A DNA stretch of 64,000 nt, taken from positions 1 to 64,000 of the forward strand of contig WSYC01000010.1 of the NCBI GenBank assembly GCA_009773635.1. Reading direction: 5' to 3'. Of the stretch, positions 1-64,000 are shown piece after piece. Numbering within the stretch: position 1 is the stretch's first letter; each line of letters opens with the position of its first letter. Under the pieces are notes generated by a model that searched no databases, had not been told where the DNA came from, and was given only the letters and a program-made list of their open reading frames with translations. Origin of the DNA: Beijerinckiaceae bacterium (GTDB lineage Bacteria > Pseudomonadota > Alphaproteobacteria > Rhizobiales > Beijerinckiaceae). A program made the translations under genes and the position numbers.

Positions 1-190
1 CAGTTCCTGCCGATCCATCCATGCTGACCTCCAACCCAGCCAGAAGCTTGAATCAGAAAATTAGCCCGTTGGGAATCCTGAATGTAAACACCACCTAGGG
101 CGAGGGGGCGGCATTTTCCCAGTAGCCGGACGGCGCGGCATCGCGCTACGATAGCCCCCTCGTCCCTGCGCTCTGAGGAAAACCGCCCCG
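1..190. other. Left-edge non-coding stretch
   Basis: I see no gene here. The stretch ends with the leader of the DUF3830 gene at 191; the bases before that ATG (gaggaaaaccgccccg) include a GAGGA that could serve as its ribosome binding site. What lies to the left of the window is unknown. Confidence 0.5.
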
Positions 191-604
191 ATGTCCGATC
201 TGATTGTTACCGCCGGCCCCTTCCGCTTTGGTGCGAAGCTCGAGCGCGAGGCGGCGCCGAAGACCTGTGCGGCGTTCCTCAAGAGCCTGCCGTTCATCTC
301 GAAGATCATCCATGTCCGCTGGAGCGGCGAGGGCGTCTGGATGCCGCTCGGCGATCTCGATTTCGGCGTCGGTTACGAGAACAACACCTGCTACCCCTCG
401 GCAGGGCAGATCATCCTCTATCCGGGCGGCGTCAGCGAGACCGAGATCCTGCTCGCCTATGGCTACGTCAACTTTGCGTCCAAGGCCGGCCAGCTCTCCG
501 GCAACCATTTCCTGACGCTGACATCCGGCCTCGAGAACCTCTACACGCTCGGCCGCAAGGTGTTGATCGAGGGGCAGCAGGACATCCGCTTCGATCTCGC
601 CTGA
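191..604 (+). CDS. DUF3830 family protein (cyclophilin-like fold)
   Basis: This 137-residue protein matches my memory of the DUF3830 family over its whole length: an N-terminal strand, then an AAPKTCAAFLKSLP segment (about residues 28-41), RWSGEGVWMPLGDL, EN-T-YP, and a C-terminal GQLSGNHFLTLT block. The family has a cyclophilin-like fold and no firmly established reaction. Members often sit beside importers and amidohydrolases, and this one stands just upstream of an ABC importer on the same strand, but the 254-bp gap with its own promoter-like signals argues that the importer is transcribed separately. It has no signal peptide or membrane segment, so it is probably cytoplasmic. The family call is fairly sure; the role is unknown. 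Confidence 0.8.
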   Translation: MSDLIVTAGPFRFGAKLEREAAPKTCAAFLKSLPFISKIIHVRWSGEGVWMPLGDLDFGVGYENNTCYPSAGQIILYPGGVSETEILLAYGYVNFASKAGQLSGNHFLTLTSGLENLYTLGRKVLIEGQQDIRFDLA

Positions 605-726
605 TACGGTGGCGGAACGTCTCGGCAAGCGCCTCGCGCCGGTGCATCCGGCCGATTTTCTCATCATCCGGGAACATGGGAAGGGTGGCCCGAAATTTAT
701 TCGGTGGTTGGGGCTTCACAAGCGAA

Positions 727-746
727 TTATTTTAAGCTTAAAATAA
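727..746. promoter_or_regulatory. Perfect 20-bp palindrome upstream of the ABC importer (candidate operator)
   Basis: TTATTTTAAGCTTAAAATAA is a perfect inverted repeat about 110 bp before the binding-protein start. Its right part continues as AAGCTTAAAATAAAATT (734-750), which recurs with one mismatch upstream of the fused oxygenase gene at 13563-13579. The divergent catabolic operon encodes a MarR-type regulator, a family that binds palindromes of this size, so that regulator is a candidate ligand. The symmetry and the shared motif are seen directly; the regulator is inferred. Confidence 0.55.
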
Positions 747-750
747 AATT

Positions 751-807
751 CAGGTTCAAGGCAGGTTCAAGAAAAATTCAACGATTGACAGGACACCGGT
801 TCAAGAA
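751..807 (+). promoter_or_regulatory. Three GGTTCAAG direct repeats with a TTGACA box
   Basis: CAGGTTCAAG occurs at 751-760 and again at 762-771, an 11-bp period close to one helical turn. A third copy, CCGGTTCAAGAA, lies at 796-807. Between the second and third copies is a consensus-like -35 hexamer, TTGACA (785-790). No convincing -10 box was found at 17 bp, so the promoter assignment is tentative. Spaced direct repeats suggest a second regulator acting besides whatever binds the palindrome at 727. Confidence 0.35.
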
Positions 808-858
808 TTGTCCATAAATTCCGGTGTTTCAGGCCCGTAACGCTCTGGAGGTGAGACC

Positions 859-2052
859 ATGGTTGCCAAGTTCACTGCTCACTCGAAATGGAAGCTGCCG
901 CTGCTGGCGCTCGCGTTGTCGTCCGGCGTTTCCGGCGCCGCGCTGGCGCAGGAAAAGCTCAAGATCGGCATCATGGTGACGCTCTCCGGTCCCTCGGCGG
1001 TGCTCGGCGGGCAGGCGCGTGACGGGTTCAACCTCGCGGTCAAGACGCTCGGCGGCAAGCTCGGCGGTGTTGATGCCGAGGTGATCGTCGTTGATGACGA
1101 ACTGAAGCCGGATGTTGCGGTCGGCAAGGTCAAGGGCCTGCTGGAGCGCGATGGCGTGCAGTTCGTTGTCGGGCCGATCTTCTCGAACGTCCTGCAGGCG
1201 ATCCACAAGCCGGTGACGGAGTCGAACGCCTTCCTCATCAGCCCCAACGCCGGCACCTCGAATTTCGCCGGCGCGCAGTGCCACCCGAATTTCTACGTCA
1301 CCTCGTATCAGAACGACCAGAACCACGAGGTCCTGGGCAAGTATGCGCAGGACAAGGGCTTCAAGAAGCTGTTCCTGATGGCGCCGAACTATCAGGCCGG
1401 CAAGGATTCGCTCGCCGGCGTGAAGCGCCATTTCAAGGGTGAGGTGGTCTCCGAAGTCTACACCCCGCTCGGTCAGCTCGATTTCTCGGCGGAACTGGCG
1501 CAGATCGCGGCCGCAAAGCCCGATGCCGTCTTCGCCTTCATGCCGGGCGGCATGGGCGTGAACCTCGTCCGCCAGTATCGTCAGGCCGGGCTGGCGAACA
1601 TTCCGTTCCTCTCCGCCTTCACGGTCGACGAATCGACCCTGCCGGCGCAGAAGGAAGCGGCGGTGGGCTTCTTCGGCGGCGCGAACTGGGCGCCGGACAT
1701 GAAAAACCCCCAGACCGAGGCCTTCGTAAAAGCTTATGAGGCAGCCTACAATTCTGTTCCCGGCACCTATGCGATGCAGGCCTATGATGCCGCACTGCTG
1801 ATCGACGCGGCAGTCAAATCTGCTGGCGGCAAGGTTTCCGACAAGAACGCGGTGCGGGCCGGCCTCAAGAAGGCGGACTTCAAATCGCTGCGCGGCAACT
1901 TCAAGATGGGCATCAACGGCTACCCGATCCAGGATTTCTATCTGGTGCAGGCCGTGGCGCGGCCGGACGGCAAGTTCGCGACCTCGCTTCGGGACAAGGT
2001 CTTCTCGAATTACGTCGATGTCTACGCGAAGGACTGCAAGCCCGCGAACTGA
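859..2052 (+). CDS. ABC importer periplasmic binding protein, branched-chain amino acid (LivK/Peripla_BP_6) type
   Basis: This 397-residue secreted protein has a signal peptide ending near residue 30 (hydrophobic LPLLALALSSGVSGAALA, then Q) and begins its mature part with LKIGIMVTLSGPSAVLGGQARDGF, the first strand and helix of type I periplasmic binding proteins. GGAGGTGAGACC places a strong ribosome binding site before the ATG. It should capture the substrate for the permease and ATPase genes that follow. The ligand cannot be read from sequence. Because the neighbourhood breaks down tryptophan and anthranilate, and because its promoter shares a motif with the 2-aminobenzoyl-CoA oxygenase gene, an aromatic amino acid, kynurenine or an aromatic acid is a reasonable guess. 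Confidence 0.9.
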   Translation: MVAKFTAHSKWKLPLLALALSSGVSGAALAQEKLKIGIMVTLSGPSAVLGGQARDGFNLAVKTLGGKLGGVDAEVIVVDDELKPDVAVGKVKGLLERDGVQFVVGPIFSNVLQAIHKPVTESNAFLISPNAGTSNFAGAQCHPNFYVTSYQNDQNHEVLGKYAQDKGFKKLFLMAPNYQAGKDSLAGVKRHFKGEVVSEVYTPLGQLDFSAELAQIAAAKPDAVFAFMPGGMGVNLVRQYRQAGLANIPFLSAFTVDESTLPAQKEAAVGFFGGANWAPDMKNPQTEAFVKAYEAAYNSVPGTYAMQAYDAALLIDAAVKSAGGKVSDKNAVRAGLKKADFKSLRGNFKMGINGYPIQDFYLVQAVARPDGKFATSLRDKVFSNYVDVYAKDCKPAN

Positions 2053-2090
2053 GCCGGGCCCTGTGACCCAGGCGGTCTGCCTGCCCTCAT

Positions 2091-2105
2091 CCCGGCCCTG
2101 CCGGG
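2091..2105 (+). promoter_or_regulatory. Intercistronic hairpin between binding protein and permease
   Basis: CCCGGC-CCT-GCCGGG forms a six-pair GC stem in the 114-bp gap and is not followed by a T run. Hairpins at this position often stabilise the upstream mRNA, so that more binding protein than permease is made. It is therefore a processing or attenuation element rather than a full terminator. Confidence 0.4.
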
Positions 2106-2166
2106 GTGAGCCGCGGTGCCAGCCCGACGCGACGATGCTCTGAACCCCGAGGCGGACCCCGGTTCC

Positions 2167-3087
2167 ATGTCCCTCACGCTCCTCTATGTGCAGACGTTGA
2201 ACGGCCTGCAACTCGGCGTGCTGCTGTTCCTGATTGCCGCCGGGCTGACGCTGGTGTTCGGGGTGATGGACTTCATCAACCTCGCGCATGGTGTGCAATA
2301 CATGATCGGGGCGTATCTTGCCGCGATGTTCACCGCGATGACCGGGAACTTCTTTCTCGGTCTCGCGCTGGCGCTGCCTTCGGCGTTGGCCTTCGGCTTG
2401 CTGCTCGAGTTCCTGGTCTTCCGTCACCTCTACGACCGCGATCACCTCGATCAGGTGCTGGCGACCTTCGGCATTATTCTCGCGCTCAATCAGGGCGTGA
2501 AGGTGATCTGGGGGGCTGCGCCGCTCTCGGTGCCGATTCCCGATTCCCTCACGGGGGCGATCGTGCTGATGCCGGGGCTGCTTTACCCGGTCTGGCGGCT
2601 GGTGATCATCGGTTCGGGCCTTGCGGTGGCCGTGCTGCTCGGCCTTCTCGTCACGAAGACGCGGATCGGCATGCTGGTGCGGGCCGGGGCGACGAACGCG
2701 CCGATGGTTTCTGCGCTCGGTGTCGATATCGGCAAGCTGTTCATGATCGTCTTCGGCTTCGGCGCGATGCTCGCGGGCTTTGCCGGCGCGATGGTGGCGC
2801 CGATCCTCTCGGTCGAGCCCGGCATGGGTGACAACCTCCTGATCCTGACCTTCGTCGTCATTGTCATCGGCGGTATCGGCTCGGTGCGCGGTGCGTTCAT
2901 CGCCGCCATTCTGGTCGGGCTGGTGGATACGCTCGGGCGCTCGTTCGGCCCAACGCTGCTCAAGGCGGTCATGGACCCTGCGGCGGCGTCCCAGACCGGG
3001 CGGGCGCTGGCGCCGATGCTGATCTATATCCTGATGGCCGCTGTGTTGTTCTTCCGGCCTGCGGGCCTGTTTCCGGCCAAGAAATGA
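2167..3087 (+). CDS. ABC importer inner-membrane permease, LivH type
   Basis: This hydrophobic protein of 306 residues (from ATG 2167) resembles LivH, with typical segments LNGLQLGVLLFLIAAGLTLVFGVMDFINLAHG near the N-terminus and VIVIGGIGSVRGAFIAAILVG near the C-terminus. I chose ATG 2167 because the family begins close to the first membrane helix. An in-frame GTG at 2116 would add 17 non-conserved residues. It forms the translocation pore together with the LivM-type protein whose start overlaps its stop. Confidence 0.87.
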   Translation: MSLTLLYVQTLNGLQLGVLLFLIAAGLTLVFGVMDFINLAHGVQYMIGAYLAAMFTAMTGNFFLGLALALPSALAFGLLLEFLVFRHLYDRDHLDQVLATFGIILALNQGVKVIWGAAPLSVPIPDSLTGAIVLMPGLLYPVWRLVIIGSGLAVAVLLGLLVTKTRIGMLVRAGATNAPMVSALGVDIGKLFMIVFGFGAMLAGFAGAMVAPILSVEPGMGDNLLILTFVVIVIGGIGSVRGAFIAAILVGLVDTLGRSFGPTLLKAVMDPAAASQTGRALAPMLIYILMAAVLFFRPAGLFPAKK

Positions 3088-4046
3088 TGGTGAAGCGCGA
3101 AACCATCTTTGGGCGCGAGGCGTTCCCGCTGGTAATCTTTGCGGTTTTCGCGCTGATGCCGATCGCCGCGAGTTTCGGCGCGGAGAACTACCTCCTCTCG
3201 ATGGTCACGCGCGTGATGATCTTCGCGATCGCGGCGATCTCGCTCGATCTCATCCTCGGCTATGGCGCGCTGGTCTCGTTCGGCCATGCAGCATTCCTCG
3301 GTATCGGGGCCTATGCGGTGGGGATGCTCTCCGCGCATGGGGTCAAGGATGCGGCGATCCAGCTGCCGGCAGCGCTGCTGGCGTCGGCGACCTTCGCCGC
3401 GATCACCGGGGCACTCTCGCTTAGGACCAAGGGCGTCTACTTCATCATGATCACGCTCGCCTTCGGGCAGATGGCGTTTTTTCTCGCGGTCTCACTCGCC
3501 TCCTACGGCGGTGACGATGGCATGACTCTCTCGGGGCGGACGCAGCTTTTCGGTACCGACTGGATCAAGCGCGACCGGCATTTCTATTACGTCGTGCTGG
3601 CATTCCTGATCGGAACCTATGCCCTCTGCCGCTCGCTGGTGGTGTCGCGCTTCGGCCGCGTCATCCGGGGCGCGCGCGAGAACCCGCAGCGGATGGCAGC
3701 AATCGGCTATTCGCTGTTTCGCTTTCAGCTGGCGATCTATGTCATCGCCGGCACGCTGTGCGGTCTTGCAGGGTTCCTGCTCGCCAATCAGTCCGAGTTC
3801 ATCAGCCCGGCCTATATGACCTGGCAGCGCTCGGGCGAACTCATCGTCATGGTGGTGCTCGGTGGGCTGGGCTCGCTCCACGGCGCGGTAATCGGTGCAG
3901 CCGCCTTCCTGCTGCTGGAGGAATGGCTCTCGGGCTTCACCGAGCACTGGAAGCTGATTTTCGGTCCGTTCCTCGTCGTCGTCGTGCTGTTTGCGCGCGG
4001 CGGACTGATGGGCGCGCTGAAGCGCCTTGGCGGACGGGGGGCTTGA
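3084..4046 (+). CDS. ABC importer inner-membrane permease, LivM type
   Basis: This is the second permease subunit (320 residues, multiple membrane helices). It carries the LivM hallmarks ISLDLILGYGALVSFGHAAFLGIGAYA near residues 50-76 and a late ELIVMVVLGGLGSLHGAVIGAA. Its ATG overlaps the stop of the preceding permease in an ATGA, indicating translational coupling. It should pair with the LivH-type subunit. The ATPase gene starts two bases after its stop. Confidence 0.88.
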   Translation: MMVKRETIFGREAFPLVIFAVFALMPIAASFGAENYLLSMVTRVMIFAIAAISLDLILGYGALVSFGHAAFLGIGAYAVGMLSAHGVKDAAIQLPAALLASATFAAITGALSLRTKGVYFIMITLAFGQMAFFLAVSLASYGGDDGMTLSGRTQLFGTDWIKRDRHFYYVVLAFLIGTYALCRSLVVSRFGRVIRGARENPQRMAAIGYSLFRFQLAIYVIAGTLCGLAGFLLANQSEFISPAYMTWQRSGELIVMVVLGGLGSLHGAVIGAAAFLLLEEWLSGFTEHWKLIFGPFLVVVVLFARGGLMGALKRLGGRGA

Positions 4047-4048
4047 GC

Positions 4049-4800
<752 letters not shown>

Positions 4801-4801
<1 letters not shown>

Positions 4802-5499
4802 TGCTGGTCGTGAGCGGGCTCGAAACCAGCTACGGCGACAGCCAGGTGCTGTTCGGCGTCGAGATGGCGGTGGGGGCCGGCGAGGTCGTGACCCTGCTCG
4901 GTCGCAATGGCATGGGCAAGACGACGACGGTTCTGTCGATCATGGGCCTCCTCAAGCCGCGCGCCGGGCGTGTGATGATCGAGGGGTGGGATGTTACGGG
5001 AGCCGCCCCCTACCGCATCGCGCAGGCCGGGCTCGGGCTGGTGCCGGAGGGGCGGCAGATTTTCCCGACACTCTCGGTTGAGGAGAACCTCGTCGCCACC
5101 GCTGCTGCACGCTTTGGTCCGGCACGCTGGACGCTGGCGGGTGTCTACGCGCTGTTCCCGCGCCTGAAGGAACGTCGGGGTAACATGGGCAACCAGCTCT
5201 CGGGTGGCGAACAGCAGATGCTCGCCATCGGTCGGGCACTGATGACCAACCCCAAGCTCGTCATCCTCGATGAGGCGACCGAGGGCCTCGCGCCGCTCAT
5301 CCGCCATGAGATCTGGGATTGCCTGCGCTTGCTCAAACGCGAAGGCGAGGCCATTCTCGTCATCGACAAGAACGTCGATGCGCTCGCGAGCTTCGCCGAT
5401 CGCCATGTGATTCTGGAAAAGGGGCGGGTGGTCTGGAGCGGCACCTCCGCCGAACTCATGGCCGATCCCGTGCTCAAGGATCGATATCTGCACGTTTGA
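4801..5499 (+). CDS. ABC importer ATPase, LivF type
   Basis: This 232-residue ATPase shows Walker A GRNGMGKTT near residues 38-46, QLSGGEQQMLAIGRALM as signature and LVILDEATEGLAP as Walker B followed by the LivF-type EGLAP. It overlaps the LivG-type gene by one base (TGATG). With the binding protein and two permeases it completes a five-component importer of the hydrophobic amino acid transporter class. Confidence 0.91.
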
Positions 5500-5521
5500 C
5501 ATCACAAAAACGGAGATCAGC

Positions 5522-5971
5522 ATGAAACTTACCCCCGGCATCACCCGCGCAGGCGAAGGCATCGACGGCATCTCCTGGAACATTCTCGGCCAGATCTATG
5601 TGCCGAAACAGGTCTGCGAGACCTCGTTCTCCTGGCACGCGACCTTTCCGCCCGGCACCTTCGTGCCGCCGCACATCCACCCGACGCAGGATGAGTTCAT
5701 CTACATGCTCGAAGGCAACTTCGAGCTGCTGCTCGACGGGCGCGAGGTGAAAGCCGGGCCCGGCGATCTCATCCGCCTGCCGATGGGCATTCCGCATGGC
5801 ATCTTCAACAAGACCGACCAGAGCGTGAAATGCTTTTTCTGGGTCACGCCGACGAGGCGGCTCTACGATCTCTTCTGGGGCATCCACTCGATGAAGGACC
5901 AGAACCCGGCGGAGGTTGTGGCCCTCGCGGCGCGGCACGAGGTTGATTTCCTGCCGCCGCCGGATGCGTGA
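5522..5971 (+). CDS. Cupin-domain protein
   Basis: This is a single-domain cupin of 149 residues. The first cupin motif is visible as PPHIHPTQDEFIYMLEGNFELLLDG (His57 and His59, a Glu four residues after the second His) and the second as GDLIRLPMGIPHGIFN. These would hold a single metal ion. It follows the importer by 22 bp after a CGGAGATCAGC leader, so it is probably cotranscribed. Possible roles include a small dioxygenase, an isomerase or a binding protein. It does not look like 3-hydroxyanthranilate dioxygenase, so I assign no reaction. Confidence 0.8.
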   Translation: MKLTPGITRAGEGIDGISWNILGQIYVPKQVCETSFSWHATFPPGTFVPPHIHPTQDEFIYMLEGNFELLLDGREVKAGPGDLIRLPMGIPHGIFNKTDQSVKCFFWVTPTRRLYDLFWGIHSMKDQNPAEVVALAARHEVDFLPPPDA

Positions 5972-6374
5972 GGACAGTGGCGTGGAGCGGTTCGCAGGCG
6001 GGTGCCTCTGCGGCAATGTCCGGTTTGTCGCCTCGGGTCGACCCTGCCGGGTTGGTGTTTGTCACTGTCTTGATTGCCGCAAGTTTCATGGCGCGCTTTT
6101 TCATGCCTCCGCGATATTTCCGCAGGATGCGGTGAAAATCGAGGGGGAGGTGCGCGATTACGCCGGGCGGTTTTTCTGCCCGCGCTGCGGCTCGTCCGTT
6201 TTCTCGCGCTCGGGGGACGAGATCGATGTGAACCTCGGCTCGCTCGATGAGCCTGACCAGTTCAAGCCCACCTACGAGCTCTGGACCATACGCCGCGAGG
6301 ACTGGTTGCCGCCGTTCCCCGTCGTGCGACGATATGCGCGCGACCGTGACGCCGCGGGGCGGTCCGAGGATTAG
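5964..6374 (+). CDS. GFA/CENP-V family zinc protein
   Basis: The protein has 136 residues from ATG 5964, which overlaps the cupin stop. It carries the zinc-binding cysteines of the GFA family: GGCLCGNVRF at the N-terminus, VCHCLDCRKFHGA near residue 35, and FFCPRCGSSVFSR near residue 72. The family was named for a formaldehyde-glutathione activity of one member, but most members, including this one, have no proven substrate. GTG 5982 is a possible alternative start. The close overlap ties it to the cupin and the importer operon. Confidence 0.78.
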   Translation: MREDSGVERFAGGCLCGNVRFVASGRPCRVGVCHCLDCRKFHGALFHASAIFPQDAVKIEGEVRDYAGRFFCPRCGSSVFSRSGDEIDVNLGSLDEPDQFKPTYELWTIRREDWLPPFPVVRRYARDRDAAGRSED

Positions 6375-6387
6375 TCGTTCCAGCGAG

Positions 6388-6405
6388 GGCGGGAGCTATC
6401 CCGCC
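6388..6405 (+). terminator. Hairpin between convergent genes
   Basis: GGCGGGA-GCTA-TCCCGCC followed by TTCTTGTT is a seven-pair hairpin just after the GFA gene. It overlaps the last codons of the convergent monooxygenase gene. It is a plausible, fairly weak terminator for the importer-cupin-GFA transcript. Confidence 0.5.
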
Positions 6406-7799
6406 TTCTTGTTGACCTGCGCCAGTGCGAATCCGGCCTTGCCGGCATAGCCGCGCACGATGGCGCGACGCTCGTCGTGGGAGAGCACGCGCTCGATATC
6501 GGTGAAGCCGGCGGGCGCGAGTTTTTCCACCTCGTCGATCACGCGCTCCGGCCCGCCCTTGCGGTTGAGCGTCACGATCTCCGCCGTTTTCGGCAGGCGC
6601 TCGGCCTCGTACTCCAGCAGCGCCTGATACGGGTGCTCGGCGCGCTTCAAGCTGTCGGCCAGCATCCGCGCATCGAGGATCGCCTGTCCCGCCCCGTTCG
6701 AGCCGACCGGGTACATCGGGTGTGCGGCATCCCCCAACAGGGTGACGCGGCCATGCGTCCAGCGCGGCAGCGGATCGCGGTCGCACATCGGGTATTCGTA
6801 GAAGGCCTCGGTAGACTTGATCAGGCTGACAAGATCGAACCCCGGCACCTCGAAGCGGCGTGCGTAGGGCAGGACTTCATCGAGCCGTCCGCGCCGCGAC
6901 CAGCTCTCCTTGCCCGGCGGGTGCGGCGTATCGGAGACGCGCACGTTCACGACCCAGTTGGTGAGACGGGTAGCGGGTGTCTCTCCCGGTGCGATCGGGT
7001 AGAGCACGAATTTCGCGCCCATGCCGCCGGCGATGATCATCGAGTTGCCATCGAGGAAGGCGGGGAATTCCGCCACGCCGCGCCACATCTGGATGCCGTT
7101 CCAGCTCGGCTGGCCCTGTTGGGGATAGTAGTGCGCCCGCACGGCGGAATGGATGCCATCCGCGCCGACGAGAATTTCGCCGCGTACGGTCTCGCTCCCC
7201 GAACCGTCAACGCTGTCGACGAAATGCGCGGTGACGCCGCCCTCGTCCTGTACGAAACCGGCGAGCTTCCGTCCGGTGACGATTGCGCCCGGCCCGAGCC
7301 GTTCGAGGACGATATCATGCAGCGTGGTGTGCAGCCGCCCGCGATGGATCGAATATTGCGGCACCTCGAACCCGGCGGCGATGCCGCGCGGCTCGCGCCA
7401 GACGACCTGACCGATGCGGTTCATGTAAAAGAGTTCGCTGGTGCGGATGCCGACCGTATCCAGCGCTGGCAGGAGCCCGAGGTCTGCCAGTTCGCGGATC
7501 GCGTGCGGTAGGACGTTGATGCCCGCGCCGACCGGCAGAATGGCGCTCGCCTGCTCGTAAACCACCGAGGAAATGCCGCGCTGGTGCAGCATCAAGGCCA
7601 GCGTCAGCCCGCCGACACCGGCGCCGGCGATGATGACCTTCGCCGGGCCTGAAAACCTGCCGGGGCCGGACGAGATCGCCAGACCTGGCGCGCCGTCGAC
7701 CACCATCATGGCTTTCGAGCGCTTTCCGGCTTTCTTCAGCGCCTTCTTCTCAGGCTTTGATTTCTTGTCGGAGCCGGACTTCTTGTCGGATTTCGCCAT
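6396..7799 (-). CDS. FAD-dependent aromatic monooxygenase (PhzS/salicylate hydroxylase-like) with lysine-rich N-terminal tail
   Basis: This 467-residue flavoprotein has a Rossmann GAGVGGLTLALML loop at about residues 57-69, an EQASAILPVGAGINVLPHAIREL segment, and the DAAHPMYPVGSNGAGQAILDA motif that contacts FAD near residue 316. It belongs to group A flavin monooxygenases, which hydroxylate aromatic rings with NAD(P)H and oxygen. Unusually, about 30 residues rich in Lys and Ser precede the domain (KSDKKSGSDKKS, KKALKKAGKRSK). This tail looks genuinely translated, because AAGGAGACGAC sits immediately before the ATG. It is last in the minus-strand catabolic operon, 89 bp after the RidA gene, so it probably acts on an aromatic intermediate or a related substrate. 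Confidence 0.8.
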   Translation of the reverse strand: MAKSDKKSGSDKKSKPEKKALKKAGKRSKAMMVVDGAPGLAISSGPGRFSGPAKVIIAGAGVGGLTLALMLHQRGISSVVYEQASAILPVGAGINVLPHAIRELADLGLLPALDTVGIRTSELFYMNRIGQVVWREPRGIAAGFEVPQYSIHRGRLHTTLHDIVLERLGPGAIVTGRKLAGFVQDEGGVTAHFVDSVDGSGSETVRGEILVGADGIHSAVRAHYYPQQGQPSWNGIQMWRGVAEFPAFLDGNSMIIAGGMGAKFVLYPIAPGETPATRLTNWVVNVRVSDTPHPPGKESWSRRGRLDEVLPYARRFEVPGFDLVSLIKSTEAFYEYPMCDRDPLPRWTHGRVTLLGDAAHPMYPVGSNGAGQAILDARMLADSLKRAEHPYQALLEYEAERLPKTAEIVTLNRKGGPERVIDEVEKLAPAGFTDIERVLSHDERRAIVRGYAGKAGFALAQVNKKAG

Positions 7800-7888
7800 G
7801 TCGTCTCCTTGGGCCTTGTCTTGGGGCGTCTCGCAGGGGCATCTGAGATTGAAATCGTGCCGGGATCAAGCGCCGGGCGTGAGCCTTG

Positions 7889-8320
7889 TTAATCCGGGAT
7901 CATTGCCGTTGCTTCGATCTCGACGAGCGCGGCGCGTTCGACGAGGCTGACAACCTGCACCAGCGCCATCGCCGGGAAATGCCGGCCGAGCACCTCGCGA
8001 TACGCCTGCCCGATCTCGCGCAACCCGGTGCGATAGCTCTCGATATCCGTGACATACCAGGTCATGCGCATCAGATGCTCGGGCCGTGCGCCGCCGGCTT
8101 CGAGCACCGCGACGACATTGATCAGCGTCTGGCGGATTTGTGCCACGAGCCCTTCGGGGAAATCGCCGGCCTCGTTCCAGCCGACAAGGCCGCCGGTCAC
8201 GAGCAGCGTGCCGCGCCCCTTCATGCCGTTGGCATAGCCCTTCGGCTGCGGCCAATGCGCCGGGTGAACCGCTATCGGCCCACCCTCCATGACGGCTGAT
8301 TTCAGGGCGCTGACTGACAT
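7889..8320 (-). CDS. RidA/YjgF family enamine/imine deaminase
   Basis: This is a 143-residue RidA-family protein. Visible features are the GTLLVTGGLVGWNEAGDFPEGLVAQIRQTLINVVAVLEAGGARPEHLMRMTWYVTD core with a late LVEIEATAMIP strand. ATG 8320 is preceded by AAAGGAAATCCC; an upstream in-frame extension lacks a binding site. RidA enzymes hydrolyse reactive enamines and imines to ketones and ammonia. Here the gene lies 17 bp behind an aryl-CoA ligase in an anthranilate pathway whose dearomatised CoA intermediate is itself an enamine, so a dedicated pathway deaminase is an attractive reading. The canonical RidA arginine near the C-terminus is not obvious, so a divergent subfamily is likely. Confidence 0.83.
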   Translation of the reverse strand: MSVSALKSAVMEGGPIAVHPAHWPQPKGYANGMKGRGTLLVTGGLVGWNEAGDFPEGLVAQIRQTLINVVAVLEAGGARPEHLMRMTWYVTDIESYRTGLREIGQAYREVLGRHFPAMALVQVVSLVERAALVEIEATAMIPD

Positions 8321-8337
8321 GGGATTTCCTTTTTTTC

Positions 8338-9984
8338 TCAGCAGGCGCGTTGTGCTGCCGGCTCGTTGGCCATGCGGCGGAGTTCGAAGCGTTGCAGCTT
8401 TCCGGTCTGGGTTTTCGGCAGGGCGGCGACGTATTCGATGTCGCGCGGATATTTGAAGGGAGCAATATCCGCTTTCACGTGGTCCTGCAGCATTTTCGTC
8501 GTGACGGCATCGGGCGCGATGCCGGCGCGCAGCACGACATAAGCTTTCACGATCATGCCGCGTGTCGCATCCGGTGCGCCGACGACGCCGCACTCCGCCA
8601 CCGCCGGATGCGCAAGGAGGCTCGCCTCCACCTCCGGCCCGGCGATGTTGTAGCCGGCGGAGATGATCATGTCGTCCGAGCGGGCCTGATACCAGAAATA
8701 GCCATCGGCATCGCGGAAATAGGTGTCGCCGGAGACGTTCCAGCCGTCGCGGACGTAGGCGAGCTGGCGCGCATCGCTGAGGTAGCGGCAGCCGGTCGGC
8801 CCGCGCATCGCGAGGCGACCGGGTGTGCCGTCGGGGACCTCGTTGCCTTCTGCATCAATGATTTTTGCTTCATAGCCCGGCACCGGAAAGCCGGTGGAGC
8901 CGGGGCGGATTTTCTCCACCGGCGCGGCGATGAAGATATGCAGCATCTCGGTCGCGCCGATGCCGTCCATCAGCGGCAAGCCGGTTTTTGCCTGCCACGC
9001 CTCGAAGGTCGCCTTTGGCAGGGTTTCGCCGGCGGAAACGCAGAGTCTCAAACTGTCGGCGCTGTGCTCACCGAGCTTGTCGAGCATCGCGCGATAGGCG
9101 GTGGGCGCCGTGAAGCAGACGGTCGCCTTGAAGGCCTCGATGGCGGCGAGAAGATCGGGCGGCCCGGCCTTCTCCAGCAGCACGCTGGAGGCGCCGATCC
9201 GCATCGGGAACAGCACCAAGCCGCCAAGCCCGAAGGTGAAAGCCAGCGGCGGCGAGCCGATGAAGCGATCCTCCGGCTTCGCTTTGAGCACCCGCGCGGC
9301 ATAGCAATCGCAGATCGCGAGGAGATCTCGATGGAAATGCAGCGTGCCCTTGGGTTCGCCTGTCGTGCCCGAGGTGAAGCCGATGAGACACACATCATCC
9401 TGAGCGGTATCCGCCGCGGCAAAGGTCTCGTAGCCCGGTTTCGCCGTCATCGCTTCGAGGGTGCCATCGCCGAAGGCGATGATCTCGCGGAGGTCAGGCG
9501 CGAGGGTCTTCGCGCCCTGCAATTCATCCAGCAGGCGATGATCGCAGAGCGCCAGCGCGATTGTTGCCTTGGCGATGGGGTAGGCGAGTTCGCGCGCGCG
9601 CAACAGCGGCATGGTCGCCACTGCAACGCCGCCGGCCTTGATCACCGCGAAATAGCACGCGACCAGCATCGGGTTGTTCGGCGCGCGCAACAGCACGCGG
9701 TTGCCCGGCTTCAAGCCGAGATCGCGCGTCAGCACGTTGGCGATGCGGTTGATACGCTCCGCGAGATCGGCGTAGGTCCAGGTCTCGGTCTTGCCGGGCT
9801 CGCCGCCGATCAGCGCGATGCGCGCGCCGTTGCCGGCGGCAAGATGGCTGTCCACAAGCTCCGTGACGACGTTCAGCCGCTCGGGGTAATCAAGCCCGGC
9901 CTCGGTGAGGCGCAGGTCCGGCCATTGCTCGGGTGGCGGCAGGCTGTCCCGGCAGAAGGTATCGACATGCCCTGATCTGAACAT
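8338..9984 (-). CDS. Aryl-CoA ligase, probably 2-aminobenzoate (anthranilate)-CoA ligase
   Basis: This 548-residue adenylate-forming enzyme has the P-loop-like GFTSGTTGEPKGTLHFHRD (about residues 205-223), the DGIGATEMLHIF motif of benzoate/2-aminobenzoate-CoA ligases, VSGDTYFRDADGYFWYQARSDDMIISAGYNIAGPEVE, and a C-terminal KTQTGKLQRFELR that supplies the catalytic lysine. It would make the CoA thioester of an aromatic acid using ATP. The divergent 2-aminobenzoyl-CoA oxygenase and the nearby kynureninase point to anthranilate; benzoate or salicylate remain alternatives. It starts 8 bp after the acyl-CoA dehydrogenase stop. Confidence 0.85.
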   Translation of the reverse strand: MFRSGHVDTFCRDSLPPPEQWPDLRLTEAGLDYPERLNVVTELVDSHLAAGNGARIALIGGEPGKTETWTYADLAERINRIANVLTRDLGLKPGNRVLLRAPNNPMLVACYFAVIKAGGVAVATMPLLRARELAYPIAKATIALALCDHRLLDELQGAKTLAPDLREIIAFGDGTLEAMTAKPGYETFAAADTAQDDVCLIGFTSGTTGEPKGTLHFHRDLLAICDCYAARVLKAKPEDRFIGSPPLAFTFGLGGLVLFPMRIGASSVLLEKAGPPDLLAAIEAFKATVCFTAPTAYRAMLDKLGEHSADSLRLCVSAGETLPKATFEAWQAKTGLPLMDGIGATEMLHIFIAAPVEKIRPGSTGFPVPGYEAKIIDAEGNEVPDGTPGRLAMRGPTGCRYLSDARQLAYVRDGWNVSGDTYFRDADGYFWYQARSDDMIISAGYNIAGPEVEASLLAHPAVAECGVVGAPDATRGMIVKAYVVLRAGIAPDAVTTKMLQDHVKADIAPFKYPRDIEYVAALPKTQTGKLQRFELRRMANEPAAQRAC

Positions 9985-9992
9985 GGTGTCTC

Positions 9993-11189
9993 CTAGTGCT
10001 GCTGGCTTGCATGGGCTTTCAACGCCTCGCGGGCGATGACGATTTTCTGCACATCCGTCGCGCCCTCGTAGATGCGCAGCGCGCGGATCTCGCGATAGAG
10101 TTCCTCGACCTTCACGCCCTTCGTCACGCCGAGCCCGCCGTGGAGTTGCACCGCGCGGTCGATCACCCGCTGGGCATTTTCGGTCGCGACCATCTTGGCG
10201 AGCGCGGCTTCGCGGGTGACGCGTGGCGCGCCGCTATCCTTCGTCCAGGCGGCGCGATAGACGAGCAGGCTGGCGGCTTCGACCTCAGCGATGCTCTCTG
10301 CGATCGCGGCCTGCGCAAGCTGGAGATCGCCGAGCGTCGCGCCAAAAAGCTTGCGCGAATTGGCGCGCGAGAGCGTTTCATGCAGCGCCCGGCGCGCAAA
10401 CCCCAGCGCCGCCGCGCCAACCGTCGAGCGGAAGATATCGAGCGTCGCCATCGCGACCTTGAACCCCTCGCCGGGGCCGCCAAGCCGGTTCGCCGCCGGC
10501 ACACGGCAGGCATCGAATGCCAGCGTCGCCAGCGGGTGCGGCGCGATCACCTCGATCCGCTCGGTGATAGAAAAACCCGGCGTGTCCGCATCGACAACGA
10601 AGGCGGAAAGGCCTTTCGCACCCGGTGCCTCGCCGGTGCGGACGAAGACAACATAGTGATCGGCAATGCCGCCGTTGGAAATCCAGGTTTTCGTTCCGGT
10701 GACGCGGACGTGATCATTGCCATCCGGCACGGCTGTCGTCGCGATCGCCGCGACATCCGAGCCTGCCTCCAGCTCCGAAAGCGCGAAGGCGGCGATTGCC
10801 TCGCCGCGCGCGACGGCGGGCAGGTATTTCCGCTTCAGCGCATCGTCACCGAACAGCGTGATCGAGCCGGTGCCGAGCCCCTGCATCGCGAAGGCAAAAT
10901 CCGCGAGTCCGTCCCGCGCCGCGAGGATATCGCGGGCAAGGCAGAGCGTGCGGACATCGAAAGCCTCGCTCAGGCCGCCATAGGCTTTCGGCACGACCGC
11001 CTTCAGGAAGCCGGCGCGGCCCAGCGCCGCCACGCGCGCACGGCAGGCTTCATCGACATCATCATGCGGCAGGGTATGCAATTCAGCATCGGCGAAAGCC
11101 GCGAGTTTCGCCGCAAAAGCGCGATGGCTGTCCGCGAAGAACGGCCAGTCGAGCGTATCACCCATCGAGATCGGGGAGGGGGATGCCAT
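9993..11189 (-). CDS. Acyl-CoA dehydrogenase family protein
   Basis: This 398-residue flavoenzyme has the family's middle-domain motif [16 protein letters not shown] (about residues 132-147), [20 protein letters not shown], and the C-terminal [43 protein letters not shown]. The last stretch carries the usual IYEGT-like motif with an Ala inserted. In the pathway it would oxidise the alicyclic CoA ester made after ring reduction. Start ATG 11189 lies 3 bp after the hydratase stop and is preceded by GAGGGG; ATG 11165 is an alternative. Confidence 0.88.
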
Positions 11190-11192
11190 GCC

Positions 11193-12029
11193 TCAATTCC
11201 CCTCGAAAACCGGCTTCTCGCGCGCCGCAAACGCGTGATAGGCGCGGGCGAAATCCTCGGTCTGCATGCACAGCGCCTGCGCAACGGCCTCGGCCTCGAT
11301 GGCGCTTTCCACGGACATTGCCCATTCCATTTCCAGCATGCGCTTGGTCATCGCATTGGCAAAGGTTGGTCCATCGGCCAGTTCACCCGCGAGGGCCTGT
11401 GCCTCAGCAAGCAAGGCTTCGGGCGCGACGAGCCGGTTGAGAAAGCCCCAGCGCTCGGCTTCCTCGCCCTTGAGCACGCGGCCGGTGTAGAGAAGTTCCG
11501 CCGCCCGGCCCTGGCCGACGATGCGTGGCAGCATCGCACAGGCGCCCATGTCGCAGCCCGCAAGCCCGACGCGGTTGAACAGGAACGCGATTTTCGCCCC
11601 CGTCGTGCCGATGCGCATGTCCGAGGCCATCGCCATGATCGCGCCCGCCCCGGCGCAGATACCGTCGATTGCGGCGATGACCGGTTGCGGGCAGGCGCGC
11701 ATGGCTTTGACGAGATCGCCGGTCATGCGGGTGAATTTCAGCAGGTCCTTCGTTTCCATCGCCACGAGTGGGCCGATGATCTCGAAGACATCACCGCCGG
11801 ACGAGAAATTCCCTCCCGCGCCGGTCAGCACCACGGCCTTGACCGTCTCTTCCTTCTGCAACGCGAGGAAGAAGTCGGTCAGCTCGCGATAGCTCTCGAA
11901 GGTCAGCGGGTTTTTCTTTTCCGGCCGGTTGAGCGTGATCGTCGCGACCTTGCCGGTGACCTCAAGCAGGAAATGCTTCGGCGTAAACCCGGAGACGGGA
12001 AGAAGCGTGGCGTTCGCAAGGGTCATCAC
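11193..12029 (-). CDS. Enoyl-CoA hydratase/isomerase family protein
   Basis: This crotonase-fold protein has about 278 residues and the oxyanion-hole segments [19 protein letters not shown] near residue 66 and [51 protein letters not shown] near residue 120. The position usually holding the second catalytic Glu reads GCDMGA, so the exact reaction (hydration or ring-opening hydrolysis) is open. It lies 43 bp after the MarR gene and 3 bp before the dehydrogenase in the same operon, fitting a beta-oxidation-like step on the cyclic CoA intermediate. ATG 12026 is an alternative start. Confidence 0.86.
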
Positions 12030-12072
12030 GAGGCTCGTCTCATGGTAAGCATTCTGTCATCCCGGCCCGCGC

Positions 12073-12603
12073 TCATTCGGACCCCTCCGGCGCGCCGGCG
12101 CGATCGATCGCCTGCAGGATCGAGGTCTTGGTGGTGCTCAGGAGCCGCATCAGGCTCGCGGCATCGGGCGGCTTCAGCCCTGCGAAGATATCCGCGATCC
12201 AGTCTTCATGCCGCTCGGCCATGGCGCGGAACAGCCGCCGCCCCTGCGCTGTGAGCGAAATTACCTGCACGCGCCGGTCGTGCGGGGCGGGACGCTTGTC
12301 GATCAAGCCATCGTCGACGAGGCCGGCGACGACGGTCGTCACATTGCCGTTCGAGACCATCAGCCGCTGCGATACCTCACCCACGGTCATGCCGGTGGAG
12401 GATTTCTCGAGCTGCGCCATCAGATCGAAGCGGGGCAGGGTGGTCTTGAATTCCTCACGCAGCCGGCGGCGGATCTCCCGCTCGATCAGCGTCGAGCAGG
12501 TCAGCATGCGGAGCCAAAGGCGCAATTCCTCCTTGTGGTCGCCCGGGCGTTCGGCGGCCTTGGTCTCGCGGTCAAGCGCGCGCAGGACGGGGGTTTCATC
12601 CAT
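12073..12603 (-). CDS. MarR family transcriptional regulator
   Basis: This 176-residue winged-helix protein has the recognition region MTVGEVSQRLMVSNGNVTTVVAGLVDDGLI followed by the wing DKRPAPHDRRVQVISLTAQGR, both diagnostic of MarR. MarR proteins in aromatic-acid operons usually sense the CoA thioester or the acid and derepress transcription. The ATG overlaps the stop of the SDR gene (TGATG), so regulator and enzymes are made together. Candidate operators are the palindromic AAGCTT-centred motifs at 727 and 13563. Confidence 0.9.
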   Translation of the reverse strand: MDETPVLRALDRETKAAERPGDHKEELRLWLRMLTCSTLIEREIRRRLREEFKTTLPRFDLMAQLEKSSTGMTVGEVSQRLMVSNGNVTTVVAGLVDDGLIDKRPAPHDRRVQVISLTAQGRRLFRAMAERHEDWIADIFAGLKPPDAASLMRLLSTTKTSILQAIDRAGAPEGSE

Positions 12604-13376
12604 CAGAATTCCCCACCGTTGATGAGCAGGGACTGGCCGTTGATGGAGCCAGAGCCGGGACCGCAGAGGTAGAGCACGGCGGCTGCGACTTCCTCGGGCT
12701 GGACGAGGCGACCCATCGGGTTGTCGGTAGTAAAGTACGACTTCGCTTCCTCTTCCGATATGCCGCCTTTTCGGGCGATCCCGCGCACGCCCCTGGCGAC
12801 AAGATCGGTGTTGGCGTAGCCGGGTGAAATGGCGTTGACGGTCACGCCCGTTCCGAGACGCGCGTGCTCCAGCGCCAAGGATTTCACCAGACCGAGCACG
12901 GCGTGCTTGGCGGCGCAATACGCGCTGGCCCCGTCATAGCCGCGATGCCCGGCGGTAGAGGCGATGGCGATGGCCCGGCCATGTCCGTGATCGCTCATGG
13001 ACCCTAAAACCGCGTCGAAGACCGTTCTGACACTCATGACATTCAGCTCGAACATCCGGCGGAACAATGCTGCGTCGGAGCGATGAAAGGGCGCGATCTC
13101 CGCCCCGCCGGCATTGGCGACGGCAATGTCGAACGGTTGGACCGCCGCGAGGCTCTTGATGGCCGCAAGGGTCGCCGCCTCATCTGTGACATCCGCGACG
13201 GCGAAGGCGTGGGCGATCCCGTCGGCCACCGCCTTTTCCAGCGTCGCGACATCCCGGCCAATGATCGAGACACGTGCACCTGCGCCGACCAGCCCGGCTG
13301 CGATAGCGCGACCGATGCCACGACCGCCGCCGGTAACCAGCGCGTGCTGTGTGTTCAGGGTGCCTGCCATCATCAA
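12603..13376 (-). CDS. SDR family NAD(P)-dependent oxidoreductase
   Basis: This 257-residue short-chain dehydrogenase has the cofactor loop TGGGRGIG at about residues 15-22, NAG near residue 89, catalytic Ser-Tyr-Lys visible as IASTAGHRGYDGASAYCAAKHAV, and a C-terminal SGSINGQSLLINGG. It is the first gene of the minus-strand operon and would oxidise a hydroxyacyl-CoA or reduce the keto group of the dearomatised intermediate. Several start codons are stacked (MMMAG); the exact one is uncertain by a few residues. Confidence 0.89.
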   Translation of the reverse strand: MMMAGTLNTQHALVTGGGRGIGRAIAAGLVGAGARVSIIGRDVATLEKAVADGIAHAFAVADVTDEAATLAAIKSLAAVQPFDIAVANAGGAEIAPFHRSDAALFRRMFELNVMSVRTVFDAVLGSMSDHGHGRAIAIASTAGHRGYDGASAYCAAKHAVLGLVKSLALEHARLGTGVTVNAISPGYANTDLVARGVRGIARKGGISEEEAKSYFTTDNPMGRLVQPEEVAAAVLYLCGPGSGSINGQSLLINGGEF

Positions 13377-13599
13377 GACCTCGCCTCAAGGCGTTATTAT
13401 TTCATATTCAAAGCAATTGTCCAGCTGGCGATGCGTTGGCATTTTCTGGGCAAATACGTCTAGTATTATGCTATATAAATCAATTAATTATGTTAAATTT
13501 TGTGATTGAAGATCATTCATTTGGGCCTGCGCAAAAACAGCCTCTTGTCGGAAAAATATTTCAAGCTTAAAATGAAATTTCATCACGAGGGAGAGTGCG
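13377..13599. promoter_or_regulatory. AT-rich divergent promoter region between the SDR operon and the fused oxygenase
   Basis: This 223-bp gap is much richer in A and T than its surroundings, with runs such as TATATAAATCAATTAATTA near 13470-13490. It must hold back-to-back promoters for the minus-strand operon and the plus-strand oxygenase gene. The shared motif at 13563 lies on the oxygenase side, about 35 bp before that start codon. Confidence 0.6.
13563..13579 (+). promoter_or_regulatory. Second copy of the AAGCTTAAAATRAAATT motif
   Basis: AAGCTTAAAATGAAATT matches 16 of 17 bases of the element at 734-750 upstream of the importer. Here the inverted symmetry is imperfect: seven of ten positions pair around the AAGCTT centre over 13556-13575. 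Its position just before the oxygenase start fits an operator overlapping the promoter or leader. The MarR protein encoded 1 kb away is the simplest candidate regulator. Confidence 0.55.
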
Positions 13600-15939
13600 A
13601 TGCGCATTGCGGTTGTGGGTGGCGGGCCGGCTGGTCTCTATTACGCGCTCCTGATGAAGCGAGATTGGCCCGCGCTCGATATCACCGTCTTCGAGCGCAA
13701 CAGCCCGGACGATACCTTCGGCTTTGGCGTCGTGTTTTCGGATCAGACGCTCGACATTTTCCGGGCGGTCGATACCCCGAGCTATCAGGCGATTGCCGAG
13801 AGCTTTGCCTATTGGGATGACATCGAAATCCACTTCAAGGGCACAAAGCACCGTGTCGGCGGCAATGGCTTCTGCGGCTGCTCGCGCCACACGTTGCTGA
13901 CGCTGCTCCAGAACCGGGCGCGCGAGCTTGGCGTGACGCTGGTGTTCAACCACGAGATCACGGATTTTACGGCATTTTCGTCGGAATACGACCTCGTGGT
14001 CGCCTCGGATGGCATCAACAGCCGCATCCGCGAGACCTGGAAGGATCATTTCCAGCCGGAGATCGATCTGCGCCCGAACCACTTCGCGTGGATGGGCTCG
14101 ACGCGTCCGTTCGATGCCTTCACCTTCTTCTTCAAGGAAACGGAACACGGCATTTTCATCGCGCATTGCTACCAGTACGAGGCGGGGCGCTCGACCTGGG
14201 TGATGGAAACCGATCCGGAGACCTTCAAACGTGCTGGCCTTGGCGCGATGGATGAGCCGACATCGGCGAAGTTCCTTGAAGGCGTTTTCGCCGAGGAATT
14301 GCAGGGCCACCCGCTCATCATCAACCGTTCCTACTGGCGGAATTTCCCGGCCATCCGCTGCGCCAGTTGGGTGAAGGACAACATCGTCATCATGGGCGAT
14401 GCCAAGGCTTCCGCGCATTTTTCGATCGGCTCGGGCACCAAGCTCGCGATGGAGGATTCCATCGCGCTGCATCAGGCGTTCCACGCGAAAGGGCTCGATG
14501 TCCGCGCCGCGCTGGCGCACTACGAGAAGGTCCGCCGCGAGGATGTCGAGAAAACCCAGCATGCGGCGGATGTTTCCCTCGTCTGGTTCGAGGATCTGAA
14601 GCGCTTCTGGACATTCGCGCCCCTGCGGTTTGCCTTCGGGCTGATGACGCGTTCGAAGGCGATCACCTACGACAACCTCGCCCTGCGCGCGCCGGAAATG
14701 GTTGCTGCCGTTGACAAGCTCGTTGCGGAGGACGTGGGCGCGGATGCGAAATTCCGCGCCGATGGCACGCCGGTGCCGCCGATGTTCCAGCCGTTCCGGC
14801 TGCGCGGCCTCAAACTCGAGAACCGCGCCGTTGTCTCGCCGATGTGCCAGTATTCGGCCGAAGATGGCCTCATCAATGACTGGCACGTGATGCACTATGG
14901 CGCGCGGGCAACAGGCGGCGCGGGCCTCGTTTACACCGAGATGGTCTGCGTGTCCGAAAGCGCGCGGATCACGCCGGGCTGCGCCGGCCTCTACACCGAC
15001 GCGCAGGAAGCCGCGTGGAAGCGCATCGTTGATTTTGCGCACGCGCACTCGGCCGCGAAGATCGCGCTCCAGCTCGGCCATGCCGGACGCAAGGGCGCCT
15101 CGAAGCTGATGTGGGAGGGGATGGATCGCCCGCTGAAATCGGGCGCCTGGCCCATCATGTCGGCCTCGCCGATCCCGTATTACCCGGAAAGTCAGGCCCC
15201 GCGCGCGATGACCCGCGCCGACATGGACCGGGTGATCGCGGATTTTGTCGCGGCGACGAAGCGCGGTATCCGCGCGGGGTTCGATATGCTCGAACTGCAC
15301 TGTGCCCACGGCTATCTCCTCGCGAGTTTCCTCTCGCCGCTCACCAATATCAGGACGGATGCCTATGGCGGCAGCCTCGAGAACCGGCTGCGGTTTCCGC
15401 TTGAGGTTTTTGCCGCGATGCGGGCTGTCTGGCCGGCGGGCAAGCCGATGTCGGTGCGCATTTCCGCGACCGACTGGAAGGAAGGCGGCATCACGGGGGA
15501 TGATGCCGTTGCCATCGCGGCGGCTTTTGCGGCTGCCGGGTGCGACCTTATCGATGTCTCGACCGGGCAGACCGTGGCGGATGGAAAACCGAGCTATGGC
15601 CGCATGTTCCAGACTCCGTTCTCGGATCAGATCCGCAACGAGGCCCATGTCGCAACCATGGCCGTCGGCGCGATCACGACGGCGGATCAGATGAACACCA
15701 TCATCGCCGCCGGGCGGGCCGATCTCGTGGCGCTCGGGCGGCCGCATCTCGCGGACCCCGCCTTCACCCTGCGTGCGGCGGCCTGGTATGGTGCGGATAT
15801 CGCCCAACCCGTGCAATATGCGCCGGGCAAGGACCAGATCTACCGCAATTCGGTGCGCGAACGCGCTGATCTGAACGATATGAAGCTGAAATCGCGCCCG
15901 AGCCGGCACGCTTCGACCTTCAAGCAGGCAGCAGAATAG
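13600..15939 (+). CDS. Fused 2-aminobenzoyl-CoA monooxygenase/reductase (annotated elsewhere as salicylyl-CoA 5-hydroxylase/oxidoreductase)
   Basis: This 779-residue protein joins two flavoproteins. Residues 1 to about 385 form a group A flavin monooxygenase, with [18 protein letters not shown] near the N-terminus and [29 protein letters not shown] as the second FAD motif. From about residue 392 the chain is an old-yellow-enzyme-type reductase ([58 protein letters not shown]). This architecture is known for the Azoarcus enzyme that hydroxylates and then reduces 2-aminobenzoyl-CoA, destroying aromaticity. A salicylyl-CoA substrate is the alternative, but neighbouring kynureninase favours anthranilate. 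Confidence 0.9.
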
Positions 15940-15977
15940 CGATTGCGGCGCGTCGCGGCAGGAGTTGAGGCAGGGCG

Positions 15978-16008
15978 GCACCGGTGAAAACCGGTGCTGT
16001 TTTCGTTT
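15978..16008 (+). terminator. Intrinsic terminator after the fused oxygenase
   Basis: GCACCGGT-GAAA-ACCGGTGC is an eight-pair perfect stem capped by a GNRA tetraloop and followed by TGTTTTCGTTT. It separates the oxygenase transcript from the kyn operon. Confidence 0.75.
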
Positions 16009-16054
16009 CAGATGCTGGATTTGACGTCGTTCCGGGACTCGACAGAATTGAAAA

Positions 16055-16083
16055 ATTGATATTCAATAAAAAATCGATTTTTT
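16055..16083. promoter_or_regulatory. Two adjacent palindromes upstream of kynB
   Basis: ATTGA-TAT-TCAAT (16055-16067) and AAAAAATCGATTTTTT (16068-16083, a perfect 16-bp palindrome) lie back to back, ending 20 bp before the kynB start. Sites this close to the start could block transcription or translation initiation. The operon encodes a GntR-type regulator as its last gene, which is a candidate binder, although GntR sites usually differ. Seen directly as symmetry; function inferred. Confidence 0.45.
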
Positions 16084-16103
16084 TAACTCAGCGAGTAGAT
16101 CCG

Positions 16104-16745
16104 ATGGCGTTGATCGACATCTCCCCGGTCTTTCGCGCCGGCATGCCGGGTTGGCCGGGCGATACGCCTTTCGAACTCTCGCGCACCTGGTGCATCGGGC
16201 CGGGATGCCCGGTGAACGTGTCGAAGATCGTGCTCTCCAGCCATGTCGGCGCGCATGCCGATGCGCCGCTGCATTTTGATGCCGCCGGGCGCGCGATCCA
16301 CGAGATGCCGCTCGAAACCTATATCGGCCCCTGCCATGTCGTGGATGCGCGCGGTGCCGGTGCTCTCATCCGTGCCGGGGATGTTTTGCCGCAACTGCCG
16401 GCACAGGTGGAGCGTGTGTTGATCCGCCAATACGTCCGTTACCCCGAAGTCTGGGACGCGCATCTCAAGGGGCTCGATCCCGCGCTGATCGTCGCACTGG
16501 CGCAACGCGGCTGCCGGCTGATCGGCGTCGATGCTGCCTCGGTCGATCCGGCGACGTCCAAAACGCTCGATGCGCACCACGCCATCGAGGCTGCGGGCAT
16601 CGCGATCATCGAAGGGTTGATGCTGGATGGCGTGACGCCCGGCGCCTACGAGCTGATTGCGCCGCCGCTGAAAATCGAAGGCTGCGACGCCGCGCCCCTG
16701 CGCGCGGTTCTGCGCACCATGCCTGAGCGGGAGATATCGCCATGA
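16104..16745 (+). CDS. kynB: Kynurenine formamidase
   Basis: This 213-residue protein of the bacterial cyclase/formamidase family has the metal-binding signature SSHVGAHADAPLHF near residue 50, and GDTPFEL near the N-terminus. It hydrolyses N-formyl-kynurenine to kynurenine and formate, the second step of tryptophan breakdown. I chose ATG 16104 (MALIDISP) because the family begins there; the frame is open upstream to 15984 but that part is non-conserved and covers the palindromes. Its stop overlaps the kynU ATG. Confidence 0.92.
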   Translation: MALIDISPVFRAGMPGWPGDTPFELSRTWCIGPGCPVNVSKIVLSSHVGAHADAPLHFDAAGRAIHEMPLETYIGPCHVVDARGAGALIRAGDVLPQLPAQVERVLIRQYVRYPEVWDAHLKGLDPALIVALAQRGCRLIGVDAASVDPATSKTLDAHHAIEAAGIAIIEGLMLDGVTPGAYELIAPPLKIEGCDAAPLRAVLRTMPEREISP

Positions 16746-18013
16746 AGCATGCAGACGCTCCTGTAACCCTTGCTGATTGTTCGGCGCTCGATGCCGCCGA
16801 TCCGCTGGCCGGCAAGCGCGGTGAATTCCACCTGCCGGAGGGGGTCATCTATCTCGACGGCAATTCGTTGGGGCCTCTGCCGAAGGGGGTCGAGCGCCGC
16901 GTTGTCGATCTCATCCGCCGGCAATGGGGCGAAGATCTCATCGTCTCCTGGAACAAGCACGGCTGGATGGATCTGCCGGCCAAGGTCGGCGCCCGCATCG
17001 CCCGACTGGTCGGTGCCGAGCCTGAGGCGGTGATTTCCGCCGATTCAACCTCCGTGAACCTGTTCAAACTGGTCTGCGCCGCGCTGGCGCTCAATCCGGG
17101 CCGGATGACCATCCTTTCCGACAGCGGCAATTTCCCCACTGATCTCTATATTGCGGCAGGCGCCGCCAGCTTGATGAATCATGGTGCCGCCGCGTTGATG
17201 GACCAAGGTGTTTCACTGCGGGTGGTGACACCGGAGGCCGTGCTGGATGCCATCGATTCTGATACCGCGCTCGTCATGCTCACGCATGTCGATTACCGAA
17301 CGGGCCGGGTGCACGACATGGCCGCGATCACGGCGGCGGCGCAGGCGAAGGGCGCACTGATGCTGTGGGATCTTGCGCATTCCGCCGGCGCGCTGCCGGT
17401 CGAGCTTGCCGGATGCAACGCCGATTTTGCGGTCGGGTGTTCGTATAAATATCTCAATGGCGGGCCGGGCGCGCCGGCCTGGCTCTATGTCGCGCCGCGC
17501 CATCAGCCCGCCGCACGCTCGCCGCTTTCGGGTTGGCTCGGGCATGCCGCGCCCTTCGCCTTCGATCTCGACTATCGCCCGGCTGAAGGGATCGGCCGGT
17601 TTATCTGCGGCACGCCGAACATGCTCTCGCTCGTCGCGCTCGATGCCGCCCTCGACGCGTTTGACGGTGTGGACATGGCCATGATCCGCACAAAAAGCAT
17701 GGCGCTTGGCGATCTTTTCATCCGGCTGGTGGAGCAGGAATGCGAGGGTTTTGCTTTGGGCTCGCCCGCTGAGGCGGTGCAGCGTGGCTCGCAGGTGAGT
17801 CTGAGGCATCGGCAAGGCTACGCCATCATGCAGGCGCTGATCGCGCGCGGGGTGATCGGCGATTTTCGCGAGCCCGATGTGCTGCGCTTCGGCCTCTGCC
17901 CGCTCTACGTGCGTTACGCCGATATCTGGGCGGCGGTGCAGCACCTCAAGGCCGTGATGGTTGGGGCGGAATGGCAGCGGACCGAGTTTCAAACGCGCGC
18001 AAAAGTTACGTGA
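16742..18013 (+). CDS. kynU: Kynureninase
   Basis: This 423-residue PLP enzyme cleaves kynurenine to anthranilate and alanine. It shows GEFHLPEGVIYLDGNSLGPLP at the N-terminus, ADSTSVNLFKLVCAALALNPGR near residue 100, DLAHSAGALPVELAGCNADFAVGCSYKYLNGGPGAPAWLYV with the PLP-binding Lys in SYKYLNGG (about residue 235), and GWLGH thereafter. ATGA overlap with kynB shows coupling. The anthranilate it releases would feed the CoA ligase encoded at 8338. Confidence 0.95.
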   Translation: MKHADAPVTLADCSALDAADPLAGKRGEFHLPEGVIYLDGNSLGPLPKGVERRVVDLIRRQWGEDLIVSWNKHGWMDLPAKVGARIARLVGAEPEAVISADSTSVNLFKLVCAALALNPGRMTILSDSGNFPTDLYIAAGAASLMNHGAAALMDQGVSLRVVTPEAVLDAIDSDTALVMLTHVDYRTGRVHDMAAITAAAQAKGALMLWDLAHSAGALPVELAGCNADFAVGCSYKYLNGGPGAPAWLYVAPRHQPAARSPLSGWLGHAAPFAFDLDYRPAEGIGRFICGTPNMLSLVALDAALDAFDGVDMAMIRTKSMALGDLFIRLVEQECEGFALGSPAEAVQRGSQVSLRHRQGYAIMQALIARGVIGDFREPDVLRFGLCPLYVRYADIWAAVQHLKAVMVGAEWQRTEFQTRAKVT

Positions 18014-18024
18014 GGGAAACTGTC

Positions 18025-18876
18025 ATGGCTGACAATTCGGGGACTGGAAACACCGGGCTGCCGCAGGGCGCCTACACCGATTTCGCGAGGGGCGGGCTGT
18101 CGTATGGCCAGTACCTCGCCATCGACGAACTCCTCGGCCTCCAGCGTCCGGTAAGCGATGAGCATGACGAGATGCTGTTCATCATCATCCATCAGGCGAG
18201 CGAGCTGTGGATGCGACTGATGCTGCATGAGATCCATGCGGCGAAGGCGGCGATCCGGAACGGAGCCTTCGGTCCCTCGTTCAAGATGCTGGCGCGGGTC
18301 TCGCGCATTCAGGCGATCCTGATCGAGAGCTGGTCGATCCTCTCGACGATGACCCCGGCGGATTATCTGAAATTCCGCGACAAACTCGGCCCGGCATCCG
18401 GCTTCCAGTCGCAGCAATACCGCGAGCTGGAATTCGTAATGGGCAACAAGCGCGAGGCGTTTCTGGGACCTTTCAAGCATCAACCCGCGATCCTTGCGCA
18501 TCTTCAGGGCGTTCTGGCCGCGCCGGGCCTCTATGACGAGGCGATCCACGCGCTGGCCCGGCAGGGGTTCGCCATCGCGCCGGAGGTGTTGACGCGGGAT
18601 GTCAGCCAGTCGCACAAGCCGGACCCGAGTGTCGAGGCGGCCTGGCTGACGATCTATCGCAATCCCGAGGCGCATTGGGAGCTTTACGAACTCGCCGAGA
18701 AGTTGGTGGACCTTGAAGACGCCTTCCAGCAATGGCGCTTCCGCCATCTCGGCACGGTCACGCGCATCATCGGCCACAAGCGTGGCACCGGTGGCACGGC
18801 GGGGGTCGGCTATCTCCAGCGGGCGCTCGACTATTGCTTCTTCCCGGAACTCTGGAGCGTCAGGACCCTCCTGTGA
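18025..18876 (+). CDS. kynA: Tryptophan 2,3-dioxygenase
   Basis: This 283-residue heme dioxygenase opens the indole ring of tryptophan to N-formyl-kynurenine. Recognisable parts are SYGQYLAIDELLGLQ, the conserved FIIIHQASELWMRLMLHEI near residue 53, SGFQSQQYRELEF, and the heme-ligand region FRHLGTVTRIIGHKRGTGGTAGVGYLQRALD. ATG 18025 has GAGGGAAACTGTC upstream. It lies 11 bp after kynU, and its stop overlaps the GTG of the GntR gene, so the order is formamidase, kynureninase, dioxygenase, regulator. Confidence 0.95.
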   Translation: MADNSGTGNTGLPQGAYTDFARGGLSYGQYLAIDELLGLQRPVSDEHDEMLFIIIHQASELWMRLMLHEIHAAKAAIRNGAFGPSFKMLARVSRIQAILIESWSILSTMTPADYLKFRDKLGPASGFQSQQYRELEFVMGNKREAFLGPFKHQPAILAHLQGVLAAPGLYDEAIHALARQGFAIAPEVLTRDVSQSHKPDPSVEAAWLTIYRNPEAHWELYELAEKLVDLEDAFQQWRFRHLGTVTRIIGHKRGTGGTAGVGYLQRALDYCFFPELWSVRTLL

Positions 18877-19592
18877 CAACAACGGCGGAGCAGAGCAGAA
18901 GTCAGACCGGCGAAGCGTATCATGCCCTGCGCGGGGCGATCGTTTCCGGCGCGCTGGCAGCGGGCGCACGCCTCAGCCCGGCGGATCTTTCGACAAAATT
19001 CGGGTTCGGCCCGACGCCGATCCGCGAGGCGCTGGCCCGGCTCTCGGCGGAAAACCTTGCGCTCGCCATTGAGCAGCGCGGTTTTCGCGTTGCGCCGCTC
19101 TCGGGTGTCGAGTTGCGGGAATTGCTTGATCTCCGGCTCGGCTTCGAGCGCGAGGCGATGTTCCGCTCCATGCGCGAGGGAGGTGATGTCTGGGAGGCGG
19201 GGGTCGTGGCGGCGCATCACCTCCTGATGCTGTCAGCCCCGCCGCATCCGGGCTCCCTGCCGGCGGAGCGGGAACTCTGGGGGCAGCGGCACGATGCCTT
19301 CCACCTCAGCCTTATCGCCGGATGCGCGGCGCCCTGGCTGAAGCGGTTTCACCGGATGACGGTTGATCAGATCGAGCGTTACCGCATCGCGATCCTGCGC
19401 CAGCCGGACGCCGGTGACGCACGGGATCGGCTGACGCATCTCCTCTCCCATGCCGAGCACACGGCTTTGCGCGATGCAGTCCTCTCACGCGATGAGGCGC
19501 GTGCCGATGCCGCACTGAGCGCCCATATCCGCGACACTGCCGAGATTTTCGCGGCGATGTTCGAGCGCTACGCTGCGACGCCCGGCGGTTGA
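18873..19592 (+). CDS. GntR family regulator with FCD ligand domain
   Basis: This 239-residue protein starts at a GTG that overlaps the kynA stop (GTGA). The N-terminal winged helix reads AYHALRGAIVSGALAAGARLSPADLSTKFGFGPTPIREALARLSAENLALAIEQRGFRVAPLS, typical of the FadR subgroup, and a helical FCD domain follows with His residues that often bind a metal (AWLKRFHRMT, LLSHAEHTAL). FCD regulators bind organic acids. As the last gene of the kyn operon it probably senses a tryptophan metabolite. Confidence 0.88.
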   Translation: MTTTAEQSRSQTGEAYHALRGAIVSGALAAGARLSPADLSTKFGFGPTPIREALARLSAENLALAIEQRGFRVAPLSGVELRELLDLRLGFEREAMFRSMREGGDVWEAGVVAAHHLLMLSAPPHPGSLPAERELWGQRHDAFHLSLIAGCAAPWLKRFHRMTVDQIERYRIAILRQPDAGDARDRLTHLLSHAEHTALRDAVLSRDEARADAALSAHIRDTAEIFAAMFERYAATPGG

Positions 19593-19661
19593 TGTAAACT
19601 CGACCCCGCTGATTCCCGATGTGCGGGAACCGTCGCAGGACTTTTCGCTCAGGACTTGCTG

Positions 19662-20768
19662 ATGGAGACGCCCGATCCTCCCCTGCCTGTTGAAGGCGCA
19701 AACCTCAGGAAGATCATCCATATCGATATGGATGCCTTTTTCGCCTCCGTTGAACAGCGCGACAACCCGGAACTGCGCGGCAAGCCCGTCGCGGTGGGCG
19801 GCGGCGGTGAGCGCGGCGTTGTGGCGGCAGCGAGCTATGAGGCCCGAAAGTTCGGCGTCCGCTCGGCGATGCCTTCCGTTTCCGCGCGGCGCAAATGCCC
19901 GGAGCTGATTTTCGTCAAACCGCGCTTTGATGCTTACAAGGCGGTCTCGCGGCAGATCCGCGAGATTTTCGCCGAGCATACGCCGATCATCGAGCCGCTC
20001 AGCCTCGATGAGGCCTATCTCGATGTCACCGTGAACCATCAGAACATCGCCACCGCGACCGAGATCGCCGAAGCGATCCGGGCCAAGATCCGGGCGGAAA
20101 CCGGGCTCACAGCCTCGGCAGGGGTGTCCTACAACAAGTTCCTCGCGAAACTCGCTTCCGACCATCGCAAGCCCGACGGGCTTTTCGTGGTGACGCCGAA
20201 AATGGGGCCGGGCTTTGTCGAGGACCTTCCCGTGCGGCGGTTTCACGGCGTCGGGCCGGCGACGGCGGCCCGGATGAACGCGCTCGACATCCACACCGGG
20301 CTCGATCTGCGCGGAAAACCGCTCGCGCTGCTGGAGCAGCATTTCGGCAAATCGGGCCGCTTTTTCTACTGGATCGCGCGCGGCATCGACAACCGGCCGG
20401 TAGAGGCCAACCAGATCAGAAAATCGATCGGGGCGGAGGATACGTTTCTTGTCGATATCCATGCGTATGATGCGGCGCGCGCGGCGCTGGAGCCGATCAT
20501 CGAGAAGGTCTGGCAGCATTGCGAGCGCACGGGAACGCGCGGGCGAACGGTGACACTGAAGGTCAAATACGCCGATTTCCAACAGGTTACCCGCAGTCGC
20601 ACCCTGCCGGTGCCGATCACGTCACACGACGAGCTTGAGTGGCTGAGTCTGGCGCTGTTGCAACTGCTCTTCCCCACCGACAAAGGCATCCGGCTGCTGG
20701 GCGTCACGCTTTCGACCCTCGGCAACGAGCCGGGTGCGCGGACGGATCAGCTCAGCCTGCCGATCTAG
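19662..20768 (+). CDS. dinB: DNA polymerase IV (Y family)
   Basis: The 368-residue translesion polymerase shows the catalytic motifs IIHIDMDAFFASVEQRDNPELRGKPVAVGG at the N-terminus, PLSLDEAYLDVT near residue 112 with the acidic pair, and the thumb-domain GVGPATAARMNALDIHTGLDL. The C-terminus ends QLSLPI, a classical sliding-clamp-binding motif. It copies damaged DNA with low fidelity. I looked for a GTTC-N7-GTTC LexA box before it and saw none, so SOS control is not evident here. A TTG at 19656 is a less likely start. Confidence 0.94.
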   Translation: METPDPPLPVEGANLRKIIHIDMDAFFASVEQRDNPELRGKPVAVGGGGERGVVAAASYEARKFGVRSAMPSVSARRKCPELIFVKPRFDAYKAVSRQIREIFAEHTPIIEPLSLDEAYLDVTVNHQNIATATEIAEAIRAKIRAETGLTASAGVSYNKFLAKLASDHRKPDGLFVVTPKMGPGFVEDLPVRRFHGVGPATAARMNALDIHTGLDLRGKPLALLEQHFGKSGRFFYWIARGIDNRPVEANQIRKSIGAEDTFLVDIHAYDAARAALEPIIEKVWQHCERTGTRGRTVTLKVKYADFQQVTRSRTLPVPITSHDELEWLSLALLQLLFPTDKGIRLLGVTLSTLGNEPGARTDQLSLPI

Positions 20769-20835
20769 GGTGCAGGTCGCTTCGGCGGACAAGACTGCGA
20801 TCGCTCTTCCCTTGCGAGGTTGCGCGCGCCGGTGT

Positions 20836-22326
20836 TCACGCTGCCGCTTTCCACCGCCGCAGTTTGAGGATCAGGACGCCGATCGTGACGGCGATCACCA
20901 TTGCCACCGCGACCTGCGCGGCGGGGCCCTTGAGGAAGATCCCGTAATCACCTTCCGAGATCGTCAGCGCACGGCGGAAATTCACCTCGAGCCGGTCGCC
21001 GAGCACGAAGGCCAGCAACAGCGGCGCGATATCGAAGCTCATCAGGCGCAGCGCGTAGCCGAGGATGCCGAAGGCCACCATCACCATGAGGTCGAACCCC
21101 GACGCCTTGATCGAGTAGACGCCGATGATGCACACAAGCAGGATCGTCGGCGCGAGGAAGCCATAGGGCAGGCGCAGCATTGAGACGAACAGCCCGACGA
21201 GTGGCAGGTTCAGCACCACCAGCATGAAATTGCCGATCAGCATCGAGGCGATCAGACCCCAGAAAATCTCCGGGTGCTGCGCGATCATCAGCGGGCCCGG
21301 CTGCACGCCGTGGATTGTCAGCGCTGACAGCAGCACGGCGGTCACCGGGATCGCGGGAATGCCGAGCACAAGAAGCGGGATCATCGCCGCGCCGGTGGTG
21401 GCGTTGTTCGCGGTTTCCGGGCCGGCGACCCCGGCCACCGCGCCCTTGCCGAATTCCTCGGGGTGTTTCGAGAGCGCCTTTTCCACCGCGTAGGAAGCGA
21501 AGGTTGAGACGATATGGCCGACCCCCGGAACAATACCGAAGAAGAAGCCGATAAAGGAGCCGCGCACCGTCGGCATGGCGGAGTCCTTCAGCTCCTGCTT
21601 TGTCGGCAACATCTCGCGCAGTTTGGGTGCCTGCGGGCGCTCGGTGATCGTCTGGCTGAAAGACATCAGGATTTCCGAGATGCCGAACAGGCCGATCGCC
21701 ATTGCGGCGAAGCTCAACCCGTCTGACAGGTTGAGCGAGCCGAAGGTGAAGCGCGGCGTTGCCGTCAGCGGATCGAGCCCGATCATCGCCAGGACGAGCC
21801 CGAGCGCGATCATCGCGATGGTCTTGAGCAAAGGCCCACTGGCAGCGAAAATCGAGACGCCGAGCGCGGCGAGGAGGATTGTGAATTCCGCTGCCGGGCC
21901 GATGGCCAGCATCGCATCCGCGAGGCGCGGAGCGACCAGCATCAGCCCGATGACCGACAGCACGCCGCCGACGAATGAGCCGAGCGCGGCGATCGACAGC
22001 GCCGCACCGGCGCGACCCTTCTTCGCCATCTCGTAACCGTCGATGCAGGTGACGACCGAGGCCGCTTCGCCGGGAATGCGCATCAGGATCGAGGTGGTCG
22101 AACCGCCATACATAGCGCCATAGAAAATGCCGCACAGCATGATGATCGCGCCGGTCGGATCGAGCGAGAAGGTCAGCGGCAGAAGCAGTGCCATGCCGGC
22201 CAGCGGACCGAGCCCCGGCAGCACGCCGACGATCGAGCCCCAGAAGCAGCCGATGAAGCACAACAACAGGTTTTTCGGCTGCACGGCGATCCACAGGCCG
22301 TTGAGGAGGAAATTGGCGGAGGTCAT
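20836..22326 (-). CDS. Tripartite tricarboxylate transporter large permease (TctA family)
   Basis: This very hydrophobic protein of about 496 residues has the family's repeated signatures: GSIVGVLPGLGPLAGMALLLPLTF near the N-terminus, YGAMYGGSTTSILMRIPGEAASVVTCIDGYEMAKKGRAG, and the second-half GIVPGVGHIVSTFASYAVEKALSKHPEEFGKGAVAGVAGPETANNATTGAAMIPLLVLGIP. It forms the substrate channel of a secondary, binding-protein-dependent importer. ATG 22326 is taken as the start; a TTG at 22350 would overlap the dispersed repeat. The substrate is unknown but likely a di- or tricarboxylate. Confidence 0.92.
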   Translation of the reverse strand: MTSANFLLNGLWIAVQPKNLLLCFIGCFWGSIVGVLPGLGPLAGMALLLPLTFSLDPTGAIIMLCGIFYGAMYGGSTTSILMRIPGEAASVVTCIDGYEMAKKGRAGAALSIAALGSFVGGVLSVIGLMLVAPRLADAMLAIGPAAEFTILLAALGVSIFAASGPLLKTIAMIALGLVLAMIGLDPLTATPRFTFGSLNLSDGLSFAAMAIGLFGISEILMSFSQTITERPQAPKLREMLPTKQELKDSAMPTVRGSFIGFFFGIVPGVGHIVSTFASYAVEKALSKHPEEFGKGAVAGVAGPETANNATTGAAMIPLLVLGIPAIPVTAVLLSALTIHGVQPGPLMIAQHPEIFWGLIASMLIGNFMLVVLNLPLVGLFVSMLRLPYGFLAPTILLVCIIGVYSIKASGFDLMVMVAFGILGYALRLMSFDIAPLLLAFVLGDRLEVNFRRALTISEGDYGIFLKGPAAQVAVAMVIAVTIGVLILKLRRWKAAA

Positions 22327-22350
22327 GGGGCTGCCGGGGCTGGAGACCAA

Positions 22351-22406
22351 AGCATTTTCGAGCGAAGTGGCTTCCGGTTCGCGTAAAGAAAATGCGACAA
22401 AACAAG
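22351..22406. repeat. Dispersed intergenic palindromic repeat, copy 1
   Basis: The element begins AGCATTTTCGAGCGAAGTGG and ends with GAAAATGCGACAAAACAAGA. Outer arms GCATTTTC (22352-22359) and GAAAATGC (22388-22395) can pair, and inner CGAA/TTCG add a second short stem. Related copies lie at 34459-34535 and 47779-47827. It sits between the two permease genes of one transporter, directly upstream of the tctA-type start, so it would be in the mRNA. Confidence 0.75.
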
Positions 22407-22449
22407 AAGATAGAGCAGGGGAGGTGAATGTGAATTCATTGAAAATGCC

Positions 22450-22926
22450 CTAGCGAAACAGGATTTCGCCGATCAGGCCGTATGGAAGGCCGACGCCGAG
22501 CAGTTTGGTGAAGGTAAGCCATAGCCCTCCTGAAACCAGCGCTGCGGCTGGAACGGCCCGCTGCCAGCTGGCGCCGCCGAGCAGGATGAACCCGGCGGTC
22601 AGGAAGGTGAACGTCGAGAGCATGAAGCCAGCGGGCTCGAAAAGCGCCGTCGCCAGCACGAGCGAGATGAGCGCGATGGCCTGCTTGCGCCCGCCGAGAT
22701 CGAGGCTTGATCGATCTGCCTTGCGCAGGCCGCCGATGGCAACGGCCAGCCCGCACAGCGCGATGATGACGCCGAGCGCGATCGGGGCCGAGCCGGGGCC
22801 GGGGACGCCCGGTTCATCGGGGGGCGGCAGACGCAAGCCAAAATAGAGGAAGAACCCGCCGATGGCGGCCAGCAGCAGCCCGCCGGCCACCTCGGCCTTC
22901 CATTGTGCAACGCGTGCGCCTGTCAT
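22450..22926 (-). CDS. Tripartite tricarboxylate transporter small permease (TctB family)
   Basis: This 158-residue protein has about four membrane helices and the expected TctB pattern: an early GGLLLAAIGGFFLYFGLRLP helix, a short loop with GPGSAPIALGVIIALCGLAVAIGGL, and two late helices (AIALISLVLATALFEPAGFMLSTFTFLTAGFILLGG). It assists the large permease. It lies between the binding-protein gene and the large permease gene in the standard C-B-A order of these systems. Confidence 0.87.
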   Translation of the reverse strand: MTGARVAQWKAEVAGGLLLAAIGGFFLYFGLRLPPPDEPGVPGPGSAPIALGVIIALCGLAVAIGGLRKADRSSLDLGGRKQAIALISLVLATALFEPAGFMLSTFTFLTAGFILLGGASWQRAVPAAALVSGGLWLTFTKLLGVGLPYGLIGEILFR

Positions 22927-22986
22927 GTCTGCCCCCCGGCTCTGACTGTTCCCGTGTCGGTCAGCAGCGCGCGCTGCCAGATGGCG

Positions 22987-23964
22987 TCACGGGGTCTTTT
23001 TCTGGATGCCGAGTGATTTGGCGACTTCACCGAGCGCGGTCAGCTCCGTGCGGATGAGCGCATCCGTTGCCTTGCCATCAAGCACGCGCAGCGTCGCGCC
23101 CTGCTTCGCCATCGCGGCCTTGAATTTCTCGGAGCCTGCCGCAGTGATGAAGGCTTTCTGCAACGTTTCGAAGACCGGTTCCGGCACGTCCTTGGGCACA
23201 ATCAGTCCCCACCAGAGGACGGTTTCGGCCTTGTCGAGCGCCAGTGCGGACAGGCCATCCGTCTCCGGCAGGGCAGGGTTCTTCGCCGCTGAGGTCAACA
23301 GCAGGCACTTGGCCTTGCCGGCCTGCGCATGCGGCAGGATGGGCGGCAGCGAGCCGCCGTAGAAATCAACGTGGCCGCCGAGGAAATTCTTGGCGGTCTC
23401 ACCGGCACCACCGAAGGGAATGCCGCGCACCTTGACGCCCGCGGACTGGAAAATGCGCTCCGCTGCAAGCTGCATCGTGCCGCCGATACCATCGTTGCCG
23501 TAGGTGTATTTGGCATCGGGTGCCTTGAGCTTGGCGATGAATTCCTGCGCGTCCTTCGCCGGGAAACCCGGTTGCGCGCAGAGCACATACGACGAGAAGC
23601 CGATCGACATCACCGCGCGGTAGGAATCCGGCGTGTAGGCGACGTTCAGGCTATGCGGGCTCGTGGTCAGCGGCGAGTTCCAGATGAAGCCGACCGTATA
23701 GCCATCCGGCTTCGCGGCAACGATCTGCGTCGTGCCGAGCGTGCCGCCAGCGCCGCTGCGGTTCTCGACAACGAATTTCTGCTTGAGGTCGCCTTCGACG
23801 ATTTCCGCGAGCACGCGGGCAAAGACATCGGTGCCGCCCCCTGTCGGTGCCGGGACGATCAGGCTCACCGGGCGAGCCGGATAGCTCTGGGCGAGGGCAA
23901 TGGACGAGATGGAGCAGGCCACAAGCGACGCGGCGATCAGGCGGAAATGACGAGCAACAGACAA
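22987..23964 (-). CDS. Tripartite tricarboxylate transporter binding protein (TctC/Bug family)
   Basis: This 325-residue secreted protein starts, I judge, at TTG 23964, because GGGAGGTCCG stands right before it and it gives a normal signal peptide (SVARHFRLIAASLVACSISSIALAQ). The open frame to 24018 would add a non-signal-like tail. The mature part shows the Bug pattern YPARPVSLIVPAPTGGGTDVFARVLAE and VVENRSGAGGTLGTTQIVAAKPDGYTVG. It captures a carboxylate for the two permeases downstream. Confidence 0.88.
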   Translation of the reverse strand: MSVARHFRLIAASLVACSISSIALAQSYPARPVSLIVPAPTGGGTDVFARVLAEIVEGDLKQKFVVENRSGAGGTLGTTQIVAAKPDGYTVGFIWNSPLTTSPHSLNVAYTPDSYRAVMSIGFSSYVLCAQPGFPAKDAQEFIAKLKAPDAKYTYGNDGIGGTMQLAAERIFQSAGVKVRGIPFGGAGETAKNFLGGHVDFYGGSLPPILPHAQAGKAKCLLLTSAAKNPALPETDGLSALALDKAETVLWWGLIVPKDVPEPVFETLQKAFITAAGSEKFKAAMAKQGATLRVLDGKATDALIRTELTALGEVAKSLGIQKKTP

Positions 23965-24105
23965 ACGGACCTCCCAGGAACGCCCCGGGAGCGCTTCTCG
24001 CTGCCAGGTGATAACCATTTCTCAAGCCTTTTCTTGCAAGGCGCAAGGCGGCGTTTACAAGTTGGTTACCATACTGGATGCCTGCCACGGGACAATGCGA
24101 CCGCC

Positions 24106-24936
24106 ATGCCTTTTATCGATACCCACGCGCATGTGTTCCTGCGGTCGCTGCCGATGGTGGCGAACCGCCGCTATACGCCGGGGTATGACGCCAGCCTTGC
24201 GAACTATATCCAGATGCTCACCGACAATGACGTTGGCTGCGGTGTGCTGATCCAGCCGTCGTTCCTGGGCACGGACAACACCTATCTCCTCGAATGCCTT
24301 GATCGTTACCCGAACGCGCTGCGCGGCGTTGTCGTCGTCGCTGCTGATGTGCCGGACGACGTGCTCACCGATATGAACCAGCGCGGCGTCGTCGGCATCC
24401 GCTTCAACATGATCGGCAAGGATATAGCCGAGATTGCCACGCCGGAGAATCAGGCGCTGCTCAGGCGCATCGCCGGTCTCGGCTGGCACGTCGAGGTGCA
24501 GGCGCGCGGTGCAGACCTGCCGGATGTCTTCCGTCATCTGGAAGGCTTCGACGGGCATATCGTCATCGATCATTTCGGGCTGCCCGATCCACGCCTCGGC
24601 TTGCGCGACCCCGGCTTCCGTCAATTGCTGCGGGAAGGCGAGACGGGGCGGACCTTCGTGAAGCTTTCGGCCGGCTATCGCTGCCATGGTCTTGATGTCG
24701 CGCCGCTCGCGGGGGCGCTTCTGGCCACCCTCGGGCCGCGCCGCCTGCTCTGGGGCAGCGACTGGCCATGGACGCAGTTCGAGAACGGGCGCAGCTACCC
24801 TGGCGTCGCGCGGGAGCTCTCCCGCTGGCTGCCCGATCTTCACGCCCTCGACCAGATTGACCAGACGGCGAGCGGATTGTTCCGGTTCTCGTTGCCGCTC
24901 CATCAGGCGTTGCACCGGCAGCGGCGCGTGGCCTGA
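24106..24936 (+). CDS. Amidohydrolase family 2 protein, pyrone-dicarboxylate lactonase-like
   Basis: The 276-residue TIM-barrel hydrolase opens with IDTHAHVFLRSLPM (metal His pair at residues 7 and 9), then GVLIQPSFLGTDN, HIVIDHFGLPDP, and ends the barrel with LLWGSDWPWTQFE (metal Asp). This order is that of 2-pyrone-4,6-dicarboxylate lactonase and related hydrolases. It faces away from the TctCBA-type operon, sharing a 141-bp divergent region, so it probably hydrolyses the carboxylate or lactone that the transporter imports. The open frame extends far upstream through the opposite gene; ATG 24106 matches the family start. Confidence 0.82.
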   Translation: MPFIDTHAHVFLRSLPMVANRRYTPGYDASLANYIQMLTDNDVGCGVLIQPSFLGTDNTYLLECLDRYPNALRGVVVVAADVPDDVLTDMNQRGVVGIRFNMIGKDIAEIATPENQALLRRIAGLGWHVEVQARGADLPDVFRHLEGFDGHIVIDHFGLPDPRLGLRDPGFRQLLREGETGRTFVKLSAGYRCHGLDVAPLAGALLATLGPRRLLWGSDWPWTQFENGRSYPGVARELSRWLPDLHALDQIDQTASGLFRFSLPLHQALHRQRRVA

Positions 24937-25278
24937 TTTTACCTATCCAAGGTAGCAGTTGAATCGCTGGTCCGTCGTTTTCCGACGTGATTTGCGCGTC
25001 TTGCGTGTTTCAGGGCTCGTTGACCAAAATATTGCCAGGCATCCTGATGGTGTTGATCTGTCTGCAATATCAACTGCCACAAATACAACTATAAATTGCA
25101 TTTCATTCAATTTTAGAGAATTCCTTTACCATATCACCGCCTGGTGCAAGCCATGGGTGCAATTTCAAACCTTCCTTAAGCCCTCAAGCATCATGACTGG
25201 CCTGCTGGTAAGCGGCGAAAGACCGTCCGGGTTCGAGAACGAGCCGCGGTTCAGCAGGGGTGATTGAAGGGGTCTGAA
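24937..25278. promoter_or_regulatory. Low-GC leader region before the ATP-grasp/sensor-MFS operon
   Basis: These 342 bp are clearly AT-richer than the genes around them, with an AT-rich run from about 25080 to 25140. An inverted repeat GTTGAT-N11-ATCAAC lies at 25052-25074. A 102-codon frame from a TTG at 24959 crosses most of the region, but it has no ribosome binding site and no recognisable content, so I do not call it a gene. The region most likely holds the operon promoter. Confidence 0.45.
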
Positions 25279-26481
25279 ATGTCGGCTGCTATGCTGCGGA
25301 AGAATCCGCAGGTGGAAGAGAAGAAGGTCTATCGACGGGCGGGGCGCATCCAGGAGCTGGAGCACCAGATCGAACGCATGTTTCTACGCCTGCGTCTTGC
25401 AGTGGTTTTCGGGGGCAACAAGAGCGCCGAAGGTGCTGTGATCGAGGCGACGGGCAACCCGCGCTCGTGGAAGAGCTATGAGACTGTCGCCCGCGATATC
25501 GCCGCCTCTATGGTGCGCGCCGGGTGCAAAGAGGTCAGCCTGATGCCCGATGACATGCGGCTCGGCGAATCTCTCCGGGAGCACGATGCCCATCTTGCCT
25601 GGCTGAAGACCGGCGGTGTCCAGGGTCATTGTTCGGTGGCGCATGCTCCGGCCATGATGGAACTTTTCGGCATCCCCTACATCGGCCACGACCCGATGAT
25701 GGCGGGTATTCTCGATTCCAAACACGTCTTCAAACGCCAGCTGCGCTCTGCCGGGCTGCCGACAGCGGCCTTCGCGATCGTGTTGCCGGAAGCAGGGCAT
25801 TATTGCCCGGAAGAAGATCCGGTCTTCATGAATGCTTTCGGCGAGGCCGAAGGTCCCTTCATCGTCAAGCCGGTTTCCGGCCGCGCGTCGCTCAATGTGA
25901 TGTATGTCGACAAGCGCGCGGACCTCGCGGCGGCTGTGGAAGATGTCTATGGCAAGACCCGCAATTTCGTGCTGATCGAGCAATACCTTTCCGGCGCGGA
26001 ATATTGCGTCGCCATCGGTGGCCCGGTGATCTCCCGTGGCGGCACGCTTGAACGCCTTGAAAAGCCCTTCATCTTCTCGCCGCTGGAGCGGGTGCTCGAC
26101 GCCGACGAGAAAATTTTCACCTCGATGGACGTGAAGCCGATTTCGGGCGAACGCGCCCGTCTTCTCGATCCGGTCAAGGATGCCCGGGTGCGGGGCGAGC
26201 TCGAAGCTCTGGCTCTCGCGGTCTGGCGCCAGCTCGGTATCGAAACGCTGGTCCGTCTCGATATCCGCGCAGATGCGCACGGTAGGCTCCACGTTCTGGA
26301 AGCCAATCCGAAACCCGATCTCAAGGCGCCTGCAAACGGCGTGACAAGCCTGGTTTCGATCGGGCTGAGCGAATTCGGCATGACTTACGACGATCTCATC
26401 CTGTCGATCTTCGCGGATCGTATGGACATGCTCTTGAGCGAACGGCGCGGGACCGCCGATCGTCTCATCCGTCTGATCTGA
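25279..26481 (+). CDS. D-Ala-D-Ala-ligase-like ATP-grasp enzyme
   Basis: This 400-residue protein has an N-terminal charged helix of about 40 residues, then RLAVVFGGNKSAEGAV, the HAPAMMELFGIPYIGHDPMMAGILDSKHVFKRQLRSAGLPTAAF block typical of D-alanine-D-alanine ligases, and the ATP-grasp core: GPFIVKPVSGRASLNVMYV, FVLIEQYLSGAEYCVAIGG and VRLDIRADAHGRLHVLEANPKPDL with the Mg-binding Glu and Asn. It should join an amino acid or carboxylate to an amine through an acyl-phosphate. It is about 90 residues longer than housekeeping Ddl and lies far from cell-wall genes. It heads an operon with a sensor-transporter, a binding protein and a c-di-GMP enzyme, so it may make or modify a signal molecule. 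The GAAGGGG sequence 10 bp upstream supports ATG 25279. Confidence 0.82.
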   Translation: MSAAMLRKNPQVEEKKVYRRAGRIQELEHQIERMFLRLRLAVVFGGNKSAEGAVIEATGNPRSWKSYETVARDIAASMVRAGCKEVSLMPDDMRLGESLREHDAHLAWLKTGGVQGHCSVAHAPAMMELFGIPYIGHDPMMAGILDSKHVFKRQLRSAGLPTAAFAIVLPEAGHYCPEEDPVFMNAFGEAEGPFIVKPVSGRASLNVMYVDKRADLAAAVEDVYGKTRNFVLIEQYLSGAEYCVAIGGPVISRGGTLERLEKPFIFSPLERVLDADEKIFTSMDVKPISGERARLLDPVKDARVRGELEALALAVWRQLGIETLVRLDIRADAHGRLHVLEANPKPDLKAPANGVTSLVSIGLSEFGMTYDDLILSIFADRMDMLLSERRGTADRLIRLI

Positions 26482-26509
26482 TCAGGCGGCAGGGAAACGG
26501 GGAACGACC

Positions 26510-28906
26510 ATGGAACTGAACCTGACAGCAGGACGGCGAATAGCAGATGCGATGGCGATGCTCGTCGTCGCGGCGGTATCGCTGTTCATTCTCGTCTACA
26601 TCGCGTTTGGCGAAGCTCGCCGGAATTACGAGCGGTTTCAGATCGAGAAGCTGGTGTCGCAAGGGCAGGTCGCGCAGAGCGTGATGGAGGCGTTCGTCAG
26701 ACCCGGTCTGCCGATGCATCAGTTCGTGGGCTTCGGCCCGTTGACCGACGCCATGGTGGATGGCGATTCGCTGCTGGACAATGTTGCCGCCTATGATGCG
26801 GTTGGCCAGCGTGTCTTCTCATCCACGAATGGCGGGTCGATCAATCTGCTACCAGCTGAACTCGGCCGGAAATCGGATGACGGCCTCGCGGAAGTGCGGG
26901 TCACATCCGAACTGCTTCAGGTTGTCCTGCCCGTCAAAAACCGCTTCGAAACCGTCGGCTCGGTCGTGCTCTCATCCCCGCGGGCGCTGATCGTCGCGAA
27001 GGTCGAGGAAGCCTTCAGGCCACTCTTTGGCATCGCCGGTATCGCGTCGTTCGTTTTTGCCCTTTACGTTGTGATGTTTGCCCAGAATGCCGCGCCGAGC
27101 CGCCGTGCGCGCATCGTCGCGATCGCTTTCGCGCTGAAATTCATCGTCATCTCAGCTTTCGTCGTTCACACGCTGCTGTCGGTTTATACGCAAGGCGCGC
27201 AGTCCCGCGCGAAAGCGATCGCGGATTCGCTGTCCCAGCGGCTCGATGATGTCGTGAATTACGGGCTGAGTTTTGACGAGTTCACCGGCATCATCGCGCT
27301 GACCGATGAATACAAGCGCCTCAACCCGGAGATTCGCGCTGCGGCCGTGATGATCGGCGACAAGATCCGCGCGCATTCCGCGCCGGTGCCGAAGGATAAC
27401 AAGTGGGTTTCGAACCCCAACGAGTTCGAATTCCAGGTGCCTCTCTCGAAATCCGATGCCGTTGTCCCGGTCAGCGTTGTCGTGGCGATGCCGAAGGATA
27501 TCGTTTACAAGCAGGTTCTGCGGAGCGGCAAGAATTTCGTCGCGCTCTTCGTCGCCTGCGCGTTCATCGCTGCACTGTTCATGGGCGTTGCCCGGTCGCT
27601 GCAGTACGTCAGTCAGGCGGCGCGCTCGGGCGAGGAGACCGATCCCGAGGAACGCGAGAAAGCGACCCTCAACCTCGTCAAGCCGGTGTTCTTCCTCGCC
27701 GTGTTCATCGAACATCTCAACTACGCATTCCTGCCGCAGCTCATGCATGACATCGCGGCGGCGTCGAACCTTTCGACGGGGTACGCCTCGCTGCCGTTCC
27801 TGGCCTATTACGCCTGCTTTGCGCTCTCGCTGGTCCCGGCCGGACGTCTTGATCGGACGGTGGGGTCGAGCCGGCTGATCATTGCCGGACTGCTGCTGGC
27901 GGGAACGGGCGTCTTCTTGCTCACGATGATGAGCAGCCTCCAGACGGCTGTTCTGGCCCGTGCATTGGCCGGCCTCGGGCAGGGCACGCTCTTCATCGGT
28001 GTCCAGGCCTATGTGCTGGCGAACTCCTCCGCCAGTCGCAAGACGCAGGCCGGCTCGGCCATCGTGTTCGGCTTCCAGGCCGGCATGATCGCGGGCATGG
28101 CGATTGGATCGTTGCTGGTGACCTATATCGATGCAGTCGGCGTGTTCCAGCTCGGAACCGGCCTCGCCTTCGTGACGATGGTCTATGCCAGCGCCGTGCT
28201 GCCGACGGTTCGGAAACGGGATGCCACCGTGGCAAAGCCGGGGGCAGCCTTCATGGATGTCTTCCGGATGCTCGGCAGCGGTCCTTTCCTGAAGAGCATG
28301 TTCCTGATCGGCGTGCCGGCAAAAGCGGTGCTGACCGGCGTGCTGCTGTTCGCGCTGCCGATGCTGCTGACGAAGCAGGGGTTCGCCCGCGAGGACATCG
28401 GCCAGTTCACCATGGTTTATGCCGGTGCGGTCATCATCGCCTCGACGCTGGTGGCGGGCTATGCGGACCGCTCGCGCCAGACCGAGCGCATCCTGGTGGC
28501 GGGCGGCGTTCTCACGGCCGTCGGTCTTGTGATCGTCAGCCTTGTCGGGCTCGACATGTTTTCGGGCAAGGATGTCCATCCGGCATGGATTACGGGGCTG
28601 ATCGTGATCGGTGTCTGCGTGATCGGCATGGCGCATGGCTTCATCAACGCGCCGGTTGTCACCCATGTTGCCGAGAGCCGCATCGCCGCCGAGCTTGGCG
28701 TGGCGAACGTTGCCTCGACCTATCGCCTGATCGAGCGCTTCGGCCACATGCTGGGTCCGGTGCTGATGGGGCAGGTGTTCGTGTATTTCGGTCCGTCCTG
28801 GGCCACCATCGGGTGGGTCGGCGCCGGTATTCTCTTCCTCACGATCCTGTTTCCCAGCGAAGCGGAACCGCAGGATACCTCTGACCAGAAGCCTGTGGTG
28901 GCCTGA
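26510..28906 (+). CDS. MFS transporter fused to two extracytoplasmic sensor-like domains
   Basis: This 798-residue membrane protein has an unusual layout. Helix 16-34 is followed by an extracytoplasmic domain (about 35-170) and helix 171-191; helix 203-224 is followed by a second extracytoplasmic domain (about 225-342) and helix 343-361. A 12-helix major facilitator unit then fills residues 390-785, with DRTVGSSRLIIAGLLLAGTGVFLL and YADRSRQTERILVAGGVL loops. The first part resembles the sensor half of a chemoreceptor or kinase, but no HAMP, kinase or GGDEF domain follows, so it appears that ligand sensing is coupled to transport. It lies 28 bp after the ATP-grasp gene and 1 bp before the binding-protein gene. 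Confidence 0.8.
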   Translation: MELNLTAGRRIADAMAMLVVAAVSLFILVYIAFGEARRNYERFQIEKLVSQGQVAQSVMEAFVRPGLPMHQFVGFGPLTDAMVDGDSLLDNVAAYDAVGQRVFSSTNGGSINLLPAELGRKSDDGLAEVRVTSELLQVVLPVKNRFETVGSVVLSSPRALIVAKVEEAFRPLFGIAGIASFVFALYVVMFAQNAAPSRRARIVAIAFALKFIVISAFVVHTLLSVYTQGAQSRAKAIADSLSQRLDDVVNYGLSFDEFTGIIALTDEYKRLNPEIRAAAVMIGDKIRAHSAPVPKDNKWVSNPNEFEFQVPLSKSDAVVPVSVVVAMPKDIVYKQVLRSGKNFVALFVACAFIAALFMGVARSLQYVSQAARSGEETDPEEREKATLNLVKPVFFLAVFIEHLNYAFLPQLMHDIAAASNLSTGYASLPFLAYYACFALSLVPAGRLDRTVGSSRLIIAGLLLAGTGVFLLTMMSSLQTAVLARALAGLGQGTLFIGVQAYVLANSSASRKTQAGSAIVFGFQAGMIAGMAIGSLLVTYIDAVGVFQLGTGLAFVTMVYASAVLPTVRKRDATVAKPGAAFMDVFRMLGSGPFLKSMFLIGVPAKAVLTGVLLFALPMLLTKQGFAREDIGQFTMVYAGAVIIASTLVAGYADRSRQTERILVAGGVLTAVGLVIVSLVGLDMFSGKDVHPAWITGLIVIGVCVIGMAHGFINAPVVTHVAESRIAAELGVANVASTYRLIERFGHMLGPVLMGQVFVYFGPSWATIGWVGAGILFLTILFPSEAEPQDTSDQKPVVA

Positions 28907-28907
28907 C

Positions 28908-30224
28908 ATGACCAAGATGTACCGTCGTTTTCTCCTTGCCTCGGTCTGCTCGCTCGGGTTTGGCCTTGCCGCCCCTGCCTTGGCGCAGGGACAGGCTGGC
29001 AAGGGTATCCCGCTCCGCGGTGCTATCCTCGCGCAGGTCGAGCCGGCAGCCCCGGCCGTCCTGCCGGTCTCGCCCACCCCGGGTGCGACCGAAAAGCTTC
29101 CCCCTGAAAAGGAGCCTTACTGGAGCTGGTTCAAATACAACCCCTCGGTCCTTTCGACCTGGACCATTTCCAGCACGCCGGGCAACCCGAATATCGTCAA
29201 GGCTGTCCCGACGCGGCTCGGCCTCGTGAGCCCGCAGAAGCGCGTCCTCGTGCTCTACCCGCGCGCTTCCTCCGCCTATGATGTGTCCATCACCAAGATT
29301 TTCTCCGTCTTCGAGGACAAGATTCTCGATGCCGAGGTGACGATCGCCAACTTCAAGCTCGACGACAGGGCCGGCATGGAGCAGATCCAGAAGGCAGAAG
29401 CCGAGGGTTACGACCTCATTCTGGCGATGGGGTCTGAATCGACGGCCTGGCTCTGGAGCAAATACAAGAACGGCAAGCTGCCGGTGGTGTCCGTCTGCTC
29501 GAAGGACCCGGTGGTTCTCGGCCAGTCGCCCGGTTACGATCTCGGCTCGGGCACCAATTTCGCCTTCACCTCGCTGAATATGCCGATGGATGTCCAGATG
29601 GCGTATGTGAACGAGCTGAAGCCCAGGCTCAGAAACATCGCGGTTCTCGTGGATTCGAAGAACCTCAGCGCGGTCGAGACCCAGTCAAAACCGGTAATCG
29701 AATACGCCAAGAAGCGTGGGATCCGCGTGCTTGAAATCGCGGTGGCCGATCCGGCGAATGCGCAGGCCGAGCTGGCAAAGCTCGTTCCGCAGGCCGCGGC
29801 GCAGATGCAGCGCAATGACCCGGATCTCAAGAACTCGCTGTTCTGGCTGACGGGCTCGACTTCGGTGTTCAAGGAGATCGACACCATCAACAAGTTCGCG
29901 GGGCCGGTGCCGGTCGTGGCTGTGGTGCCGGAAATCGTGCGGGACGGGGATTCCACGGCGGCGATGTCGATCGGCATCAGCTTTGAATCGAACGCGCATC
30001 TCGCGGCGATTTACTCGGTTGATATTCTCGCCGGGCGCGCCAGGGCGAGCGAACTCAAGGTCGGCGTCGTCTCGCCGCCGGATATCGCGATCAGCTTCCG
30101 CAAGGTGCGCGACATTGGCATGACCGTGCCGTTCTCGATGTTCGAGGCTGCCGGCACAATCTACGACTACGAGGGCAAGGCCGTCCGGGTCGACGGTGCC
30201 AACGTGACGAAGAAGATCAACTAA
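28908..30224 (+). CDS. TrpX-like ABC substrate-binding protein (PF04392 type) without a cognate permease
   Basis: This 438-residue secreted protein has a signal peptide ending near ALAQG (residue 27) and a Pro-rich linker. Its binding fold shows KRVLVLYPRASSAYDVSITKIFSVFED, YDLILAMGSESTAWLWSKYKNGKLPVVSVCSKDPVV, LRNIAVLVDSKNLSAVETQSKPVIEYAKKRGIRVLEIAV and a closing AISFRKVRDIGMTVPFSMFEAAGTIYDYEGK. The family normally works with ABC permeases, but none is encoded here. Its closest partner is the sensor-MFS protein 1 bp upstream, which suggests the binding protein presents a ligand to that protein's extracytoplasmic domains. Confidence 0.78.
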   Translation: MTKMYRRFLLASVCSLGFGLAAPALAQGQAGKGIPLRGAILAQVEPAAPAVLPVSPTPGATEKLPPEKEPYWSWFKYNPSVLSTWTISSTPGNPNIVKAVPTRLGLVSPQKRVLVLYPRASSAYDVSITKIFSVFEDKILDAEVTIANFKLDDRAGMEQIQKAEAEGYDLILAMGSESTAWLWSKYKNGKLPVVSVCSKDPVVLGQSPGYDLGSGTNFAFTSLNMPMDVQMAYVNELKPRLRNIAVLVDSKNLSAVETQSKPVIEYAKKRGIRVLEIAVADPANAQAELAKLVPQAAAQMQRNDPDLKNSLFWLTGSTSVFKEIDTINKFAGPVPVVAVVPEIVRDGDSTAAMSIGISFESNAHLAAIYSVDILAGRARASELKVGVVSPPDIAISFRKVRDIGMTVPFSMFEAAGTIYDYEGKAVRVDGANVTKKIN

Positions 30225-30275
30225 TTCAAGTGCACCCGGCCGGACAGAATGTCCGTGCCTATCGAGGTAGAAGAC

Positions 30276-33200
30276 ATGGCAAGAGCGGGCGCCAAGGTGA
30301 AACACCGGCCTGGATCGGGTGTCGCCGCGCGTCGCGTTGCGGCGGTGACTCCCAGTTTTTCCAAGGCCCAGTCACGCCTTCTGTCGCTGGCACTGGCCTC
30401 GAGCAGCCTTGACGTGGTCATCGACGAAGCGGCGCTGCTGGTGGAAACACTGGTTCCTGGAGCAGCCTGCATTATCGAGATCCTGCCCGGCGAACACGGT
30501 GACGGCTGCCGTTCGGCGCGCCTGGCCGCAGGGCCGCTGCATACGATGTTCGACTGTGGTGCTGTCCCGATGTCCCTGATCGGCGCGGCGCAAAGCGCGG
30601 GTGAGACCATCACGGTCGGCTCGTTCATGGCAGCCGGCGGCTGGGCTGGCCATGGCTTGCGCGCCGTTGCAGCAGGGTATCTCAGCGGCATCGCGACCCC
30701 GCTCCTTCAGGAGGGCGCGGAACAAGCCATCGGTGCGATGGCGCTCTATTTCCCGATCGAGAACGGAAGCACCGCCGAACTCGCCGCCAAGTTCGAAAGC
30801 TACGCCAGCGTGGTGGCGCAGCTGCCGCAGGTCATGCACGAGCGCCAGGCGAGCCGCACCTCGAACGAGCAGTTCGCCGGACTGGCCTCGACGATTCCCG
30901 GCGTTGTCTACCGCCGCATGGTGCGGCCGGACGGCACGATCCGCTATTCCTATATTTCCGAAGGCGCGAAGGATCTCTTCGGTGTCGACGCGAAGACCAT
31001 CGTCGAGGACCCCGAGGCGCTGTTCAATCACTACAGCGAGGAATACCGCGCCTCGTTCCGCCAGAAGCTGATCGAAGCGTCGAAGACGCTCTCGATCTGG
31101 GATGTCGAGGCCAAGATCGACCGCCCGGACGGCACGGTGCGCTACACGCATGCGATCGCCACGCCGAAGCGCTACGAGGATGGCTCCGTTGAGTGGACGG
31201 GGGTCATTCTTGACACGACCCGGATGAAGCTCGCCGAAATCGAGGCTGCTGAAACCGAACGCAAAACCCGCGAGGCGACGCGGCGCTTCTCCGAGCTGGC
31301 CTCGACCATTCCCGGTGTTGTCTATCAGCGCACCGTCTATCCCGATGGCGATGTGCGCTACATCTACATCAGCGAAGGCGCGAAAGAGCTGTTCGGTGTT
31401 GACGCCGAAACCATCATCCGCGACCCGCAGGCGCTGTTCAATCATTACAGCCCGGAGTATCGCGCGACCTTCCGCGAGAAGCTGATCGAGGCTTCGAAGA
31501 CGCTCTCGACATGGGATGTCGAGGCCCAGATCCTGCGCCCCGATGGCACGACGCGCTACACGCATGCCATCGCGCATCCCCGCCGCGAGGATGATGGCTC
31601 CGTCGTCTGGACCGGCGTTATCCTTGATGCCACCCGGATGAAGCTGGCGGAGCTGGAGGCGGCCGAGACCGAAACCAGAACCCGGCTCGCGATTGTCGAA
31701 AGCTTCACGCAAGGCCTGCTGCTTTACGGGCCGGACGGCAAACTCGTCGTTCGCAATTCCAAATTTCTCGACGTCAACCCCGGCCTCGATTCCATCGCGG
31801 TGCCCGGCGCAACCTATGTTGATGTGCTCAAGGCCGAGCTTGACCCCAAGCGGGAAGGGCAGATCACGGAAAGCGATGTCACATTCGAATTCTGCGAGCG
31901 CCTAGCGAAGCATAACAGGAAGCAAGGCTCGGTGTTCGAGCGTCAGATTTCCGACGATCGCTGGATATTGATCAACGACAATCCCACCAGCTCCGGCGGC
32001 AAGGTGGTGCTCTATACTGATGTCACTGAATTGAAGCGCCGCGAGCGCCATATCGAGCACATCGCGCATCACGATGCGTTGACCGGGTTGCCGAACCGTG
32101 TGCTGTTCCGCAAGCGGCTGGAGGAAGCCCTCGACAAGGCAGAAATCGAACAGCAGGACGTGGCCGTGATCTACATCGATCTCGACCGTTTCAAGGCCGT
32201 GAACGACACGCTTGGTCATCCGATCGGCGACGCGCTGCTCCAGTTCGTCGGCAAACGCATCCAGGAATGCATGCGTCCGACCGATGTGCCCGCCCGTCTT
32301 GGCGGCGACGAGTTCGCGCTCGTCATCCCCAAAAATGCGAATACCGAAACCCTGACGTCGCTCGCCTGGCGTCTGATCGACGTTCTCAGCCGCCCGTACG
32401 AAATTCAGGGGCATTCCGTCGTCATCGGGGCCAGCCTCGGCATCGCCATCGGGCGGGACGGTGCTCAATCGGCAGATACGATGCTCAAGAGTGCCGATCT
32501 CGCGGTCTACCGCGCGAAATCGGACGGCAAGGGCACGTTCCGCTTCTTCGAGGCGGAGATGGACGCGATCGCGCAGGAGCGACGCCTGCTCGAAATGGAT
32601 CTGCGTGCGGCGATCCGTACCGGACAGCTCATGGTTTACTATCAGCCGCAGGTGGATGTGTTCACGGCGCAGATGGTCGGCGCGGAGGCGCTGCTGCGCT
32701 GGCATCATCCGGTGCGCGGCAATGTTCCGCCCAGCGAGTTCATCCCGCTGGCAGAGGAAACCGGGCTCATCAGCGAGATCGGACCCTGGGTGTTGCGCAA
32801 GGCGTGCGAGGATGCCGTCAACTGGCCGCTCGCGGCCCGCGTGGCGGTCAATTGCTCGCCGGCCCAGTTCCAGAACGGCAGCTTCATCGAAGTCGTGCGG
32901 CAGGTGCTGCAGGATACCGGGCTGAAGCCCTCGCGCCTCGAGATCGAGATCACGGAATCCCTGTTGCTGCGCAACACGGATGCGAACCTCAAGACACTCT
33001 GGGGTCTCAAGGAGCTCGGTGTCCGCGTTTCGATGGACGATTTCGGCACCGGGTATTCCTCGCTCGGCAACCTGCGCTCGTTCCCCTTTGACAAGATCAA
33101 GATCGATCGCTCGTTCATCAACGATCTCAAGAACAGCGTCGACGCCGCAGCGATTATCCGCGCGGTGGTGTCGCTCGGCCGAAGCCTCGGCATCACCACG

Positions 33201-33356
33201 ACGGCGGAAGGGGTCGAGACGCGCGATCAGCTGACGTATCTGAGGGCGGAAGGCTGCTCGGAAGTGCAGGGGTTCTACTACAGCGAAGCCCAGCCATCCG
33301 ACACCATCCATCAGATGCTGATCAACTCGCCGAACGGGGTGATCCAGCCGCGATAG
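30276..33356 (+). CDS. PAS-PAS-PAS-like-GGDEF-EAL cyclic-di-GMP enzyme
   Basis: This 1026-residue cytoplasmic signalling protein starts at ATG 30276, preceded by GAGGTAGAAGAC; ATG 30249 lacks such a site. An N-terminal GAF-like region (about 25-195) is followed by two nearly identical PAS domains (about 199-336 and 337-474), a third PAS-like segment, a GGDEF domain with intact GGDEF at 676-680, and an EAL domain with E804-A-L, then DDFGTGYSSLGNL and KIDRSFI. Both catalytic motifs look complete, so it could make and degrade c-di-GMP. It ends the ATP-grasp/sensor-MFS/binding-protein operon and is followed by a strong terminator. Confidence 0.9.
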   Translation: MARAGAKVKHRPGSGVAARRVAAVTPSFSKAQSRLLSLALASSSLDVVIDEAALLVETLVPGAACIIEILPGEHGDGCRSARLAAGPLHTMFDCGAVPMSLIGAAQSAGETITVGSFMAAGGWAGHGLRAVAAGYLSGIATPLLQEGAEQAIGAMALYFPIENGSTAELAAKFESYASVVAQLPQVMHERQASRTSNEQFAGLASTIPGVVYRRMVRPDGTIRYSYISEGAKDLFGVDAKTIVEDPEALFNHYSEEYRASFRQKLIEASKTLSIWDVEAKIDRPDGTVRYTHAIATPKRYEDGSVEWTGVILDTTRMKLAEIEAAETERKTREATRRFSELASTIPGVVYQRTVYPDGDVRYIYISEGAKELFGVDAETIIRDPQALFNHYSPEYRATFREKLIEASKTLSTWDVEAQILRPDGTTRYTHAIAHPRREDDGSVVWTGVILDATRMKLAELEAAETETRTRLAIVESFTQGLLLYGPDGKLVVRNSKFLDVNPGLDSIAVPGATYVDVLKAELDPKREGQITESDVTFEFCERLAKHNRKQGSVFERQISDDRWILINDNPTSSGGKVVLYTDVTELKRRERHIEHIAHHDALTGLPNRVLFRKRLEEALDKAEIEQQDVAVIYIDLDRFKAVNDTLGHPIGDALLQFVGKRIQECMRPTDVPARLGGDEFALVIPKNANTETLTSLAWRLIDVLSRPYEIQGHSVVIGASLGIAIGRDGAQSADTMLKSADLAVYRAKSDGKGTFRFFEAEMDAIAQERRLLEMDLRAAIRTGQLMVYYQPQVDVFTAQMVGAEALLRWHHPVRGNVPPSEFIPLAEETGLISEIGPWVLRKACEDAVNWPLAARVAVNCSPAQFQNGSFIEVVRQVLQDTGLKPSRLEIEITESLLLRNTDANLKTLWGLKELGVRVSMDDFGTGYSSLGNLRSFPFDKIKIDRSFINDLKNSVDAAAIIRAVVSLGRSLGITTTAEGVETRDQLTYLRAEGCSEVQGFYYSEAQPSDTIHQMLINSPNGVIQPR
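30870..31697 (+). repeat. Tandem in-gene duplication of a PAS-domain segment (414-bp period)
   Basis: Two successive segments, about 30870-31283 and 31284-31697, encode closely similar PAS domains: LASTIPGVVYRRMVRPDG against LASTIPGVVYQRTVYPDG, and KLIEASKTLSIWDVEAKI against KLIEASKTLSTWDVEAQI. The offset between matching bases is 414 bp, exactly 138 codons, so the frame is kept. Confidence 0.85.
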
Positions 33357-33434
33357 AGCATGGGCGCAAACGCGGCCACCGGTTTTGCATCAACACCACG
33401 CGGCTTGCTCTGGAGCCTGTTTCCCAAACAAAGA

Positions 33435-33474
33435 ACCCCCGGATGCGCGAGGAGCGACGATCCGGGGGTCTTTT
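33435..33474 (+). terminator. Intrinsic terminator of the GGDEF-EAL operon
   Basis: ACCCCCGGAT (33435-33444) pairs with ATCCGGGGGT (33460-33469) across a 15-base loop and is followed by CTTTT. It lies about 80 bp after the stop. The remaining 175 bp up to the convergent flgH stop hold nothing recognisable. Confidence 0.8.
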
Positions 33475-33649
33475 CTGGCATCGCAACCCGCCAGGGGGGG
33501 AGCGAGGGGTGTGCGATACCGTGCCCGCCAACCAGCAGGTTACGCAAGACTCAAGGGTCTGGCGGCGGGAAGGGCGGCGCGGGCTCCATGGAGAGCACGC
33601 GCTGCCAAGAGGGTTGCTTTTGTGAGCGGGCTTGCCGCTCCGGCAGAGA

Positions 33650-34432
33650 TTAGAACGGCAGGATGATATCGAGGACCTGCTGGCCGTAGCGGCCCTGCTG
33701 GACATCGGTGATCTGGCCGCGGCCGCCGTAAGCGATGCGCTGCTGGGCGATCTTGGTCGAGTCGATCTGGTTGCCGGCCTCGATATCCTCCGGCCGGACC
33801 ACACCGGCGACAATCAGCTCGCGCACCTCGAAATTGACGCGCACTTCCTGCTTGCCCTCGATCACGAGGTTGCCGTTCGGCAGTACCTGCGTCACGACGG
33901 CGGCGATATCCGTCGTCAGCTGTTCGGCGCGCTTGACCGAACCGGCGCCCTTGGTCGTGGAGCCTGAGGTCGCATCGACCAGCGCTTCCGGGTTCGTGCC
34001 CTTGGCGAAGATCTTGCCGACGCGGTTTTCCTGGCCGAAGAACCCTTTCATGCCGAGGTTCTCGGAGTTGGCGCGGGTCCGTTCGGTTTCGTTGTCGATA
34101 TTGGCCTTGTCGGTGATACGGACGCGGACCGTCAGAAGATCGCCGACCTGCTGGGCGCGCTGATCCTTGAAGAAGGCACGGCTGCCGGTGCGCCAGAGCG
34201 AATTGGCCTGATAGCTCATCGGCTTGGGAGCCGGCATCGGCATCTGGACCGGCTTGTAGCCGGGCTGGGCGGTCGGGTTCTCGATCGCCGAGAGGTCCGG
34301 TGCCTTGCCAACATTGGCGAGCCGATCGAGCGAGCCGCAGGCGCTGAGCCCGAAGCCGGCGGCAGCAAGCAGGCCGAACCGGAAGGAAGCGCGGGCGATC
34401 ATCAGCGCCGGGCGAGGTGAAAAGCGTGACAT
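33650..34432 (-). CDS. flgH: Flagellar L-ring protein FlgH
   Basis: This 260-residue outer-membrane lipoprotein has a signal peptide ending in the lipobox LSAC (Cys32). The typical FlgH pattern follows: NSLWRTGSRAFFKDQRAQQVGDLLTVRVRITDKANIDNET and a C-terminal GRGQITDVQQGRYGQQVLDIILPF. It forms the ring that carries the flagellar rod through the outer membrane. It is last in the minus-strand block flgF-flgG-flgA-flgH, separated from flgA by a dispersed repeat. Confidence 0.93.
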   Translation of the reverse strand: MSRFSPRPALMIARASFRFGLLAAAGFGLSACGSLDRLANVGKAPDLSAIENPTAQPGYKPVQMPMPAPKPMSYQANSLWRTGSRAFFKDQRAQQVGDLLTVRVRITDKANIDNETERTRANSENLGMKGFFGQENRVGKIFAKGTNPEALVDATSGSTTKGAGSVKRAEQLTTDIAAVVTQVLPNGNLVIEGKQEVRVNFEVRELIVAGVVRPEDIEAGNQIDSTKIAQQRIAYGGRGQITDVQQGRYGQQVLDIILPF

Positions 34433-34458
34433 GGCGGATATCCTTCTGGTGCAACGAG

Positions 34459-34535
34459 AGCATTTTCGCTAGCGCGGACCCTCGGTTCAAGCGAAGTGGG
34501 TGCCGGTTCGCGTCAAGAAAATGCGACAAAACAAG
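34459..34535. repeat. Dispersed intergenic palindromic repeat, copy 2 (with internal insertion)
   Basis: AGCATTTTCG (34459-34468) is separated by about 21 extra bases (ctagcgcggaccctcggttca) from the rest of the element, AGCGAAGTGGGTGCCGGTTC and on to GAAAATGCGACAAAACAAGA. The right part is nearly identical to copy 1. It lies between flgA and flgH, so it would be inside their shared transcript. Confidence 0.72.
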
Positions 34536-34540
34536 ACGTG

Positions 34541-35533
34541 TCAGCGACGCGGGGGCGTCGTCGCGTCGGCGAGCGTGGCGGCAGGGGCGGGGGCTGCGAA
34601 GATCGTGATCTGGGCCGGGCCCGTGACCATGCCTTCGACGAACCGCTTCGATTGCGGGTTCTGGATACGGATGGTTTCGCCCATCGCGCCATTGGCCTGA
34701 GCACGGCCGCGCATGGTCAGCGAGAGGCCTTTCGAGGCGTAGACGACCGAGACGAGCTGGTTCTTCTCGACCAGGATCGGCTTGGCGATATCGGTCTGCC
34801 GCACCGGCTCGCCGGACTTGAGCACGCGGCGCGGGATCATTCCGATGAGATCGTTCATCGCGGTCACGACGTCGGTGCCCACGGTATTGGCCGGGCGCTT
34901 GATGATCGTGAGATCCTTTGCCTGAAGCGCGTCGCCGCGTTCAAGATCCGAAACAGGCACCACGACGTCGCGGGTTTCCACGATGGAGCCGGTCAGCGTC
35001 CAGGTCTCGCCGGTCGTCGCACCGGCCAGAGCCACCTTGACCTCGAAGCGGCCGCTGGCGGTATCCCGGGCAAGGTTTGTCACCTTCAGGGCGTCGGTGC
35101 GGGCGATGTCGACGGTGCGGGCGGCGTGATGATCGTCGAGGATGACGTCGAGATCGCCTTTGGCGCCGCGCTCGGCAAATGCCCGGCCGATAAGGGCCTG
35201 CAAGTCGTTGCGGCTGATGGTGCGGCCGGGGCGGGTGATCGAAATGACCTTGAGGCCATCGGCATCAATCCCGTCGATGCCCATCTCTCGGGCAGCGGAA
35301 ATGACCCGGTCTGCCCGGATCGTACCGCGCGCACCGGGGGCCGGAGCCCGGAAGACCGCGATGTCCGCGCCCTTTTCGAGCCCCTCGATCAGATGACCGA
35401 GACGGACGGTATCCCCGTCAATCACGGCTTCGGCCCGAAGACGGAGCTGGTCCGCCAGCGCAGGGCTGAGAGCGAGGCCGGCGATGAGGCCGGCGCCGAT
35501 GAGAGAGTGAAAAAGTCGGGAGCGGATCTTCAT
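34541..35533 (-). CDS. flgA: Flagellar P-ring assembly chaperone FlgA
   Basis: This 330-residue periplasmic protein has a signal peptide (LFHSLIGAGLIAGLALSPALA) and the C-terminal SAF-type domain of FlgA: VVVPVSDLERGDALQAKDLTIIKRP, IGMIPRRVLKSGEPVRQTDI, NQLVSVVYASKGLSLTMRGRAQANGAMGETIRIQNPQSKRFVEGMVTGP. It helps FlgI assemble the P ring. ATG 35533 has TGAGGA about 10 bp upstream; TTG 35548 overlaps the flgG stop region and is less likely. The N-terminal half is longer than in enteric FlgA, as in other alphaproteobacteria. Confidence 0.91.
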   Translation of the reverse strand: MKIRSRLFHSLIGAGLIAGLALSPALADQLRLRAEAVIDGDTVRLGHLIEGLEKGADIAVFRAPAPGARGTIRADRVISAAREMGIDGIDADGLKVISITRPGRTISRNDLQALIGRAFAERGAKGDLDVILDDHHAARTVDIARTDALKVTNLARDTASGRFEVKVALAGATTGETWTLTGSIVETRDVVVPVSDLERGDALQAKDLTIIKRPANTVGTDVVTAMNDLIGMIPRRVLKSGEPVRQTDIAKPILVEKNQLVSVVYASKGLSLTMRGRAQANGAMGETIRIQNPQSKRFVEGMVTGPAQITIFAAPAPAATLADATTPPRR

Positions 35534-35548
35534 GATCAATGTCCTCAA

Positions 35549-36340
35549 TCAGCCGCGGAACATGCTCGCGGTGGCGGTCAGCATCTGATCGGCACCGGAA
35601 ATGATCTTGGAATTCAGCTCGTAGGCGCGCTGGGCCTGGATCATCGAGGCGATCTCGGTCACGGCGTTGACGTTGGAATCCTCGAGGTAGGCCTGGAGCA
35701 TGTTGCCGAAGCCTTCGGAATTCGCGGTGCCGTCGATCGCCGGGCCGGAGCCGGGCGTTTCGAGATAGAGGTTGTCGCCCATCGATTCGAGGCCGACCTT
35801 GTTGATGAAGCGCGTCAGCGTGATCTGGCCGAGCGCCTGCGGTGTCGTGGCACCGGGGATCTGGGCGGTGACCTGGCCGTCCTGCGCGATCGCGACGCTG
35901 GTGGCGTTCTGCGGGATGGTGATGCCGGGATCGAGCAGGTAGCCTTCCTTGGTCGTGATGCGGCCCTGCGAGTCGGTTTCGAAGCCGCCATCACGCGAGT
36001 AGGCCGAGCGGCCATCCGGCAGCTGGATCTTGAAGAAGCCTTCGCCGCGGATGGCGATGTCATAGGTGCGCTCGGTCGGGCTGACGTTGCCGGACGTCAT
36101 GATGCGCGGCGTTGCGACAACCTTGGCGCCCGAGCCGATGAAGACGCCGGCAGGCACCTGGGTGTTCTGGTCCGAGGTGGGTGAGCCGGCACGACGCTGG
36201 TGCTCGTAGAGCAGGTCCTGGAAATGGATCGTCTGCCGCTTGAAGCCGGTCGTGCGCATGTTGGCGACGTTGTTGGCGATGACTTCGACGTTCTTTTCCT
36301 GGGCCATCATGCCGGTTGCGGCGGTGTAAAGGGCGCGCAT
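35549..36340 (-). CDS. flgG: Flagellar distal rod protein FlgG
   Basis: This 263-residue axial protein has the rod/hook N-terminal motif ALYTAATGMMAQEKNVEVIANNVANMRTTGFKRQ and C-terminal NVNAVTEIASMIQAQRAYELNSKIISGADQMLTATASMFRG, both forming the coiled-coil core of the filament. GFFKIQLPDGRSAYSRDGGF in the middle is characteristic of FlgG. It builds the distal rod after FlgF. Confidence 0.95.
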   Translation of the reverse strand: MRALYTAATGMMAQEKNVEVIANNVANMRTTGFKRQTIHFQDLLYEHQRRAGSPTSDQNTQVPAGVFIGSGAKVVATPRIMTSGNVSPTERTYDIAIRGEGFFKIQLPDGRSAYSRDGGFETDSQGRITTKEGYLLDPGITIPQNATSVAIAQDGQVTAQIPGATTPQALGQITLTRFINKVGLESMGDNLYLETPGSGPAIDGTANSEGFGNMLQAYLEDSNVNAVTEIASMIQAQRAYELNSKIISGADQMLTATASMFRG

Positions 36341-36456
36341 GGGGTTCTTCCTTCTTTCGTTAAGCGCAGGGCCAACCGCGCCGAGAGTCGGCGTTCAGGT
36401 CAGACAGCACTGGGATCAGAGGTGGTGAAGCCGGTCCGACGGGGCCGGTTACGCTG

Positions 36457-37197
36457 TTAGATCGGCTCGCCGAGCTTCTGGATCGCGGACCGGCGCAATT
36501 CGTCGGAACGACCCATCATGTTGGCGATGTTCTGGTACTGACGCGTCACTTCGATCATGCGAGAGATCTCGACGACCGGGGTTACATTCGATCGCTCGAC
36601 ATAGCCGGACTGCACACGGGCCTGGAGGGCGGGCTCGGGCTGCACGCGCGTGGTGAAGAGATTTGCGCCGGCGTTTTCGAGAACCTGCTGGTTCGGGAAC
36701 CGCACGAGGCTGATCTTGCCACGCGAGCCGGCGTTCGTGGACACCGTACCATCACTGGCGATGCGGATATCCTTGTCGTCGGTCGAGAACTGGAACGAGC
36801 CCTGTTCGCCCATCATGGTGTGGCCGTCGGAATTGACCAGAATCCCCTGCGCGTTGAGCATCAGCGCGCCGTTGCGGGTATAGCGGTCGCCCTGCGGCGT
36901 CTGCACCTTGAAATAGGCATCGCCGTTGATGGCGACATCCAGCGGATTGCCGGTCGGCTCCATCTGGCCCGTCGAGGTATCGAGCGGCGTGCCGCGATCC
37001 ACGACAAACGAGATCCGGCGATCATTGCCGCGCCTGAAGGTTTCATCGGATGCGACGGGCATCTGGTATTCGCGGCTGTCGCTCAGACGGCGCTTGAAGC
37101 CGTTCGTCTGCACGTTCGCCACGTTATTCGCAATGACGTCCAATTCACGCCTGAGCGCCATCTGGCGCGACAGGGTGACTAGAAGAACGTTCTCCAT
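36457..37197 (-). CDS. flgF: Flagellar proximal rod protein FlgF
   Basis: The 246-residue protein starts at ATG 37197 with GAGGGAGGGCCG before it; the frame is open upstream into the intergenic region, but that part is not FlgF-like. It has NVLLVTLSRQMALRRELDVIANNVANVQTNGFKRR, a central GDAYFKVQTPQGDRYTRNGALMLNAQG, and a C-terminal VTPVVEISRMIEVTRQYQNIANMMGRSDELRRSAIQKLGEP. It is the first gene of the minus-strand block and lies 116 bp before flgG. Confidence 0.93.
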   Translation of the reverse strand: MENVLLVTLSRQMALRRELDVIANNVANVQTNGFKRRLSDSREYQMPVASDETFRRGNDRRISFVVDRGTPLDTSTGQMEPTGNPLDVAINGDAYFKVQTPQGDRYTRNGALMLNAQGILVNSDGHTMMGEQGSFQFSTDDKDIRIASDGTVSTNAGSRGKISLVRFPNQQVLENAGANLFTTRVQPEPALQARVQSGYVERSNVTPVVEISRMIEVTRQYQNIANMMGRSDELRRSAIQKLGEPI

Positions 37198-37533
37198 GGA
37201 ACGGCCCTCCCTCTCCTCGTTTGATGGCCCGCCTTCCTCGCTCCCCAGCGCGAAAACTTGCCGATGCATTAACCATAACAAGTGCCGTGCCAGATCGGGA
37301 GTTGAGTAAAATGCGTTCCAAAACAGCAGGATATCAAAAATGCCTTGCTGCGATCTTGGAGGACGGAAGTGCCACCCGGCAAAAACGGACAGGCAAAATT
37401 TGCCGCATCCGCCAAAAATGAAAGTCTTCGTTAACCATGCACGCCCCAAGGTCAGCTCAAGAAGGACGCATACCGATTCACGCCGGCATGCGCTCCGGGA
37501 TGCAACAGCGTTGAAACCGGATGGACAGGGACC
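37198..37533. promoter_or_regulatory. Divergent flagellar promoter region between flgF and fliL
   Basis: The region carries two TTAACCAT elements (37269-37276 and 37431-37438), the form of CtrA half-site common in rhizobia. The first is preceded seven bases earlier by TTGC, a poor first half. It also has the inverted repeat GGCAAA-A-TTTGCC (37392-37404), preceded by ACCCGGCAAAAACGGAC, a phrase echoed upstream of fliX. No gene is seen here. The two outward operons (flgF and fliL) must both start in this region. Confidence 0.5.
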
Positions 37534-38034
37534 ATGGCAGCGAGCGCAGCAAAAGCCGACGAACTGCCCGAGGAAGGGCAGGTAGCCCCGGCCAAGGGCA
37601 GCAAGAAGAAGCTGATCATCATGGCGGCCGCGGGGCTGCTGGTGCTCGGTGCGGCAGGCGGCGGCTACATGTTCTGGCAGAAGGGCAAGGCTGCTGAAGC
37701 CGAGAAATCATCGTCGCGCAAGAAGATGGTCTTCATGGACCTGCCGGAGCTGACCACCAATCTTGCGAGCCAGCCTGGGCAGGAGCGCCCTGTCTATCTC
37801 AAGCTCAAGGTGGCGCTCGAGGTCGAGGATCAGAAGATGATCAACGAGATCACGCCGCTGATGCCGCGTGTGATGGACAATTTCCAGATTTTCCTGCGCG
37901 AGCTGCGCCCATCGGATCTCGAAGGTTCGGCCGGGCTCTATCGCCTGAAGGAAGAACTGGTGCGCAGGATCAACGCCGCGATCTATCCCGCGCGCGTGGA
38001 GGCCATCCTCTTCAAGGACGTTCTCGTCCAGTAA
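37534..38034 (+). CDS. fliL: Flagellar stator-associated protein FliL
   Basis: The 166-residue protein has a short charged cytoplasmic tail, one membrane helix (KLIIMAAAGLLVLGAAGGGYMFW, about residues 28-50) and a periplasmic domain with MVFMDLPELTTNLAS, RPVYLKLKVALEVED and a C-terminal RRINAAIYPARVEAILFKDVLVQ. FliL rings surround the stator units and support torque. It is first in a plus-strand block with fliM and motE. Confidence 0.92.
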   Translation: MAASAAKADELPEEGQVAPAKGSKKKLIIMAAAGLLVLGAAGGGYMFWQKGKAAEAEKSSSRKKMVFMDLPELTTNLASQPGQERPVYLKLKVALEVEDQKMINEITPLMPRVMDNFQIFLRELRPSDLEGSAGLYRLKEELVRRINAAIYPARVEAILFKDVLVQ

Positions 38035-38096
38035 CCGGTTGAATAGGCCCCGGCGTTGCCGGGTCTTGCAGGAAGAATTTCGGCGGAGAGACGTTC

Positions 38097-39239
38097 GTGG
38101 CTGATACCCCTGATACATCGCAAGACGATCTGGCCGACGAATGGGCCAAGGCGCTGGGCGATTCCGGCGACGCGGACGACGGGGCCGTCGAGGCGCGCCC
38201 CGCCGATGCCGGGCTCGATCTTGATCTCGGCACCGGCCTGTTCCTCGATCAGGAGGAGGTTGATACCATCTTCGGGTTCGATCCCGAGGATGCCGACCAG
38301 TCCAAGCAGAACGGCGTGCGCGCCATCGTTGATTCGGCAGTTGTCTCCTACGAGCGCCTGCCGATGCTCGAAATCGTCTTCGACCGCCTGGTACGGACAC
38401 TGACGACTTCGCTCCGCTCCTTCTTCTCGGACAACGTCGAAGTCAGTCTTGATGACGTGACCTCGGTGCGCTTTGGCGACTATGTCTCCTCACTGCCGCT
38501 GCCGACCATCCTCTCTGTTTTCAAGGCCGAGCCCTGGGAAAACTACGGTCTCGTCACCATCGACAGTGACCTGATCTATCTCGTGATGGACGTGCTGCTC
38601 GGCGGGCGCCGCGGGCTCTCCAACTTCCGCATCGAAGGCCGGCCGTATACGACCGTCGAGGTCAGCCTCGTCAAGCGCATGCTCGATCTGGTGCTGCACG
38701 AGGCCGAGCAGGCCTTCCAGCCGCTCTCGCCGGTCAAGTTCATGGCCGAGCGCATCGAGACCAACCCGCGCTTCGCCTCGATCACCCGTCCGGCCAACGC
38801 TGCGATCCTGATCGCGCTCGCCATCGATCTTGAAGGGCGCGGCGGTCGGGTTGAACTTCTGCTGCCCTACGCGACGATCGAGCCGATCCGCGAGCTGCTC
38901 CTCCAGAGCTACATGGGTGAAAAGCTCGGGCGCGATCACATCTGGGAAGGGCATCTCGCCTCCGAGATCTGGCAGGCCAAGCTCGATATCGAGGCCGTGC
39001 TTCACGAGACGGAGATGCCGGTCAAGAAAGTGCTGGACCTCAAGGTTGGCGACACGCTGGTCTTCGATGTCCGGGGCGACCCGATGGTGACCCTGCGCTG
39101 CGGCGACATGCTGGTGTCGCAGGGGCGGATTGGACGAATGGGCGACAATATGGCGATCGAGATCGCCAAGCCCCTCAAGCGGTCGAGAACGACCTTTGCA
39201 GCTTTTGAACAAGGCGCTTCAGTGCGGCGTGACAGGTGA
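38097..39239 (+). CDS. fliM: Flagellar motor switch protein FliM
   Basis: The 380-residue C-ring protein starts with GTG 38097 after CGGCGGAGAG. An acidic N-terminal region with LDQEEVDTIFGF is the likely CheY-P contact; RLPMLEIVFDRLVRTLTTSLRSF follows, then the middle domain and a C-terminal SpoA-like part (VGDTLVFDVRGDPMVTLRCGDMLVSQGRIGRMGDNMAIEIAKPLKR). It sets rotation direction and links the motor to chemotaxis. fliN and fliG are not in this block. Confidence 0.93.
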   Translation: MADTPDTSQDDLADEWAKALGDSGDADDGAVEARPADAGLDLDLGTGLFLDQEEVDTIFGFDPEDADQSKQNGVRAIVDSAVVSYERLPMLEIVFDRLVRTLTTSLRSFFSDNVEVSLDDVTSVRFGDYVSSLPLPTILSVFKAEPWENYGLVTIDSDLIYLVMDVLLGGRRGLSNFRIEGRPYTTVEVSLVKRMLDLVLHEAEQAFQPLSPVKFMAERIETNPRFASITRPANAAILIALAIDLEGRGGRVELLLPYATIEPIRELLLQSYMGEKLGRDHIWEGHLASEIWQAKLDIEAVLHETEMPVKKVLDLKVGDTLVFDVRGDPMVTLRCGDMLVSQGRIGRMGDNMAIEIAKPLKRSRTTFAAFEQGASVRRDR

Positions 39240-39240
39240 T

Positions 39241-39702
39241 ATGATGGGGAATCTGGGGATTGCGATAGAACTGATGGTCGTGGGGCTGCTCTGCGTCACG
39301 ATCGGCTACTGCATCGTTCTCGACAAGCGGCTCCGTGCTGTGCGGCAGGACGAGCAGATCATGCGCAAGACGGTGGTTGAGCTCGGGGCCGCGACCGAGC
39401 GGGCCGAACGCGCGATCGATAGCTTGCGCCACACGCTCGGCGATTGTGATCGCACGCTGGCCGAGCGCCTTCGCGTCGCCGAGCGCTATACCGCCGATCT
39501 CGAAGACCAGATCCGCTCCGGCGATGACATCCTGAACCGGATCAGCCGCATCGTCACGACGGCGGTTGATCATGTTCCGGCCGAGGTGCCCGCAGGCCGC
39601 GGCCTCTCGCGCATCAACCAGACGCTGGCCGCTGCCCAGGCCCTGGCCTCGCAGGCCCAGACCCGGATGAACGAACAGAACCAGCGGGATCACGTTGCAT
39701 GA
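39241..39702 (+). CDS. DUF6468 membrane-anchored coiled-coil protein of the flagellar cluster
   Basis: This 153-residue protein has one N-terminal membrane helix (LGIAIELMVVGLLCVTIGYCIVLDKRLRAV) followed by a long charged coiled-coil region to about residue 105. It starts 1 bp after the fliM stop and overlaps motE in an ATGA. Proteins of this type occur between fliM and motE in many alphaproteobacteria, but I know of no defined function. A role in the motor or stator is suggested by position only. Confidence 0.8.
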   Translation: MMGNLGIAIELMVVGLLCVTIGYCIVLDKRLRAVRQDEQIMRKTVVELGAATERAERAIDSLRHTLGDCDRTLAERLRVAERYTADLEDQIRSGDDILNRISRIVTTAVDHVPAEVPAGRGLSRINQTLAAAQALASQAQTRMNEQNQRDHVA

Positions 39703-40577
39703 CACGCCTTCGGCTCCTTCCCGTTCTCGTGTTCGGGCTTGTGTCGCTCCTGTCGCTCAAGCTCTTGTCGGTCGCGCTGACCCCGCAGGCGCCGGGGCCG
39801 TTTGAATCGAAACTGGGCGATGCCTTCGCCCGGACGATCAAGATGGCCCGGGAAGGTGTGAGCGACGACCAGCTTCTGACCGGCTCGACCGGCAAGAAGC
39901 CGGACAAGGATCCCAAGGAAGCGAAAGACGACAAGACCAAGGCACCGCCGACGCAGGCCGAGCGCGCCAACATGACGCCGGAGCAGCGCGAGGCCGCCGC
40001 CAAGGAGACCGAGCGTCTCAGGGCCGACTTCAACGCCAAGGCCGAGCCCGAAGGTCTGCGCATTCCGCCGCCGAACAACGCCAATGTCGCCCAGGCGGGT
40101 CCCAGTGCGGAGGAGCGTGCACTGCTCGAAAAGCTCAAGGATCGCCGCGGCCAGATCGAAGCCCGCGATCGGGATCTCGAACTGCGCGACAGCCTGATCA
40201 AGGTGAGCGAGCGAAAGCTCGACGAGCGCATCGGCGAGTTGCGCAGCCTCGAGAACCAGCTCGGGCAGAGTGCCGCCAAGAATGATCCGAAAACCCGCTA
40301 CCGCTCTCTGGTCGTCATGTACGAGAGCATGAAGCCGAAAGAGGCCGCCCGTGTCTTCGACCGGCTGGATGTCAAGATCCTGCTCGATCTTGTCGCGCAT
40401 ATGAACCCGCGCAAGATGAGCGAAATCCTCGCGGTGATGGACCCGTCGGCCGCCGAGAAACTCACGGTGGCGCTCGCCCGGCAGGCCTCTCAGGGTGATG
40501 CTCAGGTGGCTGACAGCGGCCCGCAGGCAGATACGGAATTGCAGCGTCTTCCGGCACCGGGCGCCCCGCGCCGGTAA
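39699..40577 (+). CDS. motE: MotE-like flagellar motor protein (MgtE N-terminal-like domain)
   Basis: The 292-residue protein has an N-terminal membrane or signal helix (LLPVLVFGLVSLLSLKLLSVAL), a long charged middle with coiled coil (KLKDRRGQIEARDRDLELRDSLIKVSERKLDERIGELRSLENQLG), and a C-terminal KTRYRSLVVMYESMKPKEAARVFDRLDVKILLDLVAHMNPRKMSEILAVMDPSAAEKLTVAL, the pattern of the rhizobial MotE chaperone, which helps fold the periplasmic motor protein MotC. No motC is recognisable by name nearby; the large TPR protein downstream is the possible partner. Confidence 0.82.
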   Translation: MTRLRLLPVLVFGLVSLLSLKLLSVALTPQAPGPFESKLGDAFARTIKMAREGVSDDQLLTGSTGKKPDKDPKEAKDDKTKAPPTQAERANMTPEQREAAAKETERLRADFNAKAEPEGLRIPPPNNANVAQAGPSAEERALLEKLKDRRGQIEARDRDLELRDSLIKVSERKLDERIGELRSLENQLGQSAAKNDPKTRYRSLVVMYESMKPKEAARVFDRLDVKILLDLVAHMNPRKMSEILAVMDPSAAEKLTVALARQASQGDAQVADSGPQADTELQRLPAPGAPRR

Positions 40578-40684
40578 GATAGTCCCGCCGCAGCGCGTAT
40601 TCCTCGCGCCGCGGCTGAAAATAATCGCATCTTCCGGCAAGGCGCGGGTTTGAATTAAGCAGGCGTTAGGCATGACGGCCTAGA

Positions 40685-43600
40685 TTGGGTCCAAGTTCCC
40701 GTCGCGTAAGCTTGGTCAGTCCCGTGTTGTGTAATCGTTCTGCCGCCGCTTTCCTTTTTCACGCCAAATCGGTTCTGCGCGCCCTTCCGCGCCGCATCGC
40801 GCTTGCAGCCCTTGCGCTGACGGTAGGCATCGGTGCCGCATTCGCCGGTAAAGGCCTGATCGTCGGCTCGGAGATGCAGGGCTTCGGCCGCATCGTCTTT
40901 TCCTTCGACAAGGAAATGCCGGCCCGGACCCGGATTGTGAATTCGGTCCTGATCGTTGATTTCGACGAACCGGTGACGCTGGATCTTGAAAAGCTGAGCC
41001 AGCAACTCCCGAACTATATCTCGATTGCCCGCGCCGATCCGGACGGGAAATCGCTGCGCTTCGGGCTCAATGACCGCTACAAGGTCGATCTGAAGCCGGC
41101 CGGTGAGCGGGTCTATCTTGATCTTCTCTCGCCGCGCTGGCAGGGCCTGCCACCCGCCTTGCCGGCGGAAGTCGTGCAGGATCTCGTGCGCCGGGCGCGC
41201 CAGGCCGAGGATCAGCTCCGCAAGATCGCCCGCGAGACCGAGAAGACCACGAACCGCGAGCTTGACCTGCGCGTCGGTACCACGCCGCAATTCAAGCGCG
41301 CGATTTTCCAGATGCCGCGCACCGCCGGCGTCACCTACGACAACAAGGGCGGGCAGATCGCGCTGGTTTTCGATGCGAATTTCACGATTCCCCAGGAAGT
41401 CGTCCGGGCGAAACTCGCCGGCCTTGTTCAGGAAACCGAGGTCGAGCCGGGCGAGGATTCGCTGCGCATCTTCCTGAAGGCCAAGGATGGTCTTACCGTC
41501 CGGGGTTTTCGTGAGGATGACACCTTCACGCTCGATTTTTCCCGGACGGACGGCGCACCGATCGAATCCGAACCGCGCAAGACGGTTGAATCGCCCGCGC
41601 CGCTCGGTGCGAGCCGGTCCCTTGCTGCGGCACCGCCCGCTGGCGCGCCGCCTGCCGCGCCGGCCCCCGTAGCCAATGTCGAGGCAGCGCCTCCCAAGGC
41701 TGCCGAGCCCGCAAAGCAGGTGAGCATCGCAACTCTGGCAGCCGAACGCCCGATTGAAACCATGGTCGAGCCAGGGCTCGACAAGGACGGTTTTGCACTG
41801 CGGCTCGGCAATCTCGGCACTGCGCCCGTCGCCATCCTCCAGCGGGGAGCGAGCCTCTTCGTGCTGGTCGAGACGCCCGAATCGCTCAATATGCCCAGCA
41901 TTCCGACCGAACTGGCCGCCAATATCGAGGCGCTCAAGATCAGCCGTGCCAAGGGCGCGACCATCATCCATGTGACGCCCGCGCGTGAAGGACGCTTCTG
42001 GCTGACCCGGACCGACACCGATCTTATTGTCCAGCGCGGCAAGAGCGGTGGCGGCGTCGAGGCCTTTTCGGGGACGGCGATCCCGCTTAAACGCGCTTTC
42101 GACGCCAATGGTCGCGAATCGCTTGAGGCGCCGGTCGGCAAGGCCGGCAACCTGCACATGATCGATGATCCGGCCACCGGCCAGCGCATTGCCGTTGTTC
42201 CGGCACCGCGCGCGGAGCGCGCCAGCCCGAAAGGGATGGCCTTTGCCGAATTTGCGATCGAGCCGACCCTGTCCGGCTTTGCAGTGCTGCCGCTCGACGA
42301 ATCCATGACGTTCAGGCGCATGCCGGAGTCCCTGCTGATCGGGCATGAGATCAAGCTCAACCTGTCCGCGCTGCCGCCGGACGCGCCCGAAGAGCCGAAG
42401 GTCCGGCGGGCGCTGATGCTGGACGCCGAGTCCTGGAATGCGGATGCGCGCGGCAACGTGCGCGCCATCGAGCGTGACCTGCTGCGCGCCGCTGCCGAAT
42501 CGCCACGGGTTACGCGGAGCGAGGCGCGGGCGCGGCTGGCTCGGTTCTATCTCGCCAATGCGCTTTACCCGGAGGCGATGGCGGTGCTTGACGTGCTCTC
42601 GGCGGATGATCAGCAGGCTGCGGCCTCCAAGCAGGTCATCTTCCTGCGCGCCATGGCGTCGACGATGATGGGCCGGCTTGTCGAAGCCGCCCGCATCCTG
42701 TCCGAGCCGGCCATCGGGATGGAGGCAGAGCAGAAGCTTCTCCAGGGCGTGGTGGATGCCAAGGCGTTGCGCTACCCGCAGGCCAATGCGAATTTCAAGC
42801 AGGCTACCCAGGAGCTGGACCGCTACCCGGAGCCCTTGCAGGTGCAGTTCCGGCATCTGGCGATCGAATCCGCGATCGAAGCGCAGGATTCGATCTTCGC
42901 GCGCGACCAGCTGCTCGCCTACGAGAAGATCGATACCCGCTTCCGCGACCCCAATACGCAGCAGCTTCTGGCGGCGCGGCTTTCGGAATCGCAGGGACGC
43001 TTCAACGAGGCCTACCATGCCTATACGCTGGCGATGCAATCGCGGGATCGCAGGATCGAGGCCGAGGCACGCTTCGGGCGTGCCAATGCCGGGCTTGCCG
43101 ATGGCAAGCTCACGCCGGAAGATGCACGCGCTGAATTCGAGACCCTGACCGCAATCTGGCGGCGCAGCGAGGTCGAGGTCAAATCTCTCGAAAAACTCGG
43201 TGAATTCTATGCCACCGAAGGCCGTTGGCGTGAGGCGTTCCTCGTGGCGCAGCGCGCAACCGCGATCATGCCCGAACATGCCGCCACGCGCCGCATGGAA
43301 GAGGCGATGGGGCGCCGGTTCGAGAACCTGTTCCTCAACAATGAGGCCGGCAAGCTCTCGAAGGTCGAGGCGCTCGCGCTCTACCAGGAATTCCGCTCGT
43401 TGATGCCGGTCGGCCGGCGTGGTGACGAGATCGCCCGGCGCCTTGCCGACCGCCTCCATGACCTCGATCTGGTGAGCGAAGCCGCGGAAATCCTTGAACA
43501 TCAGGTCAAGAACCGCCTCGAAGGTGTGGCGCGCGCCTCTGTGGCGGCCCGCCTTGCGGTGATGTATCTCCAGAACCGCCAGCCGGTTCAGGCGCTGACG

Positions 43601-44203
43601 ACGCTTCGTGCCACGCGGCTCGCGAGCATGCCGGATGACTTGCGCCGTCCGCGGACGCTCTTGGAAGCGCGTTCGCTCGGCGACCTTTTCCGCACCGATC
43701 TTGCGATCGAGATCCTCGCCAACGACAAGGGCGAGGACGTCGACCGGCTACGCGCGGATATCTACTGGAAGGGCAAGAAGTGGCGCGAGGCGGGCGAATC
43801 CTACGAGCGCGTGCTGGCGGACAGCTGGCAGAAGGACGAACCGCTCACGGAGGGGCAGCGGCTTGATGCCCTGCGTGCCGGGCTCGCCTATGTGCTCGGC
43901 GAGGAAAAGCTGGCGCTGGACCGGCTTCGCGGCCGTTATCTCGGCAAGATGGCGAAAACCGAGGATGCCGGCGCCTTCGGTCTGATCACCAACGACAAGA
44001 TCACCCGGCCGCAGGCGTTCCGCGATGTCGCGCGCTCGGTCGTCAACGCCGATACCATGACCGAGTTCATGGCCTCCTACCGCAAGCGCTACCCGGATAC
44101 CGCGGGTTCCGCCCGCCCGGTCCGCAGCGCCGGGGACGGCAAGCAGTCCGCGCTGGAGAAACCCGGCCAACCGCCGGCTCAGCCGCTGCCCGGCAGCGGA
44201 TGA
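40685..44203 (+). CDS. Large exported TPR protein of the flagellar cluster
   Basis: This long protein (up to 1172 residues) begins with a signal-like segment (RRIALAALALTVGIGAAFAGKG). An N-terminal beta-rich part resembles AMIN-type domains (MQGFGRIVFSFDKEMPARTRIVNSVLIVDFDEP), a Pro/Ala-rich linker lies near residues 295-345, and a C-terminal half of helical tetratricopeptide-like repeats follows (ARLARFYLANALYPEAMAVLDVLSADD, LGEFYATEGRWREAFLVAQRATAIMP). No enzyme motif is seen. No ATG start exists before residue 56; TTG 40685, GTG 40724 and TTG 40727 are candidates, so the N-terminus is uncertain. Position after motE suggests a periplasmic scaffold for the motor or the stator. Confidence 0.75.
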   Translation: MGPSSRRVSLVSPVLCNRSAAAFLFHAKSVLRALPRRIALAALALTVGIGAAFAGKGLIVGSEMQGFGRIVFSFDKEMPARTRIVNSVLIVDFDEPVTLDLEKLSQQLPNYISIARADPDGKSLRFGLNDRYKVDLKPAGERVYLDLLSPRWQGLPPALPAEVVQDLVRRARQAEDQLRKIARETEKTTNRELDLRVGTTPQFKRAIFQMPRTAGVTYDNKGGQIALVFDANFTIPQEVVRAKLAGLVQETEVEPGEDSLRIFLKAKDGLTVRGFREDDTFTLDFSRTDGAPIESEPRKTVESPAPLGASRSLAAAPPAGAPPAAPAPVANVEAAPPKAAEPAKQVSIATLAAERPIETMVEPGLDKDGFALRLGNLGTAPVAILQRGASLFVLVETPESLNMPSIPTELAANIEALKISRAKGATIIHVTPAREGRFWLTRTDTDLIVQRGKSGGGVEAFSGTAIPLKRAFDANGRESLEAPVGKAGNLHMIDDPATGQRIAVVPAPRAERASPKGMAFAEFAIEPTLSGFAVLPLDESMTFRRMPESLLIGHEIKLNLSALPPDAPEEPKVRRALMLDAESWNADARGNVRAIERDLLRAAAESPRVTRSEARARLARFYLANALYPEAMAVLDVLSADDQQAAASKQVIFLRAMASTMMGRLVEAARILSEPAIGMEAEQKLLQGVVDAKALRYPQANANFKQATQELDRYPEPLQVQFRHLAIESAIEAQDSIFARDQLLAYEKIDTRFRDPNTQQLLAARLSESQGRFNEAYHAYTLAMQSRDRRIEAEARFGRANAGLADGKLTPEDARAEFETLTAIWRRSEVEVKSLEKLGEFYATEGRWREAFLVAQRATAIMPEHAATRRMEEAMGRRFENLFLNNEAGKLSKVEALALYQEFRSLMPVGRRGDEIARRLADRLHDLDLVSEAAEILEHQVKNRLEGVARASVAARLAVMYLQNRQPVQALTTLRATRLASMPDDLRRPRTLLEARSLGDLFRTDLAIEILANDKGEDVDRLRADIYWKGKKWREAGESYERVLADSWQKDEPLTEGQRLDALRAGLAYVLGEEKLALDRLRGRYLGKMAKTEDAGAFGLITNDKITRPQAFRDVARSVVNADTMTEFMASYRKRYPDTAGSARPVRSAGDGKQSALEKPGQPPAQPLPGSG

Positions 44204-44213
44204 CGAGATGAAA

Positions 44214-44246
44214 AAAGGCAGGAGAAATCCTGCCTTTCTTGTTTTT
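44214..44246 (+). terminator. Strong terminator between the TPR gene and fliP
   Basis: AAAGGCAGGA-GAAA-TCCTGCCTTT is a ten-pair perfect stem with a GNRA loop followed by CTTGTTTTT. A run of A on its left side lets it also work for the convergent fliP transcript. Confidence 0.88.
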
Positions 44247-44280
44247 CACGACGTTGCGGCTTTCCCGGCTGAGGTCGTCG

Positions 44281-45060
44281 CTACAAGGCGCCGAAACTCT
44301 GCACCAGCGAGCCTGTCACCAGCCGCCAGCCATCAACCAGCACGAAAAAAATCAGCTTGAAGGGTAGCGACACCGTAATCGGGGGCACCATCATCATGCC
44401 CATCGAGATCAGGATCGACGACACCACCAGATCGATGATCAGGAACGGCATGAACAGCAGGAAGCCGATCTCGAAGGCCCGCCGCATTTCCGAAATCATG
44501 AACGCCGGAATGAGGCTTGTCAGTGGCGTCACGTCCGGCGTCGCCGGGCGCGGTTGACGCGACAGATCGAGAAACAGTTCGAGATCCGCCGGGCGCACGT
44601 GCCTGAGCATGAACACGCGGAACGGCTGCGCCGCGCGCTCGAACGCCTCGACCTCGCGGATTTCACCGGCGATCAGCGGCTTGACGCCGGTCTCGTAGGC
44701 GATCTGGAACGTCGGCGCCATGATGAAGGCGGTGAGGAACAGCGCGAGGCCGGTGATCACCGTATTCGGCGGCGCGGTCTGCGTGCCGATGGCGGATCGC
44801 AGCAGCGAGAGCACGATGACGATCCGGGCGAAGGACGTCACCATCACCAGGATCGACGGCGCGAGCGAGAGCACGGTGAGCAGCGCCACCATCTGCAACG
44901 CGCGCTCGGTCAGGCCGGTGCCTTGCCCGAAATTGATCGAGATATCCTGTGCCGAGGCTGCCGTCAGGAACAGCAGGCCAAACACGCCGGGGAGTGCCGA
45001 CCACAGCGCGAGACGTCGGAAAGAGTAGCCGGGCCTGCGCGGTGCCGGCGACGGTGTCAT
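44281..45060 (-). CDS. fliP: Flagellar type III export gate protein FliP
   Basis: This 259-residue membrane protein has a cleavable signal (LWSALPGVFGLLFLTAASAQ), then VLSLAPSILVMVTSFARIVIVLSLLRSAIGTQTAPPNTVITGLALFLTAFIMAP and AFMISEMRRAFEIGFLLFMPFLIIDLVVSSILISMGMMMVPP, which are diagnostic. It forms the export gate with FliQ and FliR, encoded 3-4 kb away on the other strand. It overlaps fliO in an ATGA. Confidence 0.95.
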   Translation of the reverse strand: MTPSPAPRRPGYSFRRLALWSALPGVFGLLFLTAASAQDISINFGQGTGLTERALQMVALLTVLSLAPSILVMVTSFARIVIVLSLLRSAIGTQTAPPNTVITGLALFLTAFIMAPTFQIAYETGVKPLIAGEIREVEAFERAAQPFRVFMLRHVRPADLELFLDLSRQPRPATPDVTPLTSLIPAFMISEMRRAFEIGFLLFMPFLIIDLVVSSILISMGMMMVPPITVSLPFKLIFFVLVDGWRLVTGSLVQSFGAL

Positions 45061-46208
45061 GACGCGCCCGGTGGCTTGGGTTGCCCGGGGCGACCGAGCA
45101 GGCGCGCCATTTCTTCCTCGAGAAGGTCCATTTCGAGATCCGCGCCCTGCGGCTTCGCGGGTGTCGATGGCGCGGGCGCTACGGGGGCCTGCGCTGGCGG
45201 CTTGGCCGGCACGGGCTCCCGGGCCTTGTTTGGCTCGGGCGGCAGGTCTGGCGCAGGGGGAGGCGCAAGAGGAGCGGAAGGAGGGGCCGGCGTTGCCGGG
45301 GCCGGCGGCATCGGTGCCGAATTCATTGTCGCGGGGACTGGCGGAATTGGTTTGTTGAAGGGCGGACGCAGCGAGCCCGACAATGGCTTCTGCAGCACCT
45401 CGTTGAGGCGGCGCGCCATTTCGCTGACCGGTTCGGTCCGGGGCGGGGAAGCAGGCTGCGGCGCGGCGGCGGGAGCCGCAGGGGCAGGGGCAGGGGAAAA
45501 GGGAGGAACTGGCATTGGAGCCGGGGCAGCAAGAGGCGGGCGCGCAGGGGGCGGCGATGGTTGCTGCGGTGTCGGAACCGGAGCCGCCGGTGGCACAGCA
45601 GCCCGCTGCTGCGTTGCCTGCTGGCGCTGTGCTGTCTGCATGGCAACAAGGGCGCGTTCGAAATCATCATCCATCCGTGCCCCGGCGGGGGGCACCGGCT
45701 TCGCTGCCTGGGTGGGAGGAGACACAGGGCGAGGAGAGGGGGCTGCCATGGTCACCTGTGGGGCAGCGATCGGAGCCTGGGGAGGAACAGCCGTTCCGTC
45801 ATTTCTGGGCACATCATTGACCATCGCGACCTCGGCCGCGAGCGCATCACCCTCGGGCACGTTTCGTCCGGTGCGGTCGCGGATGTTGCGTTCCCCACGC
45901 ACGATGGCAGATTCCACGAGCACGTCATTGGGGCCGCCGATCAGCAGCAGATGCTCGACGTTGTCGCGCCGGATGATGACGAGCTTGCGCCCTTCCCGGT
46001 CGAGCGTGAAAGCATCGGTGATGGCGAGGCGCTGCGGCCTGCCGCCACGTCCCGCGCTCCCGCTCATGTTCAGGGCTGGCCTGAGGGTGCGCACCAGCCA
46101 GACCGCGAGTGCCACCACAATGACGAGGAGCAAGATCGAAAGGCCGACCCACACCACCATCGAGGTGGCTTGTTCTCCAAGGCCCAACTTCCCGAGCAAG
46201 TTTTGCAT
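45057..46208 (-). CDS. fliO: FliO-like export protein with a long proline-rich tail
   Basis: The 383-residue protein begins at ATG 46208 (GGGAGTTGGA upstream). It has one membrane helix (MVVWVGLSILLLVIVVALAVWLVRTLRP, about residues 17-44) and a FliO-like domain: RLAITDAFTLDREGRKLVIIRRDNVEHLLLIGGPNDVLVESAIV. After about residue 130 it is a Pro/Ala-rich low-complexity region of some 220 residues, ending in an acidic helix (LEMDLLEEEMARLLGRPGQ). FliO assists FliP assembly, and the ATGA overlap with fliP agrees. The tail is much longer than in enteric FliO. Confidence 0.85.
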   Translation of the reverse strand: MQNLLGKLGLGEQATSMVVWVGLSILLLVIVVALAVWLVRTLRPALNMSGSAGRGGRPQRLAITDAFTLDREGRKLVIIRRDNVEHLLLIGGPNDVLVESAIVRGERNIRDRTGRNVPEGDALAAEVAMVNDVPRNDGTAVPPQAPIAAPQVTMAAPSPRPVSPPTQAAKPVPPAGARMDDDFERALVAMQTAQRQQATQQRAAVPPAAPVPTPQQPSPPPARPPLAAPAPMPVPPFSPAPAPAAPAAAPQPASPPRTEPVSEMARRLNEVLQKPLSGSLRPPFNKPIPPVPATMNSAPMPPAPATPAPPSAPLAPPPAPDLPPEPNKAREPVPAKPPAQAPVAPAPSTPAKPQGADLEMDLLEEEMARLLGRPGQPKPPGAS

Positions 46209-46564
46209 TCCAACTCCCACAACCGTCCGCGATCATGCATTCCAGAGCACTGCCCGCCCGGAATTTACGCTCGCTCTTGTTCCGCTCTAGCGTTGCAGCT
46301 GGGTTGAGTAAACCATCGCAACGCCGTTACCGGGCGGATATCCCAACCGAATCCCGTTTTTCTCCCCGAACGGGACGGTCTTGGTAGCACGACTGCCCCT
46401 TAATAGCGGCAAAAAGGTTAATCACGGTTAACCTTGATGCCGTCACGCCTTTTTTCTCGCGCAGAATGGGACAGAATTCCAGCACTCTTAACGCGTTCTT
46501 AACCATGAATGCGGCAATATTTGCCCAAGCAGAGGCCTGAAGGGCCGATTTTGCCGAGGTGTTA
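46209..46564. promoter_or_regulatory. Divergent flagellar promoter region between fliO and flgB with CtrA boxes
   Basis: A full CtrA consensus, TTAA-CGCGTTC-TTAAC, lies at 46488-46503, about 60 bp before flgB. Further TTAA boxes occur at 46400, 46418 and 46428; the last two are separated by six rather than seven bases. GGCAA-TAT-TTGCC (46513-46525) follows the full box. No gene is seen in these 356 bp. CtrA is phosphorylated through CckA, whose gene is 3.6 kb downstream, so cell-cycle control of this flagellar operon is likely. Confidence 0.65.
46488..46503 (+). promoter_or_regulatory. CtrA binding box upstream of flgB
   Basis: TTAACGCGTTCTTAAC matches the TTAA-N7-TTAAC consensus exactly. 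The second half extends to TTAACCAT, the rhizobial half-site form. Confidence 0.7.
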
Positions 46565-46990
46565 ATGATTCACGATCTCACCACCATGTCCGCGCTGAAA
46601 GAGCGCATGCGCTTTCTCCAGACGCGCCAGAAACTGCTGTCGCAGAACATTGCGAACGCAGATACCCCCGGCTATCGCCCGAAGGACATCAAGCAACTCG
46701 GCGTTGACCCGGCCTCGCGGGGCAGCGATGCGGCCCGCCGGATGGCTCCGGTCCACGGCCGGCAGACCGGCATCTCGGTCACGAACCCGATGCATATTTC
46801 TGCTGGCGGCGCCGGTGTCGCCACCGAGGATCGCGGCGCAACCTACGAAACCCGCCCCTCCGGCAATGCGGTCGATCTCGAGAATGAAATGCTCAAGGTC
46901 AGCCAGAACCAGATCGATTTCCAGACGGCGGCAAACATCTATCAGCGCGGGCTGTCCACGCTGAAAATCGCGCTCGGGCGCAAGGCATAA
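46565..46990 (+). CDS. flgB: Flagellar proximal rod protein FlgB
   Basis: The 141-residue rod protein has ALKERMRFLQTRQKLLSQNIANADTPGYRPKDI at the N-terminus and a C-terminal VDLENEMLKVSQNQIDFQTAANIYQRGLSTLKIALGR. ATG 46565 lies five bases after GAGGTG; GTG 46559 is the alternative. It heads flgB-flgC-fliE-fliQ-fliR-flhB. Confidence 0.94.
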   Translation: MIHDLTTMSALKERMRFLQTRQKLLSQNIANADTPGYRPKDIKQLGVDPASRGSDAARRMAPVHGRQTGISVTNPMHISAGGAGVATEDRGATYETRPSGNAVDLENEMLKVSQNQIDFQTAANIYQRGLSTLKIALGRKA

Positions 46991-47002
46991 GGGGCCGGTA
47001 TC

Positions 47003-47413
47003 ATGGACTTTTTCAAATCCATTGCTGTTGCGGCCTCCGGTCTTCGCGCGCAAGCCGGGCGGATGCGGGTCATCTCCGAGAATATCGCCAACGCCGACAC
47101 CACGGCGACGAAAAAGGGCGATGCTCCCTATCGCCGCAAGGTCGTGACGTTCCAGAAAAGCCTTGATCAGGAACTGGGTGTGAACACGGTTCAGCTCGGC
47201 CGGATCAAGCGCGACAGGAGCGACTTCAAAAGCCAGTACGAGCCCGGCCATCCCATGGCCGATGCGCGTGGCTTCATCCAGAAGCCGAATGTCGACCAGA
47301 TGATCGAAAATCTCGATATGCGTGAGGCCCAGCGTTCCTACGAAGCCAATCTCAACGTCATCACCACCACGCGCCGCATGCTGGCGCGCACCCTCGATAT
47401 CCTGCGCGCCTGA
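47003..47413 (+). CDS. flgC: Flagellar proximal rod protein FlgC
   Basis: The 136-residue protein shows FFKSIAVAASGLRAQAGRMRVISENIANADTTATKKGDAPYRRKVVTFQ and the C-terminal NVDQMIENLDMREAQRSYEANLNVITTTRRMLARTLDILRA, the FlgC pattern. It polymerises with FlgB, FlgF and FliE to form the proximal rod. It starts 12 bp after flgB. Confidence 0.95.
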   Translation: MDFFKSIAVAASGLRAQAGRMRVISENIANADTTATKKGDAPYRRKVVTFQKSLDQELGVNTVQLGRIKRDRSDFKSQYEPGHPMADARGFIQKPNVDQMIENLDMREAQRSYEANLNVITTTRRMLARTLDILRA

Positions 47414-47454
47414 TTTCAGCGCGAATTTTTCTCGAATCATTTATGGAGAATGCC

Positions 47455-47778
47455 ATGAAGACGTTCCTTAACCCGGGCCAGGCCGCAAGCGCCTACGCTC
47501 TCACACAGAAAATGAGCTCCAACCCTGCTGCCGCGATCGCCAAGCAGGGCGAAGGCGGCAACAGCTTTGCCGATGTGCTCGAAGCGACCGTTGGCCGCGC
47601 CCACGACGCCGGCAAGCGCGCCGACGGCATGGCGATGCGCACCGCAACCGGCCAGCCGACCGATCTCGTCGAGGTTGTCACGGCTGTTGCCGAGAGCGAG
47701 GCGGCGCTGGAATCGCTGGTCGCGGTCCGGGACCGTGTGGTTGCGGCGTATGAGGAAATCATGCGGATGCCGATCTAG
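47455..47778 (+). CDS. fliE: Flagellar MS-ring/rod adaptor FliE
   Basis: The 107-residue protein contains the FliE core NSFADVLEATVGRAHDAGKRADGMAMRTATGQPTDLVEVVTAVAESEAALESLVAVRDRVVAAYEEIMRMPI. ATG 47455 has GGAGAATGCC upstream; ATG 47443 lies before that site and is unlikely. It joins the export gate and MS ring to the rod. Confidence 0.93.
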   Translation: MKTFLNPGQAASAYALTQKMSSNPAAAIAKQGEGGNSFADVLEATVGRAHDAGKRADGMAMRTATGQPTDLVEVVTAVAESEAALESLVAVRDRVVAAYEEIMRMPI

Positions 47779-47827
47779 AGCATTTTCAAGCGAAGTGGTT
47801 TCCGGTTCGCGTGAAGAAAATGTGATC
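47779..47827. repeat. Dispersed intergenic palindromic repeat, copy 3
   Basis: AGCATTTTCAAGCGAAGTGG, then TTTCCGGTTCGCGTGAAG and AAAATGTGA, follows the fliE stop directly. It is more degraded at the right end than copies 1 and 2. It lies inside the flgB-to-flhB transcription unit. Confidence 0.7.
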
Positions 47828-47892
47828 AACTGAAAAACAGAGCCTACATGGCGATTGCGCCGAATATGCTCTGATGCAGAGGGTCTGATCCC

Positions 47893-48159
47893 ATGAATGG
47901 CGCCGAGCTGATCGATCTGGCCCGTGAAGGCATCATCACCTTTTTCAAGGTGGGGATGCCGGTCATGATCATTGGCCTGCTCGTCGGCGTGGTCATTTCC
48001 CTGTTTCAGGCCCTGACGCAGATCCAGGAGCAGACGCTCGTCTATGTGCCGAAGGTTGCAGCCATTTTTGGCTCCCTTCTGCTGCTGCTGCCGTTCATGT
48101 CCGATGCCATGGCGGTCTATATGGCCCGCATTGCCGCACGCATCGCCGCCGGAAACTGA
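47893..48159 (+). CDS. fliQ: Flagellar type III export gate protein FliQ
   Basis: The 88-residue protein has two membrane helices, LAREGIITFFKVGMPVMIIGLLVGVVISLFQALTQIQEQTLVYVPKVAAIFGSLLLLLPFMSDAMAVYMARIAARI, including the family's QALTQIQEQTL loop. It is the smallest gate subunit. Confidence 0.95.
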   Translation: MNGAELIDLAREGIITFFKVGMPVMIIGLLVGVVISLFQALTQIQEQTLVYVPKVAAIFGSLLLLLPFMSDAMAVYMARIAARIAAGN

Positions 48160-48233
48160 CGAAGTCCCGGCTGCTGCGCGTCTTGAGCGCATATAACCAT
48201 CGTAAAATTCGCCGAATCATCCGATGATTTGGC

Positions 48234-49007
48234 ATGAATGTCAGCATCCTCCCGGAATTTGCGATCGCGTTCGCCCTCGTTTTCGCGCGGGTGGGGACGA
48301 TGATGATGATGCTGCCCGGCCTTTCCGAGCGTTCGACGCCGGGGCGTATCCGGCTCGGGCTTGCGGTGATGGTCACGCTGATCACCCTGCCGATCGTCCG
48401 GGCGGGAATGCCGGCATCGCTGGCCAACCTTCCGGCGGTTGTCACCCTGCTGATCAGCGAACTCCTGATCGGCTTCACGTTCGGACTTGCCGGGCGCTTC
48501 ATCACCTCCAGCCTGCAGACCGCCGGCGTGCTGATCTCGCAGCAGATGGGGCTTTCCTTTTCGATGATGTTTGACCCGACCCATGCCGATCAGGGGCAAT
48601 CCGCGATCATCTCCAGCTTTTTCGCCCTGCTTGGCATTTCTCTCGTGCTGGCTGCGAACCTGCACCATGTCGCGCTTATGGGGATTGTGGACAGCTATCG
48701 CAGCTTTGCACCCGGGGAAGTTCCGGCAGCCGGAGATGCGACGCAGCTCGCGATTTCCGTAGCGCATTCGGCGTTCAACGTCGGAATCCAGCTTTCGGCG
48801 CCGTTCCTGGTGTTCGGTCTTGTGTTCAACGTCGGCCTCGGCATCCTCTCGCGCATGATGCCGCAGTTGCAGATCTTCTTCATCGCCATGCCGGCGGCGA
48901 TCCTGATCGGCACCATTATCCTCATTCTCGTGCTGGCGTTGATGATGGATGGTTTTGTCCAGCACGTCGCGGCGGTTTTCAGCGAACTCTTCCCGGGATC
49001 GAGGTAG
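48234..49007 (+). CDS. fliR: Flagellar type III export gate protein FliR
   Basis: The 257-residue membrane protein shows the FliR sequence ALVFARVGTMMMMLPGLSERSTPGRIRLGLAVMVTLITLPI, the central FTFGLAGRFITSSLQTAGVLISQQMGLSFSMMFDPTHADQG, and a late PQLQIFFIAMPAAILIGTIILILVLALMM. It lies between fliQ and flhB, with flhB starting 3 bp after its stop. Confidence 0.95.
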   Translation: MNVSILPEFAIAFALVFARVGTMMMMLPGLSERSTPGRIRLGLAVMVTLITLPIVRAGMPASLANLPAVVTLLISELLIGFTFGLAGRFITSSLQTAGVLISQQMGLSFSMMFDPTHADQGQSAIISSFFALLGISLVLAANLHHVALMGIVDSYRSFAPGEVPAAGDATQLAISVAHSAFNVGIQLSAPFLVFGLVFNVGLGILSRMMPQLQIFFIAMPAAILIGTIILILVLALMMDGFVQHVAAVFSELFPGSR

Positions 49008-49010
49008 GAC

Positions 49011-50078
49011 ATGGCCGAAGATACCGATCAGGAAGACAAAACCGAAGACCCCTCCGACCGCCGGATCGAGCAGGCGATCGAGCGCGGCGATGTGCCCAAA
49101 AGCATGGAGGTCGCGACTTTCTTTGCCCTGGGCGCCGGCACATTGGCGCTGATGATTTCAGGCTCGGTCGGGCTCGGTGATTTCATCGGCGGCATGCGCG
49201 CCTTCATGGGCAACGCGCACCAGGTTTCCATCGACAGCAACGGGCTGATGGGGATCGCGCAGTTCTCCGCGAGCAAGTTCTTCATCATCGTCGGCATCCC
49301 CTTCCTGTTCGCGGTGGTGGCGGGGATTGTTTCCGGGCTGGTCATGCATCGGCCGCTCTGGACCTTCGAGCCGATGATCCCGAAATTGAACCGGATTTCC
49401 CCGATGTCCGGGTTCAAACGTATCTTCGGCAAGGAAGCCTTCGTGCAATTTGGCAAGAGCCTTGCCAAATTCACGATCGTGACGGTCATTATTCTCGCCG
49501 TTCTCTGGCCGGAGCGGGCGCGGCTCGACCAGCTTGTGCGACTTGATCCGATCAAGATGCTGGATGTGAGCTGGGTGCTGTCGCTCAAGCTGCTCGGCGG
49601 TGTTCTGGCGGTCTTTGCCTTCGTGGCTGCCGCTGATGTCCTTTATCAGCGCTTTTCGTGGCGTCAGAAACTGAAGATGACGCGCGAGGAGATGAAACAG
49701 GAATTCAAGGAGATGGAGGGCAGCCCGGAGATCAAGGCCCGCATCCGCAAGCTCCGGATGGAAATGCTGCGGCAACGGATGATGGCGCAGGTGCCCAAAT
49801 CATCGGTCGTGATCACCAACCCGACACACTATTCCGTGGCGCTTCGCTATGAGGCCGGCATGAACGCGCCGGTGCTGCTTGCCAAGGGCATTGATTCGCT
49901 CGCCATGCGTATTCGCGAAGTCGCCACGAAGCACGAGATTCCGCTGGTCGAGAACGTGGCGCTGGCGCGGGCGCTGCACGCGAATGTGGAAATCGATCAG
50001 GAAATCCCCGAAGAACACTATAAAGCGGTTGCGGAGGTCATCGGATACGTGATGCGCTTGAGGCGACAGGGTTTCTGA
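49011..50078 (+). CDS. flhB: Flagellar export switch protein FlhB
   Basis: The 355-residue protein has four membrane helices and a cytoplasmic domain with the self-cleavage site NPTH (Asn270-Pro271), seen in PKSSVVITNPTHYSVALRYE. DKTEDPSDRRIEQAIERGDVPKSMEVATFFALGAGT is its conserved N-terminal part and AMRIREVATKHEIPLVENVALARALHANVEIDQEIPEEHYKAVAEVI the end. It changes export from rod/hook to filament substrates. Confidence 0.96.
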   Translation: MAEDTDQEDKTEDPSDRRIEQAIERGDVPKSMEVATFFALGAGTLALMISGSVGLGDFIGGMRAFMGNAHQVSIDSNGLMGIAQFSASKFFIIVGIPFLFAVVAGIVSGLVMHRPLWTFEPMIPKLNRISPMSGFKRIFGKEAFVQFGKSLAKFTIVTVIILAVLWPERARLDQLVRLDPIKMLDVSWVLSLKLLGGVLAVFAFVAAADVLYQRFSWRQKLKMTREEMKQEFKEMEGSPEIKARIRKLRMEMLRQRMMAQVPKSSVVITNPTHYSVALRYEAGMNAPVLLAKGIDSLAMRIREVATKHEIPLVENVALARALHANVEIDQEIPEEHYKAVAEVIGYVMRLRRQGF

Positions 50079-50161
50079 GACAGAACAGAAAGGTCGGGCG
50101 CAAGTCCGGCTGTGATTGGCGGGCGCGTGCTTGTGCGGGGCCGGGGCGGGGTGGAGTAGCG

Positions 50162-52765
50162 ATGCTGAAGGAGACGCCAGTCGGCGCACCAATCGACCGG
50201 AGCCAGCGGCACGGAAGCCCGGTGTTGCTGCTGCTGATCACGCTGGTGATCGTCACCGCCGTGGTCGCGATGATCTACCTCGACGAGAGCCAGCACGCGA
50301 TGTTCCTGACGCTGTTTCTGGCGGCTTTTGCTGCGCTCGGCGTTCTTGCCGCCTTTCTTTATGCCATCGGCATTCTCCAACTCGCCGGGCGCGCGGCGCG
50401 CAACGACATCACGAAATCCATCGTCGACAGCGCCAATGATGGGCACCTTGTCATCGACCGGGAAGGCAAGGTGCTTTACGCCAACGCCGCCTATCAGGCG
50501 CTGTGCGGTGGCATGCCGGGTCGGGTGGCCAGCATTCGTCCGGTCGAGCGGCTGTTTTCCGGCTCGCCCGAAGTAAGCGAGGCAACCTATCGTCTCGCGC
50601 AGGCCGCGCGTGAAGGGCGGCGGGCGACAGAAACCATGCGTCTGGTGCCGGCGCTGGCAGGCGGAGCCTCGTTTGCGTGGTATCGCGTCCGCGTGCGCCC
50701 GCTGGAGCGCAGCAATGGCACAGTCCAATACTGGACTGTCAGCGACATCACCCGTGAGCGTGAGCGTAACGAGAACGAGTTCCAGGAACTCCAGCAGGCG
50801 ATTTCCTATCTCGACAACGCCCCGGCGGGTTTCTTCTCGGCGCGGCCGGATGGGCGCCTCGCCTATGTCAACGCCACGCTGGCGGATTGGCTCGACCTCG
50901 ACATCGCCGAAATCGCTGACCAGAAGCTGGAACTGAAGGATATTGTTTCGGGGGGCGGCGCGGCGCTGGTGGCGGCAGTGCAGGGCATGCCCGGTGGCCT
51001 CAAGACCGAGACGATCGACCTCGATCTCAAGCGCAAGAACGGCCAGACGCTGCCGGTGCGCCTCGTGCATCGCGTCGCCTTTGCGGCGGATGGCACGGCG
51101 GGGGTGTCGCGCACGCTCGTGCTCAACCGCAGCCACGGGCAGGGCGCGGATGCTTCCGAGGGCCTGCGTGCGGCGGAGGTGCGTTTTGCCCGCTTCTTCA
51201 ACAATTCACCGCTGGCGATCGCGACCCTGAACCGCGATGGCGGCATCGAAACCTCGAATGCGCGCTTTGCGAGCTTGCTCCCCTCTACAGGATCGAGCGA
51301 GCCGCGCAGCCTGTTTGCGCTGGTGGCTGCAGCGGACCGGATCAAGGTTGATACCGCCTTTCGCATGGCGCTGGCGGGGCGTGGCGAGATTGACCCGGTC
51401 GATGCTGCGCTCGAGACCGAGACCGCGCCGGGTGCGCGCGAGGGGGATGGCGCCAGGAGCGCGCGGTTCTTCTTCGTGCCGGCGGAGGCGCGTGAAACCG
51501 ATGCCGAGGCCGCGCTCGTCTACCTCATCGAGACGACCGAGGAGAAGAAGCTGCAGGAGCAGTTCTTCCAGTCGATGAAGATGAACGCCATCGGCCAGCT
51601 CGCCGGCGGTGTGGCGCATGATTTCAACAACCACCTGCAGGCGATTGTCGGCTTCGCGGACCTCCTGATCGGTAACTATCGGGCGTCCGATCCGCGCTAT
51701 CAGGACGTGATGCAAATCAAGAATTCCGCCAACCGGGCCAAAAGCCTCGTGCGGCAGTTGCTCGCCTTCTCGCGCCAGCAGACGCTGCTGCCGGAAGCCA
51801 TCGACCTTGGCGAGCAACTCTCGGATCTCACCAACCTCCTGAAGCGCTCCATCGGCCCGAATGTCGAACTCGACGTGCGCCACGGCCGCGATCTCTGGCC
51901 GATCCACGCTGATCCCGCCTCGTTCGACAACATGATCATCAACCTCGCCGTCAACGCGCGCGATGCGATGCCGGACAGCGGCAAGCTCACCATCCGCACC
52001 GCCAATATCCGGCCGGTTGAATGCGCAGCATTCGACGTCGAGGGCATGCCGGAGGCGGAATATGTGCTGGTCGAGGTCGATGACACCGGCACCGGCATGA
52101 GCCCGGAAGTGAAGAAGAAGATCTTCGAGCCCTTCTTCACCACCAAGGATGTCGGGCGCGGCACCGGCCTCGGGCTGTCGTCGGTCTACGGGTTCGTCAC
52201 GCAGTCGAACGGCTTCATCGGCTGTGAGTCAGAGGTCGGCAAGGGCACGACCTTCCGCATTTTCCTGCCGCGCTACGAGGTGCCGGCCGTCGAGCAGCCG
52301 ACCCCAGTCGCGCCGGCGAGCGAGGGGGGGGGCGCCATTGAACCGCCGCCTTCCGTCTCGACGGCCGCTGATGCCCCACCGCCGATGGCTGATCACACCG
52401 GCAAGGGCACCATCCTGCTGGTGGAGGACGAGGACGCCGTGCGAAATTTTGGCGCGCGGGCGCTGCGTTCACGCGGCTACACCGTGATCGAGGCGCAATC
52501 GGGTGTCGATGCACTCGAACAGGTCGGTGACCGGATCGACGAGATCGATCTTGTGGTCTCGGATGTCGTGATGCCGGAGATGGACGGGCCAACGCTGCTG
52601 AAGGAGCTCCGCGCCCGCAACCCGGACCTCAAGGTGATCTTCGTCTCTGGCTATGCCGAGGAAGCCTTCCGCAAGAACCTGCCGGAAGGCCAGCAGTTCG
52701 ACTTCCTGCCCAAGCCCTTCGGCCTCAAGCAGTTGGTCGAGATGGTCAAGAACGTCAAGGGCTGA
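50162..52765 (+). CDS. cckA: Cell-cycle hybrid histidine kinase CckA
   Basis: The 867-residue kinase has two N-terminal membrane helices (about residues 20-40 and 50-72), PAS domains (SIVDSANDGHLVIDREGKVLYANAAYQALCGG and two more), a DHp domain with GGVAHDFNNHLQAIVGFADLL (His486), a catalytic domain with NLAVNARDAMPDSGKL and FEPFFTTKDVGRGTGLGLSSVYGFVTQSNG, and a receiver with IDLVVSDVVMPEMDG (Asp801). HDFNNHLQAI together with this architecture is characteristic of CckA, which feeds phosphate to CtrA through ChpT. Its place behind flhB, near a CtrA box, is apt. Confidence 0.93.
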   Translation: MLKETPVGAPIDRSQRHGSPVLLLLITLVIVTAVVAMIYLDESQHAMFLTLFLAAFAALGVLAAFLYAIGILQLAGRAARNDITKSIVDSANDGHLVIDREGKVLYANAAYQALCGGMPGRVASIRPVERLFSGSPEVSEATYRLAQAAREGRRATETMRLVPALAGGASFAWYRVRVRPLERSNGTVQYWTVSDITRERERNENEFQELQQAISYLDNAPAGFFSARPDGRLAYVNATLADWLDLDIAEIADQKLELKDIVSGGGAALVAAVQGMPGGLKTETIDLDLKRKNGQTLPVRLVHRVAFAADGTAGVSRTLVLNRSHGQGADASEGLRAAEVRFARFFNNSPLAIATLNRDGGIETSNARFASLLPSTGSSEPRSLFALVAAADRIKVDTAFRMALAGRGEIDPVDAALETETAPGAREGDGARSARFFFVPAEARETDAEAALVYLIETTEEKKLQEQFFQSMKMNAIGQLAGGVAHDFNNHLQAIVGFADLLIGNYRASDPRYQDVMQIKNSANRAKSLVRQLLAFSRQQTLLPEAIDLGEQLSDLTNLLKRSIGPNVELDVRHGRDLWPIHADPASFDNMIINLAVNARDAMPDSGKLTIRTANIRPVECAAFDVEGMPEAEYVLVEVDDTGTGMSPEVKKKIFEPFFTTKDVGRGTGLGLSSVYGFVTQSNGFIGCESEVGKGTTFRIFLPRYEVPAVEQPTPVAPASEGGGAIEPPPSVSTAADAPPPMADHTGKGTILLVEDEDAVRNFGARALRSRGYTVIEAQSGVDALEQVGDRIDEIDLVVSDVVMPEMDGPTLLKELRARNPDLKVIFVSGYAEEAFRKNLPEGQQFDFLPKPFGLKQLVEMVKNVKG

Positions 52766-52774
52766 GGGGAAGCT

Positions 52775-53758
52775 TCAGTCCTCGCTCACCATCCCGCCGT
52801 CGTATTGGGCGGTGATGCGGCCGATGGCGGCGCGGACGCGGTCGTCAAAGCCGTCAGGCGCTTCCTGATCTTCCTGACCCGGAAAATCAGCCTTGCCAAC
52901 CAGCAGCGCGCGCAGGGCGTCGCCGGTTTCCATGCCGGCGGCCGGGGCGGATTTTGCCAGCAGCGCCATGATGCCGGCCTCGGACATCACACCGAGCGTT
53001 GCGAGGAACCCCTTGATCAGCCGTTCGGTGAGCGCCCGGTCCGGGTGCTCCGCATTCAGGTCCGGGCGGCCAAGCTCGTAATAGTGCTTCACCGCATCCC
53101 ATGGCGTAGGCGAGGTCGGAAACCGCGCCTTGAGCGCCTCCTCGGATTTTGGCACGTAAAACCGGTTAAGCCCGTCCGAGAAGGCGAAGAGGTAATCCTG
53201 TGCCAGCAGGATCGGCTCCCAGGCCTGCCATGCCTCGGCCATCGAGCCCGGCTGGATCGCCTCGATGCACAGCACGGAGGGGCGATTTTTCGCCCAATCC
53301 ATGCCATCGAGCACATCCGCCTCCGCGCCCTCGACGTCGATCTTCAGGAAATCGATGTGCGGCGCCCCGTGCTCGGCCAGCACGGCGCTCAACGGCCGGA
53401 TGCGCAACTCTTCTGTGGTATAGCCCGCGCCGAACTCCTGCGCGCCCTTGGCGTTGGATTCAACGATCGTGGAAAAGCCGTGCAGCCGGTCAACGACATG
53501 GAAGGCGACATGCCCTTCCACCTTGCCGACGAGATGATCGAGCACTGTGTCGCGTGGGCGAATTTTCGCGTAGAGCCGGGCCAGCCTGGCTTGCGGTTCA
53601 ACAACCAGCCCGCGCCAGCCCTTCAGGTAAAAATGGAAGCTGACATTGTCCGCGACCGGATGCCCGCCACCGACATCAACGTAAAACCCGCCGCTGCGGT
53701 CCCCGAGAACGCGATCAAGGTGGAAGTCCTCGAGGCACTGGGCGTAGGAAAGCTGCAT
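52775..53758 (-). CDS. FkbM family methyltransferase
   Basis: The 327-residue protein starts with QLSYAQCLEDFHLDRVLGDRSGGFYVDVGGGHPVADNVSFHFYLKGWRGLVVEPQ, the FkbM pattern with an SAM-binding VDVGGGHP, and continues with HIDFLKIDVEGAEADVLDGMDW. It would methylate a sugar or small polar group. The C-terminal third (YYELGRPDLNAEHPDRALTERLIKGFLATLG) is not part of the core and may be a tetratricopeptide-like tail. It converges on cckA. In a flagellar cluster a role in modifying flagellin glycans is possible, but no glycosyltransferase is near. Confidence 0.83.
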   Translation of the reverse strand: MQLSYAQCLEDFHLDRVLGDRSGGFYVDVGGGHPVADNVSFHFYLKGWRGLVVEPQARLARLYAKIRPRDTVLDHLVGKVEGHVAFHVVDRLHGFSTIVESNAKGAQEFGAGYTTEELRIRPLSAVLAEHGAPHIDFLKIDVEGAEADVLDGMDWAKNRPSVLCIEAIQPGSMAEAWQAWEPILLAQDYLFAFSDGLNRFYVPKSEEALKARFPTSPTPWDAVKHYYELGRPDLNAEHPDRALTERLIKGFLATLGVMSEAGIMALLAKSAPAAGMETGDALRALLVGKADFPGQEDQEAPDGFDDRVRAAIGRITAQYDGGMVSED

Positions 53759-54059
53759 GGAAACCCGCTTCGAAAGATGTCTGCCCCAACGCTTACGGTG
53801 TCGCAGGCGACAAGGCAAATCAGAACCGGGGAAGCAGGTTTACGGGCAGGAATGTCAGTGTTTTTGGATTGCCCGCGGGGTGCCGCATCACGTAATTGCA
53901 TCGCCGGGCGGGCCACTTGTCGCCCTTTTCAAAGCCCGTTGCGTGACGACGCCCTTGAGCTGAGCATATTTCGCTCCCTGAAGCGCAACCGCCAATTCGA
54001 CCGATACCGTGCGGTCGGCAAGGGCTCATCAGGCCTTTGCGGCGTGATGCTCAGGCGCT
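53759..54059. other. Intergenic stretch between fkbM and the flaG-like gene
   Basis: I see no gene and no clear repeat or hairpin with a T run in these 301 bp. The fkbM promoter probably lies here. Confidence 0.4.
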
Positions 54060-54395
54060 CTAGTGCTCTTCGGTGGATTTGATGTAGGCGCGCAGCTTGA
54101 GAAGCGATTCGTAGGGGTATTGCGCGACGGTTGCCCGGGTTTCCGCATCGATGACCTTGTAGACGAGATCACCGGTTTCGCGGTCGGTCTCGATCGAGCT
54201 CTCGCGCGGCTTGGGCATGCCGGCTTCGGCAAACCGGCGATCACGGTTCCAACGGGATTGTTCTGCGCCAACCTGGGCAGAAACGGCGACGGGGGCGGCC
54301 AACTCGGTCCGCACTGCCTCCCGCACCGGCGCGGCATCCTGACGTCCGGTCGCGATGGGCATGTGAGGCACCGCACTCGTTAGGCGGGTATCCAT
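54060..54395 (-). CDS. FlaG-like small flagellar protein
   Basis: The 111-residue protein ends with a FlaG-type domain: SSIETDRETGDLVYKVIDAETRATVAQYPYESLLKLRAYIKS, in which D-TG-LVYKVID and QYP-E-LLKLRAYI are the conserved pieces. ATG 54395 has GCGAG upstream. FlaG proteins affect filament length or are found close to fliD/flagellin genes. In this cluster it stands alone between fkbM and the flgI operon. Confidence 0.7.
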   Translation of the reverse strand: MDTRLTSAVPHMPIATGRQDAAPVREAVRTELAAPVAVSAQVGAEQSRWNRDRRFAEAGMPKPRESSIETDRETGDLVYKVIDAETRATVAQYPYESLLKLRAYIKSTEEH

Positions 54396-54605
54396 GACAT
54401 AACTCGCTTTCGGCAGACATCCATGTTCTGCCAATGCCCAATCTAAGGGAGTGCGTCTTTAGGTTTCGTTCAGAAAGATGGTTGAGATAGGCTGAATCTT
54501 TTTGCGAAATTTAGATCGAAATTAATGTTTATGTTGCAGCCGGACGCCCGAAATGTCCGGCGCGAATCACCGAAGCCGCTGTGCCCGAGAACAGGAGGCT
54601 GCAAC

Positions 54606-54634
54606 GAAAATCGCCCGTCCGGGGGACGGGCGAT
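54606..54634 (-). terminator. Terminator of the flgI-flgJ-flgN-like operon
   Basis: On the minus strand ATCGCCCGTCC-CCC-GGACGGGCGAT is an eleven-pair perfect stem followed by TTTTCG. It lies about 50 bp past the stop of the FlgN-like gene. Confidence 0.8.
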
Positions 54635-54686
54635 GCTGGAATTCAGGCCGGGTCTGCGACAGGCCCGGGTAGCCGAGCGCGCCTGA

Positions 54687-55172
54687 TCAGGAAACTTTCG
54701 AGAGCGAAAGCGGTGCCGTGCCCGGTTTGTGGGTGATGCCGCCGCGGCTGGCATAAACCCTGGGGCTTGAATTCTGGCCGATTGAATCCGCGAGATCGCG
54801 CAACAGTCCTTCTGAAACGGTGCGGGCTGTCGCCACAACCGCCATGTTCAGCGCCATTTTGGACGAGAACGCCTCGTGGCGGCTGCGCAGGGCATCGAGA
54901 TCATCGGGCTGGAAGCGCCCGATGGCGATCGCGTTGGTTTTCAGAGCCTCAAGGCAGCGCGTGTAAGCAAAGGCTGCCTCATTCTTCTCGACAGCCATGC
55001 CGAGCGCCTCGCGCACCTTGCCGACCTTGAACAGACGCGTCTCCTCGTCGATCAGGGGTTCGAGGCGATCGAGGGCATCGACGGCCGATGCGACCAGCTG
55101 TTCCGCTTCATCGGGGGTCGAAACCCTCAAGCGGGTGTCGACGCGCTCAGCGATTGGACCTTTGGACCGCAT
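54687..55172 (-). CDS. FlgN-like flagellar chaperone
   Basis: The 161-residue, mostly helical protein (STPDEAEQLVASAVDALDRLEPLIDEETRLFKVGKVREALGMAVEKNEAAFAYTRCLEALK) has the helical EE-T-L-K pattern of FlgN-type export chaperones. A C-terminal tail of about 40 residues is not conserved. It overlaps the end of flgJ by 26 bp, so it belongs to the flgI operon. FlgN-type chaperones escort hook-filament junction proteins, which are not encoded in this window. Confidence 0.62.
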   Translation of the reverse strand: MRSKGPIAERVDTRLRVSTPDEAEQLVASAVDALDRLEPLIDEETRLFKVGKVREALGMAVEKNEAAFAYTRCLEALKTNAIAIGRFQPDDLDALRSRHEAFSSKMALNMAVVATARTVSEGLLRDLADSIGQNSSPRVYASRGGITHKPGTAPLSLSKVS

Positions 55173-55503
55173 GGGTAGACGACTCCTGATGACGCAACAT
55201 TTCACGATAGATGGCCGGAGCGAGGCCGATGCCGCCCTTGGCCGAGACTGTTTTTCCGTATTCCTCGATCAGCATGCCGCGCCAGGAATCCTGGCCGGTT
55301 GCGGCGGTGCCCATCTGGCCTTCGCCCTTGATGCCTTCGAACATCGTGCCGATCATCGTCTGGAAGAAGTTGGCCTCGAGGCCCTGCGCGGTTTCCCACG
55401 CCTTCTTGTTGACCGGCATGCCCTTGGGCAGCTTGCCGGCGGCCTTGGCCTGCTGGATCTCGAGCGCGAAGTTGGGGTTGGAAGCAATCGGTGCGGCACC
55501 CAT
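55147..55503 (-). CDS. flgJ: Rod-binding FlgJ-like protein (no muramidase domain)
   Basis: The 118-residue protein corresponds to the N-terminal rod-binding domain only: KKAWETAQGLEANFFQTMIGTMFEGIKGEGQMGTAATGQDSWRGMLIEEYGKTVSAKGGIGLAPAIYREMLRHQ. As in other alphaproteobacteria the peptidoglycan hydrolase domain of enteric FlgJ is absent. Its ATG overlaps the flgI stop (TGATG). It caps the rod during assembly. Confidence 0.87.
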   Translation of the reverse strand: MGAAPIASNPNFALEIQQAKAAGKLPKGMPVNKKAWETAQGLEANFFQTMIGTMFEGIKGEGQMGTAATGQDSWRGMLIEEYGKTVSAKGGIGLAPAIYREMLRHQESSTHAVQRSNR

Positions 55504-56657
55504 CACATCACCTCGATGTCGGCCTGGAGGGCACCGGATGCCTTGATCGCCTGCAGGATCGAGATCAGATCGCGCGGGCCAACCCCGAGGGCGTTGAGAC
55601 CATCGACCAGTTCGCGCAGCGAGACGCTGTCTTTCACGATCGCAAGCTTCTTCTTGTCGTCGGTGTCGACGCGGACCCCGGTGCGGGGCACCACCACGGT
55701 CTGGCCGCGGGAGAAGGGTTCGGGCTGGCTGACTTCCGGCGCTTCGGTGATCGTGACCGTCAGGTTGCCCTGCGCCACTGCCACCTGGCTCACCTTCACG
55801 TCTTTGCCCATCACGATGATGCCGGAGCGCTCATCGACGATGACGCGGGCGCGCTGGTCGGGCTCGATGCGCAGCTGCTCGACTTCGGTCAGCAGGCGGA
55901 TCATGTTGCCCTGGAAGTTGCGCGGCACCTGCACTGATACCGTCGAGGGGTCGGTCGGCTCGGCCGAATCAGCGCCGAGGAAATCGTTGATCGCGGCGGC
56001 GACGCGGCGGGCCGTTGTCAGATCCGGGTTGCGCAACGACAGGCGCAGGTTCTGGAGATTGTTGAGCCGGAAGTCGACTTCACGCTCGATCAACGCGCCA
56101 TTGGCGATGCGCCCGACCGTGGGTACACCGCGCGTAACCTTGGCGGCATCGCCCTCGGCCGCGAAGCCGGAGATCGCAAGGCTGCCCTGCGCCACGGCGT
56201 AAACCTCGCCATCGGCACCGAGCAGTGGTGTTGCCAGCAATGTCGCGCCCTGCAGCGATTTTGAATCGCACATCGCGGACACCGTGACATCAAGGCGGGT
56301 GCCTTGCGTCGCGAACGCCTGCAGGTTCGCGGTGACCATCACCGCCGCCATGTTCGCGGTGCGCATGTTGGCGCCGCGCGTGTTGACGCCGAGACGTTCC
56401 ATCATCGCGGTCAGCGACTGCTTGGTCATCGGGCAGTTGTTGAGGGTGTCGCCGGTGCCGTTGAGGCCGGTGACGAGGCCGTAGCCGACGAGCTGGTTCT
56501 CGCGGACGCCTTCGATCTGGGCGAGATCCTTGATCCGCGACAGGGCGGAGGCGTCCTGTGCGCCGAACATGCCCATGGTCAGGGCGCCAAGCCCGAGCCC
56601 GATCGCGATATCGCGCATCAGGCTCCTCATCGGGAGAGAACGTGCCTTCGTGCTCAT
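55503..56657 (-). CDS. flgI: Flagellar P-ring protein FlgI
   Basis: The 384-residue periplasmic protein has a signal (IAIGLGLGALTMGMFGAQDASA), then LSRIKDLAQIEGVRENQLVGYGLVTGLNGTGDT, MTKQSLTAMMERLGVN and a C-terminal VSLRELVDGLNALGVGPRDLISILQAIKASGALQADIEVM, the FlgI signature. ATG 56657 has AGGAG ten bases upstream; ATG 56630 is an alternative. The assembled ring is a bushing in the peptidoglycan layer. Confidence 0.95.
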   Translation of the reverse strand: MSTKARSLPMRSLMRDIAIGLGLGALTMGMFGAQDASALSRIKDLAQIEGVRENQLVGYGLVTGLNGTGDTLNNCPMTKQSLTAMMERLGVNTRGANMRTANMAAVMVTANLQAFATQGTRLDVTVSAMCDSKSLQGATLLATPLLGADGEVYAVAQGSLAISGFAAEGDAAKVTRGVPTVGRIANGALIEREVDFRLNNLQNLRLSLRNPDLTTARRVAAAINDFLGADSAEPTDPSTVSVQVPRNFQGNMIRLLTEVEQLRIEPDQRARVIVDERSGIIVMGKDVKVSQVAVAQGNLTVTITEAPEVSQPEPFSRGQTVVVPRTGVRVDTDDKKKLAIVKDSVSLRELVDGLNALGVGPRDLISILQAIKASGALQADIEVM

Positions 56658-56990
56658 CGTCTTGCTGCTCCTGCGGCCGTCTTTGGCGTTTGTTCGAAGA
56701 AAAACTGGTGAACGTACGCGAGACAGGAGCCGTTCAGGCACTTTGCTAGCGAAGCGCGTGCCAACAGAGAAGCAGGATCAAGATGTTGAAAAACAACATG
56801 ATTATTTCTATCGGGGTTGGTCGTTCTTGCCGGAAGGCCATGCGGAATTTGCCTACCCGGCAAAAATGTCCCTGTATGGTTACCGCTGCTTAACCAGCTT
56901 GAGCGATCATCCTTCCAACGAAGCGGCAGATGGCGGCGCAATCTCCGGGTTGCGGCTACCGTCCAAGAGCAGGATCGCAAGAAGCGAAGC
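56658..56990. promoter_or_regulatory. Divergent promoter region between flgI and fliX
   Basis: It contains the perfect inverted repeat TTTGCC-TACCC-GGCAAA (56848-56864), inside the phrase ACCCGGCAAAAATGTCC that resembles ACCCGGCAAAAACGGAC before fliL. It also holds GGTTA-N8-TAACC (56878-56895), which includes TTAACC. The upstream extension of the fliX frame through this region is not coding by content. Confidence 0.45.
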
Positions 56991-57425
56991 ATGATGCGCA
57001 TTGGTGATCAGAAGTCTGTAAGTGCGACGGGCAGCGCACGCGGCGGCAGGGGAGCTGCTTCGACCGGGGGGGCCCGGTTCACGCTTGATGCCGGCGCGAC
57101 AGCGGCCAAGATTGAGTCACAGGCGCCGATTTCCATCCTCGGCGGGCTTGAAGCGCTGATCGCCATCAAATCCGAGGACAACACGCGCGAGAAACGTCGC
57201 CGCAGCGTCCGGCGCGGGCAAAGCATGCTCGATGTGCTGGATGAGCTGAAGATTTCGCTTCTGGCGGGCCGCCTGCCGCCGGATCTTCAGGCTCGGCTTG
57301 GCGCTACCTTGCGCGAAGGCTGGCCGAGCGGCGACCCCCAGCTTGACGGAATCATTGATTCAATCGAGCTGCGGGCAGAAGTTGAACTTGCCAAGCTCAA
57401 GCAGGCGCAAAAGCGCGAGCGCTGA
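56991..57425 (+). CDS. fliX: Class II flagellar assembly regulator FliX
   Basis: The 144-residue protein has a low-complexity N-terminal third and the FliX core: SILGGLEALIAIKSEDNTREKRRRSVRRGQSMLDVLDELKISLLAGRLPPDLQARLGATLREGWPSGDPQLDGIIDSIELRAEVELAKL. In Caulobacter FliX couples basal-body assembly to transcription of later flagellar genes through FlbD. It diverges from flgI and precedes dksA, an order kept in many alphaproteobacteria. A second ATG at 56994 is possible. Confidence 0.9.
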   Translation: MMRIGDQKSVSATGSARGGRGAASTGGARFTLDAGATAAKIESQAPISILGGLEALIAIKSEDNTREKRRRSVRRGQSMLDVLDELKISLLAGRLPPDLQARLGATLREGWPSGDPQLDGIIDSIELRAEVELAKLKQAQKRER

Positions 57426-57604
57426 ATTTCCGATCTCATTTCTCCCGGGATTGCCGCATTTTCAGGCGATAGTTGCGCCAAAATCTATGCTGCGATGCGG
57501 TAGTTAGGGCTTTTCCGCGATTTTTCCAAACCCGTGATTGTTTCGTCATACGGGTGGCTGTATACCCCGCGCCATAACGTTCGACTTTGCGAAGAGGCAT
57601 GGCG

Positions 57605-58045
57605 ATGTCGATTATGGAAGCTAGGAAAAAGGGCGTCTCGCTGGACAGGGGCTATCGCCCTTCCGACAGCGAACCCTTCATGAATGACCGGCAGCGCGAA
57701 TATTTCCGACGCAAGCTGAAGGACTGGAAAGAGGAAATCATCCGCGATTCCGAACTCACGCTGACAGCGATGCAGAGTGATACCGATTCGCATCCCGATC
57801 TCGTCGATCGCGCATCCTCGGAAGGGGATCGTGCCATCGAGCTTCGGGCGCGGGACCGTCAGCGCAAGCTGATCGCCAAGATCGATGCGGCACTCTCGCG
57901 CATCGAGGATGGCTCCTACGGCTACTGCGAGGAGACGGGGGAACCCATCAGCCTCGCGCGGCTTGATGCCCGCCCGATCGCGACACTCTCGATCGAGGCG
58001 CAGGAACGGCACGAGCGCCGTGAGAAAATTTACCGGGACGATTGA
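57605..58045 (+). CDS. dksA: RNA polymerase-binding regulator DksA
   Basis: The 146-residue protein shows the coiled coil (NDRQREYFRRKLKDWKEEIIRDSELTLTAMQSDTDSHPDLVDRASSEGDRAIELRARDRQRKLIAKIDAALSRIEDG) and the globular end YGYCEETGEPISLARLDARPIATLSIEAQERHERREKIY. Acidic Asp residues at the coiled-coil tip are present. Of the zinc-site cysteines only the first (YCEE) remains; the others read Thr, Leu and Ser. DksA works with ppGpp at the polymerase secondary channel. AAGAGG lies seven bases before ATG 57605; ATG 57599 is the alternative. Confidence 0.93.
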   Translation: MSIMEARKKGVSLDRGYRPSDSEPFMNDRQREYFRRKLKDWKEEIIRDSELTLTAMQSDTDSHPDLVDRASSEGDRAIELRARDRQRKLIAKIDAALSRIEDGSYGYCEETGEPISLARLDARPIATLSIEAQERHERREKIYRDD

Positions 58046-58063
58046 TCGTATCCGGTGCGGAAC

Positions 58064-58086
58064 AGGGGGCTTCGGCCCCCTTTTTT
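58064..58086 (+). terminator. dksA terminator
   Basis: AGGGGGC-TTCG-GCCCCCT followed by six or more T is a compact, very stable UUCG-capped intrinsic terminator about 20 bp after the stop. Confidence 0.92.
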
Positions 58087-58164
58087 CGTTTTCGCCCGCG
58101 CGCTGCCGCCCGGCGCTTCCATTGCCGGTGATATCGGCTAGCTTCCTTCGAAAGGGGGGACGGC

Positions 58165-60201
58165 ATGCCGGAAGGAGCGATGCGGACAAGAGCGGGGGAA
58201 CGACGCGGTTTTCTGAGTCTCGGCAGTTTTCTGAGCCTTAGCTTGCCGCGCCTGCTCGGCCTTTTCGTGCTGCTCGCGCTCACGACGATCAAATACTCCG
58301 ATCCAGCGCCGCTTGAGCGCCTGCGCCTTGCGCTTTTTGATCGATACATGATCGAAAAACCGCGTGCCGCCGGCCCATCGCCGGTCGTCATCCTCGATAT
58401 CGACGAGCGGAGCCTCGCGAAATTCGGCCAATGGCCCTGGTCGCGCGCGCTCATGGCACGGATTGTTACCGAGGCCGGTCAGGCGGGCGCAGCCGCCATC
58501 GGGTTTGATATCGTTTTCCCGGAACCGGACCGGCTGTCGCCGCCGGTACTGGCGAAAACCCTGCCGTCGCTGACACCGGACATGGCCGCACGCCTCGGGG
58601 GCGAACCGGACACCGATGTTGCCTTCGCCACCGCGATTGCCGGCGCGCGGGTGGTTCTGGGGCGTTCCGGGCTGCCGAACGCCACGCCTGCAGGCGAGGG
58701 AGTGGACCCCCATATGCCGATCGCGATGATCGGCGGCGAATCGCTCGACCTGCTGCCCTCCTATCCCGGCGTCCTGCGCAATCTGCCGGTGCTGGAAAAG
58801 GCGGCGGCGGGGGTGGGGCTCTTCTCGATCCTGCCGGAACCGGATGGCATCATCCGCCGCGTGCCGCTCGCCTTCGGCATCGGCGGGGTTGTCCGTCCGG
58901 CGCTGGCGATTGAACTCCTGCGTGTTGCGACCGGCGGGGATGCGCTGGCGATCAAGCGCGATTCCGCCGGGATTTCCGGCTTCATCGTCGGCGGCACGCT
59001 GATCCCGACCGAGCGCGACGGGCGCTTCTGGATCAATTTTTCCCGGCATGATCCGGCGCGGTTCATCCCGGTCGTCGATCTCATCGAGGGTAAAGTTCCG
59101 GCTGAACAGTTGCGAGGCCGGCTGGTGCTCGTGGGGTCATCGGCCATCGGGTTGCAGGACTTGCGCCCGACGCCACTCGACCGGGCGATGCCCGGCGTCG
59201 AAATCCATGCGCAGGTGCTGGAGACAATCCTCTCCGGCACGACGCTGATGCGGCCGCACTATGCGCTCGGTGCGGAAATTCTCGCCGGCGCGCTCCTCGG
59301 TCTGATCATGATCGTGCTGGTGCCACGACTGGGCACGTTGCCGGTGCTGGCGCTCGGTGCGGCACTTGCTGCCGTCACCTGGCACGCCGGGCGCTATCTC
59401 TTCGATACGCGTGGGCTATTGTTCGACGTCGTTTACCCGCTGGTGGCGGGGATTTGTGTGTTTCTGACGCTGGTTTTTGCCAATTACTGGCGCGAGGAAC
59501 GGCAGAAGCGCGAGATCCGCGCCGCCTTCCAGCATTATCTCGCACCGAGCCTCGTCGAGCGCCTCGTGCGGGAGCCGGCGCTCTTGCGGCTTGGCGGCGA
59601 GACGCGCGATCTTACCGTGCTGTTCTCGGATGTGCGGGGTTTCACGGCGGTTGCGGAAAGCTATCACGACGATCCGCAGGCGCTCACAGCGTTGATGAAC
59701 CGGCTGCTCTCGCCGCTGTCGGATGCCATCATCCGCACCGGCGGCACGATCGACAAATACATGGGTGACGCCGTGATGGCGTTCTGGAATGCGCCGCTCG
59801 ACGAGCCCGATCATGCCGGGAAAGCCGCGTTCGCCGCGCTCGACATGCGTCAGCGGCTCGAGGCGCTCGACGCCGCGCGGGCCGAAGAGGCGCGGGCGGC
59901 AGGGCGCGCGCATCTGCCGCTTGAGATCGGCATCGGCATCAATTCCGGCCCCTGCGTCGTCGGCAACATGGGCTCCGAATTCCGCTTCGATTACACGGCG
60001 CTGGGCGACACCGTGAACCTCGCCTCCCGCCTTGAAGAGCTGACAGCGGAGTTCGGCGTGCCGATCATCGTCGGGGCGGAGACCGCACGCCAGATCGAAG
60101 GACGCTTCGATCTCGATGCCCTTGGCGATGTGCGGATCCGTGGCCGGCAGGAGCCAGAGCGGCTGTTCGCGCTCAAGGGCGTGCGGCCTCAGCCCGCCTG
60201 A
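58165..60201 (+). CDS. CHASE2-domain class III adenylate cyclase
   Basis: The 678-residue membrane enzyme has a first helix (LPRLLGLFVLLALTTI), an extracytoplasmic CHASE2 domain (PSPVVILDIDERSLAKFGQWPWSRALMARIV... GFDIVFPEPD; later FWINFSRHDPARF and GRLVLVGSSAIGLQDLRPTPLDRAMPGVEIHAQVLETIL), three helices (about residues 365-445), and a C-terminal cyclase domain. Metal-binding Asp489 (VLFSDVRGFTAV) and Asp535 (GTIDKYMGDAVMAFWNAP), Lys531 and Thr611 (DYTALGDTVNLASRLEEL) fit adenylate specificity. It would make cAMP in response to an outside signal. It is a single gene after the dksA terminator. Confidence 0.92.
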   Translation: MPEGAMRTRAGERRGFLSLGSFLSLSLPRLLGLFVLLALTTIKYSDPAPLERLRLALFDRYMIEKPRAAGPSPVVILDIDERSLAKFGQWPWSRALMARIVTEAGQAGAAAIGFDIVFPEPDRLSPPVLAKTLPSLTPDMAARLGGEPDTDVAFATAIAGARVVLGRSGLPNATPAGEGVDPHMPIAMIGGESLDLLPSYPGVLRNLPVLEKAAAGVGLFSILPEPDGIIRRVPLAFGIGGVVRPALAIELLRVATGGDALAIKRDSAGISGFIVGGTLIPTERDGRFWINFSRHDPARFIPVVDLIEGKVPAEQLRGRLVLVGSSAIGLQDLRPTPLDRAMPGVEIHAQVLETILSGTTLMRPHYALGAEILAGALLGLIMIVLVPRLGTLPVLALGAALAAVTWHAGRYLFDTRGLLFDVVYPLVAGICVFLTLVFANYWREERQKREIRAAFQHYLAPSLVERLVREPALLRLGGETRDLTVLFSDVRGFTAVAESYHDDPQALTALMNRLLSPLSDAIIRTGGTIDKYMGDAVMAFWNAPLDEPDHAGKAAFAALDMRQRLEALDAARAEEARAAGRAHLPLEIGIGINSGPCVVGNMGSEFRFDYTALGDTVNLASRLEELTAEFGVPIIVGAETARQIEGRFDLDALGDVRIRGRQEPERLFALKGVRPQPA

Positions 60202-61676
60202 TCCTGCTTCGCCATGGACGCGACGGCTTTCGCGGCGCCATCGCGGAAGAGCGCCGTCAGCGCTGTTGTCACCGGCTTGGTGAAACGCGGGTCGGCCGAA
60301 AGGTCAGTGCCGAAAATCTCCGGGATGCCGAACAGCGCCGGTGCCAGCCGGTCGGCGACAGGGCCGGCCGCTGCCGCCACACCGGCCAGCCGCGCAGCCA
60401 GCGGATCACGCACGTCGATGGGCGCGCCCTTCTCGTCGGTGCCGGAAACGTAGCGCATCCAGCCGGCGACGCCGAGCGCGAGGCGGTCGACGGGCGCCCC
60501 GGTCTTCAGCCGGTCCCGGATGGTGCCGAGCAGGCGCTGCGGCAGCTTCTGCGAGCCATCCATGGCGATCTGCCACGTCCGGTGCCGCAGGGCCGGGTTG
60601 CGGAACCGTTCGATGAGCGCGCCCTTGTAACCATCAAGATCGGTACCGGCTGGCATCGCCAGCGTCGGGGTGATCTCCTCGTCCATCATCGCGCGGATCA
60701 TCGTCGCAAAAGCCGGATCGGCCATCGTCTCCGCGACCGTCTCGTGGCCCGCGAGATAGCCGAGATAGGCGATGGTGGAATGCGCGCCGTTCAGCAGGCG
60801 CAGCTTCATATGCTCGAAGGGTGTGACATCCCGAACCATCTCGACGCCGGAGAGCGCAAGATCAGGCCGGCCGGCGGGAAATACGTCCTCGACCACCCAT
60901 TGCAGGAAAGGCTCGGTAACCACCGGCCAGCGGTCTTCCAGCCCGAGCGCGGCGGAAATCCGTGCGCGATCCTCATCCGTTGTCGCCGGAACGATGCGGT
61001 CGACCATGCTCGCCGGGCAGGCAACCTCGCCCGCGACCCATTGGCCGAAATCCTTGTCGAGAAGCTGTGCGAAACGGTCGATCACCCGCTTCACGGTGCG
61101 GCCGTTGGCGGGCAGGTTGTCGCAGCACAGCACCGTGAACGGCGAAAGCCCCGCTGCGCGCCGGAGCCGCAGCGCCTTGGCGAGGTAGCCGATCGCGGAG
61201 CGCGGCGCGTCGGGGTGGGCGAGATCATGCAGGATATCCGGATGGACCTCGTTGAGCGTGCCGGTCGCCGGGTCGTGACAATAGCCTTTCTCGGTCACCG
61301 TCAGCGAGACGATCCGCGTCGCCGGGGCCGCCATGCGCGCGAGCAGCGCGGCAGGTTTTTCCGGCGCGACATGGCATTCGTGGAGCGCACCGATGATGCG
61401 GAGCTGTTCACCCGCAGCGGAGCGGACCGCCAGCGTGTAGAGATTGTCCTGTGCCGCCAGTGCATCGCGCGTGTCGGCGGAGCGCAGGCTCGCGCCGGCA
61501 ATGGCCCAGCCTTTTTCGCCGCGTGCAAGGCAATCCTCGATCACCACCGCCTGATGCGCGCGGTGGAACGCGCCGACACCCAGATGCACGATCCCGATCT
61601 CGGCCGCACTCCGGTCATAGGTCGGGCGCAGCACGGATTCCGGCAGATTGGCCAGCGTGGCGGCGGAAAGGCGCAT
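60189..61676 (-). CDS. Mannitol dehydrogenase/UxuB family oxidoreductase
   Basis: The 495-residue NAD-dependent polyol or hexuronate dehydrogenase has IVHLGVGAFHRAHQAVVIEDCLARGEKGWAIAGASLRS at the N-terminus, VLCCDNLPANGRTVKRVIDRFA near residue 185, and the catalytic VTPFEHMKLRLLNGAHSTIAYLGYLAGHETVAETM (Lys and His in KLRLLNGAHS). ATG 61676 has CGGAG nine bases upstream. Family members act on mannitol, fructuronate or tagaturonate. The divergent FCD regulator and TRAP importer point to a hexuronate such as fructuronate. It converges on the cyclase gene, the two ends overlapping by 13 bp. Confidence 0.87.
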   Translation of the reverse strand: MRLSAATLANLPESVLRPTYDRSAAEIGIVHLGVGAFHRAHQAVVIEDCLARGEKGWAIAGASLRSADTRDALAAQDNLYTLAVRSAAGEQLRIIGALHECHVAPEKPAALLARMAAPATRIVSLTVTEKGYCHDPATGTLNEVHPDILHDLAHPDAPRSAIGYLAKALRLRRAAGLSPFTVLCCDNLPANGRTVKRVIDRFAQLLDKDFGQWVAGEVACPASMVDRIVPATTDEDRARISAALGLEDRWPVVTEPFLQWVVEDVFPAGRPDLALSGVEMVRDVTPFEHMKLRLLNGAHSTIAYLGYLAGHETVAETMADPAFATMIRAMMDEEITPTLAMPAGTDLDGYKGALIERFRNPALRHRTWQIAMDGSQKLPQRLLGTIRDRLKTGAPVDRLALGVAGWMRYVSGTDEKGAPIDVRDPLAARLAGVAAAAGPVADRLAPALFGIPEIFGTDLSADPRFTKPVTTALTALFRDGAAKAVASMAKQDQAG

Positions 61677-61796
61677 CGAAAACGCTCCGGAAGAGATGCA
61701 ATATCCCGGACATGGCAGGCGGAAGGCGTGCTGTCCAGCAACTTGTATGGTAGTTCGATTGTTGACACACCCGCCAAGCTCGGTCAATCTTGGTCT

Positions 61797-61811
61797 ATTG
61801 GTCTGACCAAT
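61797..61811. promoter_or_regulatory. GntR-type operator between the dehydrogenase and its regulator
   Basis: ATTGGTC-T-GACCAAT is a perfect palindrome with the TGGTC/GACCA arms known from FadR/UxuR-class regulators. A further half-site, CTTGGTC, lies 8 bp upstream. TTGACA at 61762-61767 with CAATCT 17 bp later is a possible promoter, which the operator would cover. The GntR gene starts 60 bp downstream. Confidence 0.7.
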
Positions 61812-61871
61812 CTGCAAGAAGGCTCGTTTGGAGAGCCCGGTGAGGGCCAAAGAGCCCAGTGAGGGAACAGC

Positions 61872-62636
61872 GTGCCGCTTGAGGCTATCGAACCGCGCAG
61901 GCTCTATCGTCAGGTCGCAGACCAGCTGCGGACCTATATCGATTCTGGTGCCATTGCGGTTGGCGGCCGAATGCCGACGGAGCGGGAGCTGGCCGAACGG
62001 CTTGGCGTCTCCCGCCCGACGATCCGCGAGGCCCTGATCGCGCTCGAGGTCGAGGGGCGTATCCGCATCCGGGTCGGCTCCGGGATTTATGTCAGCGAAC
62101 CGCCGTCGGTTGTCTCCATCGTGCGCAACGAACACGAAGGTCCGTTCGAGCTGTTGCAGGCGCGCTCGTTCATCGAGGGTGCGATTGCTGCCGAGGCCGC
62201 CGGACGCATCCAGCCCCATCATCTTGAAGGGCTCGACGGTATTCTCAAGCGGATGGAAGCGGCCGTTCAGCCGAGCGACGAGGCGATTGCGCTGGATTGC
62301 GAATTTCATGCCGCGATCGCGGCGATCCTCGGCAACGCCGTGATCGAGCGCTGCGTGCGCGATCTCTTCAACCAGCGCATGAGCCCGTATTTCGGCCGGC
62401 TTGCGGCCTATTTCGAGGATGAGGAAAGCTGGAAGGCCGCGTTGCTGGAGCATCGCGCCATTCGCAATGCGCTTGCGGCGCGCGACCCGACGCTGGCACG
62501 CGATGCCTTGCGCCGGCACTTGCAGCGCTCGCAGGATCGCTTCTCCCGGAGTTTCGGCGATACCGATGGCGATGCCGACGAACCGGATCCCTCGTCAGAA
62601 AAATCATCGCGATCGGCAGTCGACCGGGTGCAATGA
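61872..62636 (+). CDS. GntR family FCD regulator (UxuR/ExuR-like)
   Basis: The 254-residue protein starts with GTG after GAGGGAACAGC. Winged helix: RLYRQVADQLRTYIDSGAIAVGGRMPTERELAERLGVSRPTIREALIALEVEGRIRIRVGSGIYV; FCD domain: FELLQARSFIEGAIAAEAAGRIQPHHLEGLDGIL and DCEFHAAIAAILGN, then LLEHRAIRNALAARDPTLARDALRRHLQRSQDRF. It probably represses the dehydrogenase and the TRAP transporter through the TTGGTC palindrome and releases DNA on binding a uronate. It has an acidic low-complexity tail. Confidence 0.9.
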   Translation: MPLEAIEPRRLYRQVADQLRTYIDSGAIAVGGRMPTERELAERLGVSRPTIREALIALEVEGRIRIRVGSGIYVSEPPSVVSIVRNEHEGPFELLQARSFIEGAIAAEAAGRIQPHHLEGLDGILKRMEAAVQPSDEAIALDCEFHAAIAAILGNAVIERCVRDLFNQRMSPYFGRLAAYFEDEESWKAALLEHRAIRNALAARDPTLARDALRRHLQRSQDRFSRSFGDTDGDADEPDPSSEKSSRSAVDRVQ

Positions 62637-62675
62637 GCAAGGATCGCTCAAGGACTTCGAAGACCAGAACACTAC

Positions 62676-62703
62676 CACCAGAAAACGATCACCAGAAAAC
62701 GAT
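62676..62703 (+). repeat. 14-bp tandem duplication before the dctP-type gene
   Basis: CACCAGAAAACGAT occurs twice back to back (62676-62689, 62690-62703), immediately before the ribosome binding site GGGAGGACGTC. It could be a replication slippage product in the leader. Confidence 0.7.
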
Positions 62704-62719
62704 CACATGGGAGGACGTC

Positions 62720-63694
62720 ATGAAGAACCTGCTGAAATCGACCCTGCTGGCCGGGCTTGGGCTTGCCTTTGCCGTTGGCGCGGCCAGCGCGCAAACCAAA
62801 CTGAAATACGCTCATGTCTACGAGACATCCGAACCCTTCCACACCGAAGCCGTATGGGCTGCGGCGGAATTCGCCAAGCGCACCAAGGGCCGGTATCAGG
62901 TCGAGGTATTCCCGGCTTCACAGCTCGGCAAGGAGACCGACATCAACCAGGGGCTCAGCCTCGGTTCGGTTGATATCATCATGTCCGGGTCGAGCTTTGC
63001 TGCGCGCACCTATGCACCGCTTGGCGTGACCTATTATCCCTTCACCTTCCGCGATTCCGATCATCTGCTTGCCTATACCAAGAGCGATATCTTCAAGGAG
63101 CTGACCAAAGGCTACGAGGACAAGACCGGGCACAAGATCACCGCCGTCACCTATTACGGTGTGCGCCACACGTCCTCGAACCGGGCGTTCAAGACCTGTG
63201 CCGAGATGAAGGGGCTGAAAATCCGCGTGCCGGATGTGCCGGCCTATCTTGCCATGCCGCGCTCCTGCGGCGCCAACACCACGCCGATCGCTTTTGCGGA
63301 AGTCTATCTCGCCTTGCAGAACGGCACGGTCGAGGCGCAGGAGAACCCGCTGACGACGATCGAGGCCAAGAAGTTCTACGAGGTGCAGAAGCACATCATC
63401 CTCACCGGGCATATCGTCGATCACCTCAATACGCTCGTCGCCAAGGGGACCTGGGCGAAGTTCTCCGACGAGGACAAGAAAATCTGGACCGAGGTAAGCC
63501 AGGAGGCTGCCAAACGGGCCACTGACCAGATCAAGGCATCCGAAGCCAAGCTCGTTGCCTTCTTCAAGGGGAAGGGCCTGACGATCACCGAGATCGACCG
63601 CAAGGAGTTCCTCGATACCGTGCAGAAGAATGCTACCTTCGAGCAGTTCGGCTATCGCAAGGCGGATTGGGAAAAGATCCAGGCGGTCAAGTAA
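62720..63694 (+). CDS. TRAP transporter substrate-binding protein (DctP family)
   Basis: The 324-residue secreted protein has a signal (NLLKSTLLAGLGLAFAVGAASAQ), then KLKYAHVYETSEPFHTEAVWAAAEFAKRTKGRYQVEVFPASQLGKETDINQGLSLGSVDI. GLKIRVPDVPAYLAMPRSCGANTTPIAFAEVYLALQNGTVEAQENPLTTIEAKKFYEVQKHIILTGHI carries the arginine (KIRVP) that anchors the substrate carboxylate. GGGAGGACGTC precedes ATG 62720. It would capture an organic acid, here probably a uronate, for the QM permease that follows. Confidence 0.92.
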   Translation: MKNLLKSTLLAGLGLAFAVGAASAQTKLKYAHVYETSEPFHTEAVWAAAEFAKRTKGRYQVEVFPASQLGKETDINQGLSLGSVDIIMSGSSFAARTYAPLGVTYYPFTFRDSDHLLAYTKSDIFKELTKGYEDKTGHKITAVTYYGVRHTSSNRAFKTCAEMKGLKIRVPDVPAYLAMPRSCGANTTPIAFAEVYLALQNGTVEAQENPLTTIEAKKFYEVQKHIILTGHIVDHLNTLVAKGTWAKFSDEDKKIWTEVSQEAAKRATDQIKASEAKLVAFFKGKGLTITEIDRKEFLDTVQKNATFEQFGYRKADWEKIQAVK

Positions 63695-63718
63695 GCTCGC
63701 ATTTTCCCAAGCTCTGCC

Positions 63719-63749
63719 AGGCGTGCTCCGTTCTCCCCGGAGCACGCCT
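63719..63749 (+). promoter_or_regulatory. Intercistronic hairpin between the TRAP binding protein and small permease genes
   Basis: AGGCGTGCTCCG (63719-63730) and CGGAGCACGCCT (63738-63749) form a twelve-pair perfect stem with a seven-base loop, not followed by a T run. It is likely to stabilise the binding-protein mRNA or attenuate permease expression. Confidence 0.6.
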
Positions 63750-63834
63750 TCCCGAGGCCATGCGTGATGCCGGGGCGTGCCACCTGCGCGGATGGCATCA
63801 CGATGAAGACCCCATTTCAGAAGGACGTGCAGCC

Positions 63835-64000
63835 GTGGCCCAGCACCCCGCAGCGGAAATTCATACGAAGATCACGACCGAGGAAATCGCCAAGACCTTC
63901 GATGAGGAAATCGCGCCGGTTGATATCTCCGGCCACGGGACCGAGGACTGGGCGACGCTGGTGATCTTCTGGCTGATGTGTGCCTGCGTGTTTTTGCAGT
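63835..64000 (+). CDS. TRAP transporter small permease (DctQ family), 5' part only
   Basis: Only 55 codons are inside the window, read from GTG 63835: an acidic, hydrophilic N-terminal segment (about 38 residues, with EIAKTFDEEIAPVDISG) followed by the start of a membrane helix (ATLVIFWLMCACVFLQ). AGAAGGACG precedes the GTG. The position after a DctP-type gene and the start of a helix fit DctQ. The overlapping ATG 63803 frame is not coding. The rest lies beyond the right edge. Confidence 0.65.
   Translation, partial: MAQHPAAEIHTKITTEEIAKTFDEEIAPVDISGHGTEDWATLVIFWLMCACVFLQ

Follow-up and report, generated by a model that had tools for sequence, protein, structure and literature searches.

A Beijerinckiaceae bacterium carries a four-gene operon at 25279-33356 of contig WSYC01000010.1, within the 64,000-nucleotide stretch of DNA that was analysed (the window). 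Its features, including those on either side, are as follows.

25125..25179, + strand: upstream element TTTACCA ... TTCNTTAA, conserved in the 5 close genomes aligned
25279..26481, + strand: core gene 1, Ddl-like ATP-grasp ligase, 400 aa (Pfam Dala_Dala_lig_C, 54.6 bits)
26510..28906, + strand: core gene 2, sensor-MFS, 798 aa (MFS_1 plus four extra spans)
26510..27658, + strand: N-terminal module of the sensor-MFS, two units of span, periplasmic loop and span (hydropathy)
27692..28708, + strand: MFS transporter domain, residues 395-733 (PF07690, MFS_1, 97.8 bits)
28908..30224, + strand: core gene 3, orphan ABC_sub_bind protein, 438 aa (PF04392, 46.2 bits)
30276..33356, + strand: exchangeable output gene, PAS-PAS-PAS_7-GGDEF-EAL enzyme, 1026 aa (Pfam)
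30870..31241, + strand: cassette-type PAS copy 1, 77% identical to copy 2
31281..31655, + strand: cassette-type PAS copy 2, the query of the PAS searches
32064..32531, + strand: GGDEF domain (PF00990, 159.9 bits)
32598..33287, + strand: EAL domain (PF00563, 244.6 bits)
33430-33473, no strand assigned: intrinsic terminator hairpin

The initial annotation had described four genes on one strand, separated by 28, 1 and 51 bp and followed by a strong terminator. Both points were confirmed, the former from the open reading frames and the latter by folding of the hairpin (-27.5 kcal/mol, z -3.66). The terminator is bidirectional and is also faced by the convergent flgH. It was absent from the + strand output of a consensus terminator scan, presumably since its loop exceeds the length limit of that scan. 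A scan for sigma-70-like promoters gave 0 + strand matches ahead of the operon. The upstream element, which matches once in the window and once genome-wide, is a possible regulatory region. The motif AANNCTTCNTTAA is present ahead of the operon and again at 37422, where a + strand gene resembling fliL by eye follows; flagellar co-regulation through this motif was dropped, as it is hardly enriched genome-wide (6 versus 4 for a control). Flagellar surroundings were seen only in the nearest genomes (FlgH in loci L044-L046 and their copies L032, L033 and L035). A gene read by eye as amidohydrolase-like stops 342 bp 5' of the ligase gene; in L044, L045 and L047, too, the ligase comes after a relative (cluster c14, six loci in total). 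It was left out of the unit.

The ligase shares with Ddl and L-amino acid ligases its ATP-grasp region and ATP/Mg residues. Sequence searches of the PDB gave Ddl or Van ligases as relatives; the L-amino acid ligase BL00235 came last, with a weak match. Residues K148, K197, E234, E241, D328, E341 and N343, whose equivalences were taken from alignment with these relatives and whose roles we take to be those in E. coli DdlB, are kept in 50 to 51 of the 51 aligned homologues. The AlphaFold2 model has a pLDDT of 90.5. Unlike Ddl, the ligase has its own NPKPD motif and falls short of the cut-off in every one of the 25 NCBIfam models listed; against the two best Ddl subfamily models it reaches 77.4 versus 243 bits and 69 versus 245.65 bits. 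A separate true Ddl is encoded on contig C30 (273 bits, above cut-off), so the operon ligase was rejected as the Ddl of this genome, in line with the earlier view that the usual explanation does not fit. From its family and conserved acceptor residues, the ligase is predicted to join an amino acid to another small molecule.

In the sensor-MFS, the part before the MFS domain has, by hydropathy, four extra membrane spans (residues 15-33, 172-190, 202-220 and 343-361) and two large loops (138 and 122 aa). The label 'sensor-fused', given to it initially, therefore fits in outline, but Pfam and PDB searches with the window protein found no convincing relative of the N-terminal module, and no known domain was recognized there. 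The module occurs free-standing in L128 (375 aa) and L213. A distant cousin, L214, has sCache_3_2 (24.3 bits, below the cut-off of 28.4) and HAMP (41.7 bits) before its MFS domain.

The third protein has an N-terminal hydrophobic stretch (residues 8-26), is predicted to be periplasmic and is the sole PF04392 match in the genome. It had been called TrpX-like, a name that holds only loosely: its match to NF041285, the model of the TrpX tryptophan ABC binding protein, is weak (32.2 bits, cut-off 390), and the structures 3lft and 6hni are distantly related. As had been noted, no ABC permease lies among the four operon genes, and no ABC ATPase does either; a TrpX-type binding protein with an ABC partner in the operon was rejected on these grounds.

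Pfam recognized PAS_3 (two stretches), PAS_7, GGDEF and EAL in the fourth protein. The GGDEF and EAL signature motifs, together with an RxxD ahead of GGDEF, are intact when the translation is read by eye, and presumably have their usual roles. With both domains present, the protein is a candidate bifunctional c-di-GMP enzyme (GGDEF-EAL). Its one hydrophobic stretch, in the N-terminal part (residues 52-70), falls in the region that a GAF domain, before the PAS, occupies in the relative L065. The enzyme is thus probably cytoplasmic, a single membrane span being possible, and the sensor-MFS would be the likelier contact for the binding protein.

The ligase, the sensor-MFS and the orphan ABC_sub_bind protein form a conserved three-gene cassette. 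Among the best 80 named ligase loci, 52 hold the sensor-MFS, and 49 of these also hold the binding protein; in the remaining three the contig stops inside the MFS gene. The gap between ligase and MFS genes is -60 to 150 bp in 44 of 49 loci (median 25) and that between MFS and binding-protein genes in 35 of 50 (median -4), although overlaps are rough because start codons were picked by script. Ten of 61 genomes searched, the window's included, have a full-length sensor-MFS (matches of < 35% identity were left out of the counts). The gene order is identical in all ten (ligase, MFS, binding protein, then the fourth gene or part of it), a contig end cutting the fourth gene in genomes G007, G016 and G017. 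Across 385 genomes of the class, the ligase was found in ten (E ≤ 1e-30) and the sensor-MFS in nine (E ≤ 2.1e-136), all nine lying within the ten (Fisher 2e-17; related genomes are non-independent draws). In a further 16 genomes only weaker MFS matches were seen (E 4e-77 to 7e-21), and the ligase was not matched. G183 lacks an MFS match but carries the ligase twice (41-42%); each copy sits no more than 400 bp from a contig end, which hides the genes after it. Of the 16 other genomes in the genus group, 6 have the cassette, which is therefore not essential, and the trio recurs in other taxonomic orders. A search for the four families side by side had been proposed with the initial annotation, to which their separation elsewhere would be fatal; they were clearly found together. 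The idea of a single four-gene unit stands in that one conserved unit exists, but its core is three genes, and several outputs occur, of which the c-di-GMP enzyme is just one.

The fourth protein has PAS domains that are specific to the cassette. Cassette PAS domains are 56 to 88% identical to the window's, whereas the best off-cassette PAS reaches 40%. The PAS was found at 66 to 87% in eight of the nine cassette genomes besides the window's (one kinase version, 70%, among these), and in the ninth, G016, the contig ends at the PAS position; the best PAS among 51 non-cassette genomes was 37%. Co-occurrence with the cassette in relatives gave Fisher 6e-10, with the window genome counted and related genomes being non-independent draws. 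In one of the PAS searches, matches covering ≤ 90 query residues, L047 among them, were left out of the count.

The domain fused to this PAS varies. It is GGDEF-EAL or a histidine kinase, and other cassettes have a Cache-cyclase instead. In a tree from which L051 was left out, 35 cassette PAS domains form one clade (100/99), within which GGDEF-EAL (14), kinase type 2 (13) and kinase type 1 (8) interleave. The output gene is missing from the locus in 12 of 52 cassettes; in the 11 such genomes searched, PAS was on another contig in five (56-64%) and found in none of the other six. Nor was it present in any of the seven genomes with a Cache-cyclase beside the cassette, so PAS is not universal to the cassette. 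Mutual exclusion of PAS outputs and Cache-cyclase, first suggested by these seven, was dropped since Desertibaculum (L065, taken as G152) has a PAS-kinase beside the cassette and a Cache-sensor match on another contig. At E < 1e-55, a line set after the match list had been viewed, the Cache sensor of the cyclase partner was found in five of nine cassette genomes versus none of 376 others. Weaker matches occurred in eight non-cassette genomes (E 9e-52 to 3e-22), and four of the nine cassette genomes, the window's included, had no match at E ≤ 1e-20. As the output domains swap, GGDEF-EAL was rejected as a fixed part of the system. The signalling role proposed originally gains support from the PAS being specific to the cassette and from the exchange of one signalling output for another.

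These genes may encode a small-molecule sensing cassette with a plug-in output, a reading to which we give a probability of about 50%. An amino-acid derivative, made or consumed by the ligase, would be moved by the MFS protein and read through binding protein, sensor and PAS. The ligase would couple an amino acid to another small molecule and the MFS protein would move the compound, most likely outward. Once captured by the periplasmic ABC_sub_bind protein, the compound would be offered either to the two periplasmic loops in the sensor-MFS or directly to the transporter. On the cytoplasmic side, the fourth protein would use its PAS domains to read the compound or the state of the sensor-MFS. 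Through the domains to which PAS is fused, c-di-GMP would then be set by GGDEF-EAL here and kinase activity in relatives. Of the signalling circuit suggested initially, the co-occurrence of its parts stood; its chemistry, direction and signal flow are still proposals. Several observations count against the sensing cassette, among them the loci without an output gene and the cassette genomes without the PAS; in addition, in G017, G054 and G060 the MFS is less conserved (37-39% identity) than the PAS (66-70%), and a tightly ligand-specific transporter might not be so variable.

Coupling of a ligase to a transporter recurs with other parts. Of the 28 loci that lack the MFS, 24 have an EamA-family gene directly upstream of the ligase, with Pfam applied to one of these. 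Other ligases, ABC_sub_bind proteins and SpoIIE phosphatases are found near weaker cousins of the sensor-MFS, which in L214 and L219 share one gene run with an ATP-grasp_4 ligase and in L129 sit some 3 bp away from a GCS2 ligase. Across 21 cousin loci, ABC_sub_bind matched in 15, some weakly; the ligase profile matched in only three, weakly, with GCS2 in one more.

The EamA family is best known for export, and its pairing with the ligase argues against a role of the cassette in uptake and assimilation, in which the binding protein and MFS would import an amino-acid derivative, the ligase would use or detoxify it, and the signalling gene would report nutrient supply, nothing being made for export. 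Such uptake would agree with the name of the ABC_sub_bind proteins, which refers to uptake systems, and with the MFS gene touching or overlapping the binding-protein gene in many loci. Passages of PMC9602780 describe solute-binding proteins that stimulate receptors, including diguanylate cyclases/phosphodiesterases, which also suits it. Apart from signalling genes and open reading frames antisense to the cassette, no gene family among the neighbour clusters occurs in more than six cassette loci, and we regard uptake as rather unlikely.

Envelope or matrix chemistry, with the ligase making a peptide-like decoration, the MFS moving a precursor across the membrane and c-di-GMP controlling the process, is improbable. 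The ligase is Ddl-like, c-di-GMP commonly controls matrix, and the L122 binding protein has a C-terminal stretch that by eye resembles a peptidoglycan-binding repeat. No polymer-making family was noticed in a non-exhaustive look at the recurring neighbour clusters, however, and the trio stays constant while outputs change to kinases and cyclases.

The ligase and MFS genes are also found on six Vibrio plasmids, and in the three examined the trio lies inside a type VI secretion (T6SS) cluster, between tssH and an FHA gene. This setting of competition might suit self-protection, in which the ligase would modify a harmful amino-acid analogue, the MFS expel it and the signalling gene adjust a stress response, much as the BacD ligase and BacE MFS exporter form a bacilysin-type pair. 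Efflux needs neither a dedicated binding protein nor a conserved PAS, and this explanation is, if anything, a little less probable than envelope chemistry. Chance neighbourhood of unrelated functions, for which only the patchy distribution speaks, is rejected by the co-occurrence of the genes in the class sample and of the PAS in relatives (for all the relatedness of those genomes) and by recurrence in other orders and on Vibrio plasmids; it is already refuted for the three-gene core, and we give it virtually no probability.

If the sensing cassette is the right reading, it might go further and represent a class of signalling, between cells or for self-monitoring, that has not been described before, a tentative proposal that we consider doubtful as a whole. 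The enzyme would make an amino-acid-amide signal, and one MFS protein would both export and sense it through a new two-loop periplasmic module, helped by the free binding protein. The outputs plugged in would be a c-di-GMP enzyme, a histidine kinase, an adenylate/guanylate-type cyclase, a SpoIIE phosphatase (distant cousins) and a T6SS cluster (Vibrio plasmids). Quorum sensing comprises synthase, export and reception of one molecule, a scheme that the gene content fits. This would be a new class of transporter-receptor, an MFS with its own periplasmic sensor, and one input would serve many signalling outputs. The location of the trio within T6SS clusters of plasmids is a hint that this input may influence cell-cell competition as well. 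As the likely ligand maker lies in the same operon, the cassette offers a ready system for asking what the conserved PAS and the orphan binding protein sense.

The cassette is widespread and apparently undescribed; a full-text literature search found no description of it, in agreement with the initial statement that no system with this content was known. Like BacD/BacE it places an amino-acid ligase beside an MFS protein, but it differs in the sensor module of its MFS and in the binding protein and signalling genes that come with the pair. UhpC is an MFS-type sensor and likewise brings the MFS fold near signalling; the cassette differs in its two extra periplasmic loops without a recognized family and in having no UhpA/UhpB-like pair in the unit. 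With the receptors in the passages of PMC9602780 cited above it shares a periplasmic binding protein linked to c-di-GMP control, whereas its GGDEF-EAL protein is probably cytoplasmic and its membrane partner an MFS protein. The T6SS of V. europaeus and relatives is stated to be of type i5 in PMC12824646, whose assignment it is; passages of that paper treat core T6SS genes, and the words 'ligase' and 'MFS' are absent from its main text, whereas the T6SS clusters on the three Vibrio plasmids examined here hold the cassette.

The main result is a cassette that carries exchangeable outputs and a PAS domain of its own. In the window, the ORFs bear out the four genes of the initial annotation, with their positions and intergenic gaps of 28, 1 and 51 bp, and Pfam upholds the family readings in outline. 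The features are:

25125-25179, before gene 1: upstream element TTTACCA ... CTTCCTTAA, kept in the five nearest genomes aligned
25279-26481, plus strand: gene 1, Ddl-like ATP-grasp ligase
26510-28906, plus strand: gene 2, MFS transporter with N-terminal sensor module (sensor-MFS)
28908-30224, plus strand: gene 3, orphan ABC_sub_bind (PF04392) binding protein
30276-33356, plus strand: gene 4, PAS-PAS-PAS_7-GGDEF-EAL enzyme
30870-31241, plus strand: first copy of the cassette PAS, in gene 4
31281-31655, plus strand: second copy, a tandem duplicate of the first (77% protein and about 73% DNA identity)
33430-33473: terminator hairpin (-27.5 kcal/mol, z -3.66), closing the unit and also facing convergent flgH

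The strong terminator proposed for the end of the unit is thus present. A promoter scan found no sigma-70-like promoter on the plus strand. The genome has a single copy of the upstream element. Near 37270 and 37431, within the flagellar region, there are TTAACCAT sequences, and a genome-wide count did not show enrichment of this motif. Directly past the terminator are convergent flagellar genes (33650-36340; FlgH, FlgA-like and FlgG, named by eye), a neighbourhood confined to the nearest genomes among the loci searched. Upstream of the unit (22987-24936) are genes for a TctC-like binding protein and an amidohydrolase-like protein, both read by eye.

Full-length sensor-MFS was found in 10 of 61 related genomes, the window's included. 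In all ten, ligase, MFS and binding protein stand in this order and are followed by gene 4, whole or in part, a contig end falling within it in G007, G016 and G017; the unit is real and its homologues are co-localized in other genomes. In a sample of 385 genomes of the class, the ligase (E ≤ 1e-30) occurred in ten and sensor-MFS (E ≤ 2.1e-136) in nine, all nine within the ten (Fisher 2e-17); 16 further genomes had weaker MFS matches only, without the ligase. A ligase-alignment scan of named genomes, from which the best 80 of 133 relatives were taken (nine being taken as the same places as in the 61-genome set), gave an MFS gene at 52 loci and a binding protein at 49. At the three loci with MFS and no binding protein (L063, L064 and L068), the contig ends within the MFS gene. 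The arrangement deviates at two of the 49: MFS and binding protein are on the opposite strand in L075, and the binding protein is upstream in L122. Most carriers are labelled as Alphaproteobacteria, from several orders. Two loci, L090 and L115, are labelled as from Chloroflexi-type MAGs, a label that is doubtful for L090 since its PAS is nearly identical to that of alphaproteobacterial L085.

Six Vibrio plasmids also carry the ligase (43-44% identity) and MFS (30-32%). On the three examined (L241, L242 and L243), the trio, whose third member is here an annotated ABC substrate-binding protein, is flanked by tssH and the FHA gene in a type VI secretion (T6SS) cluster. Profile tests on one plasmid placed all three proteins in their families, the MFS having the same N-terminal module. 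A second annotated substrate-binding-domain gene accompanies the trio in all three clusters.

The core of the system is three genes. While the trio of the proposed four-gene operon is conserved, gene 4 is an exchangeable output, GGDEF-EAL being one of several. By hand count of the 52 cassettes with MFS, 13 have PAS-GGDEF-EAL (one, L049, stops in GGDEF at a contig end), 16 a PAS-histidine kinase, seven a Cache-cyclase within the locus and two a GGDEF-EAL protein without the cassette PAS; in two (L047 and L051) a contig end severs gene 4 ahead of its output, and in 12 no output gene was seen in the locus. Pfam on representatives confirmed the kinase, cyclase and response-regulator assignments. 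Of the 12 genomes with no output in the locus, 11 were searched, and in five of them the cassette PAS lies on a different contig (56-64% identity); some of these genes are near contig ends and so may be true cassette neighbours. The cassette PAS was found in none of the seven genomes with a Cache-cyclase neighbour and neither of the two with plain GGDEF-EAL.

The cassette PAS is the most conserved piece. In G017, G054 and G060 its identity is 66-70%, compared with 57-58% for the ligase, 48-55% for the binding protein and 37-39% for MFS. In the 61-genome set, leaving out the window's genome, eight of nine cassette genomes have it at 66-87%, and no PAS in the 51 non-cassette relatives exceeds 37% (Fisher 6e-10, window genome counted); the best off-cassette PAS in the separately searched cassette genomes reaches 40%. 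The other cassette proteins compared in the 61-genome search have one copy each, with no second copy met. Of 51 PAS domains placed in a tree, the 35 cassette ones (copy 2 of the window protein, 29 domains encoded at cassette loci and five on other contigs) group as one clade (support 100/99), in which 14 GGDEF-EAL, 13 type-2 kinase and eight type-1 kinase proteins interleave. Six label changes are needed overall, the minimum possible with four labels being three; taken singly, supported branches force at least two for GGDEF-EAL, two for type 2 and three for type 1. It follows that the input domain stayed while the output was swapped.

The Cache sensor of the alternative cyclase, at E < 1e-55, a line drawn after the fact, is present in five of nine cassette genomes (three on another contig) and 0 of 376 others (Fisher 2e-9), with weaker matches in eight of the 376 and none in four cassette genomes, including the window's. 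In G125 (L138) this sensor precedes a kinase-like match, not a cyclase, so that here, too, the output has changed.

The window ligase is Ddl-like but is not Ddl. Its AlphaFold2 model is confident (pLDDT 90.5, pTM 0.89). Of 51 homologues, 50-51 conserve the residues aligned to Ddl ATP/Mg ligands, 50 have the acceptor-site R326 and 45 have S357. With the roles that we assume for these residues from Ddl, their conservation predicts an active amide ligase with an amino acid as acceptor. Of the 28 ligase loci without MFS (labelled as 27 cyanobacteria and Crenothrix), 24 are immediately preceded by a same-strand gene of EamA type, Pfam having been run on one (L077). That two unrelated transporter families adjoin one ligase suggests that what it makes or uses is transported. 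G183 has two divergent ligase copies (L136 and L137), each close to a contig end; the contig of the first has TerD-like genes, read by eye.

Ahead of its MFS domain, sensor-MFS has two span-loop-span units with loops of 138 and 122 residues. Pfam and PDB searches gave no convincing relative of this module, which matches in 18 of the 385 class-sample genomes, nine of them cassette genomes. It is free-standing in L128 (375 aa) and in L213, where genes for a binding protein and a SpoIIE phosphatase adjoin it. In L128 (2581-8226) a short anti-sigma-kinase-like gene, read by eye, follows; divergent from the module are genes for a binding protein, a SpoIIE phosphatase and a TauD-family protein. Weaker cousins of sensor-MFS include the Cache-HAMP-MFS protein of L214. 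The 21 cousin loci examined were chosen for their matches to MFS or the module. ABC_sub_bind was matched at 15 of them, by Pfam at L214 and by profile (E < 1e-3, in some cases weakly) at the other 14, and some loci have SpoIIE phosphatases or cyclases. The ligase profile matched three of the 21, weakly, and most loci showed no ligase, Pfam having covered part of the neighbours. In L214 and L219, from related genomes, the run of genes with the cousin includes an ATP-grasp_4 ligase, and in L129 (2447-15925), from a genome of the class, a GCS2 ligase is about 3 bp from sensor-MFS, with SpoIIE phosphatase, ABC_sub_bind, FHA, VgrG-like and ClpB/TssH-like genes. The combination of sensor-MFS, binding protein and a ligase thus reappears with the ligase drawn from different families, and T6SS genes were met twice, here and with the Vibrio plasmid trios.

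From the observed gene content and its evolution we infer each chemical and signalling step of a circuit to which, as a whole, we give about even odds. The ligase would make or use an amino-acid derivative, which the MFS would move; the binding protein and MFS sensor would read it outside the cell, and the PAS would read inside and set the output, c-di-GMP in the window organism. Export is favoured over import, given the EamA pairing of the ligase and MFS motifs that by eye resemble those of antiporters, a meaning we presume for them.

No description of the trio was found in the titles and abstract starts of open-access literature, a scope mostly outside subscription papers and preprints. PMC4822843 gives a list of output classes for Cache proteins, and neither MFS nor transporter occurs in that paper. 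The system is called new because no described system with this combination was found. The individual families are all known, except the sensor module; what appears new is that signalling outputs are joined to a trio of ligase, sensor-bearing MFS and orphan binding protein.
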